Below, piece by piece: positions 1-52,921 of a DNA stretch of 52,921 nt. A model generated the notes under the pieces. The model made no database searches, had not been told where the DNA came from, and saw only the letters and a list, made by a program, of their open reading frames with translations. The translations under genes were made by a program, and so were the position numbers. This stretch comes from Acidimicrobiales bacterium (GTDB lineage Bacteria > Actinomycetota > Acidimicrobiia > Acidimicrobiales > Aldehydirespiratoraceae). Within the stretch, counting starts at the first letter, position 1. Each line of letters begins with the position of its first letter. The stretch spans positions 1-52,921 of the forward strand of contig JAQWLJ010000045.1 in NCBI GenBank assembly GCA_029247365.1, given 5' to 3'.

Positions 1-114
<114 letters not shown>

Positions 115-233
115 TCGGCCAATCGAGACTGATCGACCATCTGGGGCTTTCGGATGAAAACCCCGCGAAAAGTAGCCTGGGGCCTACGTCTGGCAATATC
201 CTCGCGCCTGTTGTCCGAATTGGGGGATTCGGA

Positions 234-271
234 CGACGACGGCGTCGCCCTACGGGGTGGCGCCGTCGTCG
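234..271 (+). terminator. Strong hairpin with TACG loop, probable gap terminator
   Basis: Bases 234-250 pair with 255-271 (17 positions, only G-T wobbles breaking Watson-Crick pairing), closing a TACG tetraloop. No T-run follows, which is usual for actinobacterial terminators. The annotatable GTG at 257 sits inside this stem, arguing against it as the sulfatase start. Confidence 0.7.
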
Positions 272-295
272 CGTATACCGGCAGACTCTTCACTT

Positions 296-2608
296 GTGAG
301 TGACTCGCCCAAGGCATACGACGGATTCGGCGGCGACGTCGGACGGATTTTTTCGATATCGGACCCTGAATGGCCCGCGTTTCCAACCGCTCCTGCGGAC
401 GCGCCGAACGTGATCGTGATGCTCGCCGATGACCTCGGGTTCGCTGACCTTGCGTGCTTCGGCTCCGAGATCGACACGCCGAACCTCGATGCGCTTGCAG
501 TTGGCGGGGTCCGTTACACCAACTTCCACGTGAACCCGATGTGCTCGCCGACGAGGGCATCGATGTTGACCGGGCTCAATCACCACATGGCAGGCATGGG
601 GCATGTCGCGCACAGCGACCCTGGCTTCCCGGGTTATACCCACGAGTTGCGCGATGACGCGCTCACGATCGCCGAACTGTTCCGCGACAACGGTTGGGCG
701 TCGCTGATGGTTGGAAAGTGGCATCTGTGCAAGGACGCCCATCTGTCCGACGCTGGCCCACGACACAGTTGGCCGCTGCAGAAGGGGTTCGAGCGGTACT
801 ACGGGATCCTCGATGGCTTCACGAACTTCCACCAACCCCACCGGCTTTACGAGGACAACCATCACATCCCGGTTGACCAATACCGCGACGACTACTACTT
901 CACCGACGATCTGACCGACCAGGCGATCCACATGATCGATGAGGTCCGTGCGTCACATCCGGCGAAACCCTTCTTCCTGTATTTCTCGCACGGAGCCGTT
1001 CACGCACCGTTGCAGGCCAAGGTCGACGACATCGAGAAGTATCGCGGCTTGTACGACGCCGGCTGGGACGAGATCCGCCAGCAGCGTTACGAACGCCAAA
1101 TCGAGATGGGTGTCATCCCGGCCCATTGCCAACTCCCGCCCCGGAACGCCGAGGAGGGCCACGCGGTTCGGGCGTGGGACGACCTCTCCGACGACGAGCG
1201 GCGGGTATTCGCCCGGTACATGGAGATCTTCGCCGGCATGGTCGACAACATCGACCAGAACCTCGGCCGGTTGCGGGCTCATCTCGAGGCGATGGGCGAG
1301 TGGGACAACACGATCATCGTGTTCACCTCCGACAACGGCGGCTCTCGCGAAGGACAGGAGCTCGGGACATCGGCGTACTTCCGAACCCTCGTCAGCCAGA
1401 CGCGTCACGACACTCTCGACTCGGTTGACCTCGACCTCCCCAACCTCGACATGATGGGTGGTCCAACCACACTTCCGCACTACCCGATGGGATGGGCGAT
1501 GGTGTCGAGTACCCCGTTCCGGCTCTACAAGATCAACACTCATCAGGGCGGTCACCAGGTGCCGTTCATCGTGCACTGGCCCAACGGCGTCGCTGCCAAT
1601 GGCGAGGTGCGCACGCAATACCAACACATCACCGACCTGATGCCGACACTCGCCGAACTCTGCGGCATCACCGTGCCGACTATGAAGGGCGGCCGCTCGG
1701 TGCCGACCCCGGCCGGTTCGTCGATGGTGCCGACATTGGCTGACGCCGACGCTGCCTCCACCCACCCGGAGCAGTACTACGAGCAGATTGGCCACCGGGG
1801 CTTCTACCGCGATGGTTGGTCGGCGGTGACCTGCCGGCAGCCTCGGCGGTCGTTCGCCGCTGAACAATGGGAACTCCACAATCTCCACGACGACCCAACC
1901 GAGACCGTCGACCTTGCAGCAGAGCACCCCGAGAAGCTGTTGGAACTGCAAGAGGCCTGGGAGCAAGCGGCCTGGGCCAACCAGGTGTTTCCGCTCGACG
2001 AGGGCAACTACGTGAAGATGATGCTGCAGCCTCCAGGGAATGCGGTCCTGGCTGAGCCGGTCGTGTTCCGGCCGGGAATGCCGACCGTTGAACGCTGGCG
2101 TGCACTGCAGCTGATCTCAAGTCGGAGCTTCCGAGTCGACGTCGAGGTCGACATTGCAGTCGACGACGACGGTGTCCTCGTCGCCCACGGCGACCAGGGC
2201 GGCGGTTATTCACTTGCCCTCGACGGCGGACGCCTCGTGCACTGCCACAACGGGTACGGCGAGATGACAATCGTGGACTGCGGCCCCATCGAGCCAGGCC
2301 GGCGCACCATCACGCTCGACGTCGCCGACGTCGGCGACGTGACGTGGGAGCCGCGGGTTTTGGTCGACAATATCGAGGTAGGCGTCGCTGGAGCGGTCCC
2401 TCGCCTGATGGCCATGGCGCCGTTCGAGGGGATCGACATCGGTATCGACCGGCGGTCACCGGTCAACTGGGACCTCTACCAACGCAAAGGATCGGCCCGC
2501 TTCACCGGCACGATCCATCGCGTGACCTACACCCCTGGGGACCTTGCGCCCGACAACGGCAGGCAATACCTGCACATGCTCAAGGAGATGGGAACGAAAT
2601 ACGAGTGA
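296..2608 (+). CDS. Arylsulfatase family (type I, formylglycine-dependent) sulfatase
   Basis: Hydrolyses sulfate esters; the natural substrate cannot be read from sequence. The reading frame is open from a GTG at 257, but that codon is buried in the terminator hairpin, so I prefer the GTG at 296 (770 aa). The N-terminal half has the alkaline-phosphatase-fold signature: LADDLGFADLACFG with the metal-binding Asp pair, then CSPTR (Cys about residue 83), the CxPxR motif whose Cys is converted to formylglycine, then GKWHL and a FTSDNGG metal-site motif. The last 220 residues form a beta-rich tail typical of long actinobacterial arylsulfatases. No signal peptide is visible, so a cytoplasmic enzyme acting on imported sulfate esters is likely. 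A separate formylglycine-generating enzyme is needed and is not in the window. Confidence 0.88.
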   Translation: MSDSPKAYDGFGGDVGRIFSISDPEWPAFPTAPADAPNVIVMLADDLGFADLACFGSEIDTPNLDALAVGGVRYTNFHVNPMCSPTRASMLTGLNHHMAGMGHVAHSDPGFPGYTHELRDDALTIAELFRDNGWASLMVGKWHLCKDAHLSDAGPRHSWPLQKGFERYYGILDGFTNFHQPHRLYEDNHHIPVDQYRDDYYFTDDLTDQAIHMIDEVRASHPAKPFFLYFSHGAVHAPLQAKVDDIEKYRGLYDAGWDEIRQQRYERQIEMGVIPAHCQLPPRNAEEGHAVRAWDDLSDDERRVFARYMEIFAGMVDNIDQNLGRLRAHLEAMGEWDNTIIVFTSDNGGSREGQELGTSAYFRTLVSQTRHDTLDSVDLDLPNLDMMGGPTTLPHYPMGWAMVSSTPFRLYKINTHQGGHQVPFIVHWPNGVAANGEVRTQYQHITDLMPTLAELCGITVPTMKGGRSVPTPAGSSMVPTLADADAASTHPEQYYEQIGHRGFYRDGWSAVTCRQPRRSFAAEQWELHNLHDDPTETVDLAAEHPEKLLELQEAWEQAAWANQVFPLDEGNYVKMMLQPPGNAVLAEPVVFRPGMPTVERWRALQLISSRSFRVDVEVDIAVDDDGVLVAHGDQGGGYSLALDGGRLVHCHNGYGEMTIVDCGPIEPGRRTITLDVADVGDVTWEPRVLVDNIEVGVAGAVPRLMAMAPFEGIDIGIDRRSPVNWDLYQRKGSARFTGTIHRVTYTPGDLAPDNGRQYLHMLKEMGTKYE

Positions 2609-2642
2609 CGTTGCCTCGTGGCGGCGAGTCACGGGGTCGTTG

Positions 2643-2648
2643 TACCAT
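2643..2648 (+). promoter_or_regulatory. -10 box TACCAT of the UGSC gene
   Basis: TACCAT lies 6 bases before the ATG at 2655, so transcription would start at or next to the start codon (leaderless mRNA). This gives the UGSC gene its own promoter despite the sulfatase 46 bp upstream. No good -35 is seen. Confidence 0.5.
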
Positions 2649-2654
2649 CGGCCT

Positions 2655-3185
2655 ATGGTCGTTGAGTTCGTAGACCCCCGCAGTGAGTCGGCGATCGAAC
2701 CGCATACCTACGACCTCGCCGTCGTTCTTGAGCCCGGGATCACCGTGGGCCTGCTCGCCAACGGCTTCCCCGACTCGGTCGCCTTCCTCGACGCCGTCGC
2801 AGATGCCATCGCCGAACTGCGGCCCGAGATCGGTTTCTTCCGCTACAACAAGGGCGACGCGTCGGCCATCGCCAACGATGCCATGCTCGGCGACATCGAG
2901 GGTGCGTGTGCCGCGGTCGTTGCGGCGTACGGGCATTGAGGCAGCTGCACCACCGGCACCGTGCGTGACGGAATGAACGTGGCACTCCGAGGAATCCCGG
3001 CCGTTGCGCTGGTCACCGAGGAGTTCTGGGCCCAGGGTGACTTCATCGCAGCGTCGTTCGGCATGCCTGACGTGCCGCGGGTACAGCTACCACATCCCAT
3101 TGCGGGCACCGGTGCCGAGAACCACCGTCTCGTGGCCGAGAACGTCGCGGCTGAAATCATTGACTCCCTCGAGCCGAGCGGTTGA
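2655..3185 (+). CDS. UGSC-type selenoprotein (copy 1), TGA at 2937-2939 read as selenocysteine
   Basis: Conventional gene calling breaks this gene in two. Reading TGA 2937-2939 as Sec gives one 176-residue protein with Sec95-Gly-Ser-Cys98 followed by TTGTVRDG, the U-G-S-C motif that names the UGSC (seleno)protein family. Both halves are conserved with the second copy at 31519-32037: GLL near residue 32, a FLDAV segment near 44, an AV helix just before U, then RGIPAVALVTEEF and PHPI after it. A hairpin at 2959-2971 provides a SECIS candidate. The biochemical function of the family is not known to me; a vicinal Sec/Cys pair suggests thiol redox chemistry. Its stop overlaps the start of the partner gene (TTGA at 3182-3185), implying translational coupling. 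Alternative: a pseudogene, which is unlikely because the same TGA recurs in the other copy. Confidence 0.87.
2959..2971 (+). promoter_or_regulatory. Candidate bacterial SECIS hairpin of UGSC copy 1
   Basis: CCGT (2959-2962) pairs with ACGG (2968-2971) around the loop GCGTG. The loop begins 23 nt after the TGA and its first base is G, matching the loose bacterial SECIS rule (short upper stem, G in the first loop positions, roughly 16-37 nt from UGA). The stem is only 4 bp. Confidence 0.5.
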
Positions 3186-4192
3186 CCGAGATGCTCGAAG
3201 CTGCCGACGAGGCTGCTGCGCTCGAACGTCTGCACGACCTCGGCTGCACCGATGGTCTCCCCGTCGTCATCCCCACGCGACAGCGAGTTGATCGTATGGT
3301 GCTCGCCGTCGGCCATCCCGGCGAGGTCGCGCTGGGGACAATGGGCCCGCTCAACGGCGTTTGTACCGTCGAGAAGCTCGCGGTCGCTGCGGTGATGGCA
3401 GGCTGTCTACCCGACCACATGCCGATTGTCACCGCAGCCTCGTTGGCGATCATGGACCCCGAGTTCGACCTCGCTGAGATGCAAGGCACGACGCATGCCA
3501 CGGCCCCGCTGATCATCGTGAATGGCCCTGCGCGCCAGATGTGTGGTCTCGCGTCGGGGTACGGCGCCCTCGGGCCGGGCCACCGAGCGAACGCTTCGAT
3601 CGGTCGAGCGATCCGCCTCGTCATGATCAATGTTGGTGGCGCCCGTCCCGGTAAATCCGATATGGCGCTCCTCGGCCATGGTGGCAAGTTTGGTCAGTGC
3701 CTCGCCGAGGACGAGGAACACAGCCCCTTCACGCCACTCCACGTTGGTCGGGGTTCTGTCTTGTCAGACTCGGCGGTCACCGTCATCGGCACGGAACCAC
3801 CCCAGTCGGTTGCTCACAGCGCCGGCTCCGATGTCGCACAATCTGCGGAACGGTTGCTTGACGTTCTCGCCGGTTCGCTTACCGCCCCGGGTACCAACAA
3901 CAGCTGGCTCGGAGGTGGGCAGGCCGTTGTGGTCATCACGCCCGACCATGCTGGTGAGCTCGCGTCGGCTGGCCACGACCGATCCTCGATCGCTGCCGCG
4001 ATCACCAAGCGTGCCCGTACCCGCGACGGTCGGCCCGCCTTCGGATCGCCGGACGATGTCCTCATCGTCGCGGCCGGTGGCGCTGGCCTTTACTCGTACG
4101 TGTTCCCCACCTGGTGTGCAGGTGGGCACCGCAACCGGGCGGTGAGTCGACCGGTCGAGATCGGGCATGCTTGCGCCATTCCCGGTGCCTGA
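3182..4192 (+). CDS. UGSC-associated partner protein (copy 1), no thioredoxin domain
   Basis: A 336-residue protein of unknown function that is clearly homologous to residues 145-482 of the protein at 32034-33482. Shared blocks are DGLPVV-PT (residues 24-32), CTVEK (61-65), VMAGC-P (71-77), PxxIVNGP, LGxGxRAN-IGRA, NxGGxxPG and LAEDEExSP. Cys61 and Cys75 are kept in both copies and are candidates for a thiol relay or metal site. It has no signal peptide or membrane segment. The start is the TTG overlapping the UGSC stop; an ATG at 3191 is an alternative. Overlap with the selenoprotein gene, repeated in the second locus, says the two products act together. The upstream thioredoxin-like domain of the second copy is missing here. 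Confidence 0.72.
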   Translation: MTEMLEAADEAAALERLHDLGCTDGLPVVIPTRQRVDRMVLAVGHPGEVALGTMGPLNGVCTVEKLAVAAVMAGCLPDHMPIVTAASLAIMDPEFDLAEMQGTTHATAPLIIVNGPARQMCGLASGYGALGPGHRANASIGRAIRLVMINVGGARPGKSDMALLGHGGKFGQCLAEDEEHSPFTPLHVGRGSVLSDSAVTVIGTEPPQSVAHSAGSDVAQSAERLLDVLAGSLTAPGTNNSWLGGGQAVVVITPDHAGELASAGHDRSSIAAAITKRARTRDGRPAFGSPDDVLIVAAGGAGLYSYVFPTWCAGGHRNRAVSRPVEIGHACAIPGA

Positions 4193-4285
4193 AGCCCACA
4201 GGTCCTGGGTACCCCTTGCACGCAGCGGTTGAGAGGTTCGCGCAGGATCTGACCGCGACGGCACGCGCAAGCTAGACCGTTCGGC

Positions 4286-5497
4286 ATGTACATCGGATAC
4301 GACGAGCAGCAGGAAGCCCTGCGCCAAGAGCTGCGCGATTACTACGCCGACCTTCTCACCCCTGACATCAGGGAACAGCTGGCTGCAGAGGAGGGCTGCG
4401 GCCCTGTCCACCGCGAAATCGTCGGCCAGATGGGCCGTGACGGATACCTGACGGTTGGGTGGCCAGAGGAGCACGGTGGAAGGGGCTACAGCGCAGTCGA
4501 GCAGTTCGTGATGTTTGACGAGTCCGTTGCGATCGGTGCACCAATTCCGATGCTCACCGTCAACACCGTCGGCCCGACGATCATGCAGTTCGGGACCGAG
4601 GAGCAAAAAGACTTCTTCCTGCCAAAGATCTCGAACGGCGAAATCACGTTCTGTGTGGGCTACAGCGAGCCCGATGCCGGCACCGACCTCGCCTCGCTGC
4701 AAACTCGCGCGGTCCGAGATGGTGATGAATACGTCATCAACGGCCAGAAAACCTGGACCTCCCTCGCCCGCGACGCCGACTACATCTGGCTCGCGGCTCG
4801 CACGAATCCTGAAGTGAAGAAGCACAAGGGGATCTCGCTCTTCTGCATTCCGATGGACACGCCAGGGTTGTCGATCGAGCCGCTCGATCTGTTGTCGAGT
4901 CACAACATCAACCACACATTTTTTGATGACGTGCGCGTGCCGGCCTCGACCCGCGTTGGCGATGAGAACGGGGGATGGGGGCTCATCACCTCACAGCTCA
5001 ACCGTGAACGGGTCACGATCTGCTCCAGTGGCATGGTGACCAAGGCCCTTGAAGAGACGGTCGACTACGCGAAGGCCGCCGAGCTCGCCAACGGTTCCAG
5101 GCTCATCGACAAGCCATGGGTGCAGCGAAATCTGGCCGAGGTTCACGCGGGTGTCGAGTTTCTCCGGCTCATGAACTGGAAGGTCGCCTGGCAGGTGGCG
5201 ACGAAGATCGACGGCAAAGGCCTCGACGAGCTCGACATGAACGACATGACAACCTTCATCGCCGACTCGTCCTCGGTGAAGGTCTACGGCACGGAGTTCT
5301 TCCTTCGTGCCTACCGGCAGATGATGGAGATCTACGGGCCAGAGGCTGCTATCGCAAAGGGCTCGATCGGGCACCTGACCCGGCTCGAGATGCAATACCG
5401 CTCCGCTCTGATCCTCACTTTCGGTGGTGGAACAAACGAGATGCAACGAGATCTGATCTCCCAATTCGGGCTCGGCTATCCGAAGGCCGACCGGTAG
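4286..5497 (+). CDS. Acyl-CoA dehydrogenase, catalytic-type subunit
   Basis: A 403-residue FAD-dependent acyl-CoA dehydrogenase that introduces an alpha-beta double bond into a CoA thioester. Visible blocks are the N-terminal helical part, YSEPDAGTDLASL (flavin and substrate contacts), NGQKTWTSLA, and the C-terminal GGGTNEMQRDLIS. The usual YEGT glutamate of short-chain enzymes is Gly here; Glu241 in LNRERV is at the place of the base used by alpha subunits of the alpha2beta2 type (such as those of mycobacterial sterol side-chain degradation). The next gene, 8 bp downstream, encodes a second, more diverged homologue, so a heteromeric enzyme is likely. The true substrate (steroid side chain, branched or long acid) cannot be told from sequence. 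Confidence 0.87.
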   Translation: MYIGYDEQQEALRQELRDYYADLLTPDIREQLAAEEGCGPVHREIVGQMGRDGYLTVGWPEEHGGRGYSAVEQFVMFDESVAIGAPIPMLTVNTVGPTIMQFGTEEQKDFFLPKISNGEITFCVGYSEPDAGTDLASLQTRAVRDGDEYVINGQKTWTSLARDADYIWLAARTNPEVKKHKGISLFCIPMDTPGLSIEPLDLLSSHNINHTFFDDVRVPASTRVGDENGGWGLITSQLNRERVTICSSGMVTKALEETVDYAKAAELANGSRLIDKPWVQRNLAEVHAGVEFLRLMNWKVAWQVATKIDGKGLDELDMNDMTTFIADSSSVKVYGTEFFLRAYRQMMEIYGPEAAIAKGSIGHLTRLEMQYRSALILTFGGGTNEMQRDLISQFGLGYPKADR

Positions 5498-5505
5498 GAG
5501 GCGCT

Positions 5506-6624
5506 ATGGACTTCACCCTCAACGACGAAGAGCAGGCGATTTACGACCTTGTCGAGCAGATCATCGGCGATCACAGTACGAATGACCGACTGAAGCAGAT
5601 CGCTGCGGCTGACGATCACGTCGACCGCGATGCGTGGGCCGCGCTGGCTGCAGCGGGGGTGGTCGGTGCCGCAATCCCCGAGGCGCACGGTGGGCTCGGC
5701 CTCGGCTATCTCGCTACGGCGATGGCGATCCAGGTCGCAGCGTCGCACGGTTCGCCGGTGCCGCTGCTCACGACATCGGTGATGGGCTCGATGCCGATTG
5801 CCGAGTACGGAACCGAGACGCAACGGGCCGCGTGGCTCCCGGCGATCGCCGACGGTTCGCTGCTTGCGGCGGCTGCGTTGCACGAGACGGGGACACCGCC
5901 GGCTAGTCCGTTGACCACCGCGCGAGCCGACGGTGACGGTTACGTGCTCGACGGTGTGAAGCCGATGGTGGATGGCGGCCTGCAGGCCAACGTGCTCCTC
6001 GTCCCGGCCCGGATGCCTGACCGCTCGGTCGGCGTGTTCTTGGTGCCGTGCCCCGCCGGTGGTGTCTCGTGTGAACGGGTCGAGGTGACTACCGGTCGCC
6101 CGCAAGCCCACGTCACGTTCTCGGGGGTAGTGGTCGGTGCCGACGCGCTGTTGGGCGGGGGCGCGGCCGACGGCGCCGAGATCGTCCACTGGATTGCCCG
6201 TCGCGCCATCGTTGCCATGTGCATGCAGATGGCGGGTGCGGCCCGTTCAGCGATCCGCCTCGCCGCTGACTACACCAAGGAACGACAACAGTTTGATCGC
6301 CCAATCGCAACGTTTCAGGCGGTGTCGAACCGAGCGGGCGATAGCTACATCGACACGGAGGCGATCACCCTCACGGCATGGCAGGCTGCGTGGCATATCG
6401 ACCAAGGCCTCCCGGCTGATGAGAAGATCCACATGGCTGCCTACTGGGCGGCCGAAGGTGGGTTTCGGGTTGTGCACGCCGCTACGCATGTGCACGGTGG
6501 CGTGGGTGTTGACCGCGACTATCCGCTCCACCGGCATTTCCTGTTGGCCCGCCAGATCGAGCTCACTCTCGGCAACAGCGAGGAGCATCTCGAACGCCTT
6601 GGCCACTCGATCGCAACGTCGTAG
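5506..6624 (+). CDS. Acyl-CoA dehydrogenase, probable second subunit
   Basis: A 372-residue acyl-CoA dehydrogenase family protein starting at the ATG at 5506, behind a clear GGAGG that overlaps the stop of the preceding dehydrogenase. The C-terminal half keeps TKERQQFDRPIATFQAV and the HGGVGVDRDYPLHRHF helix that contacts FAD across the dimer. The central TEPDxGSD block is replaced by HETGTPPASP, as in beta subunits of alpha2beta2 acyl-CoA dehydrogenases, which bind FAD but lack the catalytic base. Tight coupling to the gene upstream supports a two-gene heterotetramer. Confidence 0.83.
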   Translation: MDFTLNDEEQAIYDLVEQIIGDHSTNDRLKQIAAADDHVDRDAWAALAAAGVVGAAIPEAHGGLGLGYLATAMAIQVAASHGSPVPLLTTSVMGSMPIAEYGTETQRAAWLPAIADGSLLAAAALHETGTPPASPLTTARADGDGYVLDGVKPMVDGGLQANVLLVPARMPDRSVGVFLVPCPAGGVSCERVEVTTGRPQAHVTFSGVVVGADALLGGGAADGAEIVHWIARRAIVAMCMQMAGAARSAIRLAADYTKERQQFDRPIATFQAVSNRAGDSYIDTEAITLTAWQAAWHIDQGLPADEKIHMAAYWAAEGGFRVVHAATHVHGGVGVDRDYPLHRHFLLARQIELTLGNSEEHLERLGHSIATS

Positions 6625-6700
6625 GCCGGTCACCGTCCTCTTCGCGTACCCGGGTAGTCGCGCGGTCGGCCCACCTGGGCGTGGTGGCTGAGGTGAGCGG

Positions 6701-7954
6701 CTAGTCGATCACGCCACGGGCGCGAAGATCTGCGATCGCATCAAGGTCGAGCCCGAGTTCGGTGCCGATCACCTCGTCTGTGTGCTCCCCAAGCCACGGC
6801 ACTCGTGTTTCGGGGCCTTCGGTCATTCGGCTGAGCTTGACGGGGTTGCCGGGGATCAGGACTGGATCACCGCCGTGCGGATCGTCCATCTCGACGAGCA
6901 TGTGCCGCGCCGCCACGTGAGGGTCGGCGACGATGTCGGCGCTGGTGTAACTCTCGCCTGCTGCGATTCCTTCGGCTGCGAGCGTCTCGACCGCCTCAGT
7001 GTTGGTCATAGAGGCCGCCCACCGTTCGATGTCGGGTCGTATCACGGTGTTCATGTGGTCGCTCCATCCTTGCCGCGACGCGAGCCGTTCGTCGGTGAGC
7101 CAGTGGGGGTTGTTTGTGGTCTCCGCCAGCTTCTCCCACTGGTGTTCGCGAATGACCTGCACGATGAAATGGCCGGAACCGGCTGAGAAGGTTTCGATGA
7201 TCCCGACCGCACTGTCGGCCTCGCCGGAAATTCCCATCGAGTGAAAGTTCGTCACGAGATCGGTCATTGCGATCGTGGCATCCATCATCGCGATGTCGAC
7301 GTACTGCCCTTCGCCGGTGGCGTCGCGGTGACGAAGGGCGGAGAGCACCCCAATTACACCAAACAGCGCTGAACTGATGTCCCCGAGCGCGCCAACCGGG
7401 TTGACGATCGGGGGGCGCTCGGGGAGACGCTTGTACTCGTAGATGCCTGACATGCCTTCGACGATCGCGGCGTAGGCGGCTCGGTGCATGTGTGGCGAGG
7501 CAGGGTCGTTACCGAACCCGGAGACCGAGAGGTAGACGACCTCGGGGTGAACGGCGCGCACCGCCTCGTAGCCAATCCCAAGCCGCTCGGCAGTGCCGGC
7601 CTTGAAGTTCTCACAGACGATGTCGAACCCTCGAGCCAGTTCGAGCACGAGTTTGACGCCGGCTGGGTCCTTGAGGTTGACCGCCACCGAGCGCTTGTTG
7701 AGGTTGTTGCGCAGGAAGGTCGCCCCGACCCGCCGACCATCGGGGTCATCGACGGCAGGGAGCGATCCCCGTCCGCTGTCACCGGTGCCCGGTGCTTCGA
7801 TCTTCACGACGTCGGCTCCAAGCCGGGCGAGCAGTTGGGTCCCGAACGGGAGGGCGGCCATCTGTTCGACGGCCAGGACCCGCACCCCGGTGAGGGGTTT
7901 TGGCGTGTCGGCGTGGTCTGCGTTGGCGGTGTCGCCGAGGCGCATGTGAGACAT
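6701..7954 (-). CDS. CaiB/BaiF (family III) CoA transferase
   Basis: A 417-residue class III CoA transferase that moves CoA between organic acids without free intermediates. It shows LARLGADVVKIEAPG near residue 43, the NLNKRSVAVNLKDP block, and Asp225 in MMDATIAM at the position of the catalytic aspartate of formyl-CoA transferase. The frame is open well upstream, but the ATG at 7954 fits the family N-terminus and has a -10 box (TAGCCT) 7 bases before it. It runs in the same direction as the decarboxylase gene and ends convergently with the acyl-CoA dehydrogenase pair. Related proteins include alpha-methylacyl-CoA racemases; which reaction applies is open. Confidence 0.85.
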   Translation of the reverse strand: MSHMRLGDTANADHADTPKPLTGVRVLAVEQMAALPFGTQLLARLGADVVKIEAPGTGDSGRGSLPAVDDPDGRRVGATFLRNNLNKRSVAVNLKDPAGVKLVLELARGFDIVCENFKAGTAERLGIGYEAVRAVHPEVVYLSVSGFGNDPASPHMHRAAYAAIVEGMSGIYEYKRLPERPPIVNPVGALGDISSALFGVIGVLSALRHRDATGEGQYVDIAMMDATIAMTDLVTNFHSMGISGEADSAVGIIETFSAGSGHFIVQVIREHQWEKLAETTNNPHWLTDERLASRQGWSDHMNTVIRPDIERWAASMTNTEAVETLAAEGIAAGESYTSADIVADPHVAARHMLVEMDDPHGGDPVLIPGNPVKLSRMTEGPETRVPWLGEHTDEVIGTELGLDLDAIADLRARGVID

Positions 7955-7961
7955 AGGCGAG

Positions 7962-7967
7962 AGGCTA
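7962..7967 (-). promoter_or_regulatory. -10 box TAGCCT for the CoA transferase
   Basis: On the minus strand TAGCCT is followed by 7 bases and then the ATG at 7954, giving a probable leaderless transcript separate from the decarboxylase upstream. Confidence 0.45.
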
Positions 7968-8004
7968 GGTCGCACACGGCGCCGGAGGGCGATCGGCGCG
8001 ATGC

Positions 8005-9399
8005 TTAGGCCAGGTTGTCGATCGCCTCTCGCAGCGCGTCGACGTGACGATCTTCGGTCCACGTCGAGCCGATCGACACGCGGATGAACCGGCGCCCGTT
8101 GGCACTCGACCCGACAATTGCGAAGCCAGCATCGTTGAGCCCGGCGACCAGTGCGTCGGTGGCGTCGTCGCCGTCGATATGCACGAACGAGACAAGCCCA
8201 AACAGCGTTGGCGCGATGACCTTGAAGCGATCGTCGTCGCGGAGCCACGCGTCAAGCCGCTGAGCCGAGGCGACGTGTCGCCGGATCATTGCTTGGAGTC
8301 CCTCGACGCCGAACGATCGCAGCACCCACCACAGCTTGAGGGCCCGGAACCGGCGGCCGAGCGGGACATGCCAGTCTCGGTAGTCGATGACCTCGCCGGT
8401 GTCGGACGCTGCGTTGCGAAGATAGGGCGGGACGATGCTGAGGGTGTCGATCAAGGGGCGGCGGTCGGCGACCCAGAAGATCGAGCAGTCGAAGTTCGTT
8501 GCGAGCCACTTGTGGGCGTTGAACGTGTAGCTGTCGGCCAACTCGAGGCCATCCTGGTGCACCCGGAACTCTTCACAAATCATCGCTGAACCGGCGTATG
8601 CCGCATCGATGTGAAGCCACAGCTCGTGCTCACGGGCGATCTCACCAATTGCTCGGACCGGGTCGACTGCAGTGGTACCCGTCGTGCCGACAGCTGCGCA
8701 CACGAACGCCGGGGTCAAGCCAGCGGCGAGGTCGTCGGCGATGGCAGCGCGAAGGGTGGCGGGAGTGACGGCGAACTGACGGTCCACCTCGAGGAGGCGG
8801 ACATGGCCGTACCCGGCGACGTTGCCGCCCTTCTCGACCGACGAGTGGGCCTGACTCGAGGTGTAGGCGACCATCGACTCGGCGGACGCACCGCTGCGTT
8901 GTCGGCAAACCTCGCGAGCGACGACCATCGCAGTGTGGGTTGAATCGCTGGCCGACATCTGCAGCACGCCGCCACCGGGGCCCGTCGTCTTCCAGCTCTG
9001 GGGGACCCCCGTCAGGTCGACGAGCCAGTCGAGCACGTGGGATTCGATCTCGGTCGCTGCCGGTGAGGTCGACCAAAGCATTCCCTGCACCCCGAGCCCT
9101 GCGGCTGCGAGCTCGCCGAGGATTGCGGGCGGAGACGACATCGCAGGGAAGAACGAGAACCAGTGTGGATGCTGCCAATGGGTCAGCCCGGGAACGACAA
9201 CGTCGTCGAGGTCGGCGAGCATGGCTGAGAACGGCTCGCCCGTCGACGGGGCCGCCGTAGGGAGCTTCGCTCGTATGTCGCCGGGCGCGACCGGCTCTAT
9301 GACGGGCCGCTCCTCGAGGCCGCCGAGATAGTCGGCGATCCAGTCGATGAGGGCGTGTCCGTTCCGGCGGAACTCGTCGAGGTCAAGGGGGTCGGTCAC
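8005..9399 (-). CDS. PLP-dependent amino acid decarboxylase (aromatic-L-amino-acid decarboxylase type)
   Basis: A 464-residue group II decarboxylase that removes the carboxyl group of an amino acid to give an amine. It has HPHWFSFFPA near residue 78, SQAHSS with the cofactor-stacking His185, HIDAAYAG with Asp265, and NAHKWL with the PLP-binding Lys297. Length and the LERP/HPHW N-terminal arm resemble aromatic amino acid decarboxylases (Dopa, tryptophan, tyrosine) rather than glutamate decarboxylase, but the substrate is not certain. The GTG start overlaps the stop of the SelW-like gene by 4 bases (GTGA), so the two are translated together. Confidence 0.85.
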   Translation of the reverse strand: MTDPLDLDEFRRNGHALIDWIADYLGGLEERPVIEPVAPGDIRAKLPTAAPSTGEPFSAMLADLDDVVVPGLTHWQHPHWFSFFPAMSSPPAILGELAAAGLGVQGMLWSTSPAATEIESHVLDWLVDLTGVPQSWKTTGPGGGVLQMSASDSTHTAMVVAREVCRQRSGASAESMVAYTSSQAHSSVEKGGNVAGYGHVRLLEVDRQFAVTPATLRAAIADDLAAGLTPAFVCAAVGTTGTTAVDPVRAIGEIAREHELWLHIDAAYAGSAMICEEFRVHQDGLELADSYTFNAHKWLATNFDCSIFWVADRRPLIDTLSIVPPYLRNAASDTGEVIDYRDWHVPLGRRFRALKLWWVLRSFGVEGLQAMIRRHVASAQRLDAWLRDDDRFKVIAPTLFGLVSFVHIDGDDATDALVAGLNDAGFAIVGSSANGRRFIRVSIGSTWTEDRHVDALREAIDNLA

Positions 9400-9659
9400 T
9401 CGCCGTAACGTTTGATATCGCCGACCAGCTCGCTGAATAGCGAGAGGACTTCACCGTCCTCGGCGTGCCGGCCAGTCTCCTTCTTCGAGTAGAGCATCTC
9501 GCCGTCGACGGTAACGTCGAAGACTCCACTGCCGCCCATCACAAGAGCAAGGCCAGTGATGACATGCTGATAGTTGGAGAGCAGATCCGAGACCGCGCTC
9601 ACGGCGCGGGCTGAATAGTCTCAAGGAACGCAGTAGGTGATCTCGATCTGGTAGCTCAT
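9396..9659 (-). CDS. SelW/Rdx-type selenoprotein with CVPU motif, TGA at 9621-9623 read as selenocysteine
   Basis: Reading TGA (codon 13) as Sec gives an 87-residue protein that begins MSYQIEITYCVPU, the CxxU redox motif of the SelW/SelT/SelH (Rdx) thioredoxin-fold family. The rest fits: LxxxGxxGVFDVTVDGEMLYSKKETGRHAEDGEV is the family core after the second strand. Conventional calling sees only the fragment after the TGA. A 6-bp stem with a CGTGA loop follows the TGA (9593-9609), and a -10 box TAGAGT sits 6 bases before the ATG. Family members act in glutathione- or thioredoxin-linked redox chemistry; the partner here is unknown. Its stop overlaps the start of a PLP decarboxylase. Confidence 0.9.
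9593..9609 (-). promoter_or_regulatory. Candidate bacterial SECIS hairpin of the SelW-like gene
   Basis: On the minus strand CCGCGC pairs with GCGCGG around the loop CGTGA. The loop starts 17 nt after the TGA and has G as its second base, meeting the bacterial SECIS rule. This is the best of the three hairpins in the window. Confidence 0.68.
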
Positions 9660-9665
9660 GTGGCG

Positions 9666-9671
9666 ACTCTA
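9666..9671 (-). promoter_or_regulatory. -10 box TAGAGT of the SelW-like gene
   Basis: TAGAGT on the minus strand is 6 bases before the ATG at 9659, which supports both the start choice and a leaderless transcript. It lies in the 20-bp gap after the YbaK gene. Confidence 0.55.
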
Positions 9672-9679
9672 GCCAGGCC

Positions 9680-10147
9680 CTAGGTCGAGATTGCGGCGTA
9701 GACCGCGCCGAGTGCCTCCCCAAAGACGCCCGGGGCAATGACGATCTCCACGCCCCGGCGACCTGCGCTGCAGTAGATCTCGTCGGCGGCGAGTGCCCAT
9801 TCGTCGACGAAGGTCGGCACGGCCCGCTTCTGGCCAAACGGGCTAATCCCGCCGACCACATAGCCCGAGCGTCGTTCGGCTTCGGCAGGATCGGTCATGG
9901 TGGCTTTCTTCAAGCCAGCGGCCGTGGCGATGGCTTTGAGGTTGAGTCGGGTGTTGACCGGGATGACCCCGATTGCATGGCTGCCATCATCGAGGGTGAC
10001 CATCAGTGTCTTGAAGACCTGCTCGGCGTCGACGCGGAGCCTCTCGACCACTTCGTCGCCGAAGGACGGGTGGTTTGGATCATGGTCGTATTCGACGATG
10101 CGGTGCTCGATTCCGAGGCTGCGGAGAAGCTCAACAGCAGGTGTCAT
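9680..10147 (-). CDS. ybaK: YbaK/EbsC-type Cys-tRNA(Pro) deacylase
   Basis: A 155-residue protein of the YbaK family, which hydrolyses Cys wrongly loaded on tRNA-Pro and so protects proteome accuracy. It has the VFKTLMV strand with the conserved Lys, the GVIPVNTRLNLKAIA block, and GYVVGGISPFGQKRAVPTF with the GGxSPFG signature. The frame is open upstream, but the ATG at 10147 (MTPAVELLRSLGIEH) matches the family start. It is divergent from thiol peroxidase with only 18 bp between the two start codons, so the promoters must lie within each other's coding regions. Confidence 0.9.
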   Translation of the reverse strand: MTPAVELLRSLGIEHRIVEYDHDPNHPSFGDEVVERLRVDAEQVFKTLMVTLDDGSHAIGVIPVNTRLNLKAIATAAGLKKATMTDPAEAERRSGYVVGGISPFGQKRAVPTFVDEWALAADEIYCSAGRRGVEIVIAPGVFGEALGAVYAAIST

Positions 10148-10152
10148 GGTCC

Positions 10153-10158
10153 TATGCT
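10153..10158 (+). promoter_or_regulatory. -10 box TATGCT of thiol peroxidase
   Basis: TATGCT is 7 bases before the ATG at 10166, consistent with a leaderless tpx transcript. Confidence 0.5.
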
Positions 10159-10165
10159 GCCCTAA

Positions 10166-10666
10166 ATGGCAGAGATCACCCTTCGCGGCAACCCCATCCA
10201 GACCAACGGCGACCTCCCCCCGGTGGGATCGAGCGTCCCTGACTTCACCCTGACCAAAGCCGACTGGAGTCCGCTCAGCAAGGACGATCTGGCCGGTAAG
10301 CACGTGGTTCTGAATATCTTCCCGTCGCTCGACACCGGCACATGCCAGCAGACGATACGAGCCTTCAATGAGCGCGCTGCGGCGCTCAAGGACACCACGG
10401 TTGTGTGCGTCTCCGCCGACCTCCCGCCCGCGGCGGCGAGATTTTGTGGCGCCGAGGGCATCGAAAACGTCGTCACCGGCTCTACCTTCCGCAGCCCCGA
10501 CATCTTGCAGCGCTTCGGCGTGCAGATGACCGACGGCAAGATGGCCGCACTGGCGGCACGTTCGGTCGTGGTGCTCGATACCGATGGTTCCGTGCTGTAC
10601 ACCGAACTCGTGGCGGAACTTTCCGAAGAACCTGACTACGACGCAGCGATCGCTGCGCTCGGCTGA
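10166..10666 (+). CDS. tpx: Thiol peroxidase (atypical 2-Cys peroxiredoxin)
   Basis: A 166-residue Tpx that reduces hydroperoxides with electrons from thioredoxin. GSSVPDFTLT opens the peroxiredoxin fold, Cys60 in SLDTGTCQQTIRAFN is the peroxidatic cysteine and Cys94 in ARFCGAEGI is the resolving cysteine, matching Cys61 and Cys95 of the E. coli enzyme. Both cysteines are ordinary Cys codons even though this genome uses Sec elsewhere. It is cytoplasmic, stands alone, and is divergent from ybaK. Confidence 0.95.
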   Translation: MAEITLRGNPIQTNGDLPPVGSSVPDFTLTKADWSPLSKDDLAGKHVVLNIFPSLDTGTCQQTIRAFNERAAALKDTTVVCVSADLPPAAARFCGAEGIENVVTGSTFRSPDILQRFGVQMTDGKMAALAARSVVVLDTDGSVLYTELVAELSEEPDYDAAIAALG

Positions 10667-10687
10667 CGCGTTGCCGGTTGGCCAGCG

Positions 10688-11716
10688 CTAGTTCTTGGTG
10701 AGCCAGGCCTCAGCACCGGACAACAAATAGTCAATGCCGTCTGACTGCTCGTCGTCGTCGCGTTCCTGGTCACCCATGGCGCCTGCGGCATATCGCACAC
10801 GCACACCCTCACTGATGGCCGCAAGCCGCCAGTGCTGGAACGCGACGTACCAGGGGATGTCCGAGAGGTCGCGGTCGCTGCGAGCGGCGTAGCGGGCGAC
10901 GACATCGCCGGCGGTGCCAAACCCTTCGGCCTTGGTCGGGACGTCGCCGAGCCGGCCGCGGGCGTCGGGGTCGTCGCCCCACCACATGACCATTCCTGCG
11001 AGGTCGGCCAGCACGTCGCCGAGTGTGCACAATTCCCAGTCGAGTACGGCAGCGATACTGCCGCCTTTTCCTGTCATGCAGTTGTCGAGTCGGTAGTCGC
11101 CGTGGACGATGCCGGCACCCTGCTGGGGTGGGATTCCCTCGACCAACCGAGTGTGAATTTGGTGGAACAGTGGGAGGTCACGGTCGGAGCCTTCATCGAC
11201 TTGGCGTTTCCACCGTCGTAGCTGCCGCGCGCAGTAGTCCTCGGTGCGGCCGAGATCGCCCAGGCCCACCGCAGCAGGGGTGAGGGCGTGCAGGTCGACG
11301 AGCGTGTCGACAAGCGACTCGGCGAGGCCGCGGCGCTGGCCGATGTCATAGGCCTCGCCATCGGCCAGGTCGAAGATGATCTCGCCCTCGACGAACCCCA
11401 TCGCATAGAAGTCAGCTCCATTGACCGCCGCGTCCTGGCACAACCCGATGGCCGGGGCAACCGGGACTGCCGTGTCGGCGAGCGCTGCGATGATGCGGTG
11501 CTCTCGGGCCATGTCGTGGGCACTCGCGAGCACATGGCCGGTCGGCGGTCGGCGCAGCACCCAGCGGCAACCATTGTCGTCGCTGACCTGGAAGGTGAGA
11601 TTGCTGGCGCCGCCGGTGATCAGTTCGAAGGTCAGTGGGGGAGCGAGCTCCGGGATTCTGGTTGCCAGCCAGGCGGTAACCGGCCCCGGATCGATTCCGG
11701 TAGGAGCAGTGGACAT
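10688..11716 (-). CDS. Aminoglycoside phosphotransferase (APH)-fold kinase, acyl-CoA metabolism type
   Basis: A 342-residue APH/choline kinase-like protein. ITGGASNLTFQV forms the nucleotide loop, Lys is replaced around WVLRRPP as in this subgroup, HGDYRLDN (residues 205-212) is the catalytic loop and LDWELCTLGD (225-234) holds the metal-binding Asp. This subgroup is common beside acyl-CoA dehydrogenase genes in actinobacteria and is often mis-named as antibiotic resistance; nothing here suggests resistance. The phosphorylated substrate is unknown. The start ATG at 11716 shares one base with the stop of the F420 oxidoreductase upstream, so they form an operon. Confidence 0.82.
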   Translation of the reverse strand: MSTAPTGIDPGPVTAWLATRIPELAPPLTFELITGGASNLTFQVSDDNGCRWVLRRPPTGHVLASAHDMAREHRIIAALADTAVPVAPAIGLCQDAAVNGADFYAMGFVEGEIIFDLADGEAYDIGQRRGLAESLVDTLVDLHALTPAAVGLGDLGRTEDYCARQLRRWKRQVDEGSDRDLPLFHQIHTRLVEGIPPQQGAGIVHGDYRLDNCMTGKGGSIAAVLDWELCTLGDVLADLAGMVMWWGDDPDARGRLGDVPTKAEGFGTAGDVVARYAARSDRDLSDIPWYVAFQHWRLAAISEGVRVRYAAGAMGDQERDDDEQSDGIDYLLSGAEAWLTKN

Positions 11717-12609
11717 CAGAGGCTCCCCGGAGCGAAGGTCTCGAGCAGGTTCCAGTCGGGGCGACTGCGGTCGCCGCTTGCATCGACCGCCTGGATACAC
11801 ACATGACTCGCGCCGGCATCGATGTGTTCTTGGAGCCGAGCGGCGATCGCGTTCTCATCACCCCAGGCGACGACGGCATCGACGAACCGAGGCGCACGGC
11901 CATCGATCTCCTCCTCGGTGAAGCCGAGACGAATCCAGCTGTTTCGGTAGTTCGGCAGCGAGATGTACATCTCAAGCTGCTCGTTGGCCCGTGCGTGGGC
12001 AATCTCGCGATCGCTCGTCAGCACGCACTTCTGCTCTACACAGAGCCAGGCGTCGGGGCCAACGAGCTCGCGCGCCTCAGCTGTGTGTTCAGGTGTGGTC
12101 CAGTAGGGGTGAGCGCCGGCGGTTCGGGCGGCGGCGAGTTCGAGCATCTTTGGGCCGAGTGCGGCGAGCACGATGGGTGCCATCGCTCCCGGGGTCATTG
12201 TGACCGCGTGATCGATGACGTCGAGGTACTCACGCATCGCGGTGAGTGGCTTGCTGTAGTCGAGCCCCCGCAGCGTCACCATCGGGGCGTGGCTGACCCC
12301 CAGGCCGAGGATGAAGCGACCCCCGGATAACTCATCGAGCTCGGTGGCCGCCATCTTGGTGCTCCACGCTGGGCGGTTGTGGATGCCTGCAATCCCAGTG
12401 GCGATTACGAGTTCGTCGGTTGCCAGCAAGAGGTTTGCCGAGTTGACGAATGCGTGGCGTCCTACCGCCTCTGGAATCCAGAGTGCCGAGTAGCCGAGCG
12501 ACTCGATCCGCTGCGCCATCGTTCGAGCTTCGGCACTGCTGACGCCGTCGGTGAACTGCCAGACGCCAAACGAATTGAGTTGCGTGGAGAGTCGATCCAG
12601 ATCTGCCAT
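11716..12609 (-). CDS. LLM-class F420-dependent oxidoreductase
   Basis: A 297-residue luciferase-like (TIM-barrel) enzyme likely to use coenzyme F420. FGVWQFTDG at the N-terminus, GYSALWIPE, TGIAGIHNRP, GRFILGLGVSH and the final VCIQAV strand place it in an actinobacterial F420-dependent subfamily. The ATG at 12609 is chosen because it starts directly before the first barrel strand; the longer frame upstream overlaps the divergent monooxygenase. It is translationally linked to the APH-like gene and lies next to a Baeyer-Villiger-type enzyme, a setting typical for catabolism of hydrophobic carbon compounds. Confidence 0.83.
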   Translation of the reverse strand: MADLDRLSTQLNSFGVWQFTDGVSSAEARTMAQRIESLGYSALWIPEAVGRHAFVNSANLLLATDELVIATGIAGIHNRPAWSTKMAATELDELSGGRFILGLGVSHAPMVTLRGLDYSKPLTAMREYLDVIDHAVTMTPGAMAPIVLAALGPKMLELAAARTAGAHPYWTTPEHTAEARELVGPDAWLCVEQKCVLTSDREIAHARANEQLEMYISLPNYRNSWIRLGFTEEEIDGRAPRFVDAVVAWGDENAIAARLQEHIDAGASHVCIQAVDASGDRSRPDWNLLETFAPGSL

Positions 12610-12662
12610 GGCCGCAACGATCGCAGTTGGCCGCGTCTCGCGCCAAGTGGCAGGGTCTCGGC

Positions 12663-14273
12663 ATGACTTCTGCTGCTGCTGCGAACCGCGAACTCGACGT
12701 CGTGATCGTTGGCGCCGGCTTCGCTGGGCTCTACATGCTCCACAGGGCGCATGAGCTGGGTCTGCAGGCGGAGGCGATCGAGCGCGGCGATGGTGTGGGT
12801 GGCACCTGGTACTGGAATCGGTACCCAGGAGCCCGTTGCGACGTGCCAAGCATGGAGTACTCGTTCGGGTTCGACCACGATCTCGAACAGGAGTGGGAGT
12901 GGACCGAGAAGTACGCAACTCAGTCCGAGATCCTCTCCTACATCGAACACATCGCCGACCGGTTCAATCTTCGCGACGACGTCACGCTCTCGACCACGGT
13001 CGAGTCGTGCCGATTCGACGAATCGAGCGGCCGCTGGTCGGTTGCGACGAGCGATGGTATCGACCGCTGCGCCCGCTTTGTCGTGATGGCAACCGGGTGC
13101 CTGTCTGCCGCCAACGTCCCCGACATCGAGGGGCGCGACGGGTTTGGGGGCCGGACGTTCCACACGGGGCGCTGGCCACACGAGGGAGTCGACTTCTCGG
13201 GGCGGCGTGTTGCCGTGATCGGCACGGGAAGCTCCGCCGTCCAGTCGATCCCCTTCATTGCCGCCGAAGCTGACCGTCTCACCGTCTTCCAGCGCACCGC
13301 GACCTGGGCGGTGCCAGCCCACAACGAACCGCTTGACCCCGCGGTAGTCGCTGAGATCAAGGCCGACTACGCCGCGTGGCGGGAGACGGCTCGCGATTCG
13401 AGCAGCGCGTTCGGTGGCTACTACCCGAGGCGAGAGGTGAGCGCCCTTGATGCTGACGATGCAGAGCTTGCTGGGCAGTTTGACGAGCGGTGGGAGGTCG
13501 GTGGTCTCAGCTTCCTTCGTGCGTACAACGACCTGCTGCTCGATGAACAAGCCAACGCCACGGCCGCCGACTACATCCGCAGCAAGATTGCCGAGTTGGT
13601 CCATGACCCTGGCACCGCCGCCTTGCTCAGCCCGGACACGATCGTCGGCTGCAAGCGGTTGTGCGTCGACACCGACTATTACGCCACCTATAACCGCCCC
13701 AACGTACGGCTGATCGACGTCTCGTCTGATCCGGTCGAGCGGATCGATGCCACTGGCATAGTGGTCGACGGTGTGGTCCACGCGGTCGACGACATCGTCT
13801 TCGCAACCGGCTTTGATGCAATGACCGGTGCACTCGACCGCATCGCCATCGAAGGGCGTGGTGGGCGTTCGCTACGCGATGCCTGGTCGGCAGGCCCACT
13901 GACGTATCTCGGTCTCCAGATCGCCGGCTTTCCAAACCTGTTCACCATCACCGGCCCCGGAAGTCCCAGCGTGCTGACGAACATGATCGCGTCGATCGAA
14001 CAGCATGTGGAGTGGATTATCGACGCCATCGAGACGCTTGATGCCGGCGGCATGAGCACCATCGAAGCGTCCGACGAGGCCCAAGCCCAATGGGTTGGCC
14101 ACGTTAACGAGGTTGCCAACCACACCGTCTTTCACGGTTGCAGTAGCTGGTACTTGGGAGCGAACGTGCCCGGCAAACCGCGGGTATTTATGCCCCTGCC
14201 AGGTTTTCCTGAGTACCGGGCTGTGTGCGACGAGGTCGTTGCCGATGGCTACCGGGGTTTCGTCAGGACTTGA
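12663..14273 (+). CDS. FAD/NADPH-dependent monooxygenase, Baeyer-Villiger type
   Basis: A 536-residue flavoprotein monooxygenase. GAGFAG (17-22) is the FAD Rossmann motif, GGTWYWNRYPGARCD follows, the Baeyer-Villiger fingerprint FGGRTFHTGRWP spans 161-172 and GTGSSA (187-192) is the NADPH Rossmann motif. Such enzymes insert oxygen next to a ketone to give an ester or lactone, for example in steroid or cyclic ketone breakdown. The start is the ATG at 12663, directly ahead of the first strand. It is divergent from the F420 oxidoreductase with a 53-bp spacer and converges on the CoA transferase at 14315. Confidence 0.9.
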   Translation: MTSAAAANRELDVVIVGAGFAGLYMLHRAHELGLQAEAIERGDGVGGTWYWNRYPGARCDVPSMEYSFGFDHDLEQEWEWTEKYATQSEILSYIEHIADRFNLRDDVTLSTTVESCRFDESSGRWSVATSDGIDRCARFVVMATGCLSAANVPDIEGRDGFGGRTFHTGRWPHEGVDFSGRRVAVIGTGSSAVQSIPFIAAEADRLTVFQRTATWAVPAHNEPLDPAVVAEIKADYAAWRETARDSSSAFGGYYPRREVSALDADDAELAGQFDERWEVGGLSFLRAYNDLLLDEQANATAADYIRSKIAELVHDPGTAALLSPDTIVGCKRLCVDTDYYATYNRPNVRLIDVSSDPVERIDATGIVVDGVVHAVDDIVFATGFDAMTGALDRIAIEGRGGRSLRDAWSAGPLTYLGLQIAGFPNLFTITGPGSPSVLTNMIASIEQHVEWIIDAIETLDAGGMSTIEASDEAQAQWVGHVNEVANHTVFHGCSSWYLGANVPGKPRVFMPLPGFPEYRAVCDEVVADGYRGFVRT

Positions 14274-14314
14274 CGTGTACCGGCAAATCGACCCGGGTCA
14301 GGACGTGTCCGGGT

Positions 14315-15562
14315 TCAGCCGAACGCGCCACCGTCGCGAAGCGCCTCGATGACGTCGGCAGACTTCCCGATCTCGGCCATGACCTCGTCGGTGTGCTCAC
14401 CAACGGTGGGCGCCATCGTCGGACAGGGGAGCGGTTCACCGTTGACGAAGGCAGGGAGCGGTAGCTGTTCGCAGCCCAACGCTTCGGTCGGGTAGAAGCC
14501 CATCCGATGCTGGAACTGGGGGTCGTCGCCAATGTTGGCCGTCGTGTTGACCGGGGCGATCGTGGTGACGTGCTCTTCGGAGAAGGCCAGCCACTCCTGG
14601 CAGGTCCTTGTTGTGAAGATTGCTTGCAGCTCACGCTGGAGTTCGATGTTGCCCTTGGCGTGATCGGCGTACTTCGAGCCTGGCCACCGATCGAACAGAT
14701 CCATGCGGTCGACTCCCTGGCAAAAGTTTCGCCAAAACGCCTGCTCGCTGGCCATGAACAGCACGTGGCCGTCGCTGGCTTCGTACATCTGGTAGCGGAC
14801 GCCCTCCCACATGCCGGCCAAACCGGCCGGACGTCGTTCGTAGTTGTCGGCCGGGTTTCCCGTGACCTCGTCTTCGGGGCGTAGGTAGGCGCGTTCCGAC
14901 TCGATGCGATACCAGTCCATGTAGGCCGCTGCGTCTGACTGAGCAAACTCCATCTCGCAGCCTTCGCCGGTCTCACGGGCTTTGATAATCCCGGCGAGGA
15001 TGCCCATGGCCGCGACCATCGGACCGACATTGATGCCGACGTTGGGCATGGTGGGCGGGATGCGGCAGAACCCTTCGTCGTCGACGACCGGTTGCACGAT
15101 CCCGGCCCAGGTGTCGTAGGCGATGCCATGGCTCGGCATGTCGCGGTAGGGGCCGGTGGATCCGTAGCCCGAGAGCGTGGCGAACACCAGCGTCGGATTG
15201 ATCTCCTTCAGCACGTCGTAGCCGAGCCCGAAACTCGCAAGCGCGCCTGGCTTCTGGGCCTCGACCACCACGTCGGCGTCGCGGACGAGTTCCTTGTACA
15301 ACTCAACGCCTTCGTCGCTCTTCAGATTGAGTGTGATGCTGCGCTTCCCTCGATGGGTGTGGAGGTGCAGCAGCGAGACGCCATCGATGATCGGCCAGGT
15401 CATCTGCCGGATGTAGTCACCCTGGGGCGATTCGACCTTGATGACATCGGCACCCAGATCTGCGAAGAAGGTGGCAACATGGCCGGGGCCGAGCAGACTC
15501 GACTCGATCACTCGAATGTTGCTGAGGAGCCCCGCCGCGGGCGACGCAGCAGATTCAGACAT
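14315..15562 (-). CDS. CaiB/BaiF (family III) CoA transferase, second copy
   Basis: A 415-residue family III CoA transferase, only distantly similar to the one at 6701-7954. It shows FFADLGADVIKVESPQGD, HRGKRSITLNLKSDEG and Asp210 in AQSDAAAY at the catalytic aspartate position. The ATG at 15562 follows a GGAGG 6 bases upstream, so this gene uses a leadered mRNA. A near-perfect 21-bp palindrome (15579-15599) lies just upstream and looks like a TetR-family operator controlling it. Substrate unknown. Confidence 0.86.
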   Translation of the reverse strand: MSESAASPAAGLLSNIRVIESSLLGPGHVATFFADLGADVIKVESPQGDYIRQMTWPIIDGVSLLHLHTHRGKRSITLNLKSDEGVELYKELVRDADVVVEAQKPGALASFGLGYDVLKEINPTLVFATLSGYGSTGPYRDMPSHGIAYDTWAGIVQPVVDDEGFCRIPPTMPNVGINVGPMVAAMGILAGIIKARETGEGCEMEFAQSDAAAYMDWYRIESERAYLRPEDEVTGNPADNYERRPAGLAGMWEGVRYQMYEASDGHVLFMASEQAFWRNFCQGVDRMDLFDRWPGSKYADHAKGNIELQRELQAIFTTRTCQEWLAFSEEHVTTIAPVNTTANIGDDPQFQHRMGFYPTEALGCEQLPLPAFVNGEPLPCPTMAPTVGEHTDEVMAEIGKSADVIEALRDGGAFG

Positions 15563-15578
15563 CGGGACCTCCAACCAG

Positions 15579-15599
15579 TTCCTGACGGACCGTCAGAAA
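15579..15599. promoter_or_regulatory. Palindromic operator, TetR-family type
   Basis: Half-sites CTGACGG (15582-15588) and CCGTCAG (15590-15596) flank a single central A, and outer TT/AA pairs extend symmetry to 21 bp with one mismatched pair. It sits 17 bp before the CoA transferase start, in the divergent gap with the cystathionine synthase gene. No TetR gene is in the window. Confidence 0.62.
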
Positions 15600-15662
15600 C
15601 TACTCGGATGGAATGCCCGGTGACACGTTCTGGTTACACCAACGGTCTGGGAGGCTGTGGGT

Positions 15663-17033
15663 ATGGAGATCTTGGACTCGGTTCTCGACATGATCGGGAA
15701 GACGCCACTGGTGAACCTCAAGCAGGTGGCCGCCGACAAGCTGTGCCGCGTCGTCGTGAAGGCCGAAATGATGAACCCGGGCGGTTCGTCAAAGGATCGA
15801 CCTGCGGTGACGATGATCGATCACGCCGAACGGGAAGGCTTGCTGAAGCCCGGGGGCACGATTGTCGAGCCCACGTCGGGAAACACCGGCGTCGGTCTTG
15901 CCATCGTTGCTGCGCAGCGCGGCTACCAGTGTGTCTTCGTGATGACCGACAAGGTCGCGCCTGAGAAGGTCGACCTCCTGCGGGCATATGGTGCCGAGGT
16001 CGTGGTGTGTCCGGTTGCGGTCGCGCCCGACGATCCTCAGTCGTACTACTCGACCGCCGAACGCCTGGTGAACGAGATTCCCGGCGCATACCGGCCGAAC
16101 CAATACCACAACCAGACCAACCCGCTGTCGCACTATGAGACGACAGGTCCCGAGATCTGGCGCCAGACCGACGGGACCATCACCCACTTCGTTGCCGGTG
16201 CCGGTACCGGTGGCACCTTGTCGGGTGTTGGCCGCTACCTGAAGGAACAGAACCCGGCGATCCAGGTGATCGCCGCCGATCCCGAGGGGTCGGTGTACTC
16301 CGGCGGCTCCGGTCGCCCGTATCTCGTCGAGGGTGTGGGCGAGGACTTCTGGCCCGACACCTACCACGGTGATCTCGTCGACCGGGTCATCCCGATCAGC
16401 GATGCTGACTCGTTTCTGATGGCTCGCCGGGTGAGCCAGGAGGAGGGCCTTCTCATCGGTGGTTCCTGCGGGACAGCCGTTGCAGCGGCGCTCAAGGTCG
16501 CCGACGAATGCGGGCCTAATGACCTCATTGTCGTCCTCACCCCGGACTCGGGACGCGGCTACCTCTCGAAGATCTTCAACGACCAGTGGATGGCCGGCTT
16601 CGGGTTCCTCCGTGCCGACGGGCCGGTGGTGGCCGATGTGATCGAGAGCCGTTCGAGTGGTGTTCCCGATCTGCTCTACGTGCAGCCCCACCAACTCGTG
16701 AGCGAAGCGGTGGCGATCATGCGTGAGCACGGCGTCAGCCAACTCCCGGTTGGAAAAGGTGCGATGCCGCTCGCGGCCGCCGAGATAGCGGGCTCGGTCA
16801 GTGAGCTTCGCCTCATGGAGCTGGCCTTTGACACCGACGCGGTGCTCGACAAGACCGTCGAGGACATCATGGCCCCAGTCCTACCTACGATCGGGGCCGG
16901 CGAGCCGGTCGCCCTCGCAGTAGAGATGCTCGAGTCCTGCTCGGCAATGCTTGTGCTCGATGGAGGTCGCCCCCGGGCGGTCATCTCGTCAAGCGACGTC
17001 CTGAACTTCCTCTCCTCGGCCCAGGAGGGCTGA
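15663..17033 (+). CDS. cbs: Cystathionine beta-synthase with C-terminal CBS-domain pair
   Basis: A 456-residue PLP enzyme that condenses serine and homocysteine to cystathionine in transsulfuration. The first 310 residues are the fold II catalytic domain: Lys44 in NPGGSSKDRP binds PLP, TSGNTGVGLA is the substrate loop and GAGTGGTLSGVGRYL the phosphate loop. Residues from about 330 to the end form two CBS domains (LVSEAVAIMREHGVSQLPV and EDIMAPVLPTIGAGEPV), a regulatory pair as in human CBS. The ATG at 15663 is 8 bases after GGGAGG; the in-frame GTG at 15657 is less likely. The next gene is the matching second-step enzyme, 5 bp downstream. Confidence 0.92.
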   Translation: MEILDSVLDMIGKTPLVNLKQVAADKLCRVVVKAEMMNPGGSSKDRPAVTMIDHAEREGLLKPGGTIVEPTSGNTGVGLAIVAAQRGYQCVFVMTDKVAPEKVDLLRAYGAEVVVCPVAVAPDDPQSYYSTAERLVNEIPGAYRPNQYHNQTNPLSHYETTGPEIWRQTDGTITHFVAGAGTGGTLSGVGRYLKEQNPAIQVIAADPEGSVYSGGSGRPYLVEGVGEDFWPDTYHGDLVDRVIPISDADSFLMARRVSQEEGLLIGGSCGTAVAAALKVADECGPNDLIVVLTPDSGRGYLSKIFNDQWMAGFGFLRADGPVVADVIESRSSGVPDLLYVQPHQLVSEAVAIMREHGVSQLPVGKGAMPLAAAEIAGSVSELRLMELAFDTDAVLDKTVEDIMAPVLPTIGAGEPVALAVEMLESCSAMLVLDGGRPRAVISSSDVLNFLSSAQEG

Positions 17034-17038
17034 TTACC

Positions 17039-18205
17039 ATGGCTGATGACATCTTTGCCGACGCGACAGCGTTCGGATTCGAGACCCGCGCAATCCGAGC
17101 TGGGCAGCGCCACGACGCAGCGACTGGCGCCGTGGTCACGCCGATATCGCTTGCAACGACGTTCGTGCAAGAAGAACCCGGCGTCCACCGCGGTTACGAG
17201 TACTCACGTACCAACAACCCAACTCGTCAGGCACTTCAGGAATGCCTGGCATCGCTGGAGGGGGCCGCCCACGGACTGGCCTTCGCGTCCGGCATGTCGG
17301 CCGAAGACACCCTGTTGCGCACACTGTCGCCTGGCGACCACATCGTGCTCGGCAACGACGCCTACGGCGGCACATTCCGCCTCATCTCCGCGATCCTTGC
17401 GCCGGCGGGCATCGAATGGTCGGCTGCCGACCTCACCGATCCCGCCGAGCTCCGCGCTGCGATGCGGCCCGAGACCAAGGTCGTATGGATCGAGACGCCG
17501 ACCAATCCACTACTGACCGTCGTCGACATCGCCGCCATCGCCGAGGTAACGCACGCCGGTGGAGCAAAACTCGTCGTCGACAACACCTTCGCCACGCCGT
17601 ATCTACAACAGCCTCTCAATCAGGGAGCCGATGTGGTCGTCCACTCGACCACGAAGTACTGCGGGGGCCACTCCGATGTTGTCGGCGGGTTCGTCGCCAC
17701 GAACGACACCGAACTCGCCGAGCGGCTCGCCTACCTCCAGAACGCAATTGGGGCCGTGGGATCACCTTTCGATAACTACCTCACGCTGCGGGGCCTCAAA
17801 ACGCTCGCCGTTCGGATGGACCGGCACTGCGAAAACGCGCGGGCGGTCGTCGACCTCCTGCTTGGCAGCGACAAGGTCACCCACGTGCTGTACCCAGGCC
17901 TGCCCGACCATCGAGGCCACGAGGCTGCGAGTCGTCAGATGAAAGACTTTGGCGGCATGGTGTCGTTCCGGGTCAAGGGTGGGGCCGATGCGGCCATGCG
18001 CCTCACCACCACCACCGAGGTTTTCTCGCTTGCGGAATCGCTCGGCGCGGTTGAGTCACTCATCGAGCATCCCGGTGTGATGACGCATGCATCGGCGGCG
18101 GGGTCCGAACTCTAGGTGCCCGCCGACCTTGTACGGCTGAGCGTCGGCATCGAGTCCACCCTGGATCTGCTCGATGACCTGGGTCAGGCCCTCGAACGTC
18201 TCTAG
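17039..18205 (+). CDS. metB: Cystathionine gamma-synthase/gamma-lyase-type enzyme, interrupted by in-frame TAG at 18113-18115
   Basis: A Cys/Met-metabolism PLP enzyme. The uninterrupted part (358 residues) has SRTNNPTRQALQ, the GxYGGTFRL block, DNTFATPYLQQPL and STTKYCGGHSD with PLP-binding Lys206, ending MTHASAAGSEL. After the TAG the same frame runs on for 29 codons as VPADLVRLSVGIESTLDLL and ALERL, then TAG at 18203-18205. That tail is the normal family C-terminus; Arg366 in RLSVGIE corresponds to the arginine that holds the substrate carboxylate. Stopping at the first TAG would remove it and should abolish activity. A one-base change of a GAG or AAG sense codon, or a base-calling error, is the simplest cause. 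It is coupled to cbs, so the expected role is interconversion of homocysteine and cysteine. Confidence 0.85.
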
Positions 18206-18216
18206 TTGGGGCGTCA

Positions 18217-18222
18217 TACAAT
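18217..18222 (+). promoter_or_regulatory. -10 box TACAAT ahead of the DUF1800 gene
   Basis: TACAAT is an excellent -10 hexamer placed 28 bases before the GTG at 18251, just after the end of the metB-like frame. It predicts a short leader of about 20 nt. No clear -35. Confidence 0.45.
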
Positions 18223-18250
18223 CCTCACATCTGCCGCCGATAGTGCGGGT

Positions 18251-19540
18251 GTGATCCAGTTCAACTCCACCCGCGAAACCGTCGCGTTCCTGGCTCGGCG
18301 GGCCACCTGGGGACTGGTCCCCGGTGAACTCGACGAACTCGAGGCGCTTGGCGTTGAGGGCACGATCGATCTGCTCGTCGACCCCTCCGGCGCTGGTATT
18401 GCGGAGGAACCGTCGGCGTGGGCTGACTGGGAGTACACCTATGACCAGTCCGATCGAGATTTGTCTCGGGCACAGACCCTCGAGGCTCTCGATCGGTGGA
18501 GGAACCGGCTGCAGACCACCCAGCGTCCGCTCGACCACCAGCTTGCCTGGTTCTGGCACGACCACTTCGCGGTGTCGCTCCAGGTCGTTCGTTACGTGCC
18601 GGCGATGCTCGACCATCTCGACCTTTGCTGGTCGCTCGGCCGGGGGGACTTCCGGAAGTTGATCCGAGCGGTCACGACCGACGCCGCAATGCTCGTATTC
18701 CTCGACGGGACGACGAGTACCGGAGCTGCACCCAACGAGAACTTCGGGCGCGAACTGCTCGAGCTGTACACCGTAGGGATCAACAACTTCAACGAGGCCG
18801 ACGTCAAGGCTGCAGCGGTTGCGCTCACCGGTTGGAACGTCCGGCCCCGTTTTGGCTGGGACACCCGTTTCGTACCGCGCCGCCACGACGACACGCCCCA
18901 GACGCTGCTCGGGGTTGAGCGCGTCCATGATGTCGACACGACCGTTGCCGCAGTCGCGTCGAGTCCGGCTTGCTCGGTGTTCATTGCATCGAAGCTGGGC
19001 CGCTACTTGCTTGGCGACATCGATAATTCGACGATCTTTGCTCTTGGCTCGACGTTCGAGGCCGCCGATCTCGACATCGCCACCCTGGTGCGTGCGACCC
19101 TCGCAGCTGGTGCTGCGGGCAAGGCCACACCCATGGTGATGGCCCCGCTGCCCTGGCTGCTGCAGTCGATCAAGAGCACCGGTGCGCTCGTCGAAACCAG
19201 CTCGCTCGCCCGCGCGCTCGGTTTCCTTGGTCAACCCCTTGCGAATCCGCCCAACGTCGGGGGCTACCCGGGAGCATCTACCTGGCTGGCGTCGTCAGCA
19301 ACGGCTGCTCGATTCTCCGTTGCGACCGCGTTGGCGACCAAGGTCCCAGCCGAATCGCCTGCCTTGGTCGCCGCTCGAGGTGGCGACTGGGCCGGCCTAG
19401 CCGACCTCCTCCTACGCCCCACGGGATTTTCCGAACCCACGCTGGCTGCGCTCGATGATCTCGATGATTCCGTCACCACTCGACCAGGAGAGGGGGCGCT
19501 CGCCCTCGCGCTTGCGTCGCCTGACCTACTGATCGCCTAG
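18251..19540 (+). CDS. DUF1800 family protein
   Basis: A 429-residue DUF1800 protein. Visible family marks are the N-terminal LARRATWGLVPGELDEL, LAWFWHDHFAVS with its WHxHF-type motif, NFGRELLELYTVGINNF, and the late NPPNVGGYPGASTWL. The biochemical function of this family is not established. It nearly always travels with a DUF1501 protein, as here (next gene, 9 bp on), where the DUF1501 partner is Tat-exported. No Tat or Sec signal is visible on this protein itself. The frame opens with a TTG at 18206 but the GTG at 18251 directly precedes the conserved region. Confidence 0.82.
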   Translation: MIQFNSTRETVAFLARRATWGLVPGELDELEALGVEGTIDLLVDPSGAGIAEEPSAWADWEYTYDQSDRDLSRAQTLEALDRWRNRLQTTQRPLDHQLAWFWHDHFAVSLQVVRYVPAMLDHLDLCWSLGRGDFRKLIRAVTTDAAMLVFLDGTTSTGAAPNENFGRELLELYTVGINNFNEADVKAAAVALTGWNVRPRFGWDTRFVPRRHDDTPQTLLGVERVHDVDTTVAAVASSPACSVFIASKLGRYLLGDIDNSTIFALGSTFEAADLDIATLVRATLAAGAAGKATPMVMAPLPWLLQSIKSTGALVETSSLARALGFLGQPLANPPNVGGYPGASTWLASSATAARFSVATALATKVPAESPALVAARGGDWAGLADLLLRPTGFSEPTLAALDDLDDSVTTRPGEGALALALASPDLLIA

Positions 19541-19549
19541 GAGTCGACG

Positions 19550-20875
19550 ATGCCGATCTCTCGAAGAACTTTTCTCGGCGGAGCCGCCGGCACCGCTGCG
19601 GCCGGAGGTGGCGCATGGGCGACGCTGCTGCGCGGCAGCGTTGAAGCGGCCAGCCCCACGTTCTCGAGTGCGACCGCCCCCCTCGCCTCGACAACGACCA
19701 CCGCAGCGATCGCAGAAGCCTCTCAGGCAACGAGGGCTCACCTCTCGGTAACCGACCGAGTGCTGGTCGTTCTCGAGATGGCCGGAGGAAACGACGCCCT
19801 CAACACCCTTGTACCGGACATCGGCAGCTACCACGACGCTCGCCCGCAACTCGCGCTCGGTGATGGTGATCTCGTGACCCTCAGCGGAACCGATTACGGA
19901 CTCCACCCGGCCCTCGGAGGGCTTGTTCCCTTCTGGGACGGCAAAATGATGTGCGCAGTCGCCGGTGTCGCGATGCCCCAACAGTCTCGTTCGCACTTCC
20001 AGGCAATGGACGCCTGGCGGTCGGGGGTGCCTGGGGCGCCATCACAGACTGGTTGGCTCGGGCGTTGGCTCGACCTGACGATCGACGCCGAGCGGAACGG
20101 TATCGATGATCCGCTTCGGGCTATCGCGCTGGGGGGTGGAAGTCAGGCGCTGGTCGGAGTCAAGACCATGGCAACCTCGATCAGGAATCCCTCCCATTTT
20201 GGGCTCATCACGCAGCCGGGAACCGATGCAGATGCCCTGATTGCGGCCTTCCTTGCCACATCGTCGCCGCTGGTCGCCGAACCAACCCTTGCCGCTGCAC
20301 AACAGGCGATCCCGGGCACGCTCGATGCGGTCACCCTGCTCGCGGCAGCGTCCTCTGACGAGGACGAGCTCGGCTTCATCAACCAAACACCTGGTGCCGG
20401 GCAGCCAGCAGTGGACCTGCTGGCAACCGCGGCCCGGATCATCGAGATGGGAATAGGAACTCGGGTCCTCACCGTGAATGTGGGCGGATTCGACACACAT
20501 GCGGGCCAGGTCGACAACCACGATGCCCTACTGCGCGACGTTGGGCTCGGCCTTGAACAGTTCTTTGCCCGTCTCGAGGAGTCGGGCGACCTGGATCGGG
20601 TCATGGTCATGACCACGAGCGAGTTCGGTCGGCGCGTCCGGGAAAATGGCTCGGGTGGAACCGATCACGGCAACGGTGGTCTCCAATTTGTGTTCGGTCC
20701 GGCGGTGAGTGGTGGGGTAGTCCACGGCGAGTACGGGCTTGGTTTGCTCGACGACGGAGACATCCCCCTCGCGATTGATACTCGATCGGTCTACCAGGCC
20801 GCTCTGGAATGGGTGGGTGGCGACGGTGCAGGGGACGGTGTGTTTGAGAATGCACCCGCACGGTTGGCCATCTGA
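19550..20875 (+). CDS. DUF1501 family protein with Tat signal
   Basis: A 441-residue DUF1501 protein related to the alkaline phosphatase/sulfatase superfamily. It starts MPISRRTFLGGAAGTAAAGG, a twin-arginine signal peptide, so it is folded in the cytoplasm and exported. The body has VLEMAGGNDALNTLVP, GLHPALGGLVPFWD, FDTHAGQVDNH and TTSEFGRRVRENGSGGTDHGNGG, the family's putative metal-site motifs. AGGAG 6 bases before the ATG is a good ribosome site. It forms an operon with the DUF1800 gene. The physiological role is unknown. Confidence 0.86.
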   Translation: MPISRRTFLGGAAGTAAAGGGAWATLLRGSVEAASPTFSSATAPLASTTTTAAIAEASQATRAHLSVTDRVLVVLEMAGGNDALNTLVPDIGSYHDARPQLALGDGDLVTLSGTDYGLHPALGGLVPFWDGKMMCAVAGVAMPQQSRSHFQAMDAWRSGVPGAPSQTGWLGRWLDLTIDAERNGIDDPLRAIALGGGSQALVGVKTMATSIRNPSHFGLITQPGTDADALIAAFLATSSPLVAEPTLAAAQQAIPGTLDAVTLLAAASSDEDELGFINQTPGAGQPAVDLLATAARIIEMGIGTRVLTVNVGGFDTHAGQVDNHDALLRDVGLGLEQFFARLEESGDLDRVMVMTTSEFGRRVRENGSGGTDHGNGGLQFVFGPAVSGGVVHGEYGLGLLDDGDIPLAIDTRSVYQAALEWVGGDGAGDGVFENAPARLAI

Positions 20876-20882
20876 TCAGGAC

Positions 20883-20888
20883 TACGGT
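20883..20888 (+). promoter_or_regulatory. -10 box TACGGT ahead of the GT39-like gene
   Basis: TACGGT lies 7 bases before the GTG at 20896, supporting that start and a leaderless transcript of its own. Confidence 0.45.
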
Positions 20889-20895
20889 CCCCTGG

Positions 20896-22317
20896 GTGGA
20901 ACGGGGACTGCGTCTTTCACTGCTGATCGCAGGAATCGGCGGCCTTGCGATGCGCATCCGGATACTGACTGGACCGCTCGGCGAACTCGACGCAGATGAG
21001 GCGGTCACCGCTCTCATGGCCGAACGAATGCTCGACGGAAAGCCAGCGCTGTTCTACTGGGGCCAGCAGTACGGCGGCACGATCGATTCAATCCTGACGG
21101 CCCCCGCCTTAGCCGTAACCGGTTCGGCGGTGTGGGCCGCGAAGGCGGTGATGATTGCGTTCCAACTGGTGGCGTGCCTCGTCGTGTGGCGAATAGGCCG
21201 ACGGATCTACGACGAGCGTGCTGGGTTGGTTGCTGCGGCGGTGTTCTGGGTGTTCTCACCGGCCGTCGTCTGGTGGTCCACGAAAACCCGAGGTTTCTAC
21301 GGCGCTTCCCTCGTGCTGAGTCTTCTCGCCATTTTGTTGGTTGTGCGCCTCGTGCAACGCCCGGCCAATTCCGAAGAACGAGCGGATCGCAACGACCTAT
21401 TGGCGATCGGTTTCGTCGTTGGGATCGCATGGTGGACATCGCCGATTGCGTTCTTCTCAATCGGCCCAGCGGTGCTGGTCGGGCTGGTGCAACGGCGCAA
21501 TCTGTGGCCCGATCTCCGCATCACGATCATCCCGTTTGTACTCGGGGGCATACCGTGGTGGGTGTTCAACCTGCTGAAGGGCTTCAGTTCGCTCGAAACA
21601 CCGGCGGAAACTACCACCTCGTACTGGGACCGGCTCGAGGGCTTGGTAACGGTGATGGTGCCGATGCTGACCGGGCTACGCCAGCCCTTCTCGGCAGACT
21701 GGGTGCTCGGGACAGCTGTCGCTGCGGTCGTGTTGAGCGCCGTTGTGGTCGCTGCGTGGAGGTTGCGGGACCGGAGTTGGGTCCCCGTCGTCGTCATCGT
21801 CGGCTACCCGCTGGTGGCTGCGGTCTCAGCTACCAGCGAGTACGTGGGCGAGCCGCGCTACGGCTATCTGCTCGCTCCCATCATCGCTTTGCTCGTCGGT
21901 GGGGTGTCCACCCGGTCACCGATTGCGAGCGCGCTGGTGCCGGTGGCGCTCTTCATGACGACCGTCTTCGGGGTTGGGGCGCTCACCGATTTGGGCGTCG
22001 AGCGCCGGCTCGACAACTACGACCTTGCTCCGCCTGATACGGCGCCACTGATCAACGAACTTGAGGCGCAAGGCGTCGACGTGCTGTATGCCGAGTACTG
22101 GCTGGCGTACCGGATCACGTTCGAGTCGGACCTGATCGCAGCCCCGACCTCCTCGTCGCGCGACCAGAAGATCCTCGAGGTGGCCCTGGCGGCCGATCGC
22201 CCGCCGGTTGCGTTCTACCGAGACTCAGAGTCACTGCACGAGTTCGTCCGTGTCTTCGGCACCGATCCCTTTGAGCGGGTCGATCTCGACTACTTCGTCG
22301 TGTTCATCCCCCGGTAA
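20896..22317 (+). CDS. Polytopic membrane glycosyltransferase-like protein (GT39/ArnT type)
   Basis: A 473-residue integral membrane protein with about ten hydrophobic helices. GELDADEAVTALMAERML shortly after the first helix carries the acidic pair of GT-C glycosyltransferases, followed by YWGQQYGGTIDSIL, a motif seen in GT39-like proteins that use polyprenyl-phosphate sugars. The C-terminal 90 residues are soluble and probably extracytoplasmic. It would transfer a sugar to a lipid or protein outside the membrane; donor and acceptor are unknown. It follows the exported DUF1800/DUF1501 pair by 20 bp, which might be an acceptor relationship (speculative). Confidence 0.72.
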   Translation: MERGLRLSLLIAGIGGLAMRIRILTGPLGELDADEAVTALMAERMLDGKPALFYWGQQYGGTIDSILTAPALAVTGSAVWAAKAVMIAFQLVACLVVWRIGRRIYDERAGLVAAAVFWVFSPAVVWWSTKTRGFYGASLVLSLLAILLVVRLVQRPANSEERADRNDLLAIGFVVGIAWWTSPIAFFSIGPAVLVGLVQRRNLWPDLRITIIPFVLGGIPWWVFNLLKGFSSLETPAETTTSYWDRLEGLVTVMVPMLTGLRQPFSADWVLGTAVAAVVLSAVVVAAWRLRDRSWVPVVVIVGYPLVAAVSATSEYVGEPRYGYLLAPIIALLVGGVSTRSPIASALVPVALFMTTVFGVGALTDLGVERRLDNYDLAPPDTAPLINELEAQGVDVLYAEYWLAYRITFESDLIAAPTSSSRDQKILEVALAADRPPVAFYRDSESLHEFVRVFGTDPFERVDLDYFVVFIPR

Positions 22318-22331
22318 GCGCGCGCGGGGGC

Positions 22332-23246
22332 TCAGGTCTGTTTTTCGAGAATTGGGGCAAGCGTTTCGAGTTCGGCGTGCCAGTCGGTCGGTTCGGCGAA
22401 TGGGAGCAACACGAACTTGGTTGCACCCACGTCGATGAATGCATCGACCATGTCAGCGAGCGCTTCGTGGCTAGTGGCGACGATCTCTTCGGGCTTCGCA
22501 TCGGGCTGGCGGACCGTGATTCGCTCGAGTGCAGTGGTCGGTAACTCCGTGCCCGGCGGGAGATAGGGGATCAGGACGCCGTAGTGACCGCGATCCATGT
22601 TGCGTCCGGCAGCAGCGGCTGCGTCCTCGATCGTCTCGATGCCAGCGGCAACGCTCGTCGGCGTAGCGAAGCTTGCAAGCCAGCCGTCGGCAAGCCGACC
22701 GGTGCGTCGCAACTCCGATGGGGCCTGACCGCCAAGCCAGACCTCGAACGGGTGCTGGATCGGCTTGGGGAGCACCCGGGCTCCGGTGAACGAGAAACGT
22801 TCGCCTTCGTGGTCAACGACGTCCTCGGCCCAGAGTCGACGCATGAGCGGCAACGCCTCGTTGAGCCACGGCGCTCGGTCCTTGCGGTCAACCATGAAGG
22901 CTTGATGCTCAGCGGTGTTGGCAATGCCAAGACCGAACGCCGGGAGGCATCGGCCACTACTGACGACGTCGAGGCTCGCGAGCATTTTGGCCAGGAGGAC
23001 CGGGTTGCGGCCAGGGACAACGGAGACGGCAGGACCGAACTTGAGGTTCTCGCTTCGGCCCGCCACGTATGCCATGGCGACGATGGGATCGAGCTGCACC
23101 GAGTTGATGCGCTCAGGGAACCACAAACTGTCGAACCCAAGCTTGTCGAGGTCATCGACGACCCGTCCGAGCCCGCCAATGTCCTTCTTCGCTGAGGGAT
23201 AGAGGGATGGAACCGCTCCGAGGCCATACCCGATCCGAATTTTCAT
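22332..23246 (-). CDS. LLM-class F420-dependent oxidoreductase, second copy
   Basis: A 304-residue luciferase-like oxidoreductase. MKIRIGYGLG starts the TIM barrel, followed by KLGFDSLWFPERI, KFGPAVSVVPGRNPVLLAKML (the usual first cofactor strand), PAFGLG, and VWLGGQAPSELRRTGRLADGW (phosphate-binding region). It is only distantly similar to the protein at 11716-12609. The ATG at 23246 is chosen because the upstream extension of the frame is low in family features. It converges on the membrane glycosyltransferase-like gene with a 14-bp gap. Confidence 0.83.
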   Translation of the reverse strand: MKIRIGYGLGAVPSLYPSAKKDIGGLGRVVDDLDKLGFDSLWFPERINSVQLDPIVAMAYVAGRSENLKFGPAVSVVPGRNPVLLAKMLASLDVVSSGRCLPAFGLGIANTAEHQAFMVDRKDRAPWLNEALPLMRRLWAEDVVDHEGERFSFTGARVLPKPIQHPFEVWLGGQAPSELRRTGRLADGWLASFATPTSVAAGIETIEDAAAAAGRNMDRGHYGVLIPYLPPGTELPTTALERITVRQPDAKPEEIVATSHEALADMVDAFIDVGATKFVLLPFAEPTDWHAELETLAPILEKQT

Positions 23247-23367
23247 AATCCAGACCTTGGCATAGGCGCGGCGCGATCGCCTAGGCGTTCTCTTCATGGG
23301 CGGCGCCTTGGTCACCGTGGATCGGTGGCCGGGAAGCGGTTGTGTTGAGCTTGGGCCTGTGGGGCAC

Positions 23368-23419
23368 GCCTGGTTCGAGCGGGGAGGCGTCCGATATCGC
23401 AACATTCGGTGAACCAGGC
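23368..23419. repeat. Perfect 9-bp inverted repeat with 34-nt spacer
   Basis: GCCTGGTTC (23368-23376) is matched by GAACCAGGC (23411-23419) in the 211-bp divergent gap between the F420 oxidoreductase and the thioesterase. It could be an operator pair or an RNA stem in the leader; nothing else is recognisable in this gap. Confidence 0.4.
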
Positions 23420-23457
23420 TAGGAACCGCGGCCGCGGTGTGTGGCGGCGTCGTGCCG

Positions 23458-24285
23458 ATGGCTCGCATCGAGCGCACCGATACCCTCCGGCCGGTGACTG
23501 ACGAGCAGCCGATCTTCATCCCCGACGGCGACCTGCTGATCCCGCAGCCCCAGGCGGCCGGGCCATGGTTCCCGGGCGTCCAGCACGGTGGGGCTATCGC
23601 TGCGCTTGTGGCCCGAGCGGTTGAGGGGGTGCCGAGTTCGGTCCCGATGGTGACGACGCGGCTGTCAGTCGACATGAGTCGGCGAGTCCCGATGGGCCCG
23701 ACGAAGGTCGAGACTGATGTCGTGCGCAACGGTCTGCGGCTCCAGGCGGTCGAGTGCCGCTACGTGGTCGACGGTGAGACCGTCGGACGAGCCTCGGCAA
23801 TGCGGGTCCGCGAGTCGACTGGGATCAGTCCACCGATCGACGCACGGCCGGGCGATGAAGCGCTTGATTCTCCAGCGTCATACCCGACGTACGACTCGCC
23901 GTTTCTCAACGGGATCACAGGCTTCTTCAAGACGTTCGAAGGCCGTCAGCGCGTCGGCGAGGCTGAACACAGCGGCTTCGGCACGATGTGGATGCGGGCC
24001 ACACAGCCGCTCGTCGCCGGTGAACCCAACGATCCGCGCGTGATGGTCGCTGCCGTTGCGGACATGATGCCGAGTGGCGACTACGGGATGGACTACGAGA
24101 AGTACATCTCGATCAACGCTGACCTGGTCGTGTCGCTGGCTCGGCCACCAGAGGGGGAGTGGTTGGCGTATCGCTCCCGGGTACGGGGTGAGGGAAACGG
24201 CTACGGCCAGGCTGACGCGGCACTCTATGACGAGCGTGGGTTCGTTGGCCGGGCCCTGAAGAGTCTGCTGGTCGACCTGCGCTGA
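23458..24285 (+). CDS. Acyl-CoA thioesterase-like double hot-dog protein
   Basis: A 275-residue protein of the thioesterase-like superfamily (TesB-like double hot-dog). GPWFPGVQHGGAIAALVARAVE near residue 40 is the hot-dog helix with its HGG turn, and RLSVDMSRRVPMGPTKVETDVVRNGLRLQ is the strand pattern after it; the second half repeats the fold through LSVxxxR-like SINADLVVSLARPP and ends RALKSLLVDLR. The predicted role is hydrolysis of acyl-CoA thioesters in the cytoplasm. I chose the ATG at 23458; a GTG at 23437 is also in frame. Confidence 0.75.
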   Translation: MARIERTDTLRPVTDEQPIFIPDGDLLIPQPQAAGPWFPGVQHGGAIAALVARAVEGVPSSVPMVTTRLSVDMSRRVPMGPTKVETDVVRNGLRLQAVECRYVVDGETVGRASAMRVRESTGISPPIDARPGDEALDSPASYPTYDSPFLNGITGFFKTFEGRQRVGEAEHSGFGTMWMRATQPLVAGEPNDPRVMVAAVADMMPSGDYGMDYEKYISINADLVVSLARPPEGEWLAYRSRVRGEGNGYGQADAALYDERGFVGRALKSLLVDLR

Positions 24286-24294
24286 GCGCAGACG

Positions 24295-24311
24295 AACGCC
24301 GTGAAGGCGTT
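24295..24311 (+). terminator. Hairpin after the thioesterase gene
   Basis: AACGCC (24295-24300) pairs with GGCGTT (24306-24311) around GTGAA, 10 bp after the stop, and is followed by TTCGAG. It is a plausible terminator between two convergent genes. The rest of the 174-bp gap shows nothing recognisable. Confidence 0.45.
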
Positions 24312-24459
24312 TCGAGAGCGCGGTTGTCGTCGGATTGTGAACAGAGTGGAGCTGTCGACCTGCGCCCTGACCCAATCGGTCTAGCCCGCAAGCACGAAGG
24401 TGGTGGCCACAACCTGATGGTGTGCGCTCCGGCAGCAGGTGTGACCGAGGCACTCCCCG

Positions 24460-26094
24460 CTAGCGCAGTTTTACCGGGGTGGTCACTTCGGCATAGAAGT
24501 CGTTGCCCTTGTCGTCGACCACGATGAATGCGGGGAAGTCCTCGACCTCAATCTTCCACACCGCTTCCATTCCGAGCTCGGGGAACTCGAGGACCTCGAC
24601 ATTGCGGATGGAATCCTTCGCAAGCCGCGCCGCCGGGCCACCGATCGAGCCGAGGTAGAAGCCGCCATGAGTGGCGCACGCCTCGGTGACCTTCGTTGAG
24701 CGGTTGCCTTTGGCGAGCATGACGAACGACCCCCCAGAAGCTTGGAACTGCTCGACGTAAGAGTCCATACGGCCTGCCGTCGTAGGACCGAACGAGCCCG
24801 ATGCATAACCGTCGGGTGTCTTGGCCGGGCCGGCGTAGTAGATCGCGTGGTCACGGAGGTACTGCGGCATCGGCTCGCCGGCATCGAGCCGTTCCTTGAT
24901 CTTGGCGTGAGCGATGTCGCGGCCCACCACAAGCGTGCCGGTAAGGCTGAGGCGGGTCTTGACCGGATACTGGCTCAACTGGTTGCGGATTGCGTCCATC
25001 GGCTGGTCCAGATCAATGGCAACAACCTCATCACTGAGTTCATCATCGGCCATCTCGGGCAGGAAGCGAGCCGGATCCATTTCGAGCTGTTCGAGAAAGA
25101 CCCCCTCGGCTGTGATCTTTGCCCGGGCCTGGCGGTCGGCCGAGCAACTCACCGCGAGCGCAACCGGGTTGGATGCACCGTGACGGGGGAGGCGGATCAC
25201 GCGTATGTCGTGGCAGAAGTACTTGCCCCCGAACTGGGCGCCGATTCCGAACTCGCGAGTCTGTTCGAGGATCCGCTGCTCCCAATCGATATCGCGGAAG
25301 CCGTGGCCGGTAGCGGCATCGCCGGAGGTGGGGAGCGAGTCGAGGTAGTGCGCCGACGCGTACTTGGCGGTCTTCAACGCGTACTCAGCGGAGGTGCCGC
25401 CGACGACCAGTGCGAGATGGTACGGCGGGCACGCCGACGTGCCGATCGAGCGCAGCGATTCGTCGAGGAAATCGACCATTGCAGTCTCGTTGAGCAGCGC
25501 CTTGGTCTCCTGGAACAAGAACGACTTGTTGGCCGAGCCACCGCCCTTCGCCAGGAAAAGGAACTCGTAGCTGTCACCCGGCTTCGTGTAAAGCTCGATC
25601 TGGGCTGGAAGGTTGTTGCCGGTGTTCTGCTCTTCAAACATCGAGAGCGGCGCGAGCTGGGAGTAGCGCAGGTTGGTTTCGGTGTAAGTGTCGAAGACCC
25701 CCCGGCTGATCGCTTCAGCGTCGTCGGCAAAGGTGACGACCCGCTCACCCTTCTTACCCATGACGATGGCCGTACCGGTGTCTTGACACATCGGAAGCAC
25801 ACCAGCGGCGGCAATGTTGGCATTGCGGAGCAGTTCGGTGGCTACGAACACGTCGTTCGGTGAGGCCTCCGAGTCGTTGAGGATCGATGCCAACTGTTCG
25901 AGGTGCTCGGTCCGCAGGTAGTGCGCGATGTCATGCATTGCCTCGCGGGTGAGTGCTTGGATCGCCGATGGCTCGACCTTCACGAACGTCTGGCCCTCGG
26001 CTTCGAACGATGACACGCCTTCGGTGGTGACAAGGCGGTACGTGGTGGTGTCGGGGCCGGTTGGAAGGAGATCGGAGTAGGCGAACTCGGTCAT
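24460..26094 (-). CDS. fumA: Fumarate hydratase class I ([4Fe-4S], single-chain)
   Basis: A 544-residue class I fumarase that interconverts fumarate and malate in the TCA cycle. Cys103 in PMCQDTGTA, Cys222 in GTSACPPYH and Cys317 in [10 protein letters not shown] match the three cluster ligands Cys105, Cys224 and Cys318 of E. coli FumA. The C-terminal domain has [30 protein letters not shown] and [14 protein letters not shown]. The oxygen-sensitive cluster needs iron-sulfur assembly, supplied by the SUF genes further along. The ATG at 26094 has a -10 box TACCGT 6 bases ahead, so the transcript is probably leaderless; the longer upstream frame is rejected. Confidence 0.93.
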
Positions 26095-26100
26095 ACGCTC

Positions 26101-26120
26101 ACGGTACCCGCCGGTAGGGT
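26101..26120. promoter_or_regulatory. Back-to-back -10 boxes for fumarase (-) and the small membrane protein (+)
   Basis: In a 33-bp divergent gap, TACCGT reads on the minus strand at 26106-26101 (6 bases before the fumarase ATG) and TAGGGT reads on the plus strand at 26115-26120 (7 bases before the ATG at 26128). The two -10 boxes are 8 bp apart, so the two promoters overlap and may compete. Confidence 0.55.
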
Positions 26121-26127
26121 CCGGCCC

Positions 26128-26400
26128 ATGAGTCGGGACCCCGAGGAGACGATCAGCGCAGTCGCCCATGCGTTTGATCCCAGCCGATGGCGGAAGCGCT
26201 CGCTGGTGATCGCGTCGGCGCTGCTGCCGGTCGTGCTCGGTGTGACGGTGCTCCAGCGCGCGCTGGTCGCCGACTCAGCGGCCGAGTGGGCGTTGGTGGC
26301 CCTTCACGGCGCAACGGTGGTTGTGATCGTTCCGCTGCTGCTACGACTCGCTTGGCGCGACTGGCGGGGTGCTCAGGCCGAGATCGGGGTGCCAGAGTAA
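26128..26400 (+). CDS. Small two-helix membrane protein, unknown function
   Basis: A 90-residue protein with a charged N-terminus, two hydrophobic helices (about residues 25-43 and 54-73) and a charged C-terminus, [14 protein letters not shown] do not recognise a family. A -10 box TAGGGT 7 bases before the ATG and high third-position GC support it as real. Its last 28 bases overlap the end of the convergent thioredoxin-like gene. Divergent from fumarase. Confidence 0.62.
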
Positions 26401-26855
26401 GTCGCTGGGTCGCCTGGCGACGGCATCGGCGGGCGACTCCAGTGCGAGAGCTCTGCGACGGCTTCGGTGACCTCCCGCCACGCCGCACTGTCCCAGCCTT
26501 CGGCTTTGGCGGTTACCTCACCGTCTTGACGGACCAGCAGGAGGGCGGGAGCGCTCTCGACGCCGAGTGCCTTGGCTGCGTTGCGCGACGGGTCGGCAAA
26601 GCTCAGGAACTCGTTGGCGAATGGGCCGAGATACGTCTTGGCGTCGTCGACGTCGCAGGTGACGATCCAGCAAGGCCGGCAGCCCGCACTCTTGAAGTGG
26701 GTGAGAACCCGATGGGCTGTGTCGAGAATCCACGCACTCTCGTTGGTGTAGGGGTCGAGCACGACCGGCACCAGCGGGAAGGTGGTCATGAAGTCGCCGA
26801 GGGTGCGTGTCTCGCCCTCGAGCGGCGTCAGTTCGAGATCCAGATCAGCGGCCAC
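26373..26855 (-). CDS. Thioredoxin-like protein with CRPC motif
   Basis: A 160-residue thioredoxin-fold protein. HFKSAGCRPCWIVTCDV has the CxxC pair after the first strand, VESAPALLLVRQDGEV has the cis-Pro before strand four, and AEGWDSAAWREVTEAVAEL closes the fold. The motif CRPC instead of CGPC is unusual. The GW-x4-W-x3-T-x2-VA-x-L tail resembles the N-terminal domain of the UGSC partner at 32034-33482 (EGWWREKWEAFTGVADL), so it may be a stand-alone relative. The frame is open to 26954, but a GTG at 26855 has TAGCTT 8 bases before it and avoids overlap with the divergent gene. Confidence 0.7.
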   Translation of the reverse strand: MAADLDLELTPLEGETRTLGDFMTTFPLVPVVLDPYTNESAWILDTAHRVLTHFKSAGCRPCWIVTCDVDDAKTYLGPFANEFLSFADPSRNAAKALGVESAPALLLVRQDGEVTAKAEGWDSAAWREVTEAVAELSHWSRPPMPSPGDPATYSGTPISA

Positions 26856-26863
26856 GAGAGGGA

Positions 26864-26869
26864 AAGCTA
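26864..26869 (-). promoter_or_regulatory. -10 box TAGCTT of the thioredoxin-like gene
   Basis: TAGCTT on the minus strand is 8 bases before the GTG at 26855 and fixes the start of the thioredoxin-like gene as a leaderless transcript. Confidence 0.45.
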
Positions 26870-26911
26870 GCGCAGCGTGAACCCGGTCCGTCGCATCGGG
26901 ACAGTGGTGGA

Positions 26912-26917
26912 TACGAT
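26912..26917 (+). promoter_or_regulatory. -10 box TACGAT of the IF-2B-like gene
   Basis: TACGAT is 8 bases before the GTG at 26926, the typical spacing for a leaderless start in this window. Confidence 0.5.
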
Positions 26918-26925
26918 CGCCGTCG

Positions 26926-27714
26926 GTGCATCCGATCGAGCGACTGCGGTACATGGCTCGGGCGGGCGATGTCGGAACTTCGTCGCTCGTCTACGAAGCT
27001 GCGATGGCGCTCGGCGCGGTCGCCCACGATCGCTCCGAGCTCGTGCTTGCATGTCGACAGTTGATCGAACACCGACCGTCGTCAGGGCCACTCGTGTGGC
27101 TCGCGGCGCGCATGCTCACCGGCTCCGACCCAGGATCCGAGGGCTGGGATGCTGCCGAGATGATTGAGCGCGACAAGACTGACCGTGAACTCACCCACGC
27201 CCTTCCTGGCGACACCGGGGTTGTCGTCATCGGTGGCGGTGAGCTCGTGAGTCGGGCTCTACTCGCTCGTGGCGATATCGAGGTCTTCGTTGCGGACACC
27301 GTGGGCGACGGCAATGGACTGGTCCACCGTCTCGATATCGCCGACCGCCTCGCCGTCGATGTCCCGCTTGCCGGCATCGGGCAGGCGGTCCTGCAGTCCG
27401 ATCTCGTCGTGCTCGAGACCGGCGCCCTCGGGCCGGAGTCGGCGATCTGCAACATTGGCTCGCTCCAGGCTGCGGCGGTGGCGAACGCAGCCGGGATCCC
27501 TATCTGGCTTGTCGCCGGGGTCGGGCGTTGCCTCCCGCAGCGCATGTGGGAGCCGCTGCGCGACATGGTCATCACCGATGAGCCGTGGGAAGACTTGCAC
27601 GAGGTCGTGCCGATCGACCTGATCACATCGGTCATCGGGCCTGGAGGGCCCATCCCTGGGCCGGAGGCGAAGTTCCGAACCGACTGCCCCGTCGTGCCGG
27701 AGCTCTTCAAGTGA
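26926..27714 (+). CDS. IF-2B/MtnA-superfamily-like protein, unknown substrate
   Basis: A 262-residue protein whose second half looks like the eIF-2B/5-methylthioribose-1-phosphate isomerase fold: VFVADTVGDGNGLVHRLDIADRL (sugar-phosphate loop), AGIGQAVLQSDLVVLETGALGPESAICNIGSLQAAAVANAAGIPIWLVAG matches the DLVLLGAD..G...NKIGT..A..A...IP pattern, with the Asp of GAD replaced by Glu-Thr. The N-terminal helical half is shorter than in true MtnA. It could be a sugar-phosphate isomerase relative or a regulatory protein. Its stop overlaps the start of the CapA-like gene (GTGA). Confidence 0.6.
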   Translation: MHPIERLRYMARAGDVGTSSLVYEAAMALGAVAHDRSELVLACRQLIEHRPSSGPLVWLAARMLTGSDPGSEGWDAAEMIERDKTDRELTHALPGDTGVVVIGGGELVSRALLARGDIEVFVADTVGDGNGLVHRLDIADRLAVDVPLAGIGQAVLQSDLVVLETGALGPESAICNIGSLQAAAVANAAGIPIWLVAGVGRCLPQRMWEPLRDMVITDEPWEDLHEVVPIDLITSVIGPGGPIPGPEAKFRTDCPVVPELFK

Positions 27715-28973
27715 GCCGACGCCAGATCCACTTTGCGCTCGCAAGCGTCATCGCGTTCGTCGTGGGGATGTCTGTGCAGCTGGTCACCCGCAGCGACGAC
27801 AACGGGACCGCTGCGAAGGCCGTAAGCGAGACGACCACCACCTCCACGTCGACCACCACGACCACGACGACGACCACGACGACGACGACCACGACCACAC
27901 TGCCTCCTCCTCGCACAGCACGCCTGCTGTTCACTGGTGATCTGCTTCCCCATGGTGCGGTGCGGCGTGCGGGCGATATCCATGCCGACCCGGGTTGGGA
28001 CTTCACCCCGCTGTACGCCGAAGTCCGACCGGTCATTGAGGGGGCTGACCTCGCCATCTGCCATCTCGAGACGCCAATCTCGATCGACGACACCAACCTC
28101 ACCGGCTACCCGGCGTTCAATGCGCCCCGCGCATTCGCCGAGGCGGCCCGCGACGTTGGTTACGACGGCTGCTCGTTGGCGTCGAATCACAGTTACGACC
28201 GCGGGGCGCGGGGCGCGATCAACACCATCACGGTGATGCAGGAGATCGGTCTGCCCTATGCCGGACAGGCGGCCAGTGAGGAAGAAGACCTCGCACCGGT
28301 TTTTTACACGGTGAATGGCATCGTGATTGCTCATCTCTCGGCGACCTATTCGCTCAATGGCTTCCAGATGCCTGCCGAACGGCAGTACCTGGTCGATCTG
28401 ATCGACCCTGAGGCGATCGTTGAGGAAGCTCGCATCGCCAAGGAGGCGGGAGCCGACTTCGTTGTGGTCTCGTTGCACTGGGGTGCTGAGTATCGCCACG
28501 AACCGATCCAGTCGCAGATTGATTGGCTCGACGCGATCCTTCCAACCGACGAAGTCGACCTCGTGATCGGCCATCACGCCCATGTCGTGCAGCCGGTCGA
28601 CAAGGTCGGTGACGAGTGGGTGGTCTTCGGCGTTGGCAACTTCTTGTCAAACCAGTCGGCCAACTGCTGCGTGGCGGCGAGTCAAGACGGCATGATCGCC
28701 ACTGTCGAACTACTCGAGAACGAGATGGGCGAAATCAAAGCGATCGGCGTCCACTACATCCCGACGTGGGTTGACCGAGCAGATGGCTATGTCATCCGCA
28801 TCTCTGAACCGGGCCGGACCGATGTGCCCGAAGCGACGGCGAACACGCTCGAGACGAGCTACAACCGGACGCTCGATGTAGTGAGCAGCCGTCTGGGTGA
28901 AGCCGATGGCCTCACTATCGGCTTCGGCCTTGAGCCCGGCGCTAGCTCCGCTCTGCCAGCAGCCGACGAATAA
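27711..28973 (+). CDS. CapA-family putative metallophosphatase, membrane-anchored
   Basis: A 420-residue protein of the CapA (poly-gamma-glutamate capsule synthesis-like) family with a calcineurin-like phosphatase fold. Residues 6-25 are a membrane anchor or signal, residues 41-63 a threonine/serine-only linker, and the catalytic domain follows: LLFTGDLLPHG, ICHLETPIS, CSLASNHSYDRG, VVSLHWGAEY and VIGHHAHVVQPV provide the metal ligands. It should act on the outer face of the membrane. The GTG at 27711 overlaps the stop of the preceding gene; the longer frame from 27585 is a shadow. It overlaps the convergent dehydrogenase gene by 32 bp. Confidence 0.82.
   Translation: MSRRQIHFALASVIAFVVGMSVQLVTRSDDNGTAAKAVSETTTTSTSTTTTTTTTTTTTTTTTLPPPRTARLLFTGDLLPHGAVRRAGDIHADPGWDFTPLYAEVRPVIEGADLAICHLETPISIDDTNLTGYPAFNAPRAFAEAARDVGYDGCSLASNHSYDRGARGAINTITVMQEIGLPYAGQAASEEEDLAPVFYTVNGIVIAHLSATYSLNGFQMPAERQYLVDLIDPEAIVEEARIAKEAGADFVVVSLHWGAEYRHEPIQSQIDWLDAILPTDEVDLVIGHHAHVVQPVDKVGDEWVVFGVGNFLSNQSANCCVAASQDGMIATVELLENEMGEIKAIGVHYIPTWVDRADGYVIRISEPGRTDVPEATANTLETSYNRTLDVVSSRLGEADGLTIGFGLEPGASSALPAADE
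27831..27899 (+). repeat. ACN triplet tract encoding a Thr-rich linker
   Basis: Twenty-three consecutive codons are ACG, ACC or ACA apart from two serine codons, forming a low-complexity tract between the CapA anchor and its catalytic domain. Such tracts are prone to slippage and are common spacers in exported actinobacterial proteins, where Thr can be glycosylated. Confidence 0.8.
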
Positions 28974-30519
28974 TGACCTTGAGGGCGAGCGTCTCGTCGG
29001 CGCCCTCGAAGATCGACAGCACTCGGGCGTCGACGTAGTAGCGGCTGACGTCGTACTCCTCCGCGTATCCCATGCCGCCGTGGATCTGCATTGCCTCGCG
29101 CGTCACCCACTCCGCCGCACGGCACACATAGGCCTTCGTCATTGACGCTTCGAGTGTGCCTTCGCCCTTTCCCATGAGCTCCGCAACGTGGAGCGACAAC
29201 TGGCGAGCACCCTGGATGATCACTGCCATCCGACCCAGCTTCGCCTGGGTGAGTTGGTACTCGGTGATCGGCCGGTCGAAGACAATTCGTTCGCTCGCGT
29301 AGGCGCGGGCGGCCTCGTAGGCGGCTTGCATGACCCCGACAGCGCGGGCGGCGGTCTGCAGTCGGCCGTTCTCGAAGCCCTGCATCTGGTAGTAGAAGCC
29401 GCGCCCTCGGCCGGCATCCTCGCCGATGAGATTCTCAGCCGGAACCCACCAGTTGTCGAGCGCAATCTCGTAGCTGTGCATGCCTCGATAACCCAGGGTG
29501 TCGATGGCCCGACCGGACATCGTACCGCCCCCTTGCTGACGATGTTCGAAGCTGTGGCCGTCACCGCGTGGCTTCTCGACGATCAACACGCTGAGCCCCC
29601 GATGGTCGCTCGTGCCCGCTTCGGTTCGCGCCAGGACCATGAGCACGTCGGCCCGTCCAGCGAACGTGCACCAGGTCTTGACGCCGTTGATCAACCAACC
29701 GCCGTCGGAAGCGGGCGTGGCTGTCACGCGAACCCCAGCCACGTCACTGCCGAAGTCGGGCTCGGTGACTGCGACGGCAGCCATGATCTCGCCGCTCGCG
29801 AGGCGAGGAAGCCAGGTTTGCTTTTGTTCTTCTGTGCCGCCGGCAACGAGGGCTCGGGTCAGGATCTCTGGACGGGTGATGAGCGAGCCGCCGATCCCGA
29901 GCGACCCGCGCGATAACTCCTCAGTGGCGACCACCATTGCGAGATAGTCGTTGACACCACCTTCGGCGAACCCGCCGTACTCGACCGGTGCTGACAGGCC
30001 GAAGACGCCGAGCCCGGCGAGTCCAGTGATGATCGCCTCGGGGACGTCGGCATTCGTGCGGTGGACGTGTTCGGCGTGAGGAGCGATCTGTTCATCAGCA
30101 AACCGGCCGAAGGTCTCGGCGGCCAACGCCATGTCTTCGTCGAGGTGATGAGGAGCGCCGTCGACGAGGGACGCAACGAAAGCTGGAGCGCGGCCGGCAG
30201 TCATGAACCCGTGGATTTTGTCAAGCGCACCTGGCGTGCCTCCCCACTCGGCCTCCCGACCCAGGAGCCGAGTGGCGAGGTCGTGGGCGACATCGGCGAC
30301 GAACGCGACGGTAACCGCCTCCTCCGCTGGCCCGTGGGCGCCGTAGGTGAGCAGGTTTGTCGCTGCTGCCACTGCGGCGGCGCCGTGGGCGATGTCGTAG
30401 GCAACGACTTGGTGCGAATCGATGTCGTCGACGACGGCGAGTTGGGCCAGGGCATCGTCGATCACCTGCTGCATGATCTCGGTGGCGGCTCGAGCTTCGG
30501 CGAGAGACGACGCAGACAT
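28942..30519 (-). CDS. mcd: Acyl-CoA dehydrogenase with N-terminal extension, probable methylsuccinyl-CoA dehydrogenase
   Basis: A 525-residue flavoprotein. Residues 1-125 form an extra helical domain (SHQVVAYDIAHGAAAVAAATNLLTYG), then a full acyl-CoA dehydrogenase: VTEPDFGSDVAGVRV, NGVKTWCTFAGRAD, SVLIVEKPRGDGHSFEHRQQ, RAIDTLGYRGMHSYEIALD and GFENGRLQTAARAVGVMQAAYEA, with IFEGADETLALKVI near the end holding the catalytic Glu. The extension plus the EKPRGDGH and GYRGMHSYE blocks fit (2S)-methylsuccinyl-CoA dehydrogenase of the ethylmalonyl-CoA pathway, as I remember that family. No other gene of that pathway is in the window, so the substrate is inferred. TAGTCT 7 bases before the ATG suggests a leaderless mRNA. 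Confidence 0.78.
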   Translation of the reverse strand: MSASSLAEARAATEIMQQVIDDALAQLAVVDDIDSHQVVAYDIAHGAAAVAAATNLLTYGAHGPAEEAVTVAFVADVAHDLATRLLGREAEWGGTPGALDKIHGFMTAGRAPAFVASLVDGAPHHLDEDMALAAETFGRFADEQIAPHAEHVHRTNADVPEAIITGLAGLGVFGLSAPVEYGGFAEGGVNDYLAMVVATEELSRGSLGIGGSLITRPEILTRALVAGGTEEQKQTWLPRLASGEIMAAVAVTEPDFGSDVAGVRVTATPASDGGWLINGVKTWCTFAGRADVLMVLARTEAGTSDHRGLSVLIVEKPRGDGHSFEHRQQGGGTMSGRAIDTLGYRGMHSYEIALDNWWVPAENLIGEDAGRGRGFYYQMQGFENGRLQTAARAVGVMQAAYEAARAYASERIVFDRPITEYQLTQAKLGRMAVIIQGARQLSLHVAELMGKGEGTLEASMTKAYVCRAAEWVTREAMQIHGGMGYAEEYDVSRYYVDARVLSIFEGADETLALKVIIRRLLAERS

Positions 30520-30526
30520 ACGCCGC

Positions 30527-30532
30527 AGACTA
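30527..30532 (-). promoter_or_regulatory. -10 box TAGTCT of the mcd-like gene
   Basis: TAGTCT on the minus strand is 7 bases before the ATG at 30519. Confidence 0.5.
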
Positions 30533-30633
30533 GGTCGCCGGTGAGGTGAGCTTGAACTCGGGGTCTGTCGGGCAAGCTCGCCATGCGGGCCGTTCGGGGG
30601 CCGCCCTGCAGGACCAGGTCCCCGTGAAGCCCG

Positions 30634-30639
30634 TACAGT
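30634..30639 (+). promoter_or_regulatory. -10 box TACAGT of mutY
   Basis: TACAGT is 8 bases before the GTG at 30648 and supports that start over the earlier in-frame codon at 30546. Confidence 0.5.
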
Positions 30640-30647
30640 TTCTCGTT

Positions 30648-31511
30648 GTGGCAGCAGGAAAACGGAGCCAGGCGATTCAGGCTGAGCTGATGGCCTGGGG
30701 TCACACCAACTTGCGTGATCTCCCGTGGAGACGAAGCCGTGACCCGTGGCTGATCCTCGTCAGCGAGACGATGCTGCAACAGACCCAGGTGGCACGGATC
30801 ATCGATCGTCTCCCACGCTTCCTCGGCCGGTTTCCGACACCGTCGGCCTGTGCGGCGGCTCCGGCTGGACATGTTGTGAAGGAGTGGGCCGGGCTGGGCT
30901 ACAACCGCCGGCCACTCAACCTGCACCGGGCGGCAACCGTCATGGTCGCCGACCACCAGGGTGAGGTGCCCGTCGAACTCGAGGCACTCCTGGCCCTCCC
31001 CGGAGTCGGGCCCTACACCGCACGCGCCGTGCGAGCCTTCGCGTTCGAGCAGCCTGCGGCGGTGGTCGATACCAATATCGGCCGGGTCCTCGCCCGACTC
31101 GACGGGGCCACTCTGAGCCCTCGCAAGGCCCAGGAGCGAGCGGACGAGCTTGCGGTGGGTCAACCGGTCTGGCTGTGGAACCAGTCGCTCATGGAGCTCG
31201 GCGCACTGGTGTGCACGAAGCGGACTCCCGCCTGCAAAACATGTCCGCTTGCAACTCGCTGCCGTTGGCGGGGGAGCGGTCCTGATCCGGCCACTGGGTC
31301 TGCCGCCGTCTCCGTGCCGCAGGCCCGGTTCGAGGGCAGCGACCGGCAGCTCCGTGGGCGACTCGTCGCTGCCCTGCGAGCTGCACCGGTGGCCATGGCA
31401 GAGGTTGCGTTGGTGCTTGATGCTCCTACAGATCGAGCCGATCGGATTGTCGCCGGGCTGGTGCGCGATGGTTTGGCCGTCGAAGACGGCCGGGACCTGC
31501 GTTTGCCCTGA
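30648..31511 (+). CDS. mutY: A/G-specific adenine DNA glycosylase, short form
   Basis: A 287-residue MutY that removes adenine paired with 8-oxoguanine. VSETMLQQTQVARI carries the catalytic Glu40, LPGVGPYTARAVRAF is the helix-hairpin-helix, VVDTNIGRVLARL carries the second catalytic Asp, and CTKRTPACKTCPLATRC supplies the four cysteines of the [4Fe-4S] cluster. The C-terminal NUDIX-like domain that reads 8-oxoG in E. coli MutY is absent; the last 60 residues are a different short helical tail. The cluster depends on the SUF genes. It converges on the UGSC copy 2 gene with an 8-bp gap. Confidence 0.92.
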   Translation: MAAGKRSQAIQAELMAWGHTNLRDLPWRRSRDPWLILVSETMLQQTQVARIIDRLPRFLGRFPTPSACAAAPAGHVVKEWAGLGYNRRPLNLHRAATVMVADHQGEVPVELEALLALPGVGPYTARAVRAFAFEQPAAVVDTNIGRVLARLDGATLSPRKAQERADELAVGQPVWLWNQSLMELGALVCTKRTPACKTCPLATRCRWRGSGPDPATGSAAVSVPQARFEGSDRQLRGRLVAALRAAPVAMAEVALVLDAPTDRADRIVAGLVRDGLAVEDGRDLRLP

Positions 31512-31518
31512 CCGACGA

Positions 31519-32037
31519 CTACTGCGGGCCGGTCAGCGTTGCGATCAGGGCATCAACGCTCGCGTCGGCGATCACCCGCATCTCGTCGTCGGTGCGATCC
31601 TGGATCGGGTGGGGCGTGAAGACTCGCGCACTCGGATGACCGAGCGCCTGGGCCTGGGTCTCGGCGGCATCGATAAAGCCCTCGGAAGCCACGAAGACCC
31701 CGGGAATGCCGCGTCGTTCAAGGTCACTGATGTCGTGCACACTGCACGTCGTGCAGCTGCCTCAATCAGCGAGCGCTTCGATGACTGCGTCGCATGAGGT
31801 GGCGATCTCGTGGCGCAGGTCGACGGGCGCCGGTTTCGCGAACGTCGGCTTGATGTAGCGGTTGACCGACGCTCCCATTGAGGTGAGGCGTTCCTCGACC
31901 CGGTCAAGGAAGACGTCGCCGCGAGGTTTGGAGATGTCGAGGAGGCCGATGGTGAGGCCGTCGAGAGACTCGGGGCGGGCGACGAGTTCGCGCTGTTCGG
32001 CACGGGACTCGCTTGTCGGATCGAGGACGGTGGTCAT
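31519..32037 (-). CDS. UGSC-type selenoprotein (copy 2), TGA at 31762-31764 read as selenocysteine
   Basis: As in copy 1, a TGA splits the gene; reading it as Sec gives 172 residues with Sec92-Gly-Ser-Cys95 followed by TTCSVHDI. A third thiol, Cys98, follows the motif here. Shared with copy 1 are TIGLL near residue 29, FLDRVEE near 43, CDAVIEALA before U, RRGIPGVFVASEGF after it, and PHPI. The only window copies of this family both keep TGA, and a 6-bp stem with a GTG loop follows at 31734-31748. The ATG at 32037 overlaps the stop of the partner gene (ATGA) and AAGGAG lies 8 bases upstream within that gene, so translation is coupled. Function unknown; redox by motif. Confidence 0.88.
31734..31748 (-). 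promoter_or_regulatory. Candidate bacterial SECIS hairpin of UGSC copy 2
   Basis: On the minus strand CGTGCA pairs with TGCACG around the loop GTG, which starts 19 nt after the TGA with G first. An alternative stem, CTGCAC with GTGCAG around GAC, starts only 5 nt after the TGA, so the two could exchange. Confidence 0.58.
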
Positions 32038-33482
32038 CGGGTGATCTCCTTCGTCGTGCAGACGCTACCTTTTGGCGGTGGAATCCAGCCACCGAAGGCC
32101 ATTGAGAACAGGCCGGTTTGGCCTCCTGCGTGAATGACGTGAATACCGCCGGGCCAGAACTTCGGCACCACCCGGCCCGCCATCTCCGGTGCCGCTCCCT
32201 CGTCGATGCCGTCGACGCCCCGCATGATGTCGTCAGTCTGGATCGTCAGGTGAGATTCGAGTTCTTCGATGAACCGGGCTCGGTCCCAGCCAGCGTCGTG
32301 GAACCTCGACATGTGCTCGGGGCCGATCACCAAGACCGTCTCCATCATTGCCATTCGGGGTGCGACGTTGGTGAGCAGTGACTTCGCGAAGTGTCTGACG
32401 AGAGAGTCTGGTGTGCGGGAGAGCTGATCGACCATGATCGTTGGGCCACCGCCGCACCAGACGGTGACGGTCGACTGTTCGGCGGTGAACCCTCGGCTCT
32501 GTGCGAACGAGTCCCACGGTGACCCTTCCTCGTCTTCGGCAAAGGCGAGGCCGAGCTTGTGCGGGCTGCCGTGGGCCGAACGGTCGACGCCGCCAGGCTG
32601 CCCACCACCGATGTTTCGGATGATGAGTTGCACTGCCCGACCGATTGTCGAGTTCGCGCGGTTGCCCTGACCGAGCACGTTGCCACCCGAGTTCATCCCG
32701 ATCTCATTGCGAATTGGACCGTTCACGATCAGGATCGGCCCGACGTCCATCGTGGTAGCGAGGACCCCGTGCATATTGAATTCGTCGGAACAGACGGCCT
32801 CAACTGCGGCGATCACCACCGGCAGGTACTCGGGTTTGCAGCCAGCCATGACTGCGTTGATTGCGATTTTCTCGACCGTGCACTCGACAAGGTCTGGCGG
32901 GGCGATTGCGACGACCTCGTCGGCGTGGCGCGTGGTGCCCTCGAGCATGCGGAGAACCCGCGCCTCGGTGGGAGGTACGACGGGCAGGCCGTCTGAGTAG
33001 TTGCGGTCGTGCATCGCTTCCCACTCGTCTTCGAGTGACGCGATCTCGATCCGGCGACTGGTCATCGCCGACCCGGAGAAGCGAACGGCGAGCTCATGGG
33101 CAAGATTCGGGTCGACCGACAGCGAGCCGCAACCGGGCCGCCAGTCGGGAAGATCGGCGCCAAGGTCGGCCACGCCGGTGAAGGCCTCCCACTTTTCGCG
33201 CCACCAACCTTCGATTCGCTCGGTGGGCCTACCGTTCTCGACTTTGAGCAGGGTTGGCACGGTGACGATGTCGTTGTGCCACGACAATGCGAGGTCAGCA
33301 TCGTGGACAACCCAATCGGCGGCAGCCGGAAACGTCGCTTCGTCCTGGGTGATGGTGGTGATCGACGAGCGGTCGGCCAGGTCGACAAGCACTGGCGCAA
33401 CGAGCACACAGGTTGGGCAGTCCTGCTTGACGACCGCAACCAGACCGTCAGGGAGTGGAGCGGATGAACTCATGCCGCTCAT
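32034..33482 (-). CDS. UGSC partner protein (copy 2) fused to an N-terminal thioredoxin-like domain
   Basis: A 482-residue two-domain protein. Residues 10-110 are thioredoxin-like: VAVVKQDCPTCVLVAP has the CxxC pair Cys22/Cys25, VTVPTLLKV has the cis-Pro 76, and EGWWREKWEAFTGVADL ends the fold. Residues 145-482 are homologous to the whole of the partner at 3182-4192, with DGLPVVPPT, CTVEK (Cys201), NAVMAGC (Cys215), PILIVNGP, GNRANSTIGRA and LAFAEDEEGSPW. A Cys118 sits in the linker. The fusion strongly suggests that electrons pass from the thioredoxin-like domain to or from the selenoprotein encoded by the overlapping next gene. There is no signal peptide, so the system is cytoplasmic. Starts at ATG 33482, with ATG 33473 possible. 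Confidence 0.77.
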   Translation of the reverse strand: MSGMSSSAPLPDGLVAVVKQDCPTCVLVAPVLVDLADRSSITTITQDEATFPAAADWVVHDADLALSWHNDIVTVPTLLKVENGRPTERIEGWWREKWEAFTGVADLGADLPDWRPGCGSLSVDPNLAHELAVRFSGSAMTSRRIEIASLEDEWEAMHDRNYSDGLPVVPPTEARVLRMLEGTTRHADEVVAIAPPDLVECTVEKIAINAVMAGCKPEYLPVVIAAVEAVCSDEFNMHGVLATTMDVGPILIVNGPIRNEIGMNSGGNVLGQGNRANSTIGRAVQLIIRNIGGGQPGGVDRSAHGSPHKLGLAFAEDEEGSPWDSFAQSRGFTAEQSTVTVWCGGGPTIMVDQLSRTPDSLVRHFAKSLLTNVAPRMAMMETVLVIGPEHMSRFHDAGWDRARFIEELESHLTIQTDDIMRGVDGIDEGAAPEMAGRVVPKFWPGGIHVIHAGGQTGLFSMAFGGWIPPPKGSVCTTKEITR

Positions 33483-33558
33483 ATTCGCACAAGGTCGACG
33501 CCGCGGTCGGAGATGAGACTTCCGTCACTCAGCCTGTTCCAGCTGTGCGCTGGTGTTC

Positions 33559-33564
33559 TACCGT
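33559..33564 (+). promoter_or_regulatory. -10 box TACCGT of the metallo-beta-lactamase-fold gene
   Basis: TACCGT is 9 bases before the ATG at 33574 and favours that start over the in-frame GTG at 33553. Confidence 0.45.
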
Positions 33565-33573
33565 GGCGGACTC

Positions 33574-34452
33574 ATGCAAGGTCACTCGTCGGCAGATGTG
33601 GTCATTACATTTCACGGTGTTCGAGGTTCAACGCCGTGCAGCTGCCCCACCCTCGCCCGCTATGGCGGAAATACGAGCTGTATCTCCGTCGAGACGGCTG
33701 GGCAGGATCCGATCATCCTCGACCTCGGCACCGGCCTCCGCACGTTTGGAACCGGTTGTGAGCGCGATGGGATGACGGCCCACGCACTTCTCACCCATCT
33801 CCACTGGGACCATGTCCAGGGTTTGCCGTTCTTCGCGCCGCTGCACCACTCGGATTCCTCGCTCACCGTCTACGGGCCCGGCGATGGCTCGGCCGAATCG
33901 CTCGCTGATTGCATGGCTCGGTTCATGGCGCCCCCCTTCTTCCCCATCACGGCAAGCGATCTGCCGGCCAGCGTGTCCTTCGTCGACGCGCTCGACGCCG
34001 ATTTTTCGATCGGCGAGACAACGGTCATGGCTCGCTCCATCCCTCACACCGGCCCAACAGCCGGTTTTCGTATCGAGTGCAGCGGTGTGTCGATTGCGTA
34101 CCTGCCCGACCATCAAGAACCGCTCGACGACAAGACGTACGTGGCGCCCGGTGCGCTCGAGCTGTGCAGCGATGTCGACGTATTGATCCACGACGCGCAG
34201 CTCACCACTGACGAGTTTGCCCAGATGTCGCATTGGGGTCACAGCACGCCGACGTACGCCCTCGAGGTTGCGCGGCAGGCAGGGGCGAAGACGCTCGTTC
34301 TTTTTCACCATGATCCGAGTCATGATGACGACGCTGTCGACGTCATCTGCGAGGAGACCCGCCAGCTTGCTGCGGCCGATGGCATCGAGGTCGTGGCGGC
34401 AATCGAAGGACAGAAGCTCACGCTTCCCGCCCTGACTGGAGCAACGACATGA
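33574..34452 (+). CDS. Metallo-beta-lactamase-fold hydrolase
   Basis: A 292-residue MBL-fold protein. ITFHGVRGSTPCSCPTLARYGGNTSC opens the fold, LLTHLHWDHVQGLPFF is the HxHxDH zinc motif, SIPHTGPTAGFRIE gives the next ligand, DVLIHDAQLT the bridging Asp and LVLFHHDPSHDDD the last His. This subgroup resembles cyclic-nucleotide phosphodiesterase or RNase Z-like hydrolases (the HGVRGSTP opening recurs there), but the substrate is unknown. Its stop overlaps the flavin reductase start (ATGA at 34449-34452), so it heads a short operon. Confidence 0.82.
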   Translation: MQGHSSADVVITFHGVRGSTPCSCPTLARYGGNTSCISVETAGQDPIILDLGTGLRTFGTGCERDGMTAHALLTHLHWDHVQGLPFFAPLHHSDSSLTVYGPGDGSAESLADCMARFMAPPFFPITASDLPASVSFVDALDADFSIGETTVMARSIPHTGPTAGFRIECSGVSIAYLPDHQEPLDDKTYVAPGALELCSDVDVLIHDAQLTTDEFAQMSHWGHSTPTYALEVARQAGAKTLVLFHHDPSHDDDAVDVICEETRQLAAADGIEVVAAIEGQKLTLPALTGATT

Positions 34453-34928
34453 CGATCGACCCCGGTGACTTCCGGCGGGTTCTCGGCCACTTCCCAACCG
34501 GTGTCACCGTTGTGACCGGCTCGGGCGACGACGGTCCAGCCGGCATGGCGATTGGTTCGTTTGCGAGCATTTCGCTCGACCCGCCGCTCGTGATGTTCTG
34601 CCCGGGCAAGGAGTCTGGTGCATGGCAAATGATTCGCGAGACGGGTTCGTTCTGCGCCAACATCCTTGGCGACGACCAAAAGGACGTATGCGGCGTGTTT
34701 GCCATGCCGTCCGACGACCGGTTCGCCGGGATCGACTGGACCACTGACGCCACGGGTTCGCCCGTCCTGCCCGGCTGTGTTGGACATATCGACTGTGACA
34801 TTCACGCCATCCTTGACGGCGGCGACCACGACATCGTGCTTGGCCTCGTCAAGTCGCTCGCTGTCACCGGCGAGCAGGGGCCCCTTGTCTTCTTCCAGGG
34901 TGGATACGGGCGCTTCGATGCGTTGTAG
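34449..34928 (+). CDS. Flavin reductase-like, FMN-binding split-barrel protein
   Basis: A 159-residue split-barrel protein of the flavin reductase domain family. FRRVLGHFPTGVTVVTG is the standard N-terminus, GMAIGSFASISLDPPLVMFCPGKES the flavin-binding strand and loop, and FCANILGDDQKDV the next helix. Such proteins reduce FMN or FAD with NAD(P)H for a partner monooxygenase, or act as stand-alone reductases. No two-component monooxygenase is adjacent. The overlap with the MBL gene implies coupled translation. Confidence 0.85.
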   Translation: MTIDPGDFRRVLGHFPTGVTVVTGSGDDGPAGMAIGSFASISLDPPLVMFCPGKESGAWQMIRETGSFCANILGDDQKDVCGVFAMPSDDRFAGIDWTTDATGSPVLPGCVGHIDCDIHAILDGGDHDIVLGLVKSLAVTGEQGPLVFFQGGYGRFDAL

Positions 34929-34941
34929 GCCGGCTCAGCAG

Positions 34942-34947
34942 TAGGTT
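34942..34947 (+). promoter_or_regulatory. -10 box TAGGTT ahead of the gamma-CA-like gene
   Basis: TAGGTT is 6 bases before the ATG at 34954, so this gene can be transcribed apart from the flavin reductase gene. Confidence 0.45.
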
Positions 34948-34953
34948 CACGAC

Positions 34954-35472
34954 ATGGCGATCTATGCACTGGGCGACCTCGTCCCAGACATCCACCCGAC
35001 CGCGTATGTCCACCCTGACGCGTCAGTTATCGGCAACGTCACGATGGGCGCGAACTGCTCGGTGTGGCCTCACGCTGTGATTCGAGGCGACGATGGGCCG
35101 ATCACGATTGGTGAGGGCACATCGATTCAGGACGGTGCGGTGATTCACACCACCCACTTCACACCCACGAAGATCGGGAACAACGTCACGGTCGGACACC
35201 TTGCGCATCTCGAAGGTTGCATCGTCCACGACTGGGCGCTGGTCGGCTCCGGCTCGATCGTCCTGCACAACGCGGTCATCCATGAGCACGCCCTCGTCGG
35301 CGGCGCCGCGATGGTCCCCGGTGGCGTCGAGGTGCCCCGATGCTCGATGGCCCTTGGGGTGCCTGCAAAGATCCGCGAGGGCGTTCTCGACGAGTTTCAC
35401 GCCCGCATGAACGTTGAGGCCTACGTCGCCCGCGGCGAGCAGTTCCGCACCGAACTGCGCCGGATCGACTGA
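34954..35472 (+). CDS. Gamma-carbonic anhydrase-like left-handed beta-helix protein
   Basis: A 172-residue hexapeptide-repeat protein of the gamma-carbonic anhydrase (YrdA/PaaY) family; the repeats run from about residue 18 to 135 and a C-terminal helix follows. His65 (AVIHTTH) and His82 (VGH) match two zinc ligands. The third ligand, normally the His of an LHGC motif five residues after VGH, is Glu87 here (HLAHLEGC), although His85 is close. Carbonic anhydrase activity is therefore doubtful; related members have acyltransferase-like or thioesterase roles. It is followed one base later by a phosphatase gene. Confidence 0.82.
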   Translation: MAIYALGDLVPDIHPTAYVHPDASVIGNVTMGANCSVWPHAVIRGDDGPITIGEGTSIQDGAVIHTTHFTPTKIGNNVTVGHLAHLEGCIVHDWALVGSGSIVLHNAVIHEHALVGGAAMVPGGVEVPRCSMALGVPAKIREGVLDEFHARMNVEAYVARGEQFRTELRRID

Positions 35473-35473
35473 C

Positions 35474-36028
35474 ATGACCTCGGCGGGCAACAGCGGTGTC
35501 CGCATCCTGGTGGTGTGCACAGCCAACATCTGCCGGTCGGTGATGACGCATGCTGCGTTGCGAGCCGAGGTTGCTCGTCGCGGGTTGCCGGTCGAGGTTG
35601 CGTCGTCGGGGTTTCTCACCAACGGTGATCGGGCCTCCGATGCAGCGTCGAGTGTCCTCGCCGAGCTGGCTCACGACGTGAGCGACCACCGGTCCCGCAT
35701 CACCACTCCCAAGATTGTGGACACCGCCGATCTTGTTGTCACGATGGAACGGCGTCATAGCCGCGACATCACCGCGATGATGAAGCATCAGCGCAAGGTG
35801 TTCACACTCGTCACCGCGGTCGATCTGCTGAGCGCTGTCGATCCCGAGATCACCGACCCCCTCGAACGCATCGCCGCTGCTGATGCGGCTCGACGTCACG
35901 ACGATCTGCTCGGTACCGGTCCCGACGAGATCGACGACCCGTTCGGCAAGTCGCTCGAGGTCAACCGTCAGACGGCCCGGCGTCTCGGTGAGCTTTCGAG
36001 CGAACTCCTTGGCGCACTCTTCCCGTAA
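35474..36028 (+). CDS. Low-molecular-weight protein tyrosine phosphatase family
   Basis: A 184-residue protein of the LMW phosphatase/arsenate reductase fold. ILVVCTANICRS places Cys15 and Arg21 in the C-x5-R P-loop, with the second Cys20 inside the loop; a late EIDDPFGKS carries the general-acid Asp of the DPF/DPY motif. It should dephosphorylate phosphotyrosine or a small phosphoester. The ATG at 35474 is chosen over an earlier in-frame start since the P-loop normally lies within the first 20 residues. One base separates it from the gamma-CA-like gene. Confidence 0.86.
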   Translation: MTSAGNSGVRILVVCTANICRSVMTHAALRAEVARRGLPVEVASSGFLTNGDRASDAASSVLAELAHDVSDHRSRITTPKIVDTADLVVTMERRHSRDITAMMKHQRKVFTLVTAVDLLSAVDPEITDPLERIAAADAARRHDDLLGTGPDEIDDPFGKSLEVNRQTARRLGELSSELLGALFP

Positions 36029-36154
36029 GGGTCGAATGACTCGGGTCAACGGGGTCGCGTTGCCGACCGTTGGTCCGAATCACCGCCGAAGCCGCAACCT
36101 TCTGGGCGCCAGGCTTGCGCCGAGCTCGCCGTTGCTGGCGGGCCCCGTACCGCT

Positions 36155-36168
36155 CGCCGATATCGGCG
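36155..36168. repeat. 14-bp perfect palindrome upstream of sufB
   Basis: CGCCGATATCGGCG is fully self-complementary and lies 51 bp before the suf operator in the 269-bp gap ahead of sufB. It may bind a regulator; otherwise nothing recognisable is seen at 36029-36218. Confidence 0.4.
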
Positions 36169-36218
36169 TCGACAGCCGCGGAATCACCCGGTACCGAACG
36201 TCCAAAGGGTCCCAGGAG

Positions 36219-36242
36219 TTGTTACTATCTGCGTAGGAGAAA
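36219..36242 (+). promoter_or_regulatory. suf operator-like site upstream of sufB, overlapping the promoter
   Basis: The core ACTA-N5-GTAGGA here is shared with the site before sufD, and ACTA-N5-GTAG is shared with the site before the second sufC. TACTAT (36223-36228) inside it is a good -10 box, giving a leader of about 60 nt before sufB. This is the most degenerate of the three sites. Confidence 0.55.
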
Positions 36243-36297
36243 TTCCGTTCTCTTCGCTGCATCTGCAGTGCGCTGTATCGCTTCAGGAGCCCACCCC

Positions 36298-37701
36298 ATG
36301 GCGTCTACCGACATCGGCATCGACCTCGGCAAGTACCAGCTCGGCTGGTCCGACGAGGAGGACTACGTGTTCAAGCCGAAGAAGGGCTTGAACGAAGAAA
36401 TCTTGCGCGAAATGTCGTGGCTCAAGGGTGAGCCCGACTGGATGCTGGACTTCCGCCTGAAGTCGCACCAGCGCTTCGAGCGTCGCCCGCGGCCGAGTTG
36501 GGGCGGCGACACATCGGATCTCGACTTCGACGACATCTACTACTACATCAAGCCTAAGGGGGGACTGAACGACGACTGGGACGAAGTGCCAGAGTCGATC
36601 AAGAACACCTACGAGAAGCTGGGTATCCCAGAGGCCGAACGCAAGTACCTCGCTGGCGTGACCGCCCAGTACGAGTCCGAGGTCGTTTACCACCGCAACC
36701 GCGAAGATCTCGAGGCCCAGGGTGTTCTGTTCTCGGACATGGACACGGCGGTCAAGGAGTACCCGCAGTTGGTGAAGGACTACTTCGGCAAGATCATTCC
36801 GCCGAATGACAACAAGTACTCGGCGCTCAACTCCGCCGCCTGGTCGGGTGGCTCGTTCATCTACGTCCCGCCGGGCGTGGAAGTCGAGATGCCGCTGCAG
36901 GCCTACTTCCGCATCAACGCGGAGAACATGGGCCAGTTCGAACGCACCCTGATCATCGCCGATGAGGGTTCCAAGGTTCACTACATCGAAGGGTGCTCGG
37001 CGCCGACCTACACCTCCGACTCCTTGCACTCTGCGGTCGTTGAAATCGTCGTGAAACCCTCGGCTCGGGTCACCTACACGACGATCCAGAACTGGTCTGA
37101 CAACGTCTTCAATCTGGTCACCAAGCGGGCCTACGTCGAAGCCGAAGGCCATATGGAGTGGATCGACGGCAATATCGGTTCCAAGCTCACGATGAAGTAC
37201 CCAGCTGTTGTGCTCGCCGGTCCGAAGGCGTCTGGCGAGGTGCTCTCCGTCGCTTACGCCGGCCCGAACCAGCACCAGGACACCGGTGCAAAGATGATCC
37301 ATGCTGCGCCCGAGACCACCTCGAAGATCGTCTCCAAGTCGATCTCCAAGGACGGCGGCCGCACCTCGTACCGCGGTCTGGTCCGAGTTGAGGACGATGC
37401 CTACGGCTGCAAGTCACACGTCCAGTGTGATGCTCTTATTCTCGATGACGAGTCGATCTCTGACACCTACCCCTACATGGAGGTCGGTTCCGGTGATGCC
37501 GTGATCGGTCACGAGGCCACGGTCTCTCGCGTCGCCGACGAGCAACTCTTCTACCTGCAGTCCCGAGGCCTTACCGAAGAGCAAGCGATGGGCATGATCG
37601 TCAACGGCTTCATCGAGCCTGTCACTCGCACGCTTCCCATGGAATACGCGGTCGAGTGGTCTCGTCTCATTGAGCTCCAGATGGAGGGCTCTGTTGGCTG
37701 A
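36298..37701 (+). CDS. sufB: SufB, Fe-S cluster scaffold subunit of the SufBCD complex
   Basis: A 467-residue SufB that accepts sulfide from cysteine desulfurase and builds [4Fe-4S] clusters with SufC and SufD. It begins with the SufB-specific [25 protein letters not shown], continues with [50 protein letters not shown], and ends with the paired SufB/SufD beta-helix terminus ([21 protein letters not shown]). No intein is present, unlike many mycobacterial copies. AGGAG 9 bases before the ATG at 36298 makes this a leadered gene. It stands alone, 4.5 kb from sufD, although they normally share an operon. Confidence 0.96.
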
Positions 37702-37745
37702 GTGCCGAACTGGCAATCGCGTCGGCTGAGTGCCGAACTGGCAAT
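37696..37745 (+). repeat. 22-bp direct repeat at the end of sufB
   Basis: A 22-bp unit beginning GGCTGAGTGCC occurs exactly at 37696-37717 and again at 37724-37745, a 28-bp period. The first unit contains the sufB stop codon; the second repeats the stop and downstream bases. It looks like a tandem duplication of the 3' end of sufB. Confidence 0.85.
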
Positions 37746-37788
37746 GCTGATCGTTGCCGTTGGCGCCGAAGCTCGGATTGCCCGACCT

Positions 37789-37807
37789 CGGCTCGCTGAG
37801 TGAGCCG
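37789..37807. terminator. Possible terminator hairpin between sufB and sulP
   Basis: CGGCTC (37789-37794) pairs with GAGCCG (37802-37807) around a 7-nt loop in the convergent 217-bp gap. No T-run on either side. Weak. Confidence 0.35.
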
Positions 37808-37918
37808 CCGAAACCCACGGCACGCCGCTCTCGGCCCCGGTATCGGTTGTCGACTTGATGAAGCCGGACTCCGTTGAGAAGACGCCGCCGTTCGCCTTCG
37901 GTAGCCGCAGTGAGTAAA

Positions 37919-39439
37919 TCAGTGCGTGCCGACCGTGCCGGTCGTGCGGGAGTGCAGCGCCTCAGCGTGACGGTTGAGACCCACGAGATGGGCCTCAATG
38001 TCCCGATCGGCAAACCGCGCAACAACTGCATCGAGCGCAGCGACGGCTGACGTGTCCCAGATGCGGGCGGTGCTGAGATCGATCTCGACGCGGCTGACCT
38101 TCACCGAGTCGTAGTCGAAGGCGTGGACTAGGTCGTTGGTCGAGGCGAAGAACAGCTCACCGGACACGGCATAAAGTCGCTCGACGTTGTCGGGGTCGAC
38201 GACGCTCGTGACCTTGATCAGACTTGAGACGTTCCGGGCGAAGAACACCACCGACAAGATGACGCCGGCGCCCACGCCGAACGCCAGGTTGTGGGTGAAG
38301 ACCACGACCGCGACGGTCACGATCATGACGGCGGTTTCGGTCTTGGGTGTGGTCCGAAGGGTGGGGATGCGGACGCTGCGCCAGTTGAACGTGCCGACCG
38401 ACACCATGATCATCACCGCAACCAGGGCTGCCATGGGTATCTGTGCCACGAGGTCACCTAGGGCGAGGATCAGGATCAACAAGAAGACACCCGATGCGAG
38501 TGTCGAGAGACGCGTTCGGCCTCCCGAGCGATGGTTGATCATCGACTGGCCGATCATGGCGCAACCCGCCATGCCGCCGAGGAAGCCGGTGGCGACGTTG
38601 GCGATGCCTTGGCCACGGGACTCGAGATTCTTGTCCGAGGTCGTCTCGGTCATGTCGTCGAGAAGTTGTGCGGTGAGGAGCGACTCGAGCAAGCCGACGA
38701 GGGCGAGGGTGATCGCGAAGGGCAGAATGATTCCGAGCGTCCCGAGCGTGAACGGCACATCGGGCAGGCTGAGGAAGGGAAGCGCGCTTGGCAGCTCACC
38801 CATGTCGCCCACGGTCGGCAGGTTGAGGCCCATCGACATGGTGAGGCCTGCAAGCACGACGATGGCGACCAGTGGCGACGGTACCGCGGTGGTGAGGCGG
38901 GGGAGCCCGTAGATGATCACGAGGCCAGCGCCAATGAACGCAAGGTTGAGTGGTAACCGTGAGCTATCGGTGTCGTTGCTCAAGAGGATGTGAGGAACCT
39001 GGGCGAGGAAGATGAGGACCGCAAGTGCGTTCACGAACCCGACCATCACGGTGCGAGGAACGAAGCGCATCAGTGCGCCGACGCCGAGGTAACCGAGTCC
39101 GATCTGGAGCACGCCTGCCAGCACGGTGGCGGCGAACAGGTAGGCCACGCCGTGTTCTTCTACGAGCGGCACCAAGACGAGTGCCATTGCCCCGGTGGCG
39201 GCAGAGATCATGCCGGAGCGCCCACCCGCGATCGAGATGATGATCGCAATCGAGAACGAGGCGTAGAGGCCGACCTTCGGATCGACGCCGGCGATGATCG
39301 AGAACGAGATCGCCTCTGGGATCAAGGCGAGAGCCACAACGAGGCCCGACAGCAGTTCGGTTCGCGGGTTGCTCAGCCATGCCTGGTGGAAGCGCTCGCG
39401 AGACGCGCGCGACGGCGGAACAGTTTTGAGGGATGTCAT
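37919..39439 (-). CDS. SulP-family anion transporter with STAS domain
   Basis: A 506-residue SulP/SLC26 permease. The first 390 residues contain 10-12 membrane helices with LLSGLVVALALIPEAISFSIIAGVDPKVGLYASF, the SulP signature, and GLLESLLTAQLLDDMT; residues from about 400 form a cytoplasmic STAS domain (VSGELFFASTNDLVHAFD and IDLSTARIWDTSAVAALD). It could carry sulfate or bicarbonate; this branch is close to many annotated sulfate permeases, which would fit nearby sulfur metabolism, but selectivity is not readable. The ATG at 39439 has TAAGGT 5 bases ahead. It converges on sufB. Confidence 0.9.
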   Translation of the reverse strand: MTSLKTVPPSRASRERFHQAWLSNPRTELLSGLVVALALIPEAISFSIIAGVDPKVGLYASFSIAIIISIAGGRSGMISAATGAMALVLVPLVEEHGVAYLFAATVLAGVLQIGLGYLGVGALMRFVPRTVMVGFVNALAVLIFLAQVPHILLSNDTDSSRLPLNLAFIGAGLVIIYGLPRLTTAVPSPLVAIVVLAGLTMSMGLNLPTVGDMGELPSALPFLSLPDVPFTLGTLGIILPFAITLALVGLLESLLTAQLLDDMTETTSDKNLESRGQGIANVATGFLGGMAGCAMIGQSMINHRSGGRTRLSTLASGVFLLILILALGDLVAQIPMAALVAVMIMVSVGTFNWRSVRIPTLRTTPKTETAVMIVTVAVVVFTHNLAFGVGAGVILSVVFFARNVSSLIKVTSVVDPDNVERLYAVSGELFFASTNDLVHAFDYDSVKVSRVEIDLSTARIWDTSAVAALDAVVARFADRDIEAHLVGLNRHAEALHSRTTGTVGTH

Positions 39440-39459
39440 CGACGACCTTAGGGGGAGTG

Positions 39460-39479
39460 GGGCGACATCGGTGTCGCCC
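39460..39479. terminator. Strong hairpin between the ABC-F gene and sulP
   Basis: GGGCGACA (39460-39467) pairs perfectly with TGTCGCCC (39472-39479) around TCGG. It lies after the ABC-F stop (minus strand) and just upstream of the sulP promoter, so it probably terminates ABC-F transcription. Confidence 0.6.
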
Positions 39480-39522
39480 GGCACGCTCGAACACGGAGTC
39501 GTCGGTGCTTGTCTTCGAGAGC

Positions 39523-41118
39523 TTATCGGCGTTGTGTCCATGCCATCGATGGGTCATCGATCTCGACGACCTCGTGGTCTTCAGTGAACGCGATGAAGCG
39601 ATCGAAGCCCTTCAGGAACCAGCGATCGTGGGTCACACAGATGACCGTGCCTGCGAACGCCTCAAGCCCGGCCTCAAGCGCCTCGGCCGACGCGACGTCG
39701 AGGTTGTCGGTCGGTTCGTCGAGGAGCAGGAGGTTGGCACCGTCGATCTCGAGCAAAAGGATCTGAAGTCGGGCCTGTTGGCCGCCCGAGAGCGTCTCGA
39801 ACGGCTGGTCAGCCTGGTTCTGGAGCTCGTAGCGGCGCAGGCGGGACATGGCCTGGCCCCGGTCGAGGTAGCGCTGAGCAAGAATCTCCAACACGGTGAG
39901 ACCGGCGAGTTCAGGATGATCGTGGGTCTGGTTGAAATGCCCTGCCTTGACCCGAGCGCCGAGGCGCCACGTACCTTCGTGCGCGACGTCACCACCGCCG
40001 AGGAGTCGAAGAAGGTGCGACTTGCCGGTGCCGTTGAGGCCGACGACAGCGACCCGTTCGCCGAACCACACTTCGAGCTCGAAGGGGAACGTGAGGTCGG
40101 TTAGCTCGAGGCCTTCGATGATGATGACGCGCTTGCCGGTGCGGCCACCCTCGAGGCGCATATCGATCTGCTGGTCCTTGGCGGCCTCCTGCGGTGCGCC
40201 CTTCTCGTCGAACTGTCGGAGCTTGGTCTCTGCAGCGCGAGCCTGACGACCGAGCTTGCTGGAGTCGACTTCCGAAGCGCGCTGCTTGCGCTCTTTCATG
40301 TGCGCCACGAGTCGCTTTCGCTCCTCTGACCAACGACGCTGCTCCTCGTTGATCGCCTCGATTCGTGCCTCACGCGCCTCAGCCCAGGTGGTGAACGATC
40401 CACCGTGCGTCCACGAACCCTTCGCCTCGATCGACACGACCTTGTGGGATGTGTCGGCGAGGAGCCCGCGATCGTGGCTGACGTAGAGGATCGCCTTGGG
40501 GCAGTCGTTGATGCGTTCGGTCAACCACTCCTTGCCCGGGACGTCGAGGAAGTTGTCGGGCTCGTCGAGCAGTAACACGTCGTGCTCGCCGCGAAGAAGG
40601 AACTCGAGCGCGAGTCGTTTCTGCTCACCGCCGGAGAATGTCGACATGGGGCGGTCGCTGACCTCAGCCCAGCCGAGGCCCAGCACGCGGTGAGCTGACT
40701 TTTCCCAGACAACCTCGGTTTCGTAGCCGCCAGCGCTCTCCCAGCGCTCGAGTGCACCCGCGTACGTCATGCCGTCGTCCTCGCCGGTGGCGAGGCGTGC
40801 CTCGGCGCGCTGCAGTCGCTCGGCTGCATCTTGGAGCGCGGGGTTTGCCAGAGACAGGTAGAGATCGCGGACCGTCGTGGCATCATCGATCGAACCGACC
40901 AGTTGGGTCATGACGCCGAGCGACCCATCGATGGACACGGTGCCTTCTCTGGCCTTCTCGGTGCCGGCGATGATCCGCATGATGGTGGTCTTGCCTGCAC
41001 CGTTTGCACCGACGAGCGCCACGTGTTCGCCATCGCCGACGCGAAACGACACGTCGTCGATGATCGACTGCCCACCCGGAACCGACCACCCGACGTGACT
41101 GACCTGAATGGCGCCCAT
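39523..41118 (-). CDS. ABC-F family ATPase (ribosome-associated type)
   Basis: A 531-residue protein with two ABC ATPase domains and no membrane part. The first has GANGAGKT, FSGGEQKRLALE and LLLDEPDNFLD; a charged linker of about 80 residues (EAINEEQRRWSEERKRLVAHMKERKQ) follows; the second has GLNGTGKS, LSGGQQARLQ and LLLDEPTDNLD. ABC-F proteins bind the ribosomal E site and relieve stalled translation or confer antibiotic protection; which applies is not clear. TACCGT 6 bases before the ATG at 41118 supports the start over the long upstream frame. Divergent from the NUDIX gene. Confidence 0.9.
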   Translation of the reverse strand: MGAIQVSHVGWSVPGGQSIIDDVSFRVGDGEHVALVGANGAGKTTIMRIIAGTEKAREGTVSIDGSLGVMTQLVGSIDDATTVRDLYLSLANPALQDAAERLQRAEARLATGEDDGMTYAGALERWESAGGYETEVVWEKSAHRVLGLGWAEVSDRPMSTFSGGEQKRLALEFLLRGEHDVLLLDEPDNFLDVPGKEWLTERINDCPKAILYVSHDRGLLADTSHKVVSIEAKGSWTHGGSFTTWAEAREARIEAINEEQRRWSEERKRLVAHMKERKQRASEVDSSKLGRQARAAETKLRQFDEKGAPQEAAKDQQIDMRLEGGRTGKRVIIIEGLELTDLTFPFELEVWFGERVAVVGLNGTGKSHLLRLLGGGDVAHEGTWRLGARVKAGHFNQTHDHPELAGLTVLEILAQRYLDRGQAMSRLRRYELQNQADQPFETLSGGQQARLQILLLEIDGANLLLLDEPTDNLDVASAEALEAGLEAFAGTVICVTHDRWFLKGFDRFIAFTEDHEVVEIDDPSMAWTQRR

Positions 41119-41124
41119 TCGCGA

Positions 41125-41144
41125 ACGGTAGCCACATCTAGGGT
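41125..41144. promoter_or_regulatory. Back-to-back -10 boxes for ABC-F (-) and NUDIX (+)
   Basis: TACCGT reads on the minus strand at 41130-41125, 6 bases before the ABC-F ATG; TAGGGT reads on the plus strand at 41139-41144, 7 bases before the NUDIX ATG. The 33-bp gap and the 8-bp spacing between boxes equal those at 26101-26120. Confidence 0.55.
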
Positions 41145-41151
41145 GAGCCTC

Positions 41152-41688
41152 ATGGTGATTCCCGGCGAATGGTCCGTTCACGGCGAGCGGTCGATCTACG
41201 ACTCCGAATGGATGAGCCTGCGGATGGTCGATGTCGAAACCCCGTCTGGCACGCGGTTCGAACACCATGTCGTTCGCATGCCAAACCACGCAGCCGGGAC
41301 CCTGGTCGTGGTCGAGGGGCGCGTCTTATTGATCTGGCGTCACCGGTTCGTAACCGATTCCTGGGGCTGGGAAATTCCGGCCGGACGCATCGATGTGGGG
41401 GAGTCCGTGGCTGAGGCCGCCGTTCGCGAATGCATCGAAGAGACGGGCTGGCAACCAGGCGTGACAACGCCGCTCATCGACTGGCATCCGTGCAACGGGT
41501 CGATCGACCTCACGTTCCACGTCGTTCGTGCGACCGATGCCAAGCACGTGGGTGAGCCGACAGATCTCGATGAAGCTGCAGCGGTCGACTGGGTGCCGCT
41601 CGACGATATTCGGCTGATGCTGCGTAACGGTGAGATCGGCGATGGGCTGTCGGTCGTGGCGCTGCTGGCCGAGCTCGCCGGGGTGTAG
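41152..41688 (+). CDS. NUDIX hydrolase, ADP-ribose pyrophosphatase-like
   Basis: A 178-residue NUDIX protein. The box from Gly78 to Trp100 (GRIDVGESVAEAAV then RECIEETGW) fits GX5EX7REUXEEXGU exactly, and WGWEIPAG precedes it as in ADP-ribose pyrophosphatases. It likely hydrolyses a nucleoside diphosphate linked to another group. The ATG at 41152 is fixed by its -10 box; the long frame that opens upstream is antisense to the ABC-F gene. Confidence 0.88.
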   Translation: MVIPGEWSVHGERSIYDSEWMSLRMVDVETPSGTRFEHHVVRMPNHAAGTLVVVEGRVLLIWRHRFVTDSWGWEIPAGRIDVGESVAEAAVRECIEETGWQPGVTTPLIDWHPCNGSIDLTFHVVRATDAKHVGEPTDLDEAAAVDWVPLDDIRLMLRNGEIGDGLSVVALLAELAGV

Positions 41689-41723
41689 GTCCAAAGCGGA
41701 CATCGATACGCCACAATGGGCCT

Positions 41724-42164
41724 ATGCCGATGCGCCAGGACTGCAAGTACTTCGAGTCCCGCACGTATGCCAATGGCGACACCGTGCGGAAGTGTGACCT
41801 CGACCTCGCCCCCGAGGCGCCGTGGCGATGCCCTGACGACTGTCCGAAGTACACCCGACGGATGGCTGACGTGAACTGGGCGCACGGCAGCCTCGTCACG
41901 CCCGAGACTCCACAAGAACCGGCGAGCCTCGGCGAAGATGATTCGATCGCGGCCCTGCTCGACGCCGCTGAGGACATCATCAACGATGCCACCCCGAGTG
42001 TCTTGGCCGACCTTGAGAAGGAACGGCAGAAGCGCTCGGCAAAGGGGATGGGCCGACTGAAGCGGCGGAAGGACACGCGCGGTCGCCAGTTTGGCGGCAA
42101 GACGAAGGCCCCGAGAGAAAGCCTCTCGGACAAGCTGAAGCGCCGGTACCGCGAAGGCGGTTGA
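41724..42164 (+). CDS. Small Cys4 protein, unknown function, upstream of sufD
   Basis: A 146-residue hydrophilic protein. The first 45 residues hold four cysteines in QDCKYF, RKCDLD and RCPDDCPKY (Cys7, 24, 36, 40), a pattern fit to bind zinc or an Fe-S cluster. The C-terminal 60 residues are strongly basic (KERQKRSAKGMGRLKRRKD), suggesting nucleic acid or ribosome contact. I do not recognise the family. It precedes sufD by 52 bp but the suf operator lies between them, so it is probably not part of that unit. Confidence 0.68.
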   Translation: MPMRQDCKYFESRTYANGDTVRKCDLDLAPEAPWRCPDDCPKYTRRMADVNWAHGSLVTPETPQEPASLGEDDSIAALLDAAEDIINDATPSVLADLEKERQKRSAKGMGRLKRRKDTRGRQFGGKTKAPRESLSDKLKRRYREGG

Positions 42165-42187
42165 GCCACGCCGCCTAGCACCGCTGA

Positions 42188-42211
42188 TTAGCACTACGGC
42201 GGTAGGATTAA
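42188..42211 (+). promoter_or_regulatory. suf operator overlapping the sufD promoter
   Basis: TTAGCACTACG and GTAGGATTAA form an imperfect palindrome, 19 of 24 positions identical to the site before the second sufC. TAGGAT (42203-42208) in the right half is a -10 box 8 bases before the GTG of sufD, so a bound repressor would block a leaderless transcript. Confidence 0.72.
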
Positions 42212-42216
42212 CCCCC

Positions 42217-43503
42217 GTGTCCCCTGTCTTTTCCCCCGTAGCTGCGGGCGCGCTCGGAGGCCCGCAGTGGCTGATCGATCGCCGTATTGCCGCTGCTGAA
42301 GCCTTCGAGTCGACCCCGCGTCCTGACGCCTCCGCTGAGGAGTGGCGGTACAGCCGTATCGGCGAGCTCGACCTCGACGGGTTCACGCCAGCAACCGAGT
42401 TCGGCAATGCCCCGATGCCCCGCCTCGACGTCGAACCTGCCGCCCTGATCCGTTGCGTCAACGGCCGCGTGATGTATACCGACGTTGACCAAGAGCTGAT
42501 CGACCGTGGCGTCCACATCGGCCCACTGGCCGAAGACGAGAACGGCGAAACCCGACTCGGTTCGGTGGCCGCCGATGCCGGTGATTACTTCACCCTCCTC
42601 AATGATGCCTTCATGGACTGGCCGCTGCTCATCGACATCCCGCGCGGCGTCGTCATCGAGCGTCCGATCGTCGTCACCCATCACGCGGCCGGTGATGGGG
42701 GCGCGGCGTTCCCTCGCCTCGTCGTCCGAGTCGGTGAGAACGCCCAGGCCAATGTGATGGACCTCCACACGTCTGAGGCCGATGACCACATCTTGATGTG
42801 CCCCGTCGTCGAACTTGATGTCGAGTCAGCCGGGCGGCTCGGATATCTGAAGGTCCAAGAGCAGGGCGCCCACACGTGGCAGTTCGGGTCGGTGTTGGCT
42901 CGAGCTGAGAAAGATGCAACCGTCTCGGCCGCCACGGCTGCATTCGGCGGCGAGTACGCCCGTACGCGAGCCGATACCCGCCTCGTCGGGCGTGGTGCGC
43001 ACGGCGACCTGATGGCGATCTACTTCGGCGAGGGCGACCAGACCCTCGACTTCCGTACCTACCAGGACCACGTCGCCCCCGATACGACGTCGAATTTGCT
43101 CTACAAGGGTGTCGTTGCTCGTGCCTCCCGCCGGATCTCCACCGGTCTCATCCGGGTCCGTCCTGATGCCCGCGGTACCAATGCTTTTCAGACCAACCGC
43201 AACCTGAAGCTCAGTGACAAGGCGTGGGCAGAGTCGGTTCCAAACCTCGAGATCGAGAACAACGACGTCAAGTGCAGCCATGCCTCGACCGTCAGCCCGG
43301 TCGACGAGGAGCAACGGTTCTACCTTGAGTCGCGGGGCGTACCGACCGACGAAGCGGAGCGACTGATCGTCGCTGGGTTCCTCGGAGAAGTTTTGGCCAA
43401 TATCCCCGTTCCGTCGGCGGCCCCCGCACTCAAGCTCGCCATCGCCGACAAACTCGCCCGCCAACGTGAGCTCGAATCAGCGAAGATGAAGCCGGTCGCA
43501 TGA
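42217..43503 (+). CDS. sufD: SufD, SufBCD complex subunit
   Basis: A 428-residue SufD. The N-terminal RRIAAAEAFESTPRPDASAEEWRYSRIGELDLDGF is the SufD WRYT/S-type region; the body is a right-handed beta-helix and the end has KCSHASTVSPVDEEQRFYLESRGVPTDEAERLIVAGFLGEVL, the SufB/SufD interface containing the conserved Cys and His. It supports iron entry and scaffold assembly with SufB and SufC. The GTG at 42217 is 8 bases after the -10 box, so the message is leaderless. It overlaps the Rieske gene by 4 bases (ATGA). Confidence 0.94.
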   Translation: MSPVFSPVAAGALGGPQWLIDRRIAAAEAFESTPRPDASAEEWRYSRIGELDLDGFTPATEFGNAPMPRLDVEPAALIRCVNGRVMYTDVDQELIDRGVHIGPLAEDENGETRLGSVAADAGDYFTLLNDAFMDWPLLIDIPRGVVIERPIVVTHHAAGDGGAAFPRLVVRVGENAQANVMDLHTSEADDHILMCPVVELDVESAGRLGYLKVQEQGAHTWQFGSVLARAEKDATVSAATAAFGGEYARTRADTRLVGRGAHGDLMAIYFGEGDQTLDFRTYQDHVAPDTTSNLLYKGVVARASRRISTGLIRVRPDARGTNAFQTNRNLKLSDKAWAESVPNLEIENNDVKCSHASTVSPVDEEQRFYLESRGVPTDEAERLIVAGFLGEVLANIPVPSAAPALKLAIADKLARQRELESAKMKPVA

Positions 43504-43829
43504 CGACCTACACACTCTTTCCGCTTGAGACGATGGAGCCCGGCACCGCCCAGAAGGTCTCGATCAACGGCCGTGACATCGCCGTCGTGCGCATCGACGA
43601 CGACGTCTACGCCATCGGCGATACGTGCAGCCACGCTGATGTCTCGCTCTCCGAGGGCTTCGTCGAGGCCGACGACTTCGCCATCGAGTGCGAGCGTCAT
43701 GGCGCCCTCTTCGACCTGAAGACCGGCGAACCGCTGTCGTTGCCTGCGCTCCGCCCCGTGCCCAGCTACGACATCGCTGTGGTCGACGGCGACGTAGTGC
43801 TCACGATTTCTGAGGAGGCGGCCGAATGA
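43500..43829 (+). CDS. Rieske-type [2Fe-2S] ferredoxin in the suf unit
   Basis: A 109-residue Rieske protein. Cys43/His45 in DTCSHADVSLSEG and Cys64/His67 in IECERHGALFDLKTG are the cluster ligands, spaced as in dioxygenase-type ferredoxins. It is sandwiched between sufD and sufC with 4-base overlaps on each side, so it is co-translated with the scaffold. The expected role is electron supply during cluster assembly or release; this is inferred from position, which recurs in actinobacterial suf operons. Confidence 0.9.
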   Translation: MTTYTLFPLETMEPGTAQKVSINGRDIAVVRIDDDVYAIGDTCSHADVSLSEGFVEADDFAIECERHGALFDLKTGEPLSLPALRPVPSYDIAVVDGDVVLTISEEAAE

Positions 43830-44608
43830 GTCAGCTGATCATCGAAGGGCTGCGTGCTGCGGTCGACGGGCAGGAGATTCTGAAAGGGGTTGATCTCGTC
43901 GTCGGTTCTGGTGAGGTCCACGCCGTCATGGGCCCCAATGGCTCAGGGAAATCCACACTTTCGCACGTGATCGCTGGTCGTCCCGGCTACGAGGTACTCG
44001 GCGGGTCGGTTCGCATCGACGACGTGGAGCTGCTCGACAAGCCCACGTGGCAGCGCGCCGAGGCCGGGCTGTTCCTCGCCATGCAGTACCCGACCGAGGT
44101 TCCCGGCGTCGCCCTGCGCGACATGCTCGCTGCGTCGGTGCGCACGCTCGGCGACTCGAGCGAAATCGGCGAGCGGATGCGAACCGAGGCCGAACGCATT
44201 GGCTTCGGAAGCCAGTTCCTCGAACGGCCCCTCAACGTCGACCTGTCCGGCGGTGAGAAGAAGCGCAACGAGACGTTGCAGCTCGGTGTGCTCCGTCCGG
44301 CCTTCGCTATTCTCGACGAACTGGACTCGGGTCTCGATGTCGACGCGCTTCGCCTCGTCAGCCGTCGGGTCGAGGAAGCCACCTCCGAAGAGGGTCTTGG
44401 CGTGCTCGCAATTACGCACTACAGCCGTCTGTTCGAGCAGCTCAAGCCCGACACAGTCCATGTGTTTGCCGACGGCAAGATTCAGGAGTCGGGCGGCCCT
44501 GAACTCGCCACCGAGCTCGAAGACACTGGCTACGAGCGCTGGGTCAGTGCCCCTGCAACCACGAGCGCTGGTTTGCTCGACGATCCCTTCGCGGATCCGT
44601 TCGCGTAG
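43826..44608 (+). CDS. sufC: SufC ATPase, paralogue 1 (sufD unit)
   Basis: A 260-residue SufC, the ABC ATPase of the SufBCD complex. Walker A GPNGSGKS spans 36-43, the signature is LSGGEKKRNE, the Q-loop YPTEVPGV is SufC-like and the His switch is AITHYSRL. The Walker B region reads AILDELDSGLDVD, where SufC usually has ILDETDSGLD; the Thr to Leu change is conservative for catalysis since Glu is kept. A second SufC lies at 50288-51046, so the genome has two. The last 20 residues (TTSAGLLDDPFADPFA) are an acidic tail absent from the other copy. Confidence 0.93.
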   Translation: MSQLIIEGLRAAVDGQEILKGVDLVVGSGEVHAVMGPNGSGKSTLSHVIAGRPGYEVLGGSVRIDDVELLDKPTWQRAEAGLFLAMQYPTEVPGVALRDMLAASVRTLGDSSEIGERMRTEAERIGFGSQFLERPLNVDLSGGEKKRNETLQLGVLRPAFAILDELDSGLDVDALRLVSRRVEEATSEEGLGVLAITHYSRLFEQLKPDTVHVFADGKIQESGGPELATELEDTGYERWVSAPATTSAGLLDDPFADPFA

Positions 44609-44641
44609 CGTTTGGGTTGAGCGGTTCCGACTCGACGTCGA

Positions 44642-45613
44642 CTACGGCTCGACGATCTCGGGGTCGAACTCGCCACCGATCTCGTCCCAGATGACGATTC
44701 CGGATCCATGCTGCGCAATCCACTGTGCGACGCTGCCGGCCAGGCCGGCCACCAGCCCGAGGATCGGGATCAGGCTCAGGACGGTACCGGCGAGGTTGAT
44801 GCTGACGATCACCACGTTGATCACAAGCACCGGCCTGGCGACGGTCGTCCAACGCGGCTGGACGAGTGCCATGACGCTGCGCCACGGCTTGTGATCGGGC
44901 GGCCCCGCGTAAAGCGACGTGAGTGCTAGCCACATGAACGGGTAGAAGTAGATGATGAGCGCGATGGTGAGCGGTACGGCGACGGCGTATGCGAACGGCG
45001 TGATCAGGATCGAAAGTGCCCAGAGCCCTGCCACGACACCCAAGACCGAGAGGTAGCACACGGTCCATAGCAAGCTGATACCGGCGTGACGTTTGAACCG
45101 CTTGAGGCTCATCGACCATGCACCAGCGAATGCCACTGAGCCGCCCTTGTAGCGGTTTGCCAGCAAGATGATGGCCGTGCTGTAGGCCAGCACGGAGACC
45201 GGGAAGGTGTAGAGGAGTGCAGCGACGGTCGCGATCCAGAAGAAGGCGGTCGGGCTCCATCGGATGGAGTCCTGAAACGCCTGGTCGCTCGGATCGGAGC
45301 TGGGATTCCAGCTGTCGGCTGTCATCTTGTCGAGAATCTCGCCAAACCCGGGTTCGAGCGACTGCGCAGCACCGACACCGACAACGATGATCGCGGGCAG
45401 CAGGGCAACGAAGTAGAGCGCAGCGATGCCGACCAGCGGGCCGATGGTCTGCATGCCGAGGTGCCACGTCTCCGTCACGACACCGCCCCGATGTCGAGGC
45501 GGAGCGGCCACGTGCTTCGGGGCGCGGTGCTCGGTCCATTGCGAACCATCCCAGTACCGGTACTGCGTCGGATCTTCGGGGTCGTCGTGCCAGGCCGCGG
45601 GGACTTCGTGCAT
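44642..45613 (-). CDS. DUF2510 membrane protein, copy 1
   Basis: A 323-residue membrane protein. The N-terminus WHDDPEDPTQYRYWDGSQWTEHRAPK is a DUF2510 module (short WYxDP...RYWDGxxWT motif of actinobacterial membrane proteins); six or so hydrophobic segments follow, and the end IVIWDEIGGEFDPEIVEP is acidic. The overall layout resembles DUF4013-type membrane proteins. Function unknown. The protein at 47108-48076 has the same architecture. It converges on the sufC gene with a 33-bp gap. Confidence 0.75.
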   Translation of the reverse strand: MHEVPAAWHDDPEDPTQYRYWDGSQWTEHRAPKHVAAPPRHRGGVVTETWHLGMQTIGPLVGIAALYFVALLPAIIVVGVGAAQSLEPGFGEILDKMTADSWNPSSDPSDQAFQDSIRWSPTAFFWIATVAALLYTFPVSVLAYSTAIILLANRYKGGSVAFAGAWSMSLKRFKRHAGISLLWTVCYLSVLGVVAGLWALSILITPFAYAVAVPLTIALIIYFYPFMWLALTSLYAGPPDHKPWRSVMALVQPRWTTVARPVLVINVVIVSINLAGTVLSLIPILGLVAGLAGSVAQWIAQHGSGIVIWDEIGGEFDPEIVEP

Positions 45614-45623
45614 GTGTACCCAG

Positions 45624-45629
45624 ACTGTA
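45624..45629 (-). promoter_or_regulatory. -10 box TACAGT of the DUF2510 gene
   Basis: TACAGT on the minus strand lies 10 bases before the ATG at 45613, leaving at most a few leader bases. Confidence 0.4.
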
Positions 45630-45654
45630 GTGGTGCTGCCTCCCGGAGGCTCCG

Positions 45655-46416
45655 TCAGTTGATCCGCCCGTAGAAGGTCTGGAGGGCGGACGCCGACAGG
45701 CCGATGCCTGGTCGGTTGTTGTACGCGAACACGACAAGGAGGCGGGTCGTGGGCCCTTCCGTCGGCGTGACTCGGTGCATTGCGTCATGGCCGCGGAAAA
45801 GGACGAGGTCTCCCGGTGCGAAGTCGAGCCCATCCACGGGTTCGGTCCCGTCGAGGATTGCACCAACACGGTCATGGACTGCTGGGTCGGTGCGGACCTC
45901 CGGCACGTACTCAAACCGGCCGCCCGCATCGGGGGCCTGCAGCAGCATGGTCACCGCGAACGACGAGTTGTCGAAGTGCCAGCCGAGCTCGCGGCCCTCG
46001 GACGCGTAGTGGACGTTGATCGATGAAAGTTCATCGGCGTAGGGATGGATCTCGTCGATCTCTAACACGGCGCACAGGAAGGCACGGAACGCGTCGTCGC
46101 TGTAGACGTCGCGCAATGGGGAGTCAGCTGGGATCTGGTCGTCGGCGATCAGGCCCTTCGAACTGACAACCTGGCGGTTGTATGAGTGGTCCTCCGGTCG
46201 CGAAAGATCGGGGTCGGTCAGCCACACGTTGTGGGTTGACTCGGCATAGAACGCGTTGGCTTCCCGCGCAACCGCATCGGCAACCACGCGGTCGATCATC
46301 TCGATGGGGAAGAAATCCCGGAGCACCAATGTGCCGGTCTGTCGCAAGGTGGTGCGGCACGCGGCACGGTAGTCGGCCCGGTCGATGGGGTGAGCCTCGG
46401 AGTCGATCAACCGCAC
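45655..46416 (-). CDS. 2-oxoglutarate/Fe(II)-dependent oxygenase-like protein (HalD/ArpA-like)
   Basis: A 253-residue double-stranded beta-helix protein. GWHFDNSSFAVTMLLQAP provides His147 and Asp149, MHRVTP provides His214, and Arg225 in TTRLLVVFAY should bind 2-oxoglutarate, so the full facial triad is present and it should hydroxylate rather than halogenate. Overall it resembles the HalD/BesD and ArpA-like proteins as I know them. The substrate, possibly a free amino acid or small acid, is unknown. It starts with a GTG at 46416 preceded at 8 bases by TACCGT. Confidence 0.72.
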   Translation of the reverse strand: MRLIDSEAHPIDRADYRAACRTTLRQTGTLVLRDFFPIEMIDRVVADAVAREANAFYAESTHNVWLTDPDLSRPEDHSYNRQVVSSKGLIADDQIPADSPLRDVYSDDAFRAFLCAVLEIDEIHPYADELSSINVHYASEGRELGWHFDNSSFAVTMLLQAPDAGGRFEYVPEVRTDPAVHDRVGAILDGTEPVDGLDFAPGDLVLFRGHDAMHRVTPTEGPTTRLLVVFAYNNRPGIGLSASALQTFYGRIN

Positions 46417-46424
46417 GGCACGGA

Positions 46425-46442
46425 ACGGTAGCGGTTTAGGCT
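46425..46442. promoter_or_regulatory. Back-to-back -10 boxes for the oxygenase (-) and Cys-rich protein (+)
   Basis: TACCGT on the minus strand (46430-46425) precedes the oxygenase GTG by 8 bases; TAGGCT on the plus strand (46437-46442) precedes the GTG at 46449 by 6 bases. Third example of this overlapping divergent arrangement. Confidence 0.52.
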
Positions 46443-46448
46443 CGCACT

Positions 46449-47111
46449 GTGACCGTGCCGTCTGAACACTTCGAACAGTTCATCGACCCGGTCGATGGGA
46501 CCCGTTGGCGAGTTGACCTTGGCTTTCTTGGGTCGCGGTGGCGCTGTATCTGGGGCGTTGGCTGCAAGGGCATCCTCGACGAGCCGGCCGAGGAGCTGCA
46601 GCAGGGTTGCTGTTCAGTTGGGGTCGAACTCGTCGACGAGGACGAGGCGATGATGATCTCGGCCCTGGCCGCAGTGATCGATCCGAAGCGCTTTCAGTTC
46701 ATCGACCAAGCCCACGCGACCGGTCTGTTTCGAGACAATCAACGGTTCACGGCGCTCGCTGACGGCGCATGTATCTTCCTCAACCGGCCGGGCTTTGCGG
46801 GCGGTGCCGGCTGCGCGTTGCACCTCCAGGCGCTTGCAGATGGCGATCGGCCGCTGGACGTAAAGCCGTTCGTGTGTTCACAGCTGCCGCTTCGTGTCGA
46901 TCGAGACAACGACGGCAGTCGAACCCTTCGGCGGTGGGCCCGTCGCGACTGGGGAGACGATGCCACGATGGCGTGGTGCTGCACCGAGGAAGGTGAGGCC
47001 TATGTGGGCGACCAGGCCACGGCGGACGAGTTAGCGGCGGAGCTCGTGGCGATCGTCGGGCCGGAGGTCGCCGTGGCCATACGCGATCGGCTCCACGAGC
47101 GACCGTCCTAG
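46449..47111 (+). CDS. Cys-rich protein, possible DUF3109/YkgJ-like metal-binding protein
   Basis: A 220-residue soluble protein with cysteines in CIWGVGCKG, QQGCCSVGVEL, GACIFLNRPG, GAGCALHLQAL, FVCSQLPLRV and AWCCTEEGEAY. The order (single Cys before a GCCS pair, then a GCALH block and a KPxxCxxxPL strand) resembles the DUF3109 and YkgJ families of putative iron- or zinc-binding proteins, but I cannot confirm membership. The GTG at 46449 has a -10 box 6 bases ahead. It overlaps the end of the convergent DUF2510 gene by 4 bases. Confidence 0.65.
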   Translation: MTVPSEHFEQFIDPVDGTRWRVDLGFLGSRWRCIWGVGCKGILDEPAEELQQGCCSVGVELVDEDEAMMISALAAVIDPKRFQFIDQAHATGLFRDNQRFTALADGACIFLNRPGFAGGAGCALHLQALADGDRPLDVKPFVCSQLPLRVDRDNDGSRTLRRWARRDWGDDATMAWCCTEEGEAYVGDQATADELAAELVAIVGPEVAVAIRDRLHERPS

Positions 47112-48076
47112 GTCGGCGAGTCTGCCGCCCTGGGAATGAGGTCGGAATCGAGCGGACCGCCGGATCCGATCCACAGCGCGACCAGGCCTGCACTCAGCAC
47201 GATGTTCTGAACCAGCATGGTCACGGTGAGTCCGACAATCGCAGCCCAGAGGTTGGTGGCGAAGAACTGGACGGTGAGCATTCCGCAGAACACCGTCACG
47301 AACCACAGCACTGCGTAGACGAGGCATTGTCGCGCCGCGGCCAGCCAGCGCCCCTTCAGCAGCTTGCGAGCCTGGGCGATCGGACGTTGGTCCCGGGGAG
47401 CAACCGCAATCGCCGGGTAGGTGGCGAGCGCGTACGGCGCGGCGAAGATGACGACTGGCAAGGACACCAGGAACGCAACGAGCGAGAATCCGGCGAGCAC
47501 GAGCATCGCCACGACAAGGGCCACGACCACCAATGACCCGATGAGCACCCGTCCTATACGTGCGCTGGCGCCTTGGAGCGCGTCGTGTGGCTCGATTGCG
47601 TGACTTTGCATCGACGCCGCCAGCGTGCGTTGAAGGGCGGCCGAGACAAGGCTCCCGACGGCAAACCAGACCCCAGCGACAGGGACTGCGACCCAAAGCA
47701 TCGGGCCAGGGAACGACACATCGAGGCGGTCGAAGTACCTATCGTCGGCTGCCGAGCGAGAACCATCATTGAGCCGATCGATCATCTCGCCCAGTTCACC
47801 GTCGAACACGGCGTTGACGGTTGCGTAGGCGACGATCAGGAAGACCGCCCCCATCACAACGTTGGCCGTCGAGATGACCATCAGCTGACGCCATGTTGCC
47901 CCGATCGCGTTGAACGTGTCGGGGAAGATGTTCCACGCGGAGTCCGAACGCTTGGTCGAGATCGGCTCGATGGCGGCTTTGGGTGACTGGTGCTCTGTCC
48001 AGTTGGCCCCATCCCAGAAGCGGTGGTGCGCTCTGCTCTCGGGATCGTCGTACCAGGCGGCCGGCGGTGTCGTCAC
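47108..48076 (-). CDS. DUF2510 membrane protein, copy 2
   Basis: A 322-residue membrane protein with the DUF2510 module WYDDPESRAHHRFWDGANWTEHQSPK at the N-terminus and about six hydrophobic segments. It shares architecture with the protein at 44642-45613. Its ATG overlaps the stop of the MOSC gene (ATGA), which places it at the end of the sufC-sufS-sufU-MOSC unit. Function unknown; a link to Fe-S or sulfur handling is only suggested by the operon. Confidence 0.75.
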   Translation of the reverse strand: MTTPPAAWYDDPESRAHHRFWDGANWTEHQSPKAAIEPISTKRSDSAWNIFPDTFNAIGATWRQLMVISTANVVMGAVFLIVAYATVNAVFDGELGEMIDRLNDGSRSAADDRYFDRLDVSFPGPMLWVAVPVAGVWFAVGSLVSAALQRTLAASMQSHAIEPHDALQGASARIGRVLIGSLVVVALVVAMLVLAGFSLVAFLVSLPVVIFAAPYALATYPAIAVAPRDQRPIAQARKLLKGRWLAAARQCLVYAVLWFVTVFCGMLTVQFFATNLWAAIVGLTVTMLVQNIVLSAGLVALWIGSGGPLDSDLIPRAADSPT

Positions 48077-48525
48077 GTCGGGGACGGGAGTTCAGCGACC
48101 GGATCGCCGATCGCCACGGTGCCACCCCGGATGACACGACAGATCACCCCGGCACGCCGTCTCATCGCTGTGCGGGCTCCGACTCCCAATTCGTCGTCAA
48201 GGAGCTTGCAGGGGGCGGCGTCGCGGACGACTTCGAGTTTGACTTCGCCGACCGTCCAGCGATGGCCCGGGTCCCGGGGGATCCGACCGGCAGAGATCGT
48301 GATGTTGCGTCGCGTCAGCAGCGGATTGAGCGCGCTGGCGTGGGTTGCCTCGGCTTCGGCCAGTTCCTCGACGGATTGCACGCTGACGTGGCGATGTCTC
48401 GAGCCGTGGTACCGGTCGCCAAGGATCCCGGCTGCGGTCTCGATCTCGATCGATTCGACCGCCGTCATCGGCAGGCGCGTCGCTTTCGCGAACTGCAGCC
48501 CGATGACAACCGATTTGGTGGTCAG
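48073..48525 (-). CDS. MOSC-domain protein, probable CTG start
   Basis: A 150-residue MOSC (MOCO sulfurase C-terminal) domain protein. GILGDRYHG, LLTRRNITI, VGEVKLEVVRDAAPCKLLDD (the conserved Cys), RAGVICRVIRGGTVAIGDPV are the family blocks. MOSC proteins carry sulfur or reduce N-oxides with molybdenum cofactor. The first ATG (48468) would cut off the strand VVIGLQFAKATRLPMTAVES that MOSC proteins need; the frame runs intact up to a CTG at 48525 that overlaps the sufU stop as CTGA, exactly like the ATGA and GTGA junctions of its neighbours. I therefore infer a CTG start. Its place after sufS and sufU fits acceptance of persulfide sulfur. Confidence 0.82.
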   Translation of the reverse strand: MTTKSVVIGLQFAKATRLPMTAVESIEIETAAGILGDRYHGSRHRHVSVQSVEELAEAEATHASALNPLLTRRNITISAGRIPRDPGHRWTVGEVKLEVVRDAAPCKLLDDELGVGARTAMRRRAGVICRVIRGGTVAIGDPVAELPSPT

Positions 48526-49019
48526 GACGCCTCGGCTTCAGCGAGCGCTTCAGCGAGCGTGTTCCAGCTCAACGTGGCGCACTTGATGCGGACCGGGAAC
48601 TTCACGACTCCCTTGAGCGCCTCGAGATCGCCGAGCTTGACGTCGCCGCTCTCGCTGGCACCGGTGGAGATCCCCGTCTCAGCTTCCGAGCCATCGCCGC
48701 CGATCTCGCCTTCGTGGATGCTCATGAGCCCCTTGAACGCTCCGATATAGCGGCGCGCTTCGGCGATGGTCTTGCCTTTCACCGCGGCTGACATCATCGA
48801 GGCAGCGGCCTGCGAGATTGAGCAACCCTGACCGCCGATTGCGATGTCGGTGATGGTGCCGGCATCGTCGACATCGATGAAGACGATGATCTCGTCGCCG
48901 CACAGCGGGTTGAAGCCTTCGGCGCGTACCGCCGGAGGCGTCTCGAGTTCGCCGCGGTTTCGAGGTGAGCGGTAGTGATCGAGGATGACCTCTCGGTAGA
49001 GGTCGTCGAGTCCGGGCAT
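48522..49019 (-). CDS. sufU: SufU, zinc-dependent sulfur acceptor
   Basis: A 165-residue SufU that takes persulfide from SufS and passes it to the SufBCD scaffold. Cys40 and Asp42 in NPLCGDEI, Cys66 in GQGCSIS and Cys147 in RIKCATLSW are the zinc and sulfur-transfer residues. The insertion between helices (MSIHEGEIGGDGSEAETG) is typical of SufU and absent from IscU. It lies 27 bp after sufS with AGGA before the ATG. Confidence 0.95.
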   Translation of the reverse strand: MPGLDDLYREVILDHYRSPRNRGELETPPAVRAEGFNPLCGDEIIVFIDVDDAGTITDIAIGGQGCSISQAAASMMSAAVKGKTIAEARRYIGAFKGLMSIHEGEIGGDGSEAETGISTGASESGDVKLGDLEALKGVVKFPVRIKCATLSWNTLAEALAEAEAS

Positions 49020-49046
49020 CAGTGTGTTCCTGGTGAGAGGGGCAAC

Positions 49047-50291
49047 CTAGAAAGCGAAGATGTCGCTTGATGCCTCGAGGGCGTCGGCGAGGATATCGAT
49101 GTCGGACTCGTCGTTGTAGATGTAGAGCGATGCCCGACTCGTCGCTGGCACGTTCATCGTCTGCATCAGCGGCTTGGCGCAATGATGACCGGCTCGCACG
49201 CACACGCCAGCCTGGTCGAGGACTTGGGCGATGTCGTGGGGGTGGACCCGCACCTCGGGGTCGCCGTACACAAATGACAAAACGCCACCGCGCTCGGCCG
49301 GCTCGGACGGACCGTGGATAACGATCTTGTCTCCGTAACGCTCGGTGAGTGTGCGCAGCGCATACGCAGTGAGCTCGATTTCGTGCTGACGGACGTTGTC
49401 CATTCCGAGTTCGCTGAGGTAGTCGATTGCCGCACCGAGGCCGACCGCTTCGGCCACCATCGGGGTTCCCGCTTCGAACTTCCAGGGGATGTCGGTGGTG
49501 GTGAATCCCTCTTTGGTGACGTTGAGGATCATCTCGCCACCGCCGAGGAAGGGCGGCATGACTTCGAGGATCTCGGCGTGGGCCCAGAGGACACCTATAC
49601 CCATCGGGCCCAGCATCTTGTGGCCTGTGAAGACCAAAAAGTCAGCTCCCATCGCCTGCACATCGGTGGGCACGTGGGGGACGTACTGGCTGCCGTCGAC
49701 TGCGATCAGCGCACCCTTGGCGTGGGCGGCTTCGGCGAGACGGGGGATGTCATTGAGGGTGCCCAACACGTTCGACATTGCGGTGACCGACAGCAGTTTG
49801 GCGCCGTCGAGCAGCGTGTCGAGATCGGTGAGGTCGAGGTGGCCGTCGGAGGTGACGGGAATCCAACGCAACTCGAAGCCCTTCTCGGCCGCCAGCATGT
49901 GCCAGGGCACGATGTTGGCATGATGCTCCATCTCGGAGATGACCACGGCGTCACCGGGGCCGAGGTTGGCTGCGCCCCAGCTCCGAGTGAGCAGATTCAT
50001 CGCCTCGGTGGCGTTCTTCGTGAAGATCACTTCGTTGGTGGCCGGCGCGTTGATAAAGCGAGCCACCTTGGCCCTGGCACCCTCGAGGGCGTCGGTGGCC
50101 TTGACCGCGATGTCATAGGACCCGCGGTGGACGTTTGCGTTGATCGTCTCGTAGTAGCTGTTCATCGCATCGATGACGGACTGCGGCTTTTGGGACGTGT
50201 TACCGGAGTCGAGGTAGATCATCGGCTTGCCGTGAACCTGCTGGCGCAGGACCGGGAAGTCGTCCTTGATGTTGGTCGGGATGCCGCTCAC
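49047..50291 (-). CDS. sufS: SufS cysteine desulfurase
   Basis: A 414-residue group II cysteine desulfurase that releases sulfur from L-cysteine as an enzyme persulfide. Lys225 in FTGHKMLGP binds PLP, His123 in EMEHHANIVPW stacks on it and Cys371 in RAGHHCAKP is the catalytic cysteine. The GTG start overlaps the stop of sufC (GTGA). It may also supply selenium or MOSC sulfur, but that is speculative. Confidence 0.96.
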   Translation of the reverse strand: MSGIPTNIKDDFPVLRQQVHGKPMIYLDSGNTSQKPQSVIDAMNSYYETINANVHRGSYDIAVKATDALEGARAKVARFINAPATNEVIFTKNATEAMNLLTRSWGAANLGPGDAVVISEMEHHANIVPWHMLAAEKGFELRWIPVTSDGHLDLTDLDTLLDGAKLLSVTAMSNVLGTLNDIPRLAEAAHAKGALIAVDGSQYVPHVPTDVQAMGADFLVFTGHKMLGPMGIGVLWAHAEILEVMPPFLGGGEMILNVTKEGFTTTDIPWKFEAGTPMVAEAVGLGAAIDYLSELGMDNVRQHEIELTAYALRTLTERYGDKIVIHGPSEPAERGGVLSFVYGDPEVRVHPHDIAQVLDQAGVCVRAGHHCAKPLMQTMNVPATSRASLYIYNDESDIDILADALEASSDIFAF

Positions 50292-51046
50292 ACCGTCACC
50301 TCGAACCGCTCGTAGCCGTTCTTCTCGAGTTCCTCCGCCAGCTCCATACTGCCGGACTCGACGATGCGGCCGTCGACGATCACGTGCACGTGATCGGGAT
50401 GTAGTTCGTCAAGCAACCGTTGGTAGTGAGTGATGGCGAGGACGCCCATCTGCTCGCGGTCCTTGCGTACCTCCTGTACGCCACCTGACACGACCCGTAG
50501 CGCATCGATGTCGAGGCCAGAGTCAGTCTCGTCGAGGATGGCCATTTCGGGCTCAAGGATGGCCATCTGGAGGATCTCGTTGCGCTTCTTCTCTCCGCCG
50601 GAGAAGCCCTCGTTGAGGTAGCGCTCGCCAAAGGATGGATCCATCTCGAGGCGCTCCATCCACTCCATGATCGCCAGCCGCAGTTCGAGAACTGAAAGGT
50701 CGATTCCTTTTCGGGCCGACAGCGCCTGGCGTAGGAAGTTGATGACGGAGACACCCGGGATCTCCTGCGGGTACTGGAAGGCAAGGAAGATGCCAGCCTT
50801 GCCGCGGATATCGGGGTCCCATTCGGTGATGTCCTCCCCGCGGAACCGGATGCTGCCGGCGGTGATCTCGTATTCTGGGGTGCCGAGCAGGACGCTAGCG
50901 AGCGTGGATTTTCCCGAACCGTTGGGGCCCATCAGTGCGTGGACCTCGCCCTCTTGGACGGTGAGATCGACGCCTCGAAGGATCTCGATATTGCCTTCCG
51001 CGGTGGCCGCGTGGAGGCCTTCGATTTCGAACAGGGGAGCGGACAT
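50288..51046 (-). CDS. sufC: SufC ATPase, paralogue 2 (sufS unit)
   Basis: A 252-residue SufC with Walker A GPNGSGKS at 40-47, QYPQEIPGV, signature FSGGEKKRNE and canonical Walker B AILDETDSGLDID, so it looks fully standard, more so than the copy at 43826-44608. The ATG at 51046 is chosen; a TTG two codons earlier also opens the frame. There is no obvious ribosome site, and the suf operator lies 28 bp upstream. It heads the sufC-sufS-sufU-MOSC-DUF2510 unit, all joined by 4-base overlaps except the 27-bp sufS-sufU gap. Confidence 0.93.
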   Translation of the reverse strand: MSAPLFEIEGLHAATAEGNIEILRGVDLTVQEGEVHALMGPNGSGKSTLASVLLGTPEYEITAGSIRFRGEDITEWDPDIRGKAGIFLAFQYPQEIPGVSVINFLRQALSARKGIDLSVLELRLAIMEWMERLEMDPSFGERYLNEGFSGGEKKRNEILQMAILEPEMAILDETDSGLDIDALRVVSGGVQEVRKDREQMGVLAITHYQRLLDELHPDHVHVIVDGRIVESGSMELAEELEKNGYERFEVTV

Positions 51047-51074
51047 AACCAAAAGTCTACGCCTTTGGTCGCCT

Positions 51075-51098
51075 TTAACACTACGCCCGTAGTGTTAA
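51075..51098 (-). promoter_or_regulatory. suf operator upstream of sufC-sufS-sufU, perfect palindrome
   Basis: TTAACACTACG (51075-51085) and CGTAGTGTTAA (51088-51098) are exact reverse complements around a 2-base centre. On the minus strand TAGTGT in the downstream half can serve as the -10 box. It is the strongest of three related suf sites and abuts the amidase stop. Confidence 0.8.
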
Positions 51099-52481
51099 TT
51101 AGATCGCCAGTTCGACCGGATGCACTCGTTCCCAGATCTGGGCGATTTCCAGGAGGAGATCCTCGCGGAAATGTGGACCCAGGACCTGGAGGCTCACGGG
51201 TAAACCATCGCTTGCGAGGCCCGCCGGGAGCGCAATTGCGGGGTTGCCGAAGATGTTGGCCGGTGCGGTCAGTGCGCCGTTGTTCCCAGCCTTGGATTCT
51301 CTTCCTTCGAACACGTGAGGAATGCGTCCCTCGGCCGCGAACGCAGTCGACGGGTTGGTGGCCGCGAGCACGATGTCAACCTCGTCGAACATCGCTGCCA
51401 TCGCATTGTTGAACTCGGCGCGTCGGGTCTCTGCCCTCGCCATGGCGTCGATCGTGAACCCCTTGTCGGCGGCGAACTGGCCGTAGCGCTCGACACCGCC
51501 GAGGTCGGGTGCGCAGTCGGGCCAGCGCTCGCCGAGCGACTTGCGGATACCTACCCCACCGGTGGCGCCCCATACGCCCATGATGCTCGGGAGGCGGAGG
51601 TCGAGATCCACGCGCTGCATGCCGGCGGCCGCAAGCAGTTCCTCGGCTGCTTCGATGACCAACTCCTCGGTCTCGGGTCCGACCACTGCACAGCTCAGGT
51701 CGGGGACGATCGCGACCCGCAGCGAGCTGACTTCACCGGCGTGGGTGCCGAGTCCGGCCTCGTAGCCTTCCACTCGCGGGAGCGAGCGGGGGTCGCGTCC
51801 GTCGAACCCGTTGGTGACGTCGAGATAGCGGGCCGCGTCGCGGACGCTTCGGCTGACGGTGCCCTCGACCGAGGTGGCGTTGCCCAGGATCGCACCGGGC
51901 CCTCGCGGGATCCGACCGAAGGTCGACTTCAGGCCGATCAAGCCGCAGAAGCCAGCCGGGATGCGGATCGAGCCGCCACCGTCGCTGGCCGTGGCGAGGG
52001 TAAAGAGACCGCCGGCAACACCCGCCGCCGATCCGCCGGAACTGCCACCCGGCGTGCGTTCGAGGTTCCATGGATTGCGGGTGGCGCCATGAAGCTTGGT
52101 GGTCGTCTGGTTGGTAGCGCCGAACTCGCTCGACGTCGTCTGCACCGCAGCGACGGCCCCGGCACCCTTCAGCCGTTCGACGGAGATGTCGTCGTGGGTG
52201 AAGATTTCGTCCTTGAGTGGGATCGACCCTTCGGCTGCGGGCCATCCGCCCACCGCGAGGAGTTCTTTCACTGCTAGCGGCACGCCGCCGTAGGGAAGCG
52301 ATACGTCGGCGCTCGCTGCGCCTCGTCGAGCGGCGTCGGGATCGATATGGCACACGGCGTTCAGATCGCTGGCCTCAACCGCCGCCAGCGTGGCCTCCAG
52401 TTCTTCCGTCGGGGAACGTTCGCCCGCACGAAAGGCCTCCACGAGGCCGACGACGTCTCCCTGCCATGGTGTCCCAGTCAT
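51099..52481 (-). CDS. Amidase signature family hydrolase
   Basis: A 460-residue amidase. Lys72 in GVPLAVKEL, the Ser pair in TPGGSSGGSAAGVAGG (about 147-148) and nucleophile Ser171 in ASDGGGSIRIPAGFCG form the Ser-cisSer-Lys triad. It hydrolyses a carboxamide; the same fold includes GatA, but length, lone position and absence of gatB/gatC argue against tRNA amidotransferase. TACTGT lies 6 bases before the ATG. It runs in the same direction as the suf unit but ends directly at the suf operator. Confidence 0.9.
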   Translation of the reverse strand: MTGTPWQGDVVGLVEAFRAGERSPTEELEATLAAVEASDLNAVCHIDPDAARRGAASADVSLPYGGVPLAVKELLAVGGWPAAEGSIPLKDEIFTHDDISVERLKGAGAVAAVQTTSSEFGATNQTTTKLHGATRNPWNLERTPGGSSGGSAAGVAGGLFTLATASDGGGSIRIPAGFCGLIGLKSTFGRIPRGPGAILGNATSVEGTVSRSVRDAARYLDVTNGFDGRDPRSLPRVEGYEAGLGTHAGEVSSLRVAIVPDLSCAVVGPETEELVIEAAEELLAAAGMQRVDLDLRLPSIMGVWGATGGVGIRKSLGERWPDCAPDLGGVERYGQFAADKGFTIDAMARAETRRAEFNNAMAAMFDEVDIVLAATNPSTAFAAEGRIPHVFEGRESKAGNNGALTAPANIFGNPAIALPAGLASDGLPVSLQVLGPHFREDLLLEIAQIWERVHPVELAI

Positions 52482-52487
52482 GCTCCG

Positions 52488-52493
52488 ACAGTA
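52488..52493 (-). promoter_or_regulatory. -10 box TACTGT of the amidase
   Basis: TACTGT on the minus strand is 6 bases before the ATG at 52481, giving a leaderless message. Confidence 0.5.
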
Positions 52494-52531
52494 GCCCCCG
52501 TTGCAGCTCTGGCCAGCTGCACGCCATGTTT

Positions 52532-52550
52532 GGCAGGCCGCAAGCCTGTC
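52532..52550. terminator. Hairpin in the gap between the partial gene and the amidase
   Basis: GGCAGGC (52532-52538) pairs with GCCTGTC (52544-52550, one G-T) around CGCAA, about 150 bp after the stop of the partial minus-strand gene. It may end that transcript. The remaining part of 52494-52698 shows nothing recognisable. Confidence 0.4.
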
Positions 52551-52698
52551 GGTTCGGATCTCGCGCGGTCCTGGCGGTCCTCGCTATCGCCGAGCAGGGC
52601 GCGTGCGCCGGGGGCGGCCGTCGTGGCTGGAGCGCTAACCCGTTACGTATCGCAGGAGCATTGCACGGCAGCGCGACCGAGGTACTGCTCATCTGCGC

Positions 52699-52920
52699 TT
52701 AGTGAGGGGTCTCGTTGAGTTCTTCTTTCCACGTTCTGAACCGTTCATGGTTGGTACCGCGTGGGCCGACGCCTTCACCCGAACCATCGGGGAAGAGACG
52801 AAAACAAAAGACTCGGGTGAGGTCGTCGGCGTGGATCGCCACGTAGCGCGAGTTCGCCTTCCGGGCCGGACCGGCGCGCCACAGAAGCCAAGACCCGATT
52901 CGTCGCTTGTAGGAAATCCG
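52699..52920 (-). CDS. 3' end of an unrecognised gene, cut by the window edge
   Basis: On the minus strand 73 sense codons run without a stop from the window edge to a TAA at 52699-52701. The protein contains SWLLWRAGPARKANSRYVAI and FRLFPDGSGEGVGPRGTNHE and ends KEELNETPH. No start is in the window. Composition is protein-like (mixed charged and hydrophobic, high GC at third positions). I do not recognise a family. Confidence 0.5.
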   Translation of the reverse strand, partial: RISYKRRIGSWLLWRAGPARKANSRYVAIHADDLTRVFCFRLFPDGSGEGVGPRGTNHERFRTWKEELNETPH

Positions 52921-52921
52921 G

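Follow-up and report, generated by a model that had tools for sequence, protein, structure and literature searches.

The 52,921-nt window analyzed here (the whole stretch of DNA) encodes a UGSC-family selenoprotein and a partner protein that begins with a thioredoxin-like domain, and with moderate confidence we consider that the two genes would represent the halves of one thioredoxin-dependent selenoreductase, including the reaction scheme given below. The part of this explanation that comes from sequences and structure models comprises the selenocysteine (Sec) coding, the gene pairing, the relatedness to GrdB and the predicted N-terminal thioredoxin fold. The features of this cassette are:

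31519..32037, minus strand: UGSC-family selenoprotein, 172 aa, Sec at residue 92, motif UGSCTTC (PF24696 and NF041046 matches)
31732..31750, minus strand: SECIS-like hairpin of the bacterial type with an apical loop of 3 nt; this copy forms 6 of the 8 clade pairs (clade comparison)
31762..31764, minus strand: in-frame TGA, predicted Sec codon, residue 92 of the UGSC protein (translation; TGA in 85/85 readable thioredoxin-clade rows, its own row counted)
32034..32037, minus strand: 4-nt ATGA overlap of partner stop and UGSC start (reading frames)
32034..33482, minus strand: partner, 482 aa, with an N-terminal thioredoxin-like domain and a core for which Pfam and NCBIfam have no model (stop-free reading frame)
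32838..32840, minus strand: Cys215 of MAGC in the partner core (Cys in 52/52 rows of alignment A5 and 27/28 of A1)
33129..33131, minus strand: Cys118 (motif PGCGS), located in the linker that joins the thioredoxin domain to the core (42/42 rows of alignment A2)
33168..33482, minus strand: thioredoxin-like domain of the partner, about residues 1-105 (structural alignment, model of relative L118)
33408..33419, minus strand: CPTC redox motif, Cys22 and Cys25 (both Cys in 42/42 rows of A2)

The sequence-only reading had described a selenoprotein-partner arrangement with a TGA in the UGSC motif and overlapping frames, and this was confirmed. The UGSC reading frame contains a single in-frame TGA, located within ADUGSCTTCSVHD. 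The protein matched PF24696 (8.6e-46, 156.6 bits against a curated cut-off of 25) and NF041046 (5.3e-46, 156.3 bits against 125); since both cut-offs were exceeded, the UGSC cassette is not a chance finding. The [UC]GSC motif required of the family is present as the TGA codon together with the SECIS-like hairpin, and the read-through model was confident (pLDDT 91.3, pTM 0.86). Two other UGSC hits, L031 and L032, were flavoproteins scoring under the cut-off and were discarded.

That UGSC and partner genes form a module was supported by a survey of 296 genomes. The partner was identified in 22/22 genomes with UGSC and in 24 genomes in all; it occurred without UGSC in two of these 24, so in this sample it is not routinely found alone. 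Among the matches listed, 80 closest partner relatives were kept, and UGSC was present in the locus in 75/80 and less than 1 kb away in 73/80, three of the 73 displaying a divergent arrangement. Adjacent relatives of the two genes occur across many unrelated bacteria, the cultured carriers including Pseudonocardia bannensis and Arthrobacter sp. ERGS1:01, and one scan of species genomes detected at least 563 partner relatives, a family without Pfam or NCBIfam model. The UGSC loci L168 and L169 showed no partner, but both are located at contig ends. The same genome encodes further pairs. A first cassette on the opposite strand, already noticed from the sequence, is real:

2655..3185, plus strand: UGSC selenoprotein of the first cassette, predicted Sec at residue 95, TGA at 2937-2939, motif UGSCTTG
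3182..4192, plus strand: partner of the first cassette, without thioredoxin domain, with a single-Cys tail (ACAIPG), start codon uncertain

This first cassette belongs to a separate clade, and its gene order is reversed relative to the thioredoxin-fused cassette. A third UGSC and partner are located on contig C21, about 2 kb apart.

The pairing also bears on a quite improbable reading, in which catalysis would reside in the partner, with UGSC acting as a Sec-based activator or maturase that supplies it with reducing power or selenium. Several loci with one UGSC common to two partner genes and the two genomes with partners only are in agreement with it, yet the ratio of UGSC to partner is mostly 1:1 and natural UGSC-partner fusions exist among the surveyed loci, which fits subunits better. 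In the VIA search, the UGSC part scored best against a chain from the methyl-coenzyme M reductase activation complex (Z 12.7, rmsd 2.9 over 130 residues); however, a common fold says nothing of function.

Sec decoding at the UGSC TGA is well supported by comparative evidence, namely the conserved hairpin, the Sec machinery, the co-occurrence of tRNA-Sec and a codon swap in Blastococcus. In the thioredoxin clade, the hairpin 3' of the TGA forms a mean of 7.65 of 8 pairs versus 4.76 with random synonymous codons. The stem is barely above codon-column shuffles (7.65 versus 7.59, shuffle maximum 7.62), therefore the case for the hairpin is conservation relative to random synonymous codons and not covariation. 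The four Cys homologues form just 1-4 of the 8 pairs. Beyond the clade, 6-8 of 8 pairs were found in 11/16 TGA rows, of which L091 and L112 belong to the clade itself and are truncated by a contig end, and L013 and L069 represent one place, while L038 and the fusions L029/L071, L072 and L074 form 1-5 pairs. The first cassette has a different fold 3' of its own TGA. A tRNA-Sec, selA, a SelB-type factor and selD are encoded in the same genome, and tRNA-Sec of at least 58 bits was detected in 18/18 genomes with TGA-type UGSC, in 1/3 with the Cys type only and in 8/20 without UGSC. In Blastococcus (L090) the Sec site is a TAG codon, paired with a CUA tRNA-Sec. It is hardly credible that the TGA is a true stop, the gene a truncated pseudogene or product of sequencing error, and the pairing due to chance. 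Apart from the in-frame stop itself nothing further speaks for this, and it conflicts with the retention of TGA in 85/85 readable clade rows, the conservation of coding sequence beyond it, the hairpin, the Sec machinery and the UAG/CUA swap.

Profile comparisons pointed to a relationship of UGSC with the C-terminal, Sec-bearing domain of GrdB/PrdB-type reductases. TIGR01917 was matched by 16/27 UGSC members at E up to 0.05 (best 1.2e-6), and hhalign aligned UGSC with GrdB, Sec over Sec (6.2e-5, probability 65%). The TIGR01917 score of the 172-aa UGSC protein was 19.8 bits, far under the cut-off of 602.2. Like GrdB (glycine/sarcosine/betaine reductase) and PrdB (D-proline reductase; TIGR01917, TIGR01918, TIGR04483), the UGSC protein has Sec in a UxxC(xxC) motif, on a domain homologous to their C-terminal one, and, as proposed here, a second, substrate-binding component and a dithiol or thioredoxin as electron donor. 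In contrast to GrdB and PrdB, UGSC lacks the GRDB region (no PF07355 match in UGSC or partner at E up to 1), and the partner showed no similarity to GrdB by hhalign (E 0.37) and none to the NCBIfam GrdE/PrdA models, its sole NCBIfam match at E up to 1 being perm_prefix_1 (0.091; P0002). As a further difference, the relatives here include haloarchaea and genera usually regarded as aerobic. The available text on the farACEB fluoroacetate reductase of Synergistota (PMC10838667) describes a comparable GrdB-type Sec protein with a partner, reduction of a non-amino acid and proposed C-F cleavage; farACEB has GrdB and GrdE homologues, whereas here there is the Sec domain only with an unrelated partner.

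A thioredoxin-like partner N-terminus with CPTC and a cis-Pro had also been proposed, and the structural analysis agreed. In the model of L118, residues 3-102 aligned with thioredoxins by VIA-align (Z 9.5-10.3, 80-102 residues, rmsd 2.1-3.4), the CPTC occupies residues 22-25 of the partner, and Val-Pro-Thr is present at the cis-Pro position in at least 41/42 partner-bearing rows of A2. The CxxC and cis-Pro constitute a predicted redox site. Fold, CxxC and Val-Pro-Thr are shared with thioredoxin/TlpA-type thiol-disulfide domains; unlike these, the domain has a CxTC motif, precedes the partner core in the fused loci seen and had no match to a Pfam thioredoxin family at E up to 1, where TraF (0.058) and SDA1_HEAT (0.16) were the only Pfam matches. 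For the partner core, Foldseek against the PDB found nothing at E up to 0.001, the best being class I fumarase (E 2e-3, probability 0.66); the best VIA score was Z 6.2, with Z 4.9 to 7xky_A (class I fumarate hydratase fold), below noise level. The missing fold match of the core does not establish a new fold. Of the two core cysteines named earlier as conserved, Cys215 was upheld, whereas Cys201 (Cys in 4/28 rows of A1 and 32/52 of A5) was rejected as a relay residue; Cys118, invariant in A2, had been overlooked.

An electron route from the thioredoxin domain to UGSC, as the sequence-only reading suggested with Cys201 and Cys215 in between, gains support short of proof from trxB-like genes in the vicinity of non-fused cassettes and from the two-Cys tails that other partners carry; its Cys201 step was not retained. 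The trxB-like genes were found near 10/74 non-fused versus 0/86 fused loci (p 3e-4), all ten encoding a CxxC, and 64/74 non-fused loci had none in the DNA stretch examined. In Arthrobacter, trxB, trxA, partner and UGSC are arranged in a row, the sole trxA case among the ten; in Roseovarius trxB adjoins UGSC, and in Variovorax it is located two genes upstream of the partner. In the discovery set, a two-Cys tail was present on 13/15 non-fused partners where the third motif position is Cys versus 0/13 with Trp/Tyr. This set left out L196 (partner frame apparently broken), L091 and L112 (thioredoxin part truncated at the contig end), L156 (Cys shifted by one position, tail of the CX4C type), the fusions L071, L072 and L074, the loci L073, L170, L192 and L194, whose motif is of the Met type, unrecognised or cut, and loci lacking a UGSC or partner match. 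On recounting, L235 has no tail Cys (the tail had been read past the stop) and L231 has two (one Cys had been counted inside the core). Held-out loci displayed the tail in 2/5 with the third Cys versus 1/15 without (p 0.14), and together with fused loci in 5/8 versus 1/15 (p 0.009). On the tree just two supported independent contrasts were obtained, therefore the association of tail and third Cys is not proven beyond ancestry.

In the selenoreductase reading, UGSC would be a stand-alone relative of the Sec-bearing GrdB/PrdB C-terminal domain and the partner core the other subunit, probably the substrate holder. The U92 selenolate may attack the substrate and then form a selenenylsulfide with Cys95 or Cys98, which the fused thioredoxin domain would re-reduce, perhaps via Cys118. 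Electrons would pass from NADPH through the thioredoxin reductase of the cell to the fused domain, and cassettes without the fusion would rely on free TrxA/TrxB or the two-Cys tail of the partner. Glycine reductase is described as driven by thioredoxin in the accessible part of PMC10298544. More speculatively, the enzyme might reductively cleave an activated C-X bond of a small carboxylate, by analogy with GrdB and PrdB, which cleave at C-N bonds and serve as the model for this step.

No conserved operon was found in the thioredoxin clade, where flavin-reductase (20), metallo-beta-lactamase (19) and MutY-type (15) genes recurred among 107 loci, always on the strand opposite to the module wherever readable. 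Because of this orientation, and because the loci are all actinobacterial records or genomes of this phylum, these neighbors were taken as shared synteny; as no third gene recurred in more than 20/107 loci, they give no genomic clue to the substrate of the clade. Beside non-fused cassettes, 141/147 chosen proteins were surveyed, six long ones being left out for size, and the neighbors were mixed: CoA-transferase III (6), LysR (6), luciferase-like (5), SDR (5), amidohydrolase (5) and acyl-CoA dehydrogenase (3). These suggest organic-acid catabolism, no more.

The neighbors are also relevant to a rather unlikely reading of UGSC as a selenium-dependent peroxidase or repair reductase acting on peroxides or oxidised thiols, with the partner and its thioredoxin domain merely recycling it. 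Many selenoproteins of aerobes are peroxidases, and the thioredoxin domain, the relay cysteines and the lack of a conserved operon beyond the gene pair in the thioredoxin clade are all compatible with this. However, it leaves the large conserved partner core unexplained, and non-fused cassettes often adjoin CoA-transferases, LysR regulators, solute transporters and amidohydrolases. Among the matches listed, the UGSC part hit GrdB-type models and chains of a Rossmann-like kind and neither a peroxiredoxin nor a thioredoxin, though such a match may exist. A general redox role was inferred in the 2008 marine survey, in the text available (PMC2398784), which would agree with the peroxidase or repair reading.

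Returning to the selenoreductase reading, the modules may, tentatively, belong to a widespread two-component class spanning many phyla, with haloarchaea having the Cys form. Such a class would combine a detached GrdB-type Sec domain with a substrate-binding subunit of an undescribed family and interchangeable thiol arms (fused thioredoxin, CX4C/CxxC tail or free TrxA/TrxB), and might carry out glycine-reductase-like cleavage in the organic-acid metabolism of non-clostridial organisms. The analysis thus links UGSC to a constant partner, to the family of the glycine and proline reductases and to a candidate electron donor, which makes it feasible to assay purified pairs on defined organic acids with NADPH, TrxB and TrxA.

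The suggestion of an undescribed system does not extend to the selenoprotein itself, which is in print as UGSC-containing protein (PMC2398784; PMC13188914). The 172-aa protein is a full member of this family (NF041046/PF24696) of the marine selenoproteome papers, with Sec in UGSC. In the parts of these accounts available, the family is described alone and without function, whereas here it has a constant partner; those parts mention neither that partner nor the thioredoxin fusion nor the GrdB relationship. The available 2008 text (PMC2398784) mentions a single case of UGSC fused to an unnamed domain and ventures the guess that UGSC has a thioredoxin-like fold; the structure models speak against this guess and place the predicted thioredoxin fold in the partner.

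The second UGSC cassette consists of a partner gene followed by the gene of the selenoprotein:

32034-33482, minus strand, reading frame of the partner gene (482 residues)
31519-32037, minus strand, reading frame of the UGSC protein gene (172 residues, one in-frame TGA)
31762-31764, minus strand, in-frame TGA of UGSC in the sequence (residue 92)

The two genes are joined by an ATGA overlap. The TGA and the overlapping reading frames described in the sequence-only reading were borne out. The UGSC protein matched NF041046 (5.3e-46) and PF24696 (8.6e-46), while the partner had no credible family match in Pfam (best TraF, 0.058) or NCBIfam (best perm_prefix_1, 0.091). The first cassette (2655-4192, plus strand) encodes the same two families, and the proposed recurrence of the arrangement on opposite strands is correct. 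A third UGSC and partner of these families are located about 2 kb apart on another contig of the genome, C21.

A survey of co-occurrence and adjacency, suggested along with that reading, was performed on 296 genomes of the phylum. UGSC scored above the cut-off in 22, and 24 matched the partner core profile, among them all 22 UGSC genomes (Fisher 3e-31, kinship ignored). Two further genomes matching PF24696 below the cut-off (E < 0.001) were rejected as UGSC carriers, the proteins being flavoproteins. One of the two partner-only genomes encoded tandem partner repeats and the other a fragment of 155 residues. At locus L070, two divergent ORFs (~660 and ~780 aa) were built of tandem partner domains, and no UGSC match was found on the 9.2-kb contig searched. 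A species-genome scan yielded at least 563 partner relatives. Judged by their titles, the best 80 of these came from Actinomycetota, Acidobacteria, Chloroflexi, several proteobacterial classes and others. Among these 80, 77 carried the thioredoxin domain, the remaining three beginning at a contig end, and 75 had UGSC in the locus, in 73 cases within 1 kb of the partner (3 divergent) and more distantly in L098 (3.9 kb) and L096 (7.4 kb). The five loci without UGSC were L093 and L132, which stop at a contig end, L115 and L152, with none in the remaining 1.3-1.9 kb, and L133, with none in 21 kb. Natural UGSC-partner fusions were found in L029, L072 and L074, and fusions in which Met replaces Sec (DMGTS) in L030/L073, L194 and L272. 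Genes for aconitase X and DUF126 were located close to the Met-type fusions L194 and L272 (Sporomusa and Vibrio plasmids). In haloarchaea and others, two partners can stand beside one UGSC. Two partner genes per UGSC occurred in L232, L234, L197, L269, L276 and L277, and two complete cassettes facing each other in L229, which suggests hetero-oligomeric partners. UGSC and its partner almost certainly constitute a real two-gene selenoprotein module.

The genome of the window encodes a tRNA-Sec (anticodon TCA, 64 bits), selA directly followed by a SelB-type factor, and selD. In 44 genomes (22 with UGSC, two partner-only and 20 UGSC-less), tRNA-Sec was judged by score (>=58 bits) irrespective of anticodon. 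It was present in all 18 genomes with TGA-type UGSC, including that of the window, in 1/3 with Cys-type UGSC only, in 0/1 with the Met type and in 8/20 without UGSC; both partner-only genomes also had a match. In the thioredoxin clade, that is, the partners fused to a thioredoxin domain, the Sec-site codon was TGA in 85/85 readable rows (window included, L089 counted twice). UGSC of Candidatus Blastococcus massiliensis displayed TAG at this site (L090:11293-11295) with the hairpin sequence retained, and its tRNA-Sec, which ARAGORN labels Pyl and whose locus gave the best RF01852 match, has the anticodon CTA. UAG-coded UGSC in the bacterial family of Blastococcus is described in a passage of an earlier publication (PMC5330540).

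The hairpin of the thioredoxin clade has an 8-pair stem and a 3-nt loop and begins 11 nt 3' of the TGA. All eight pairs formed in 62 of the 85 rows, seven in 17 and six in 6. Across the 84 distinct rows, the mean was 7.65 pairs and -15.2 kcal/mol, compared with 4.76 (maximum 5.27) and -10.4 kcal/mol for random synonymous codons. Cys homologues (n=4) formed only 1-4 of the 8 pairs, two of them making other stable hairpins. Where the seventh motif residue of a clade is Trp, its codon TGG pairs with CCA. The stem is not universal outside the thioredoxin clade, being absent from the first cassette, L038 and the fusions.

Within the thioredoxin clade, Cys22, Cys25, Cys118 and Cys215 of the partner were kept in 42/42 rows of the partner-bearing alignment, and U92, Cys95 and Cys98 of UGSC in 37/37 rows. 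Of the two partner cysteines previously proposed as conserved, Cys215 stands and Cys201 does not. In the discovery set of tail counts, after recounts and the removal of some loci, the seventh motif residue (third Cys position of UxxCxxC) tracked the thiol arm of the partner. Cys was accompanied by a fused thioredoxin in 74 rows and, in non-fused cassettes, by a two-Cys tail in 13/15, the exceptions having an N-terminal CX4C and an upstream trxB-trxA, respectively. Trp or Tyr went with a tail cysteine in 0/13, and Gly with a single tail Cys in 7/7. For held-out loci the tail rule gave 2/5 versus 1/15 (p 0.14), or 5/8 versus 1/15 (p 0.009) with three fused loci included; in five others UGSC was absent or of Met type. 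A tree of 62 partners contained just two supported independent contrasts, and we treat the association as a lead, not a law.

Protein searches located the partner on 24 plasmid records, each below 60% identity, and 19 were examined. Arthrobacter sp. ERGS1:01 carries consecutive trxB, trxA, partner and UGSC genes, Roseovarius sp. THAF8 has UGSC followed by trxB, and in Variovorax sp. SRS16 trxB is found upstream of the partner, two genes away. A profile made from three of the ten trxB-like proteins found (thresholds 1e-20, later 1e-10) detected them in 5/49 non-fused versus 0/83 fused first loci, three of the 49 being fused loci cut at a contig end, and in 5/25 versus 0/3 loci fetched later. 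Combined, these were 10/74 versus 0/86 (p 3e-4), with differing flank lengths and related loci; a weak match at the end of L276 (76 residues) was left out. All ten had a CxxC near residue 130. The module is probably thioredoxin-driven.

The glycine reductase selenoprotein B (GrdB) model was matched by 16/27 UGSC proteins at E <=0.05 (best 1.2e-6), that of the window being far below the cut-off. Profile comparison of UGSC with same-phylum GrdB proteins, whose Sec lies in UGTGTR motifs, aligned Sec over Sec and extended through the HP motif (E 6e-5, probability 65%). The partner had no resemblance to GrdB. L178-L189 are Sec-type GrdB proteins with UGTGTR motifs from Actinomycetota genomes. PF07355 was matched in 64/296 genomes, often over the C-terminal part only, and once in the window's genome (C17:97850-98212).

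A read-through model of L118 (partner, linker and UGSC) was confident, with pLDDT 91.3 and pTM 0.86. In VIA comparisons its residues 3-102 aligned to thioredoxins, in agreement with the thioredoxin-like N-terminus first read from the sequence. The UGSC portion of the model (residues 511-662) aligned to Rossmann-like chains, with Z up to 12.7. A thioredoxin-like fold of UGSC, suggested in a passage of a 2008 paper (PMC2398784), is therefore unsupported by these results. The top Foldseek match, flavodoxin 5lji (2.9e-4, no range given), presumably concerns the UGSC part. For the isolated partner core (342 residues, pLDDT 91.1, pTM 0.91), neither Foldseek nor VIA returned a significant structural match.

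Passages of one article describe that glycine reductase uses up thioredoxin dithiol and that the Sec of glycine and proline reductase is believed to bond to carbon as a selenoether, the cleavage of which yields a selenenylsulfide (PMC10298544). C-F cleavage is also proposed for GrdB-type proteins in part of another (PMC10838667). By analogy, the partner would bind a small acid, UGSC would cleave its activated bond and the fused thioredoxin would reset the selenium of UGSC. Reductive C-X cleavage by the two proteins is a serious, still tentative, possibility. The UGSC family and its Sec are already known; the literature passages covered here describe neither the partner and its thioredoxin fusion nor a link of UGSC to GrdB or to neighbouring trxB genes. 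Domain Unknown_1, fused to UGSC in the part of the 2008 report concerned, may be the partner.

A sulfatase gene (PF00884, window 257-2608) is located upstream of the first cassette. By eye, a sulfatase-like ORF adjoins the third cassette (contig C21, L069:3420-5207), and a putative GcvT/DmdA-like ORF lies between its partner and UGSC. Beta-lactamase-fold and flavin-reductase genes (window 33553-34928) begin on the other strand, roughly 70 bp from where the partner gene of the second cassette starts, and similar genes adjoin the module in 19/107 and 20/107 loci, respectively.
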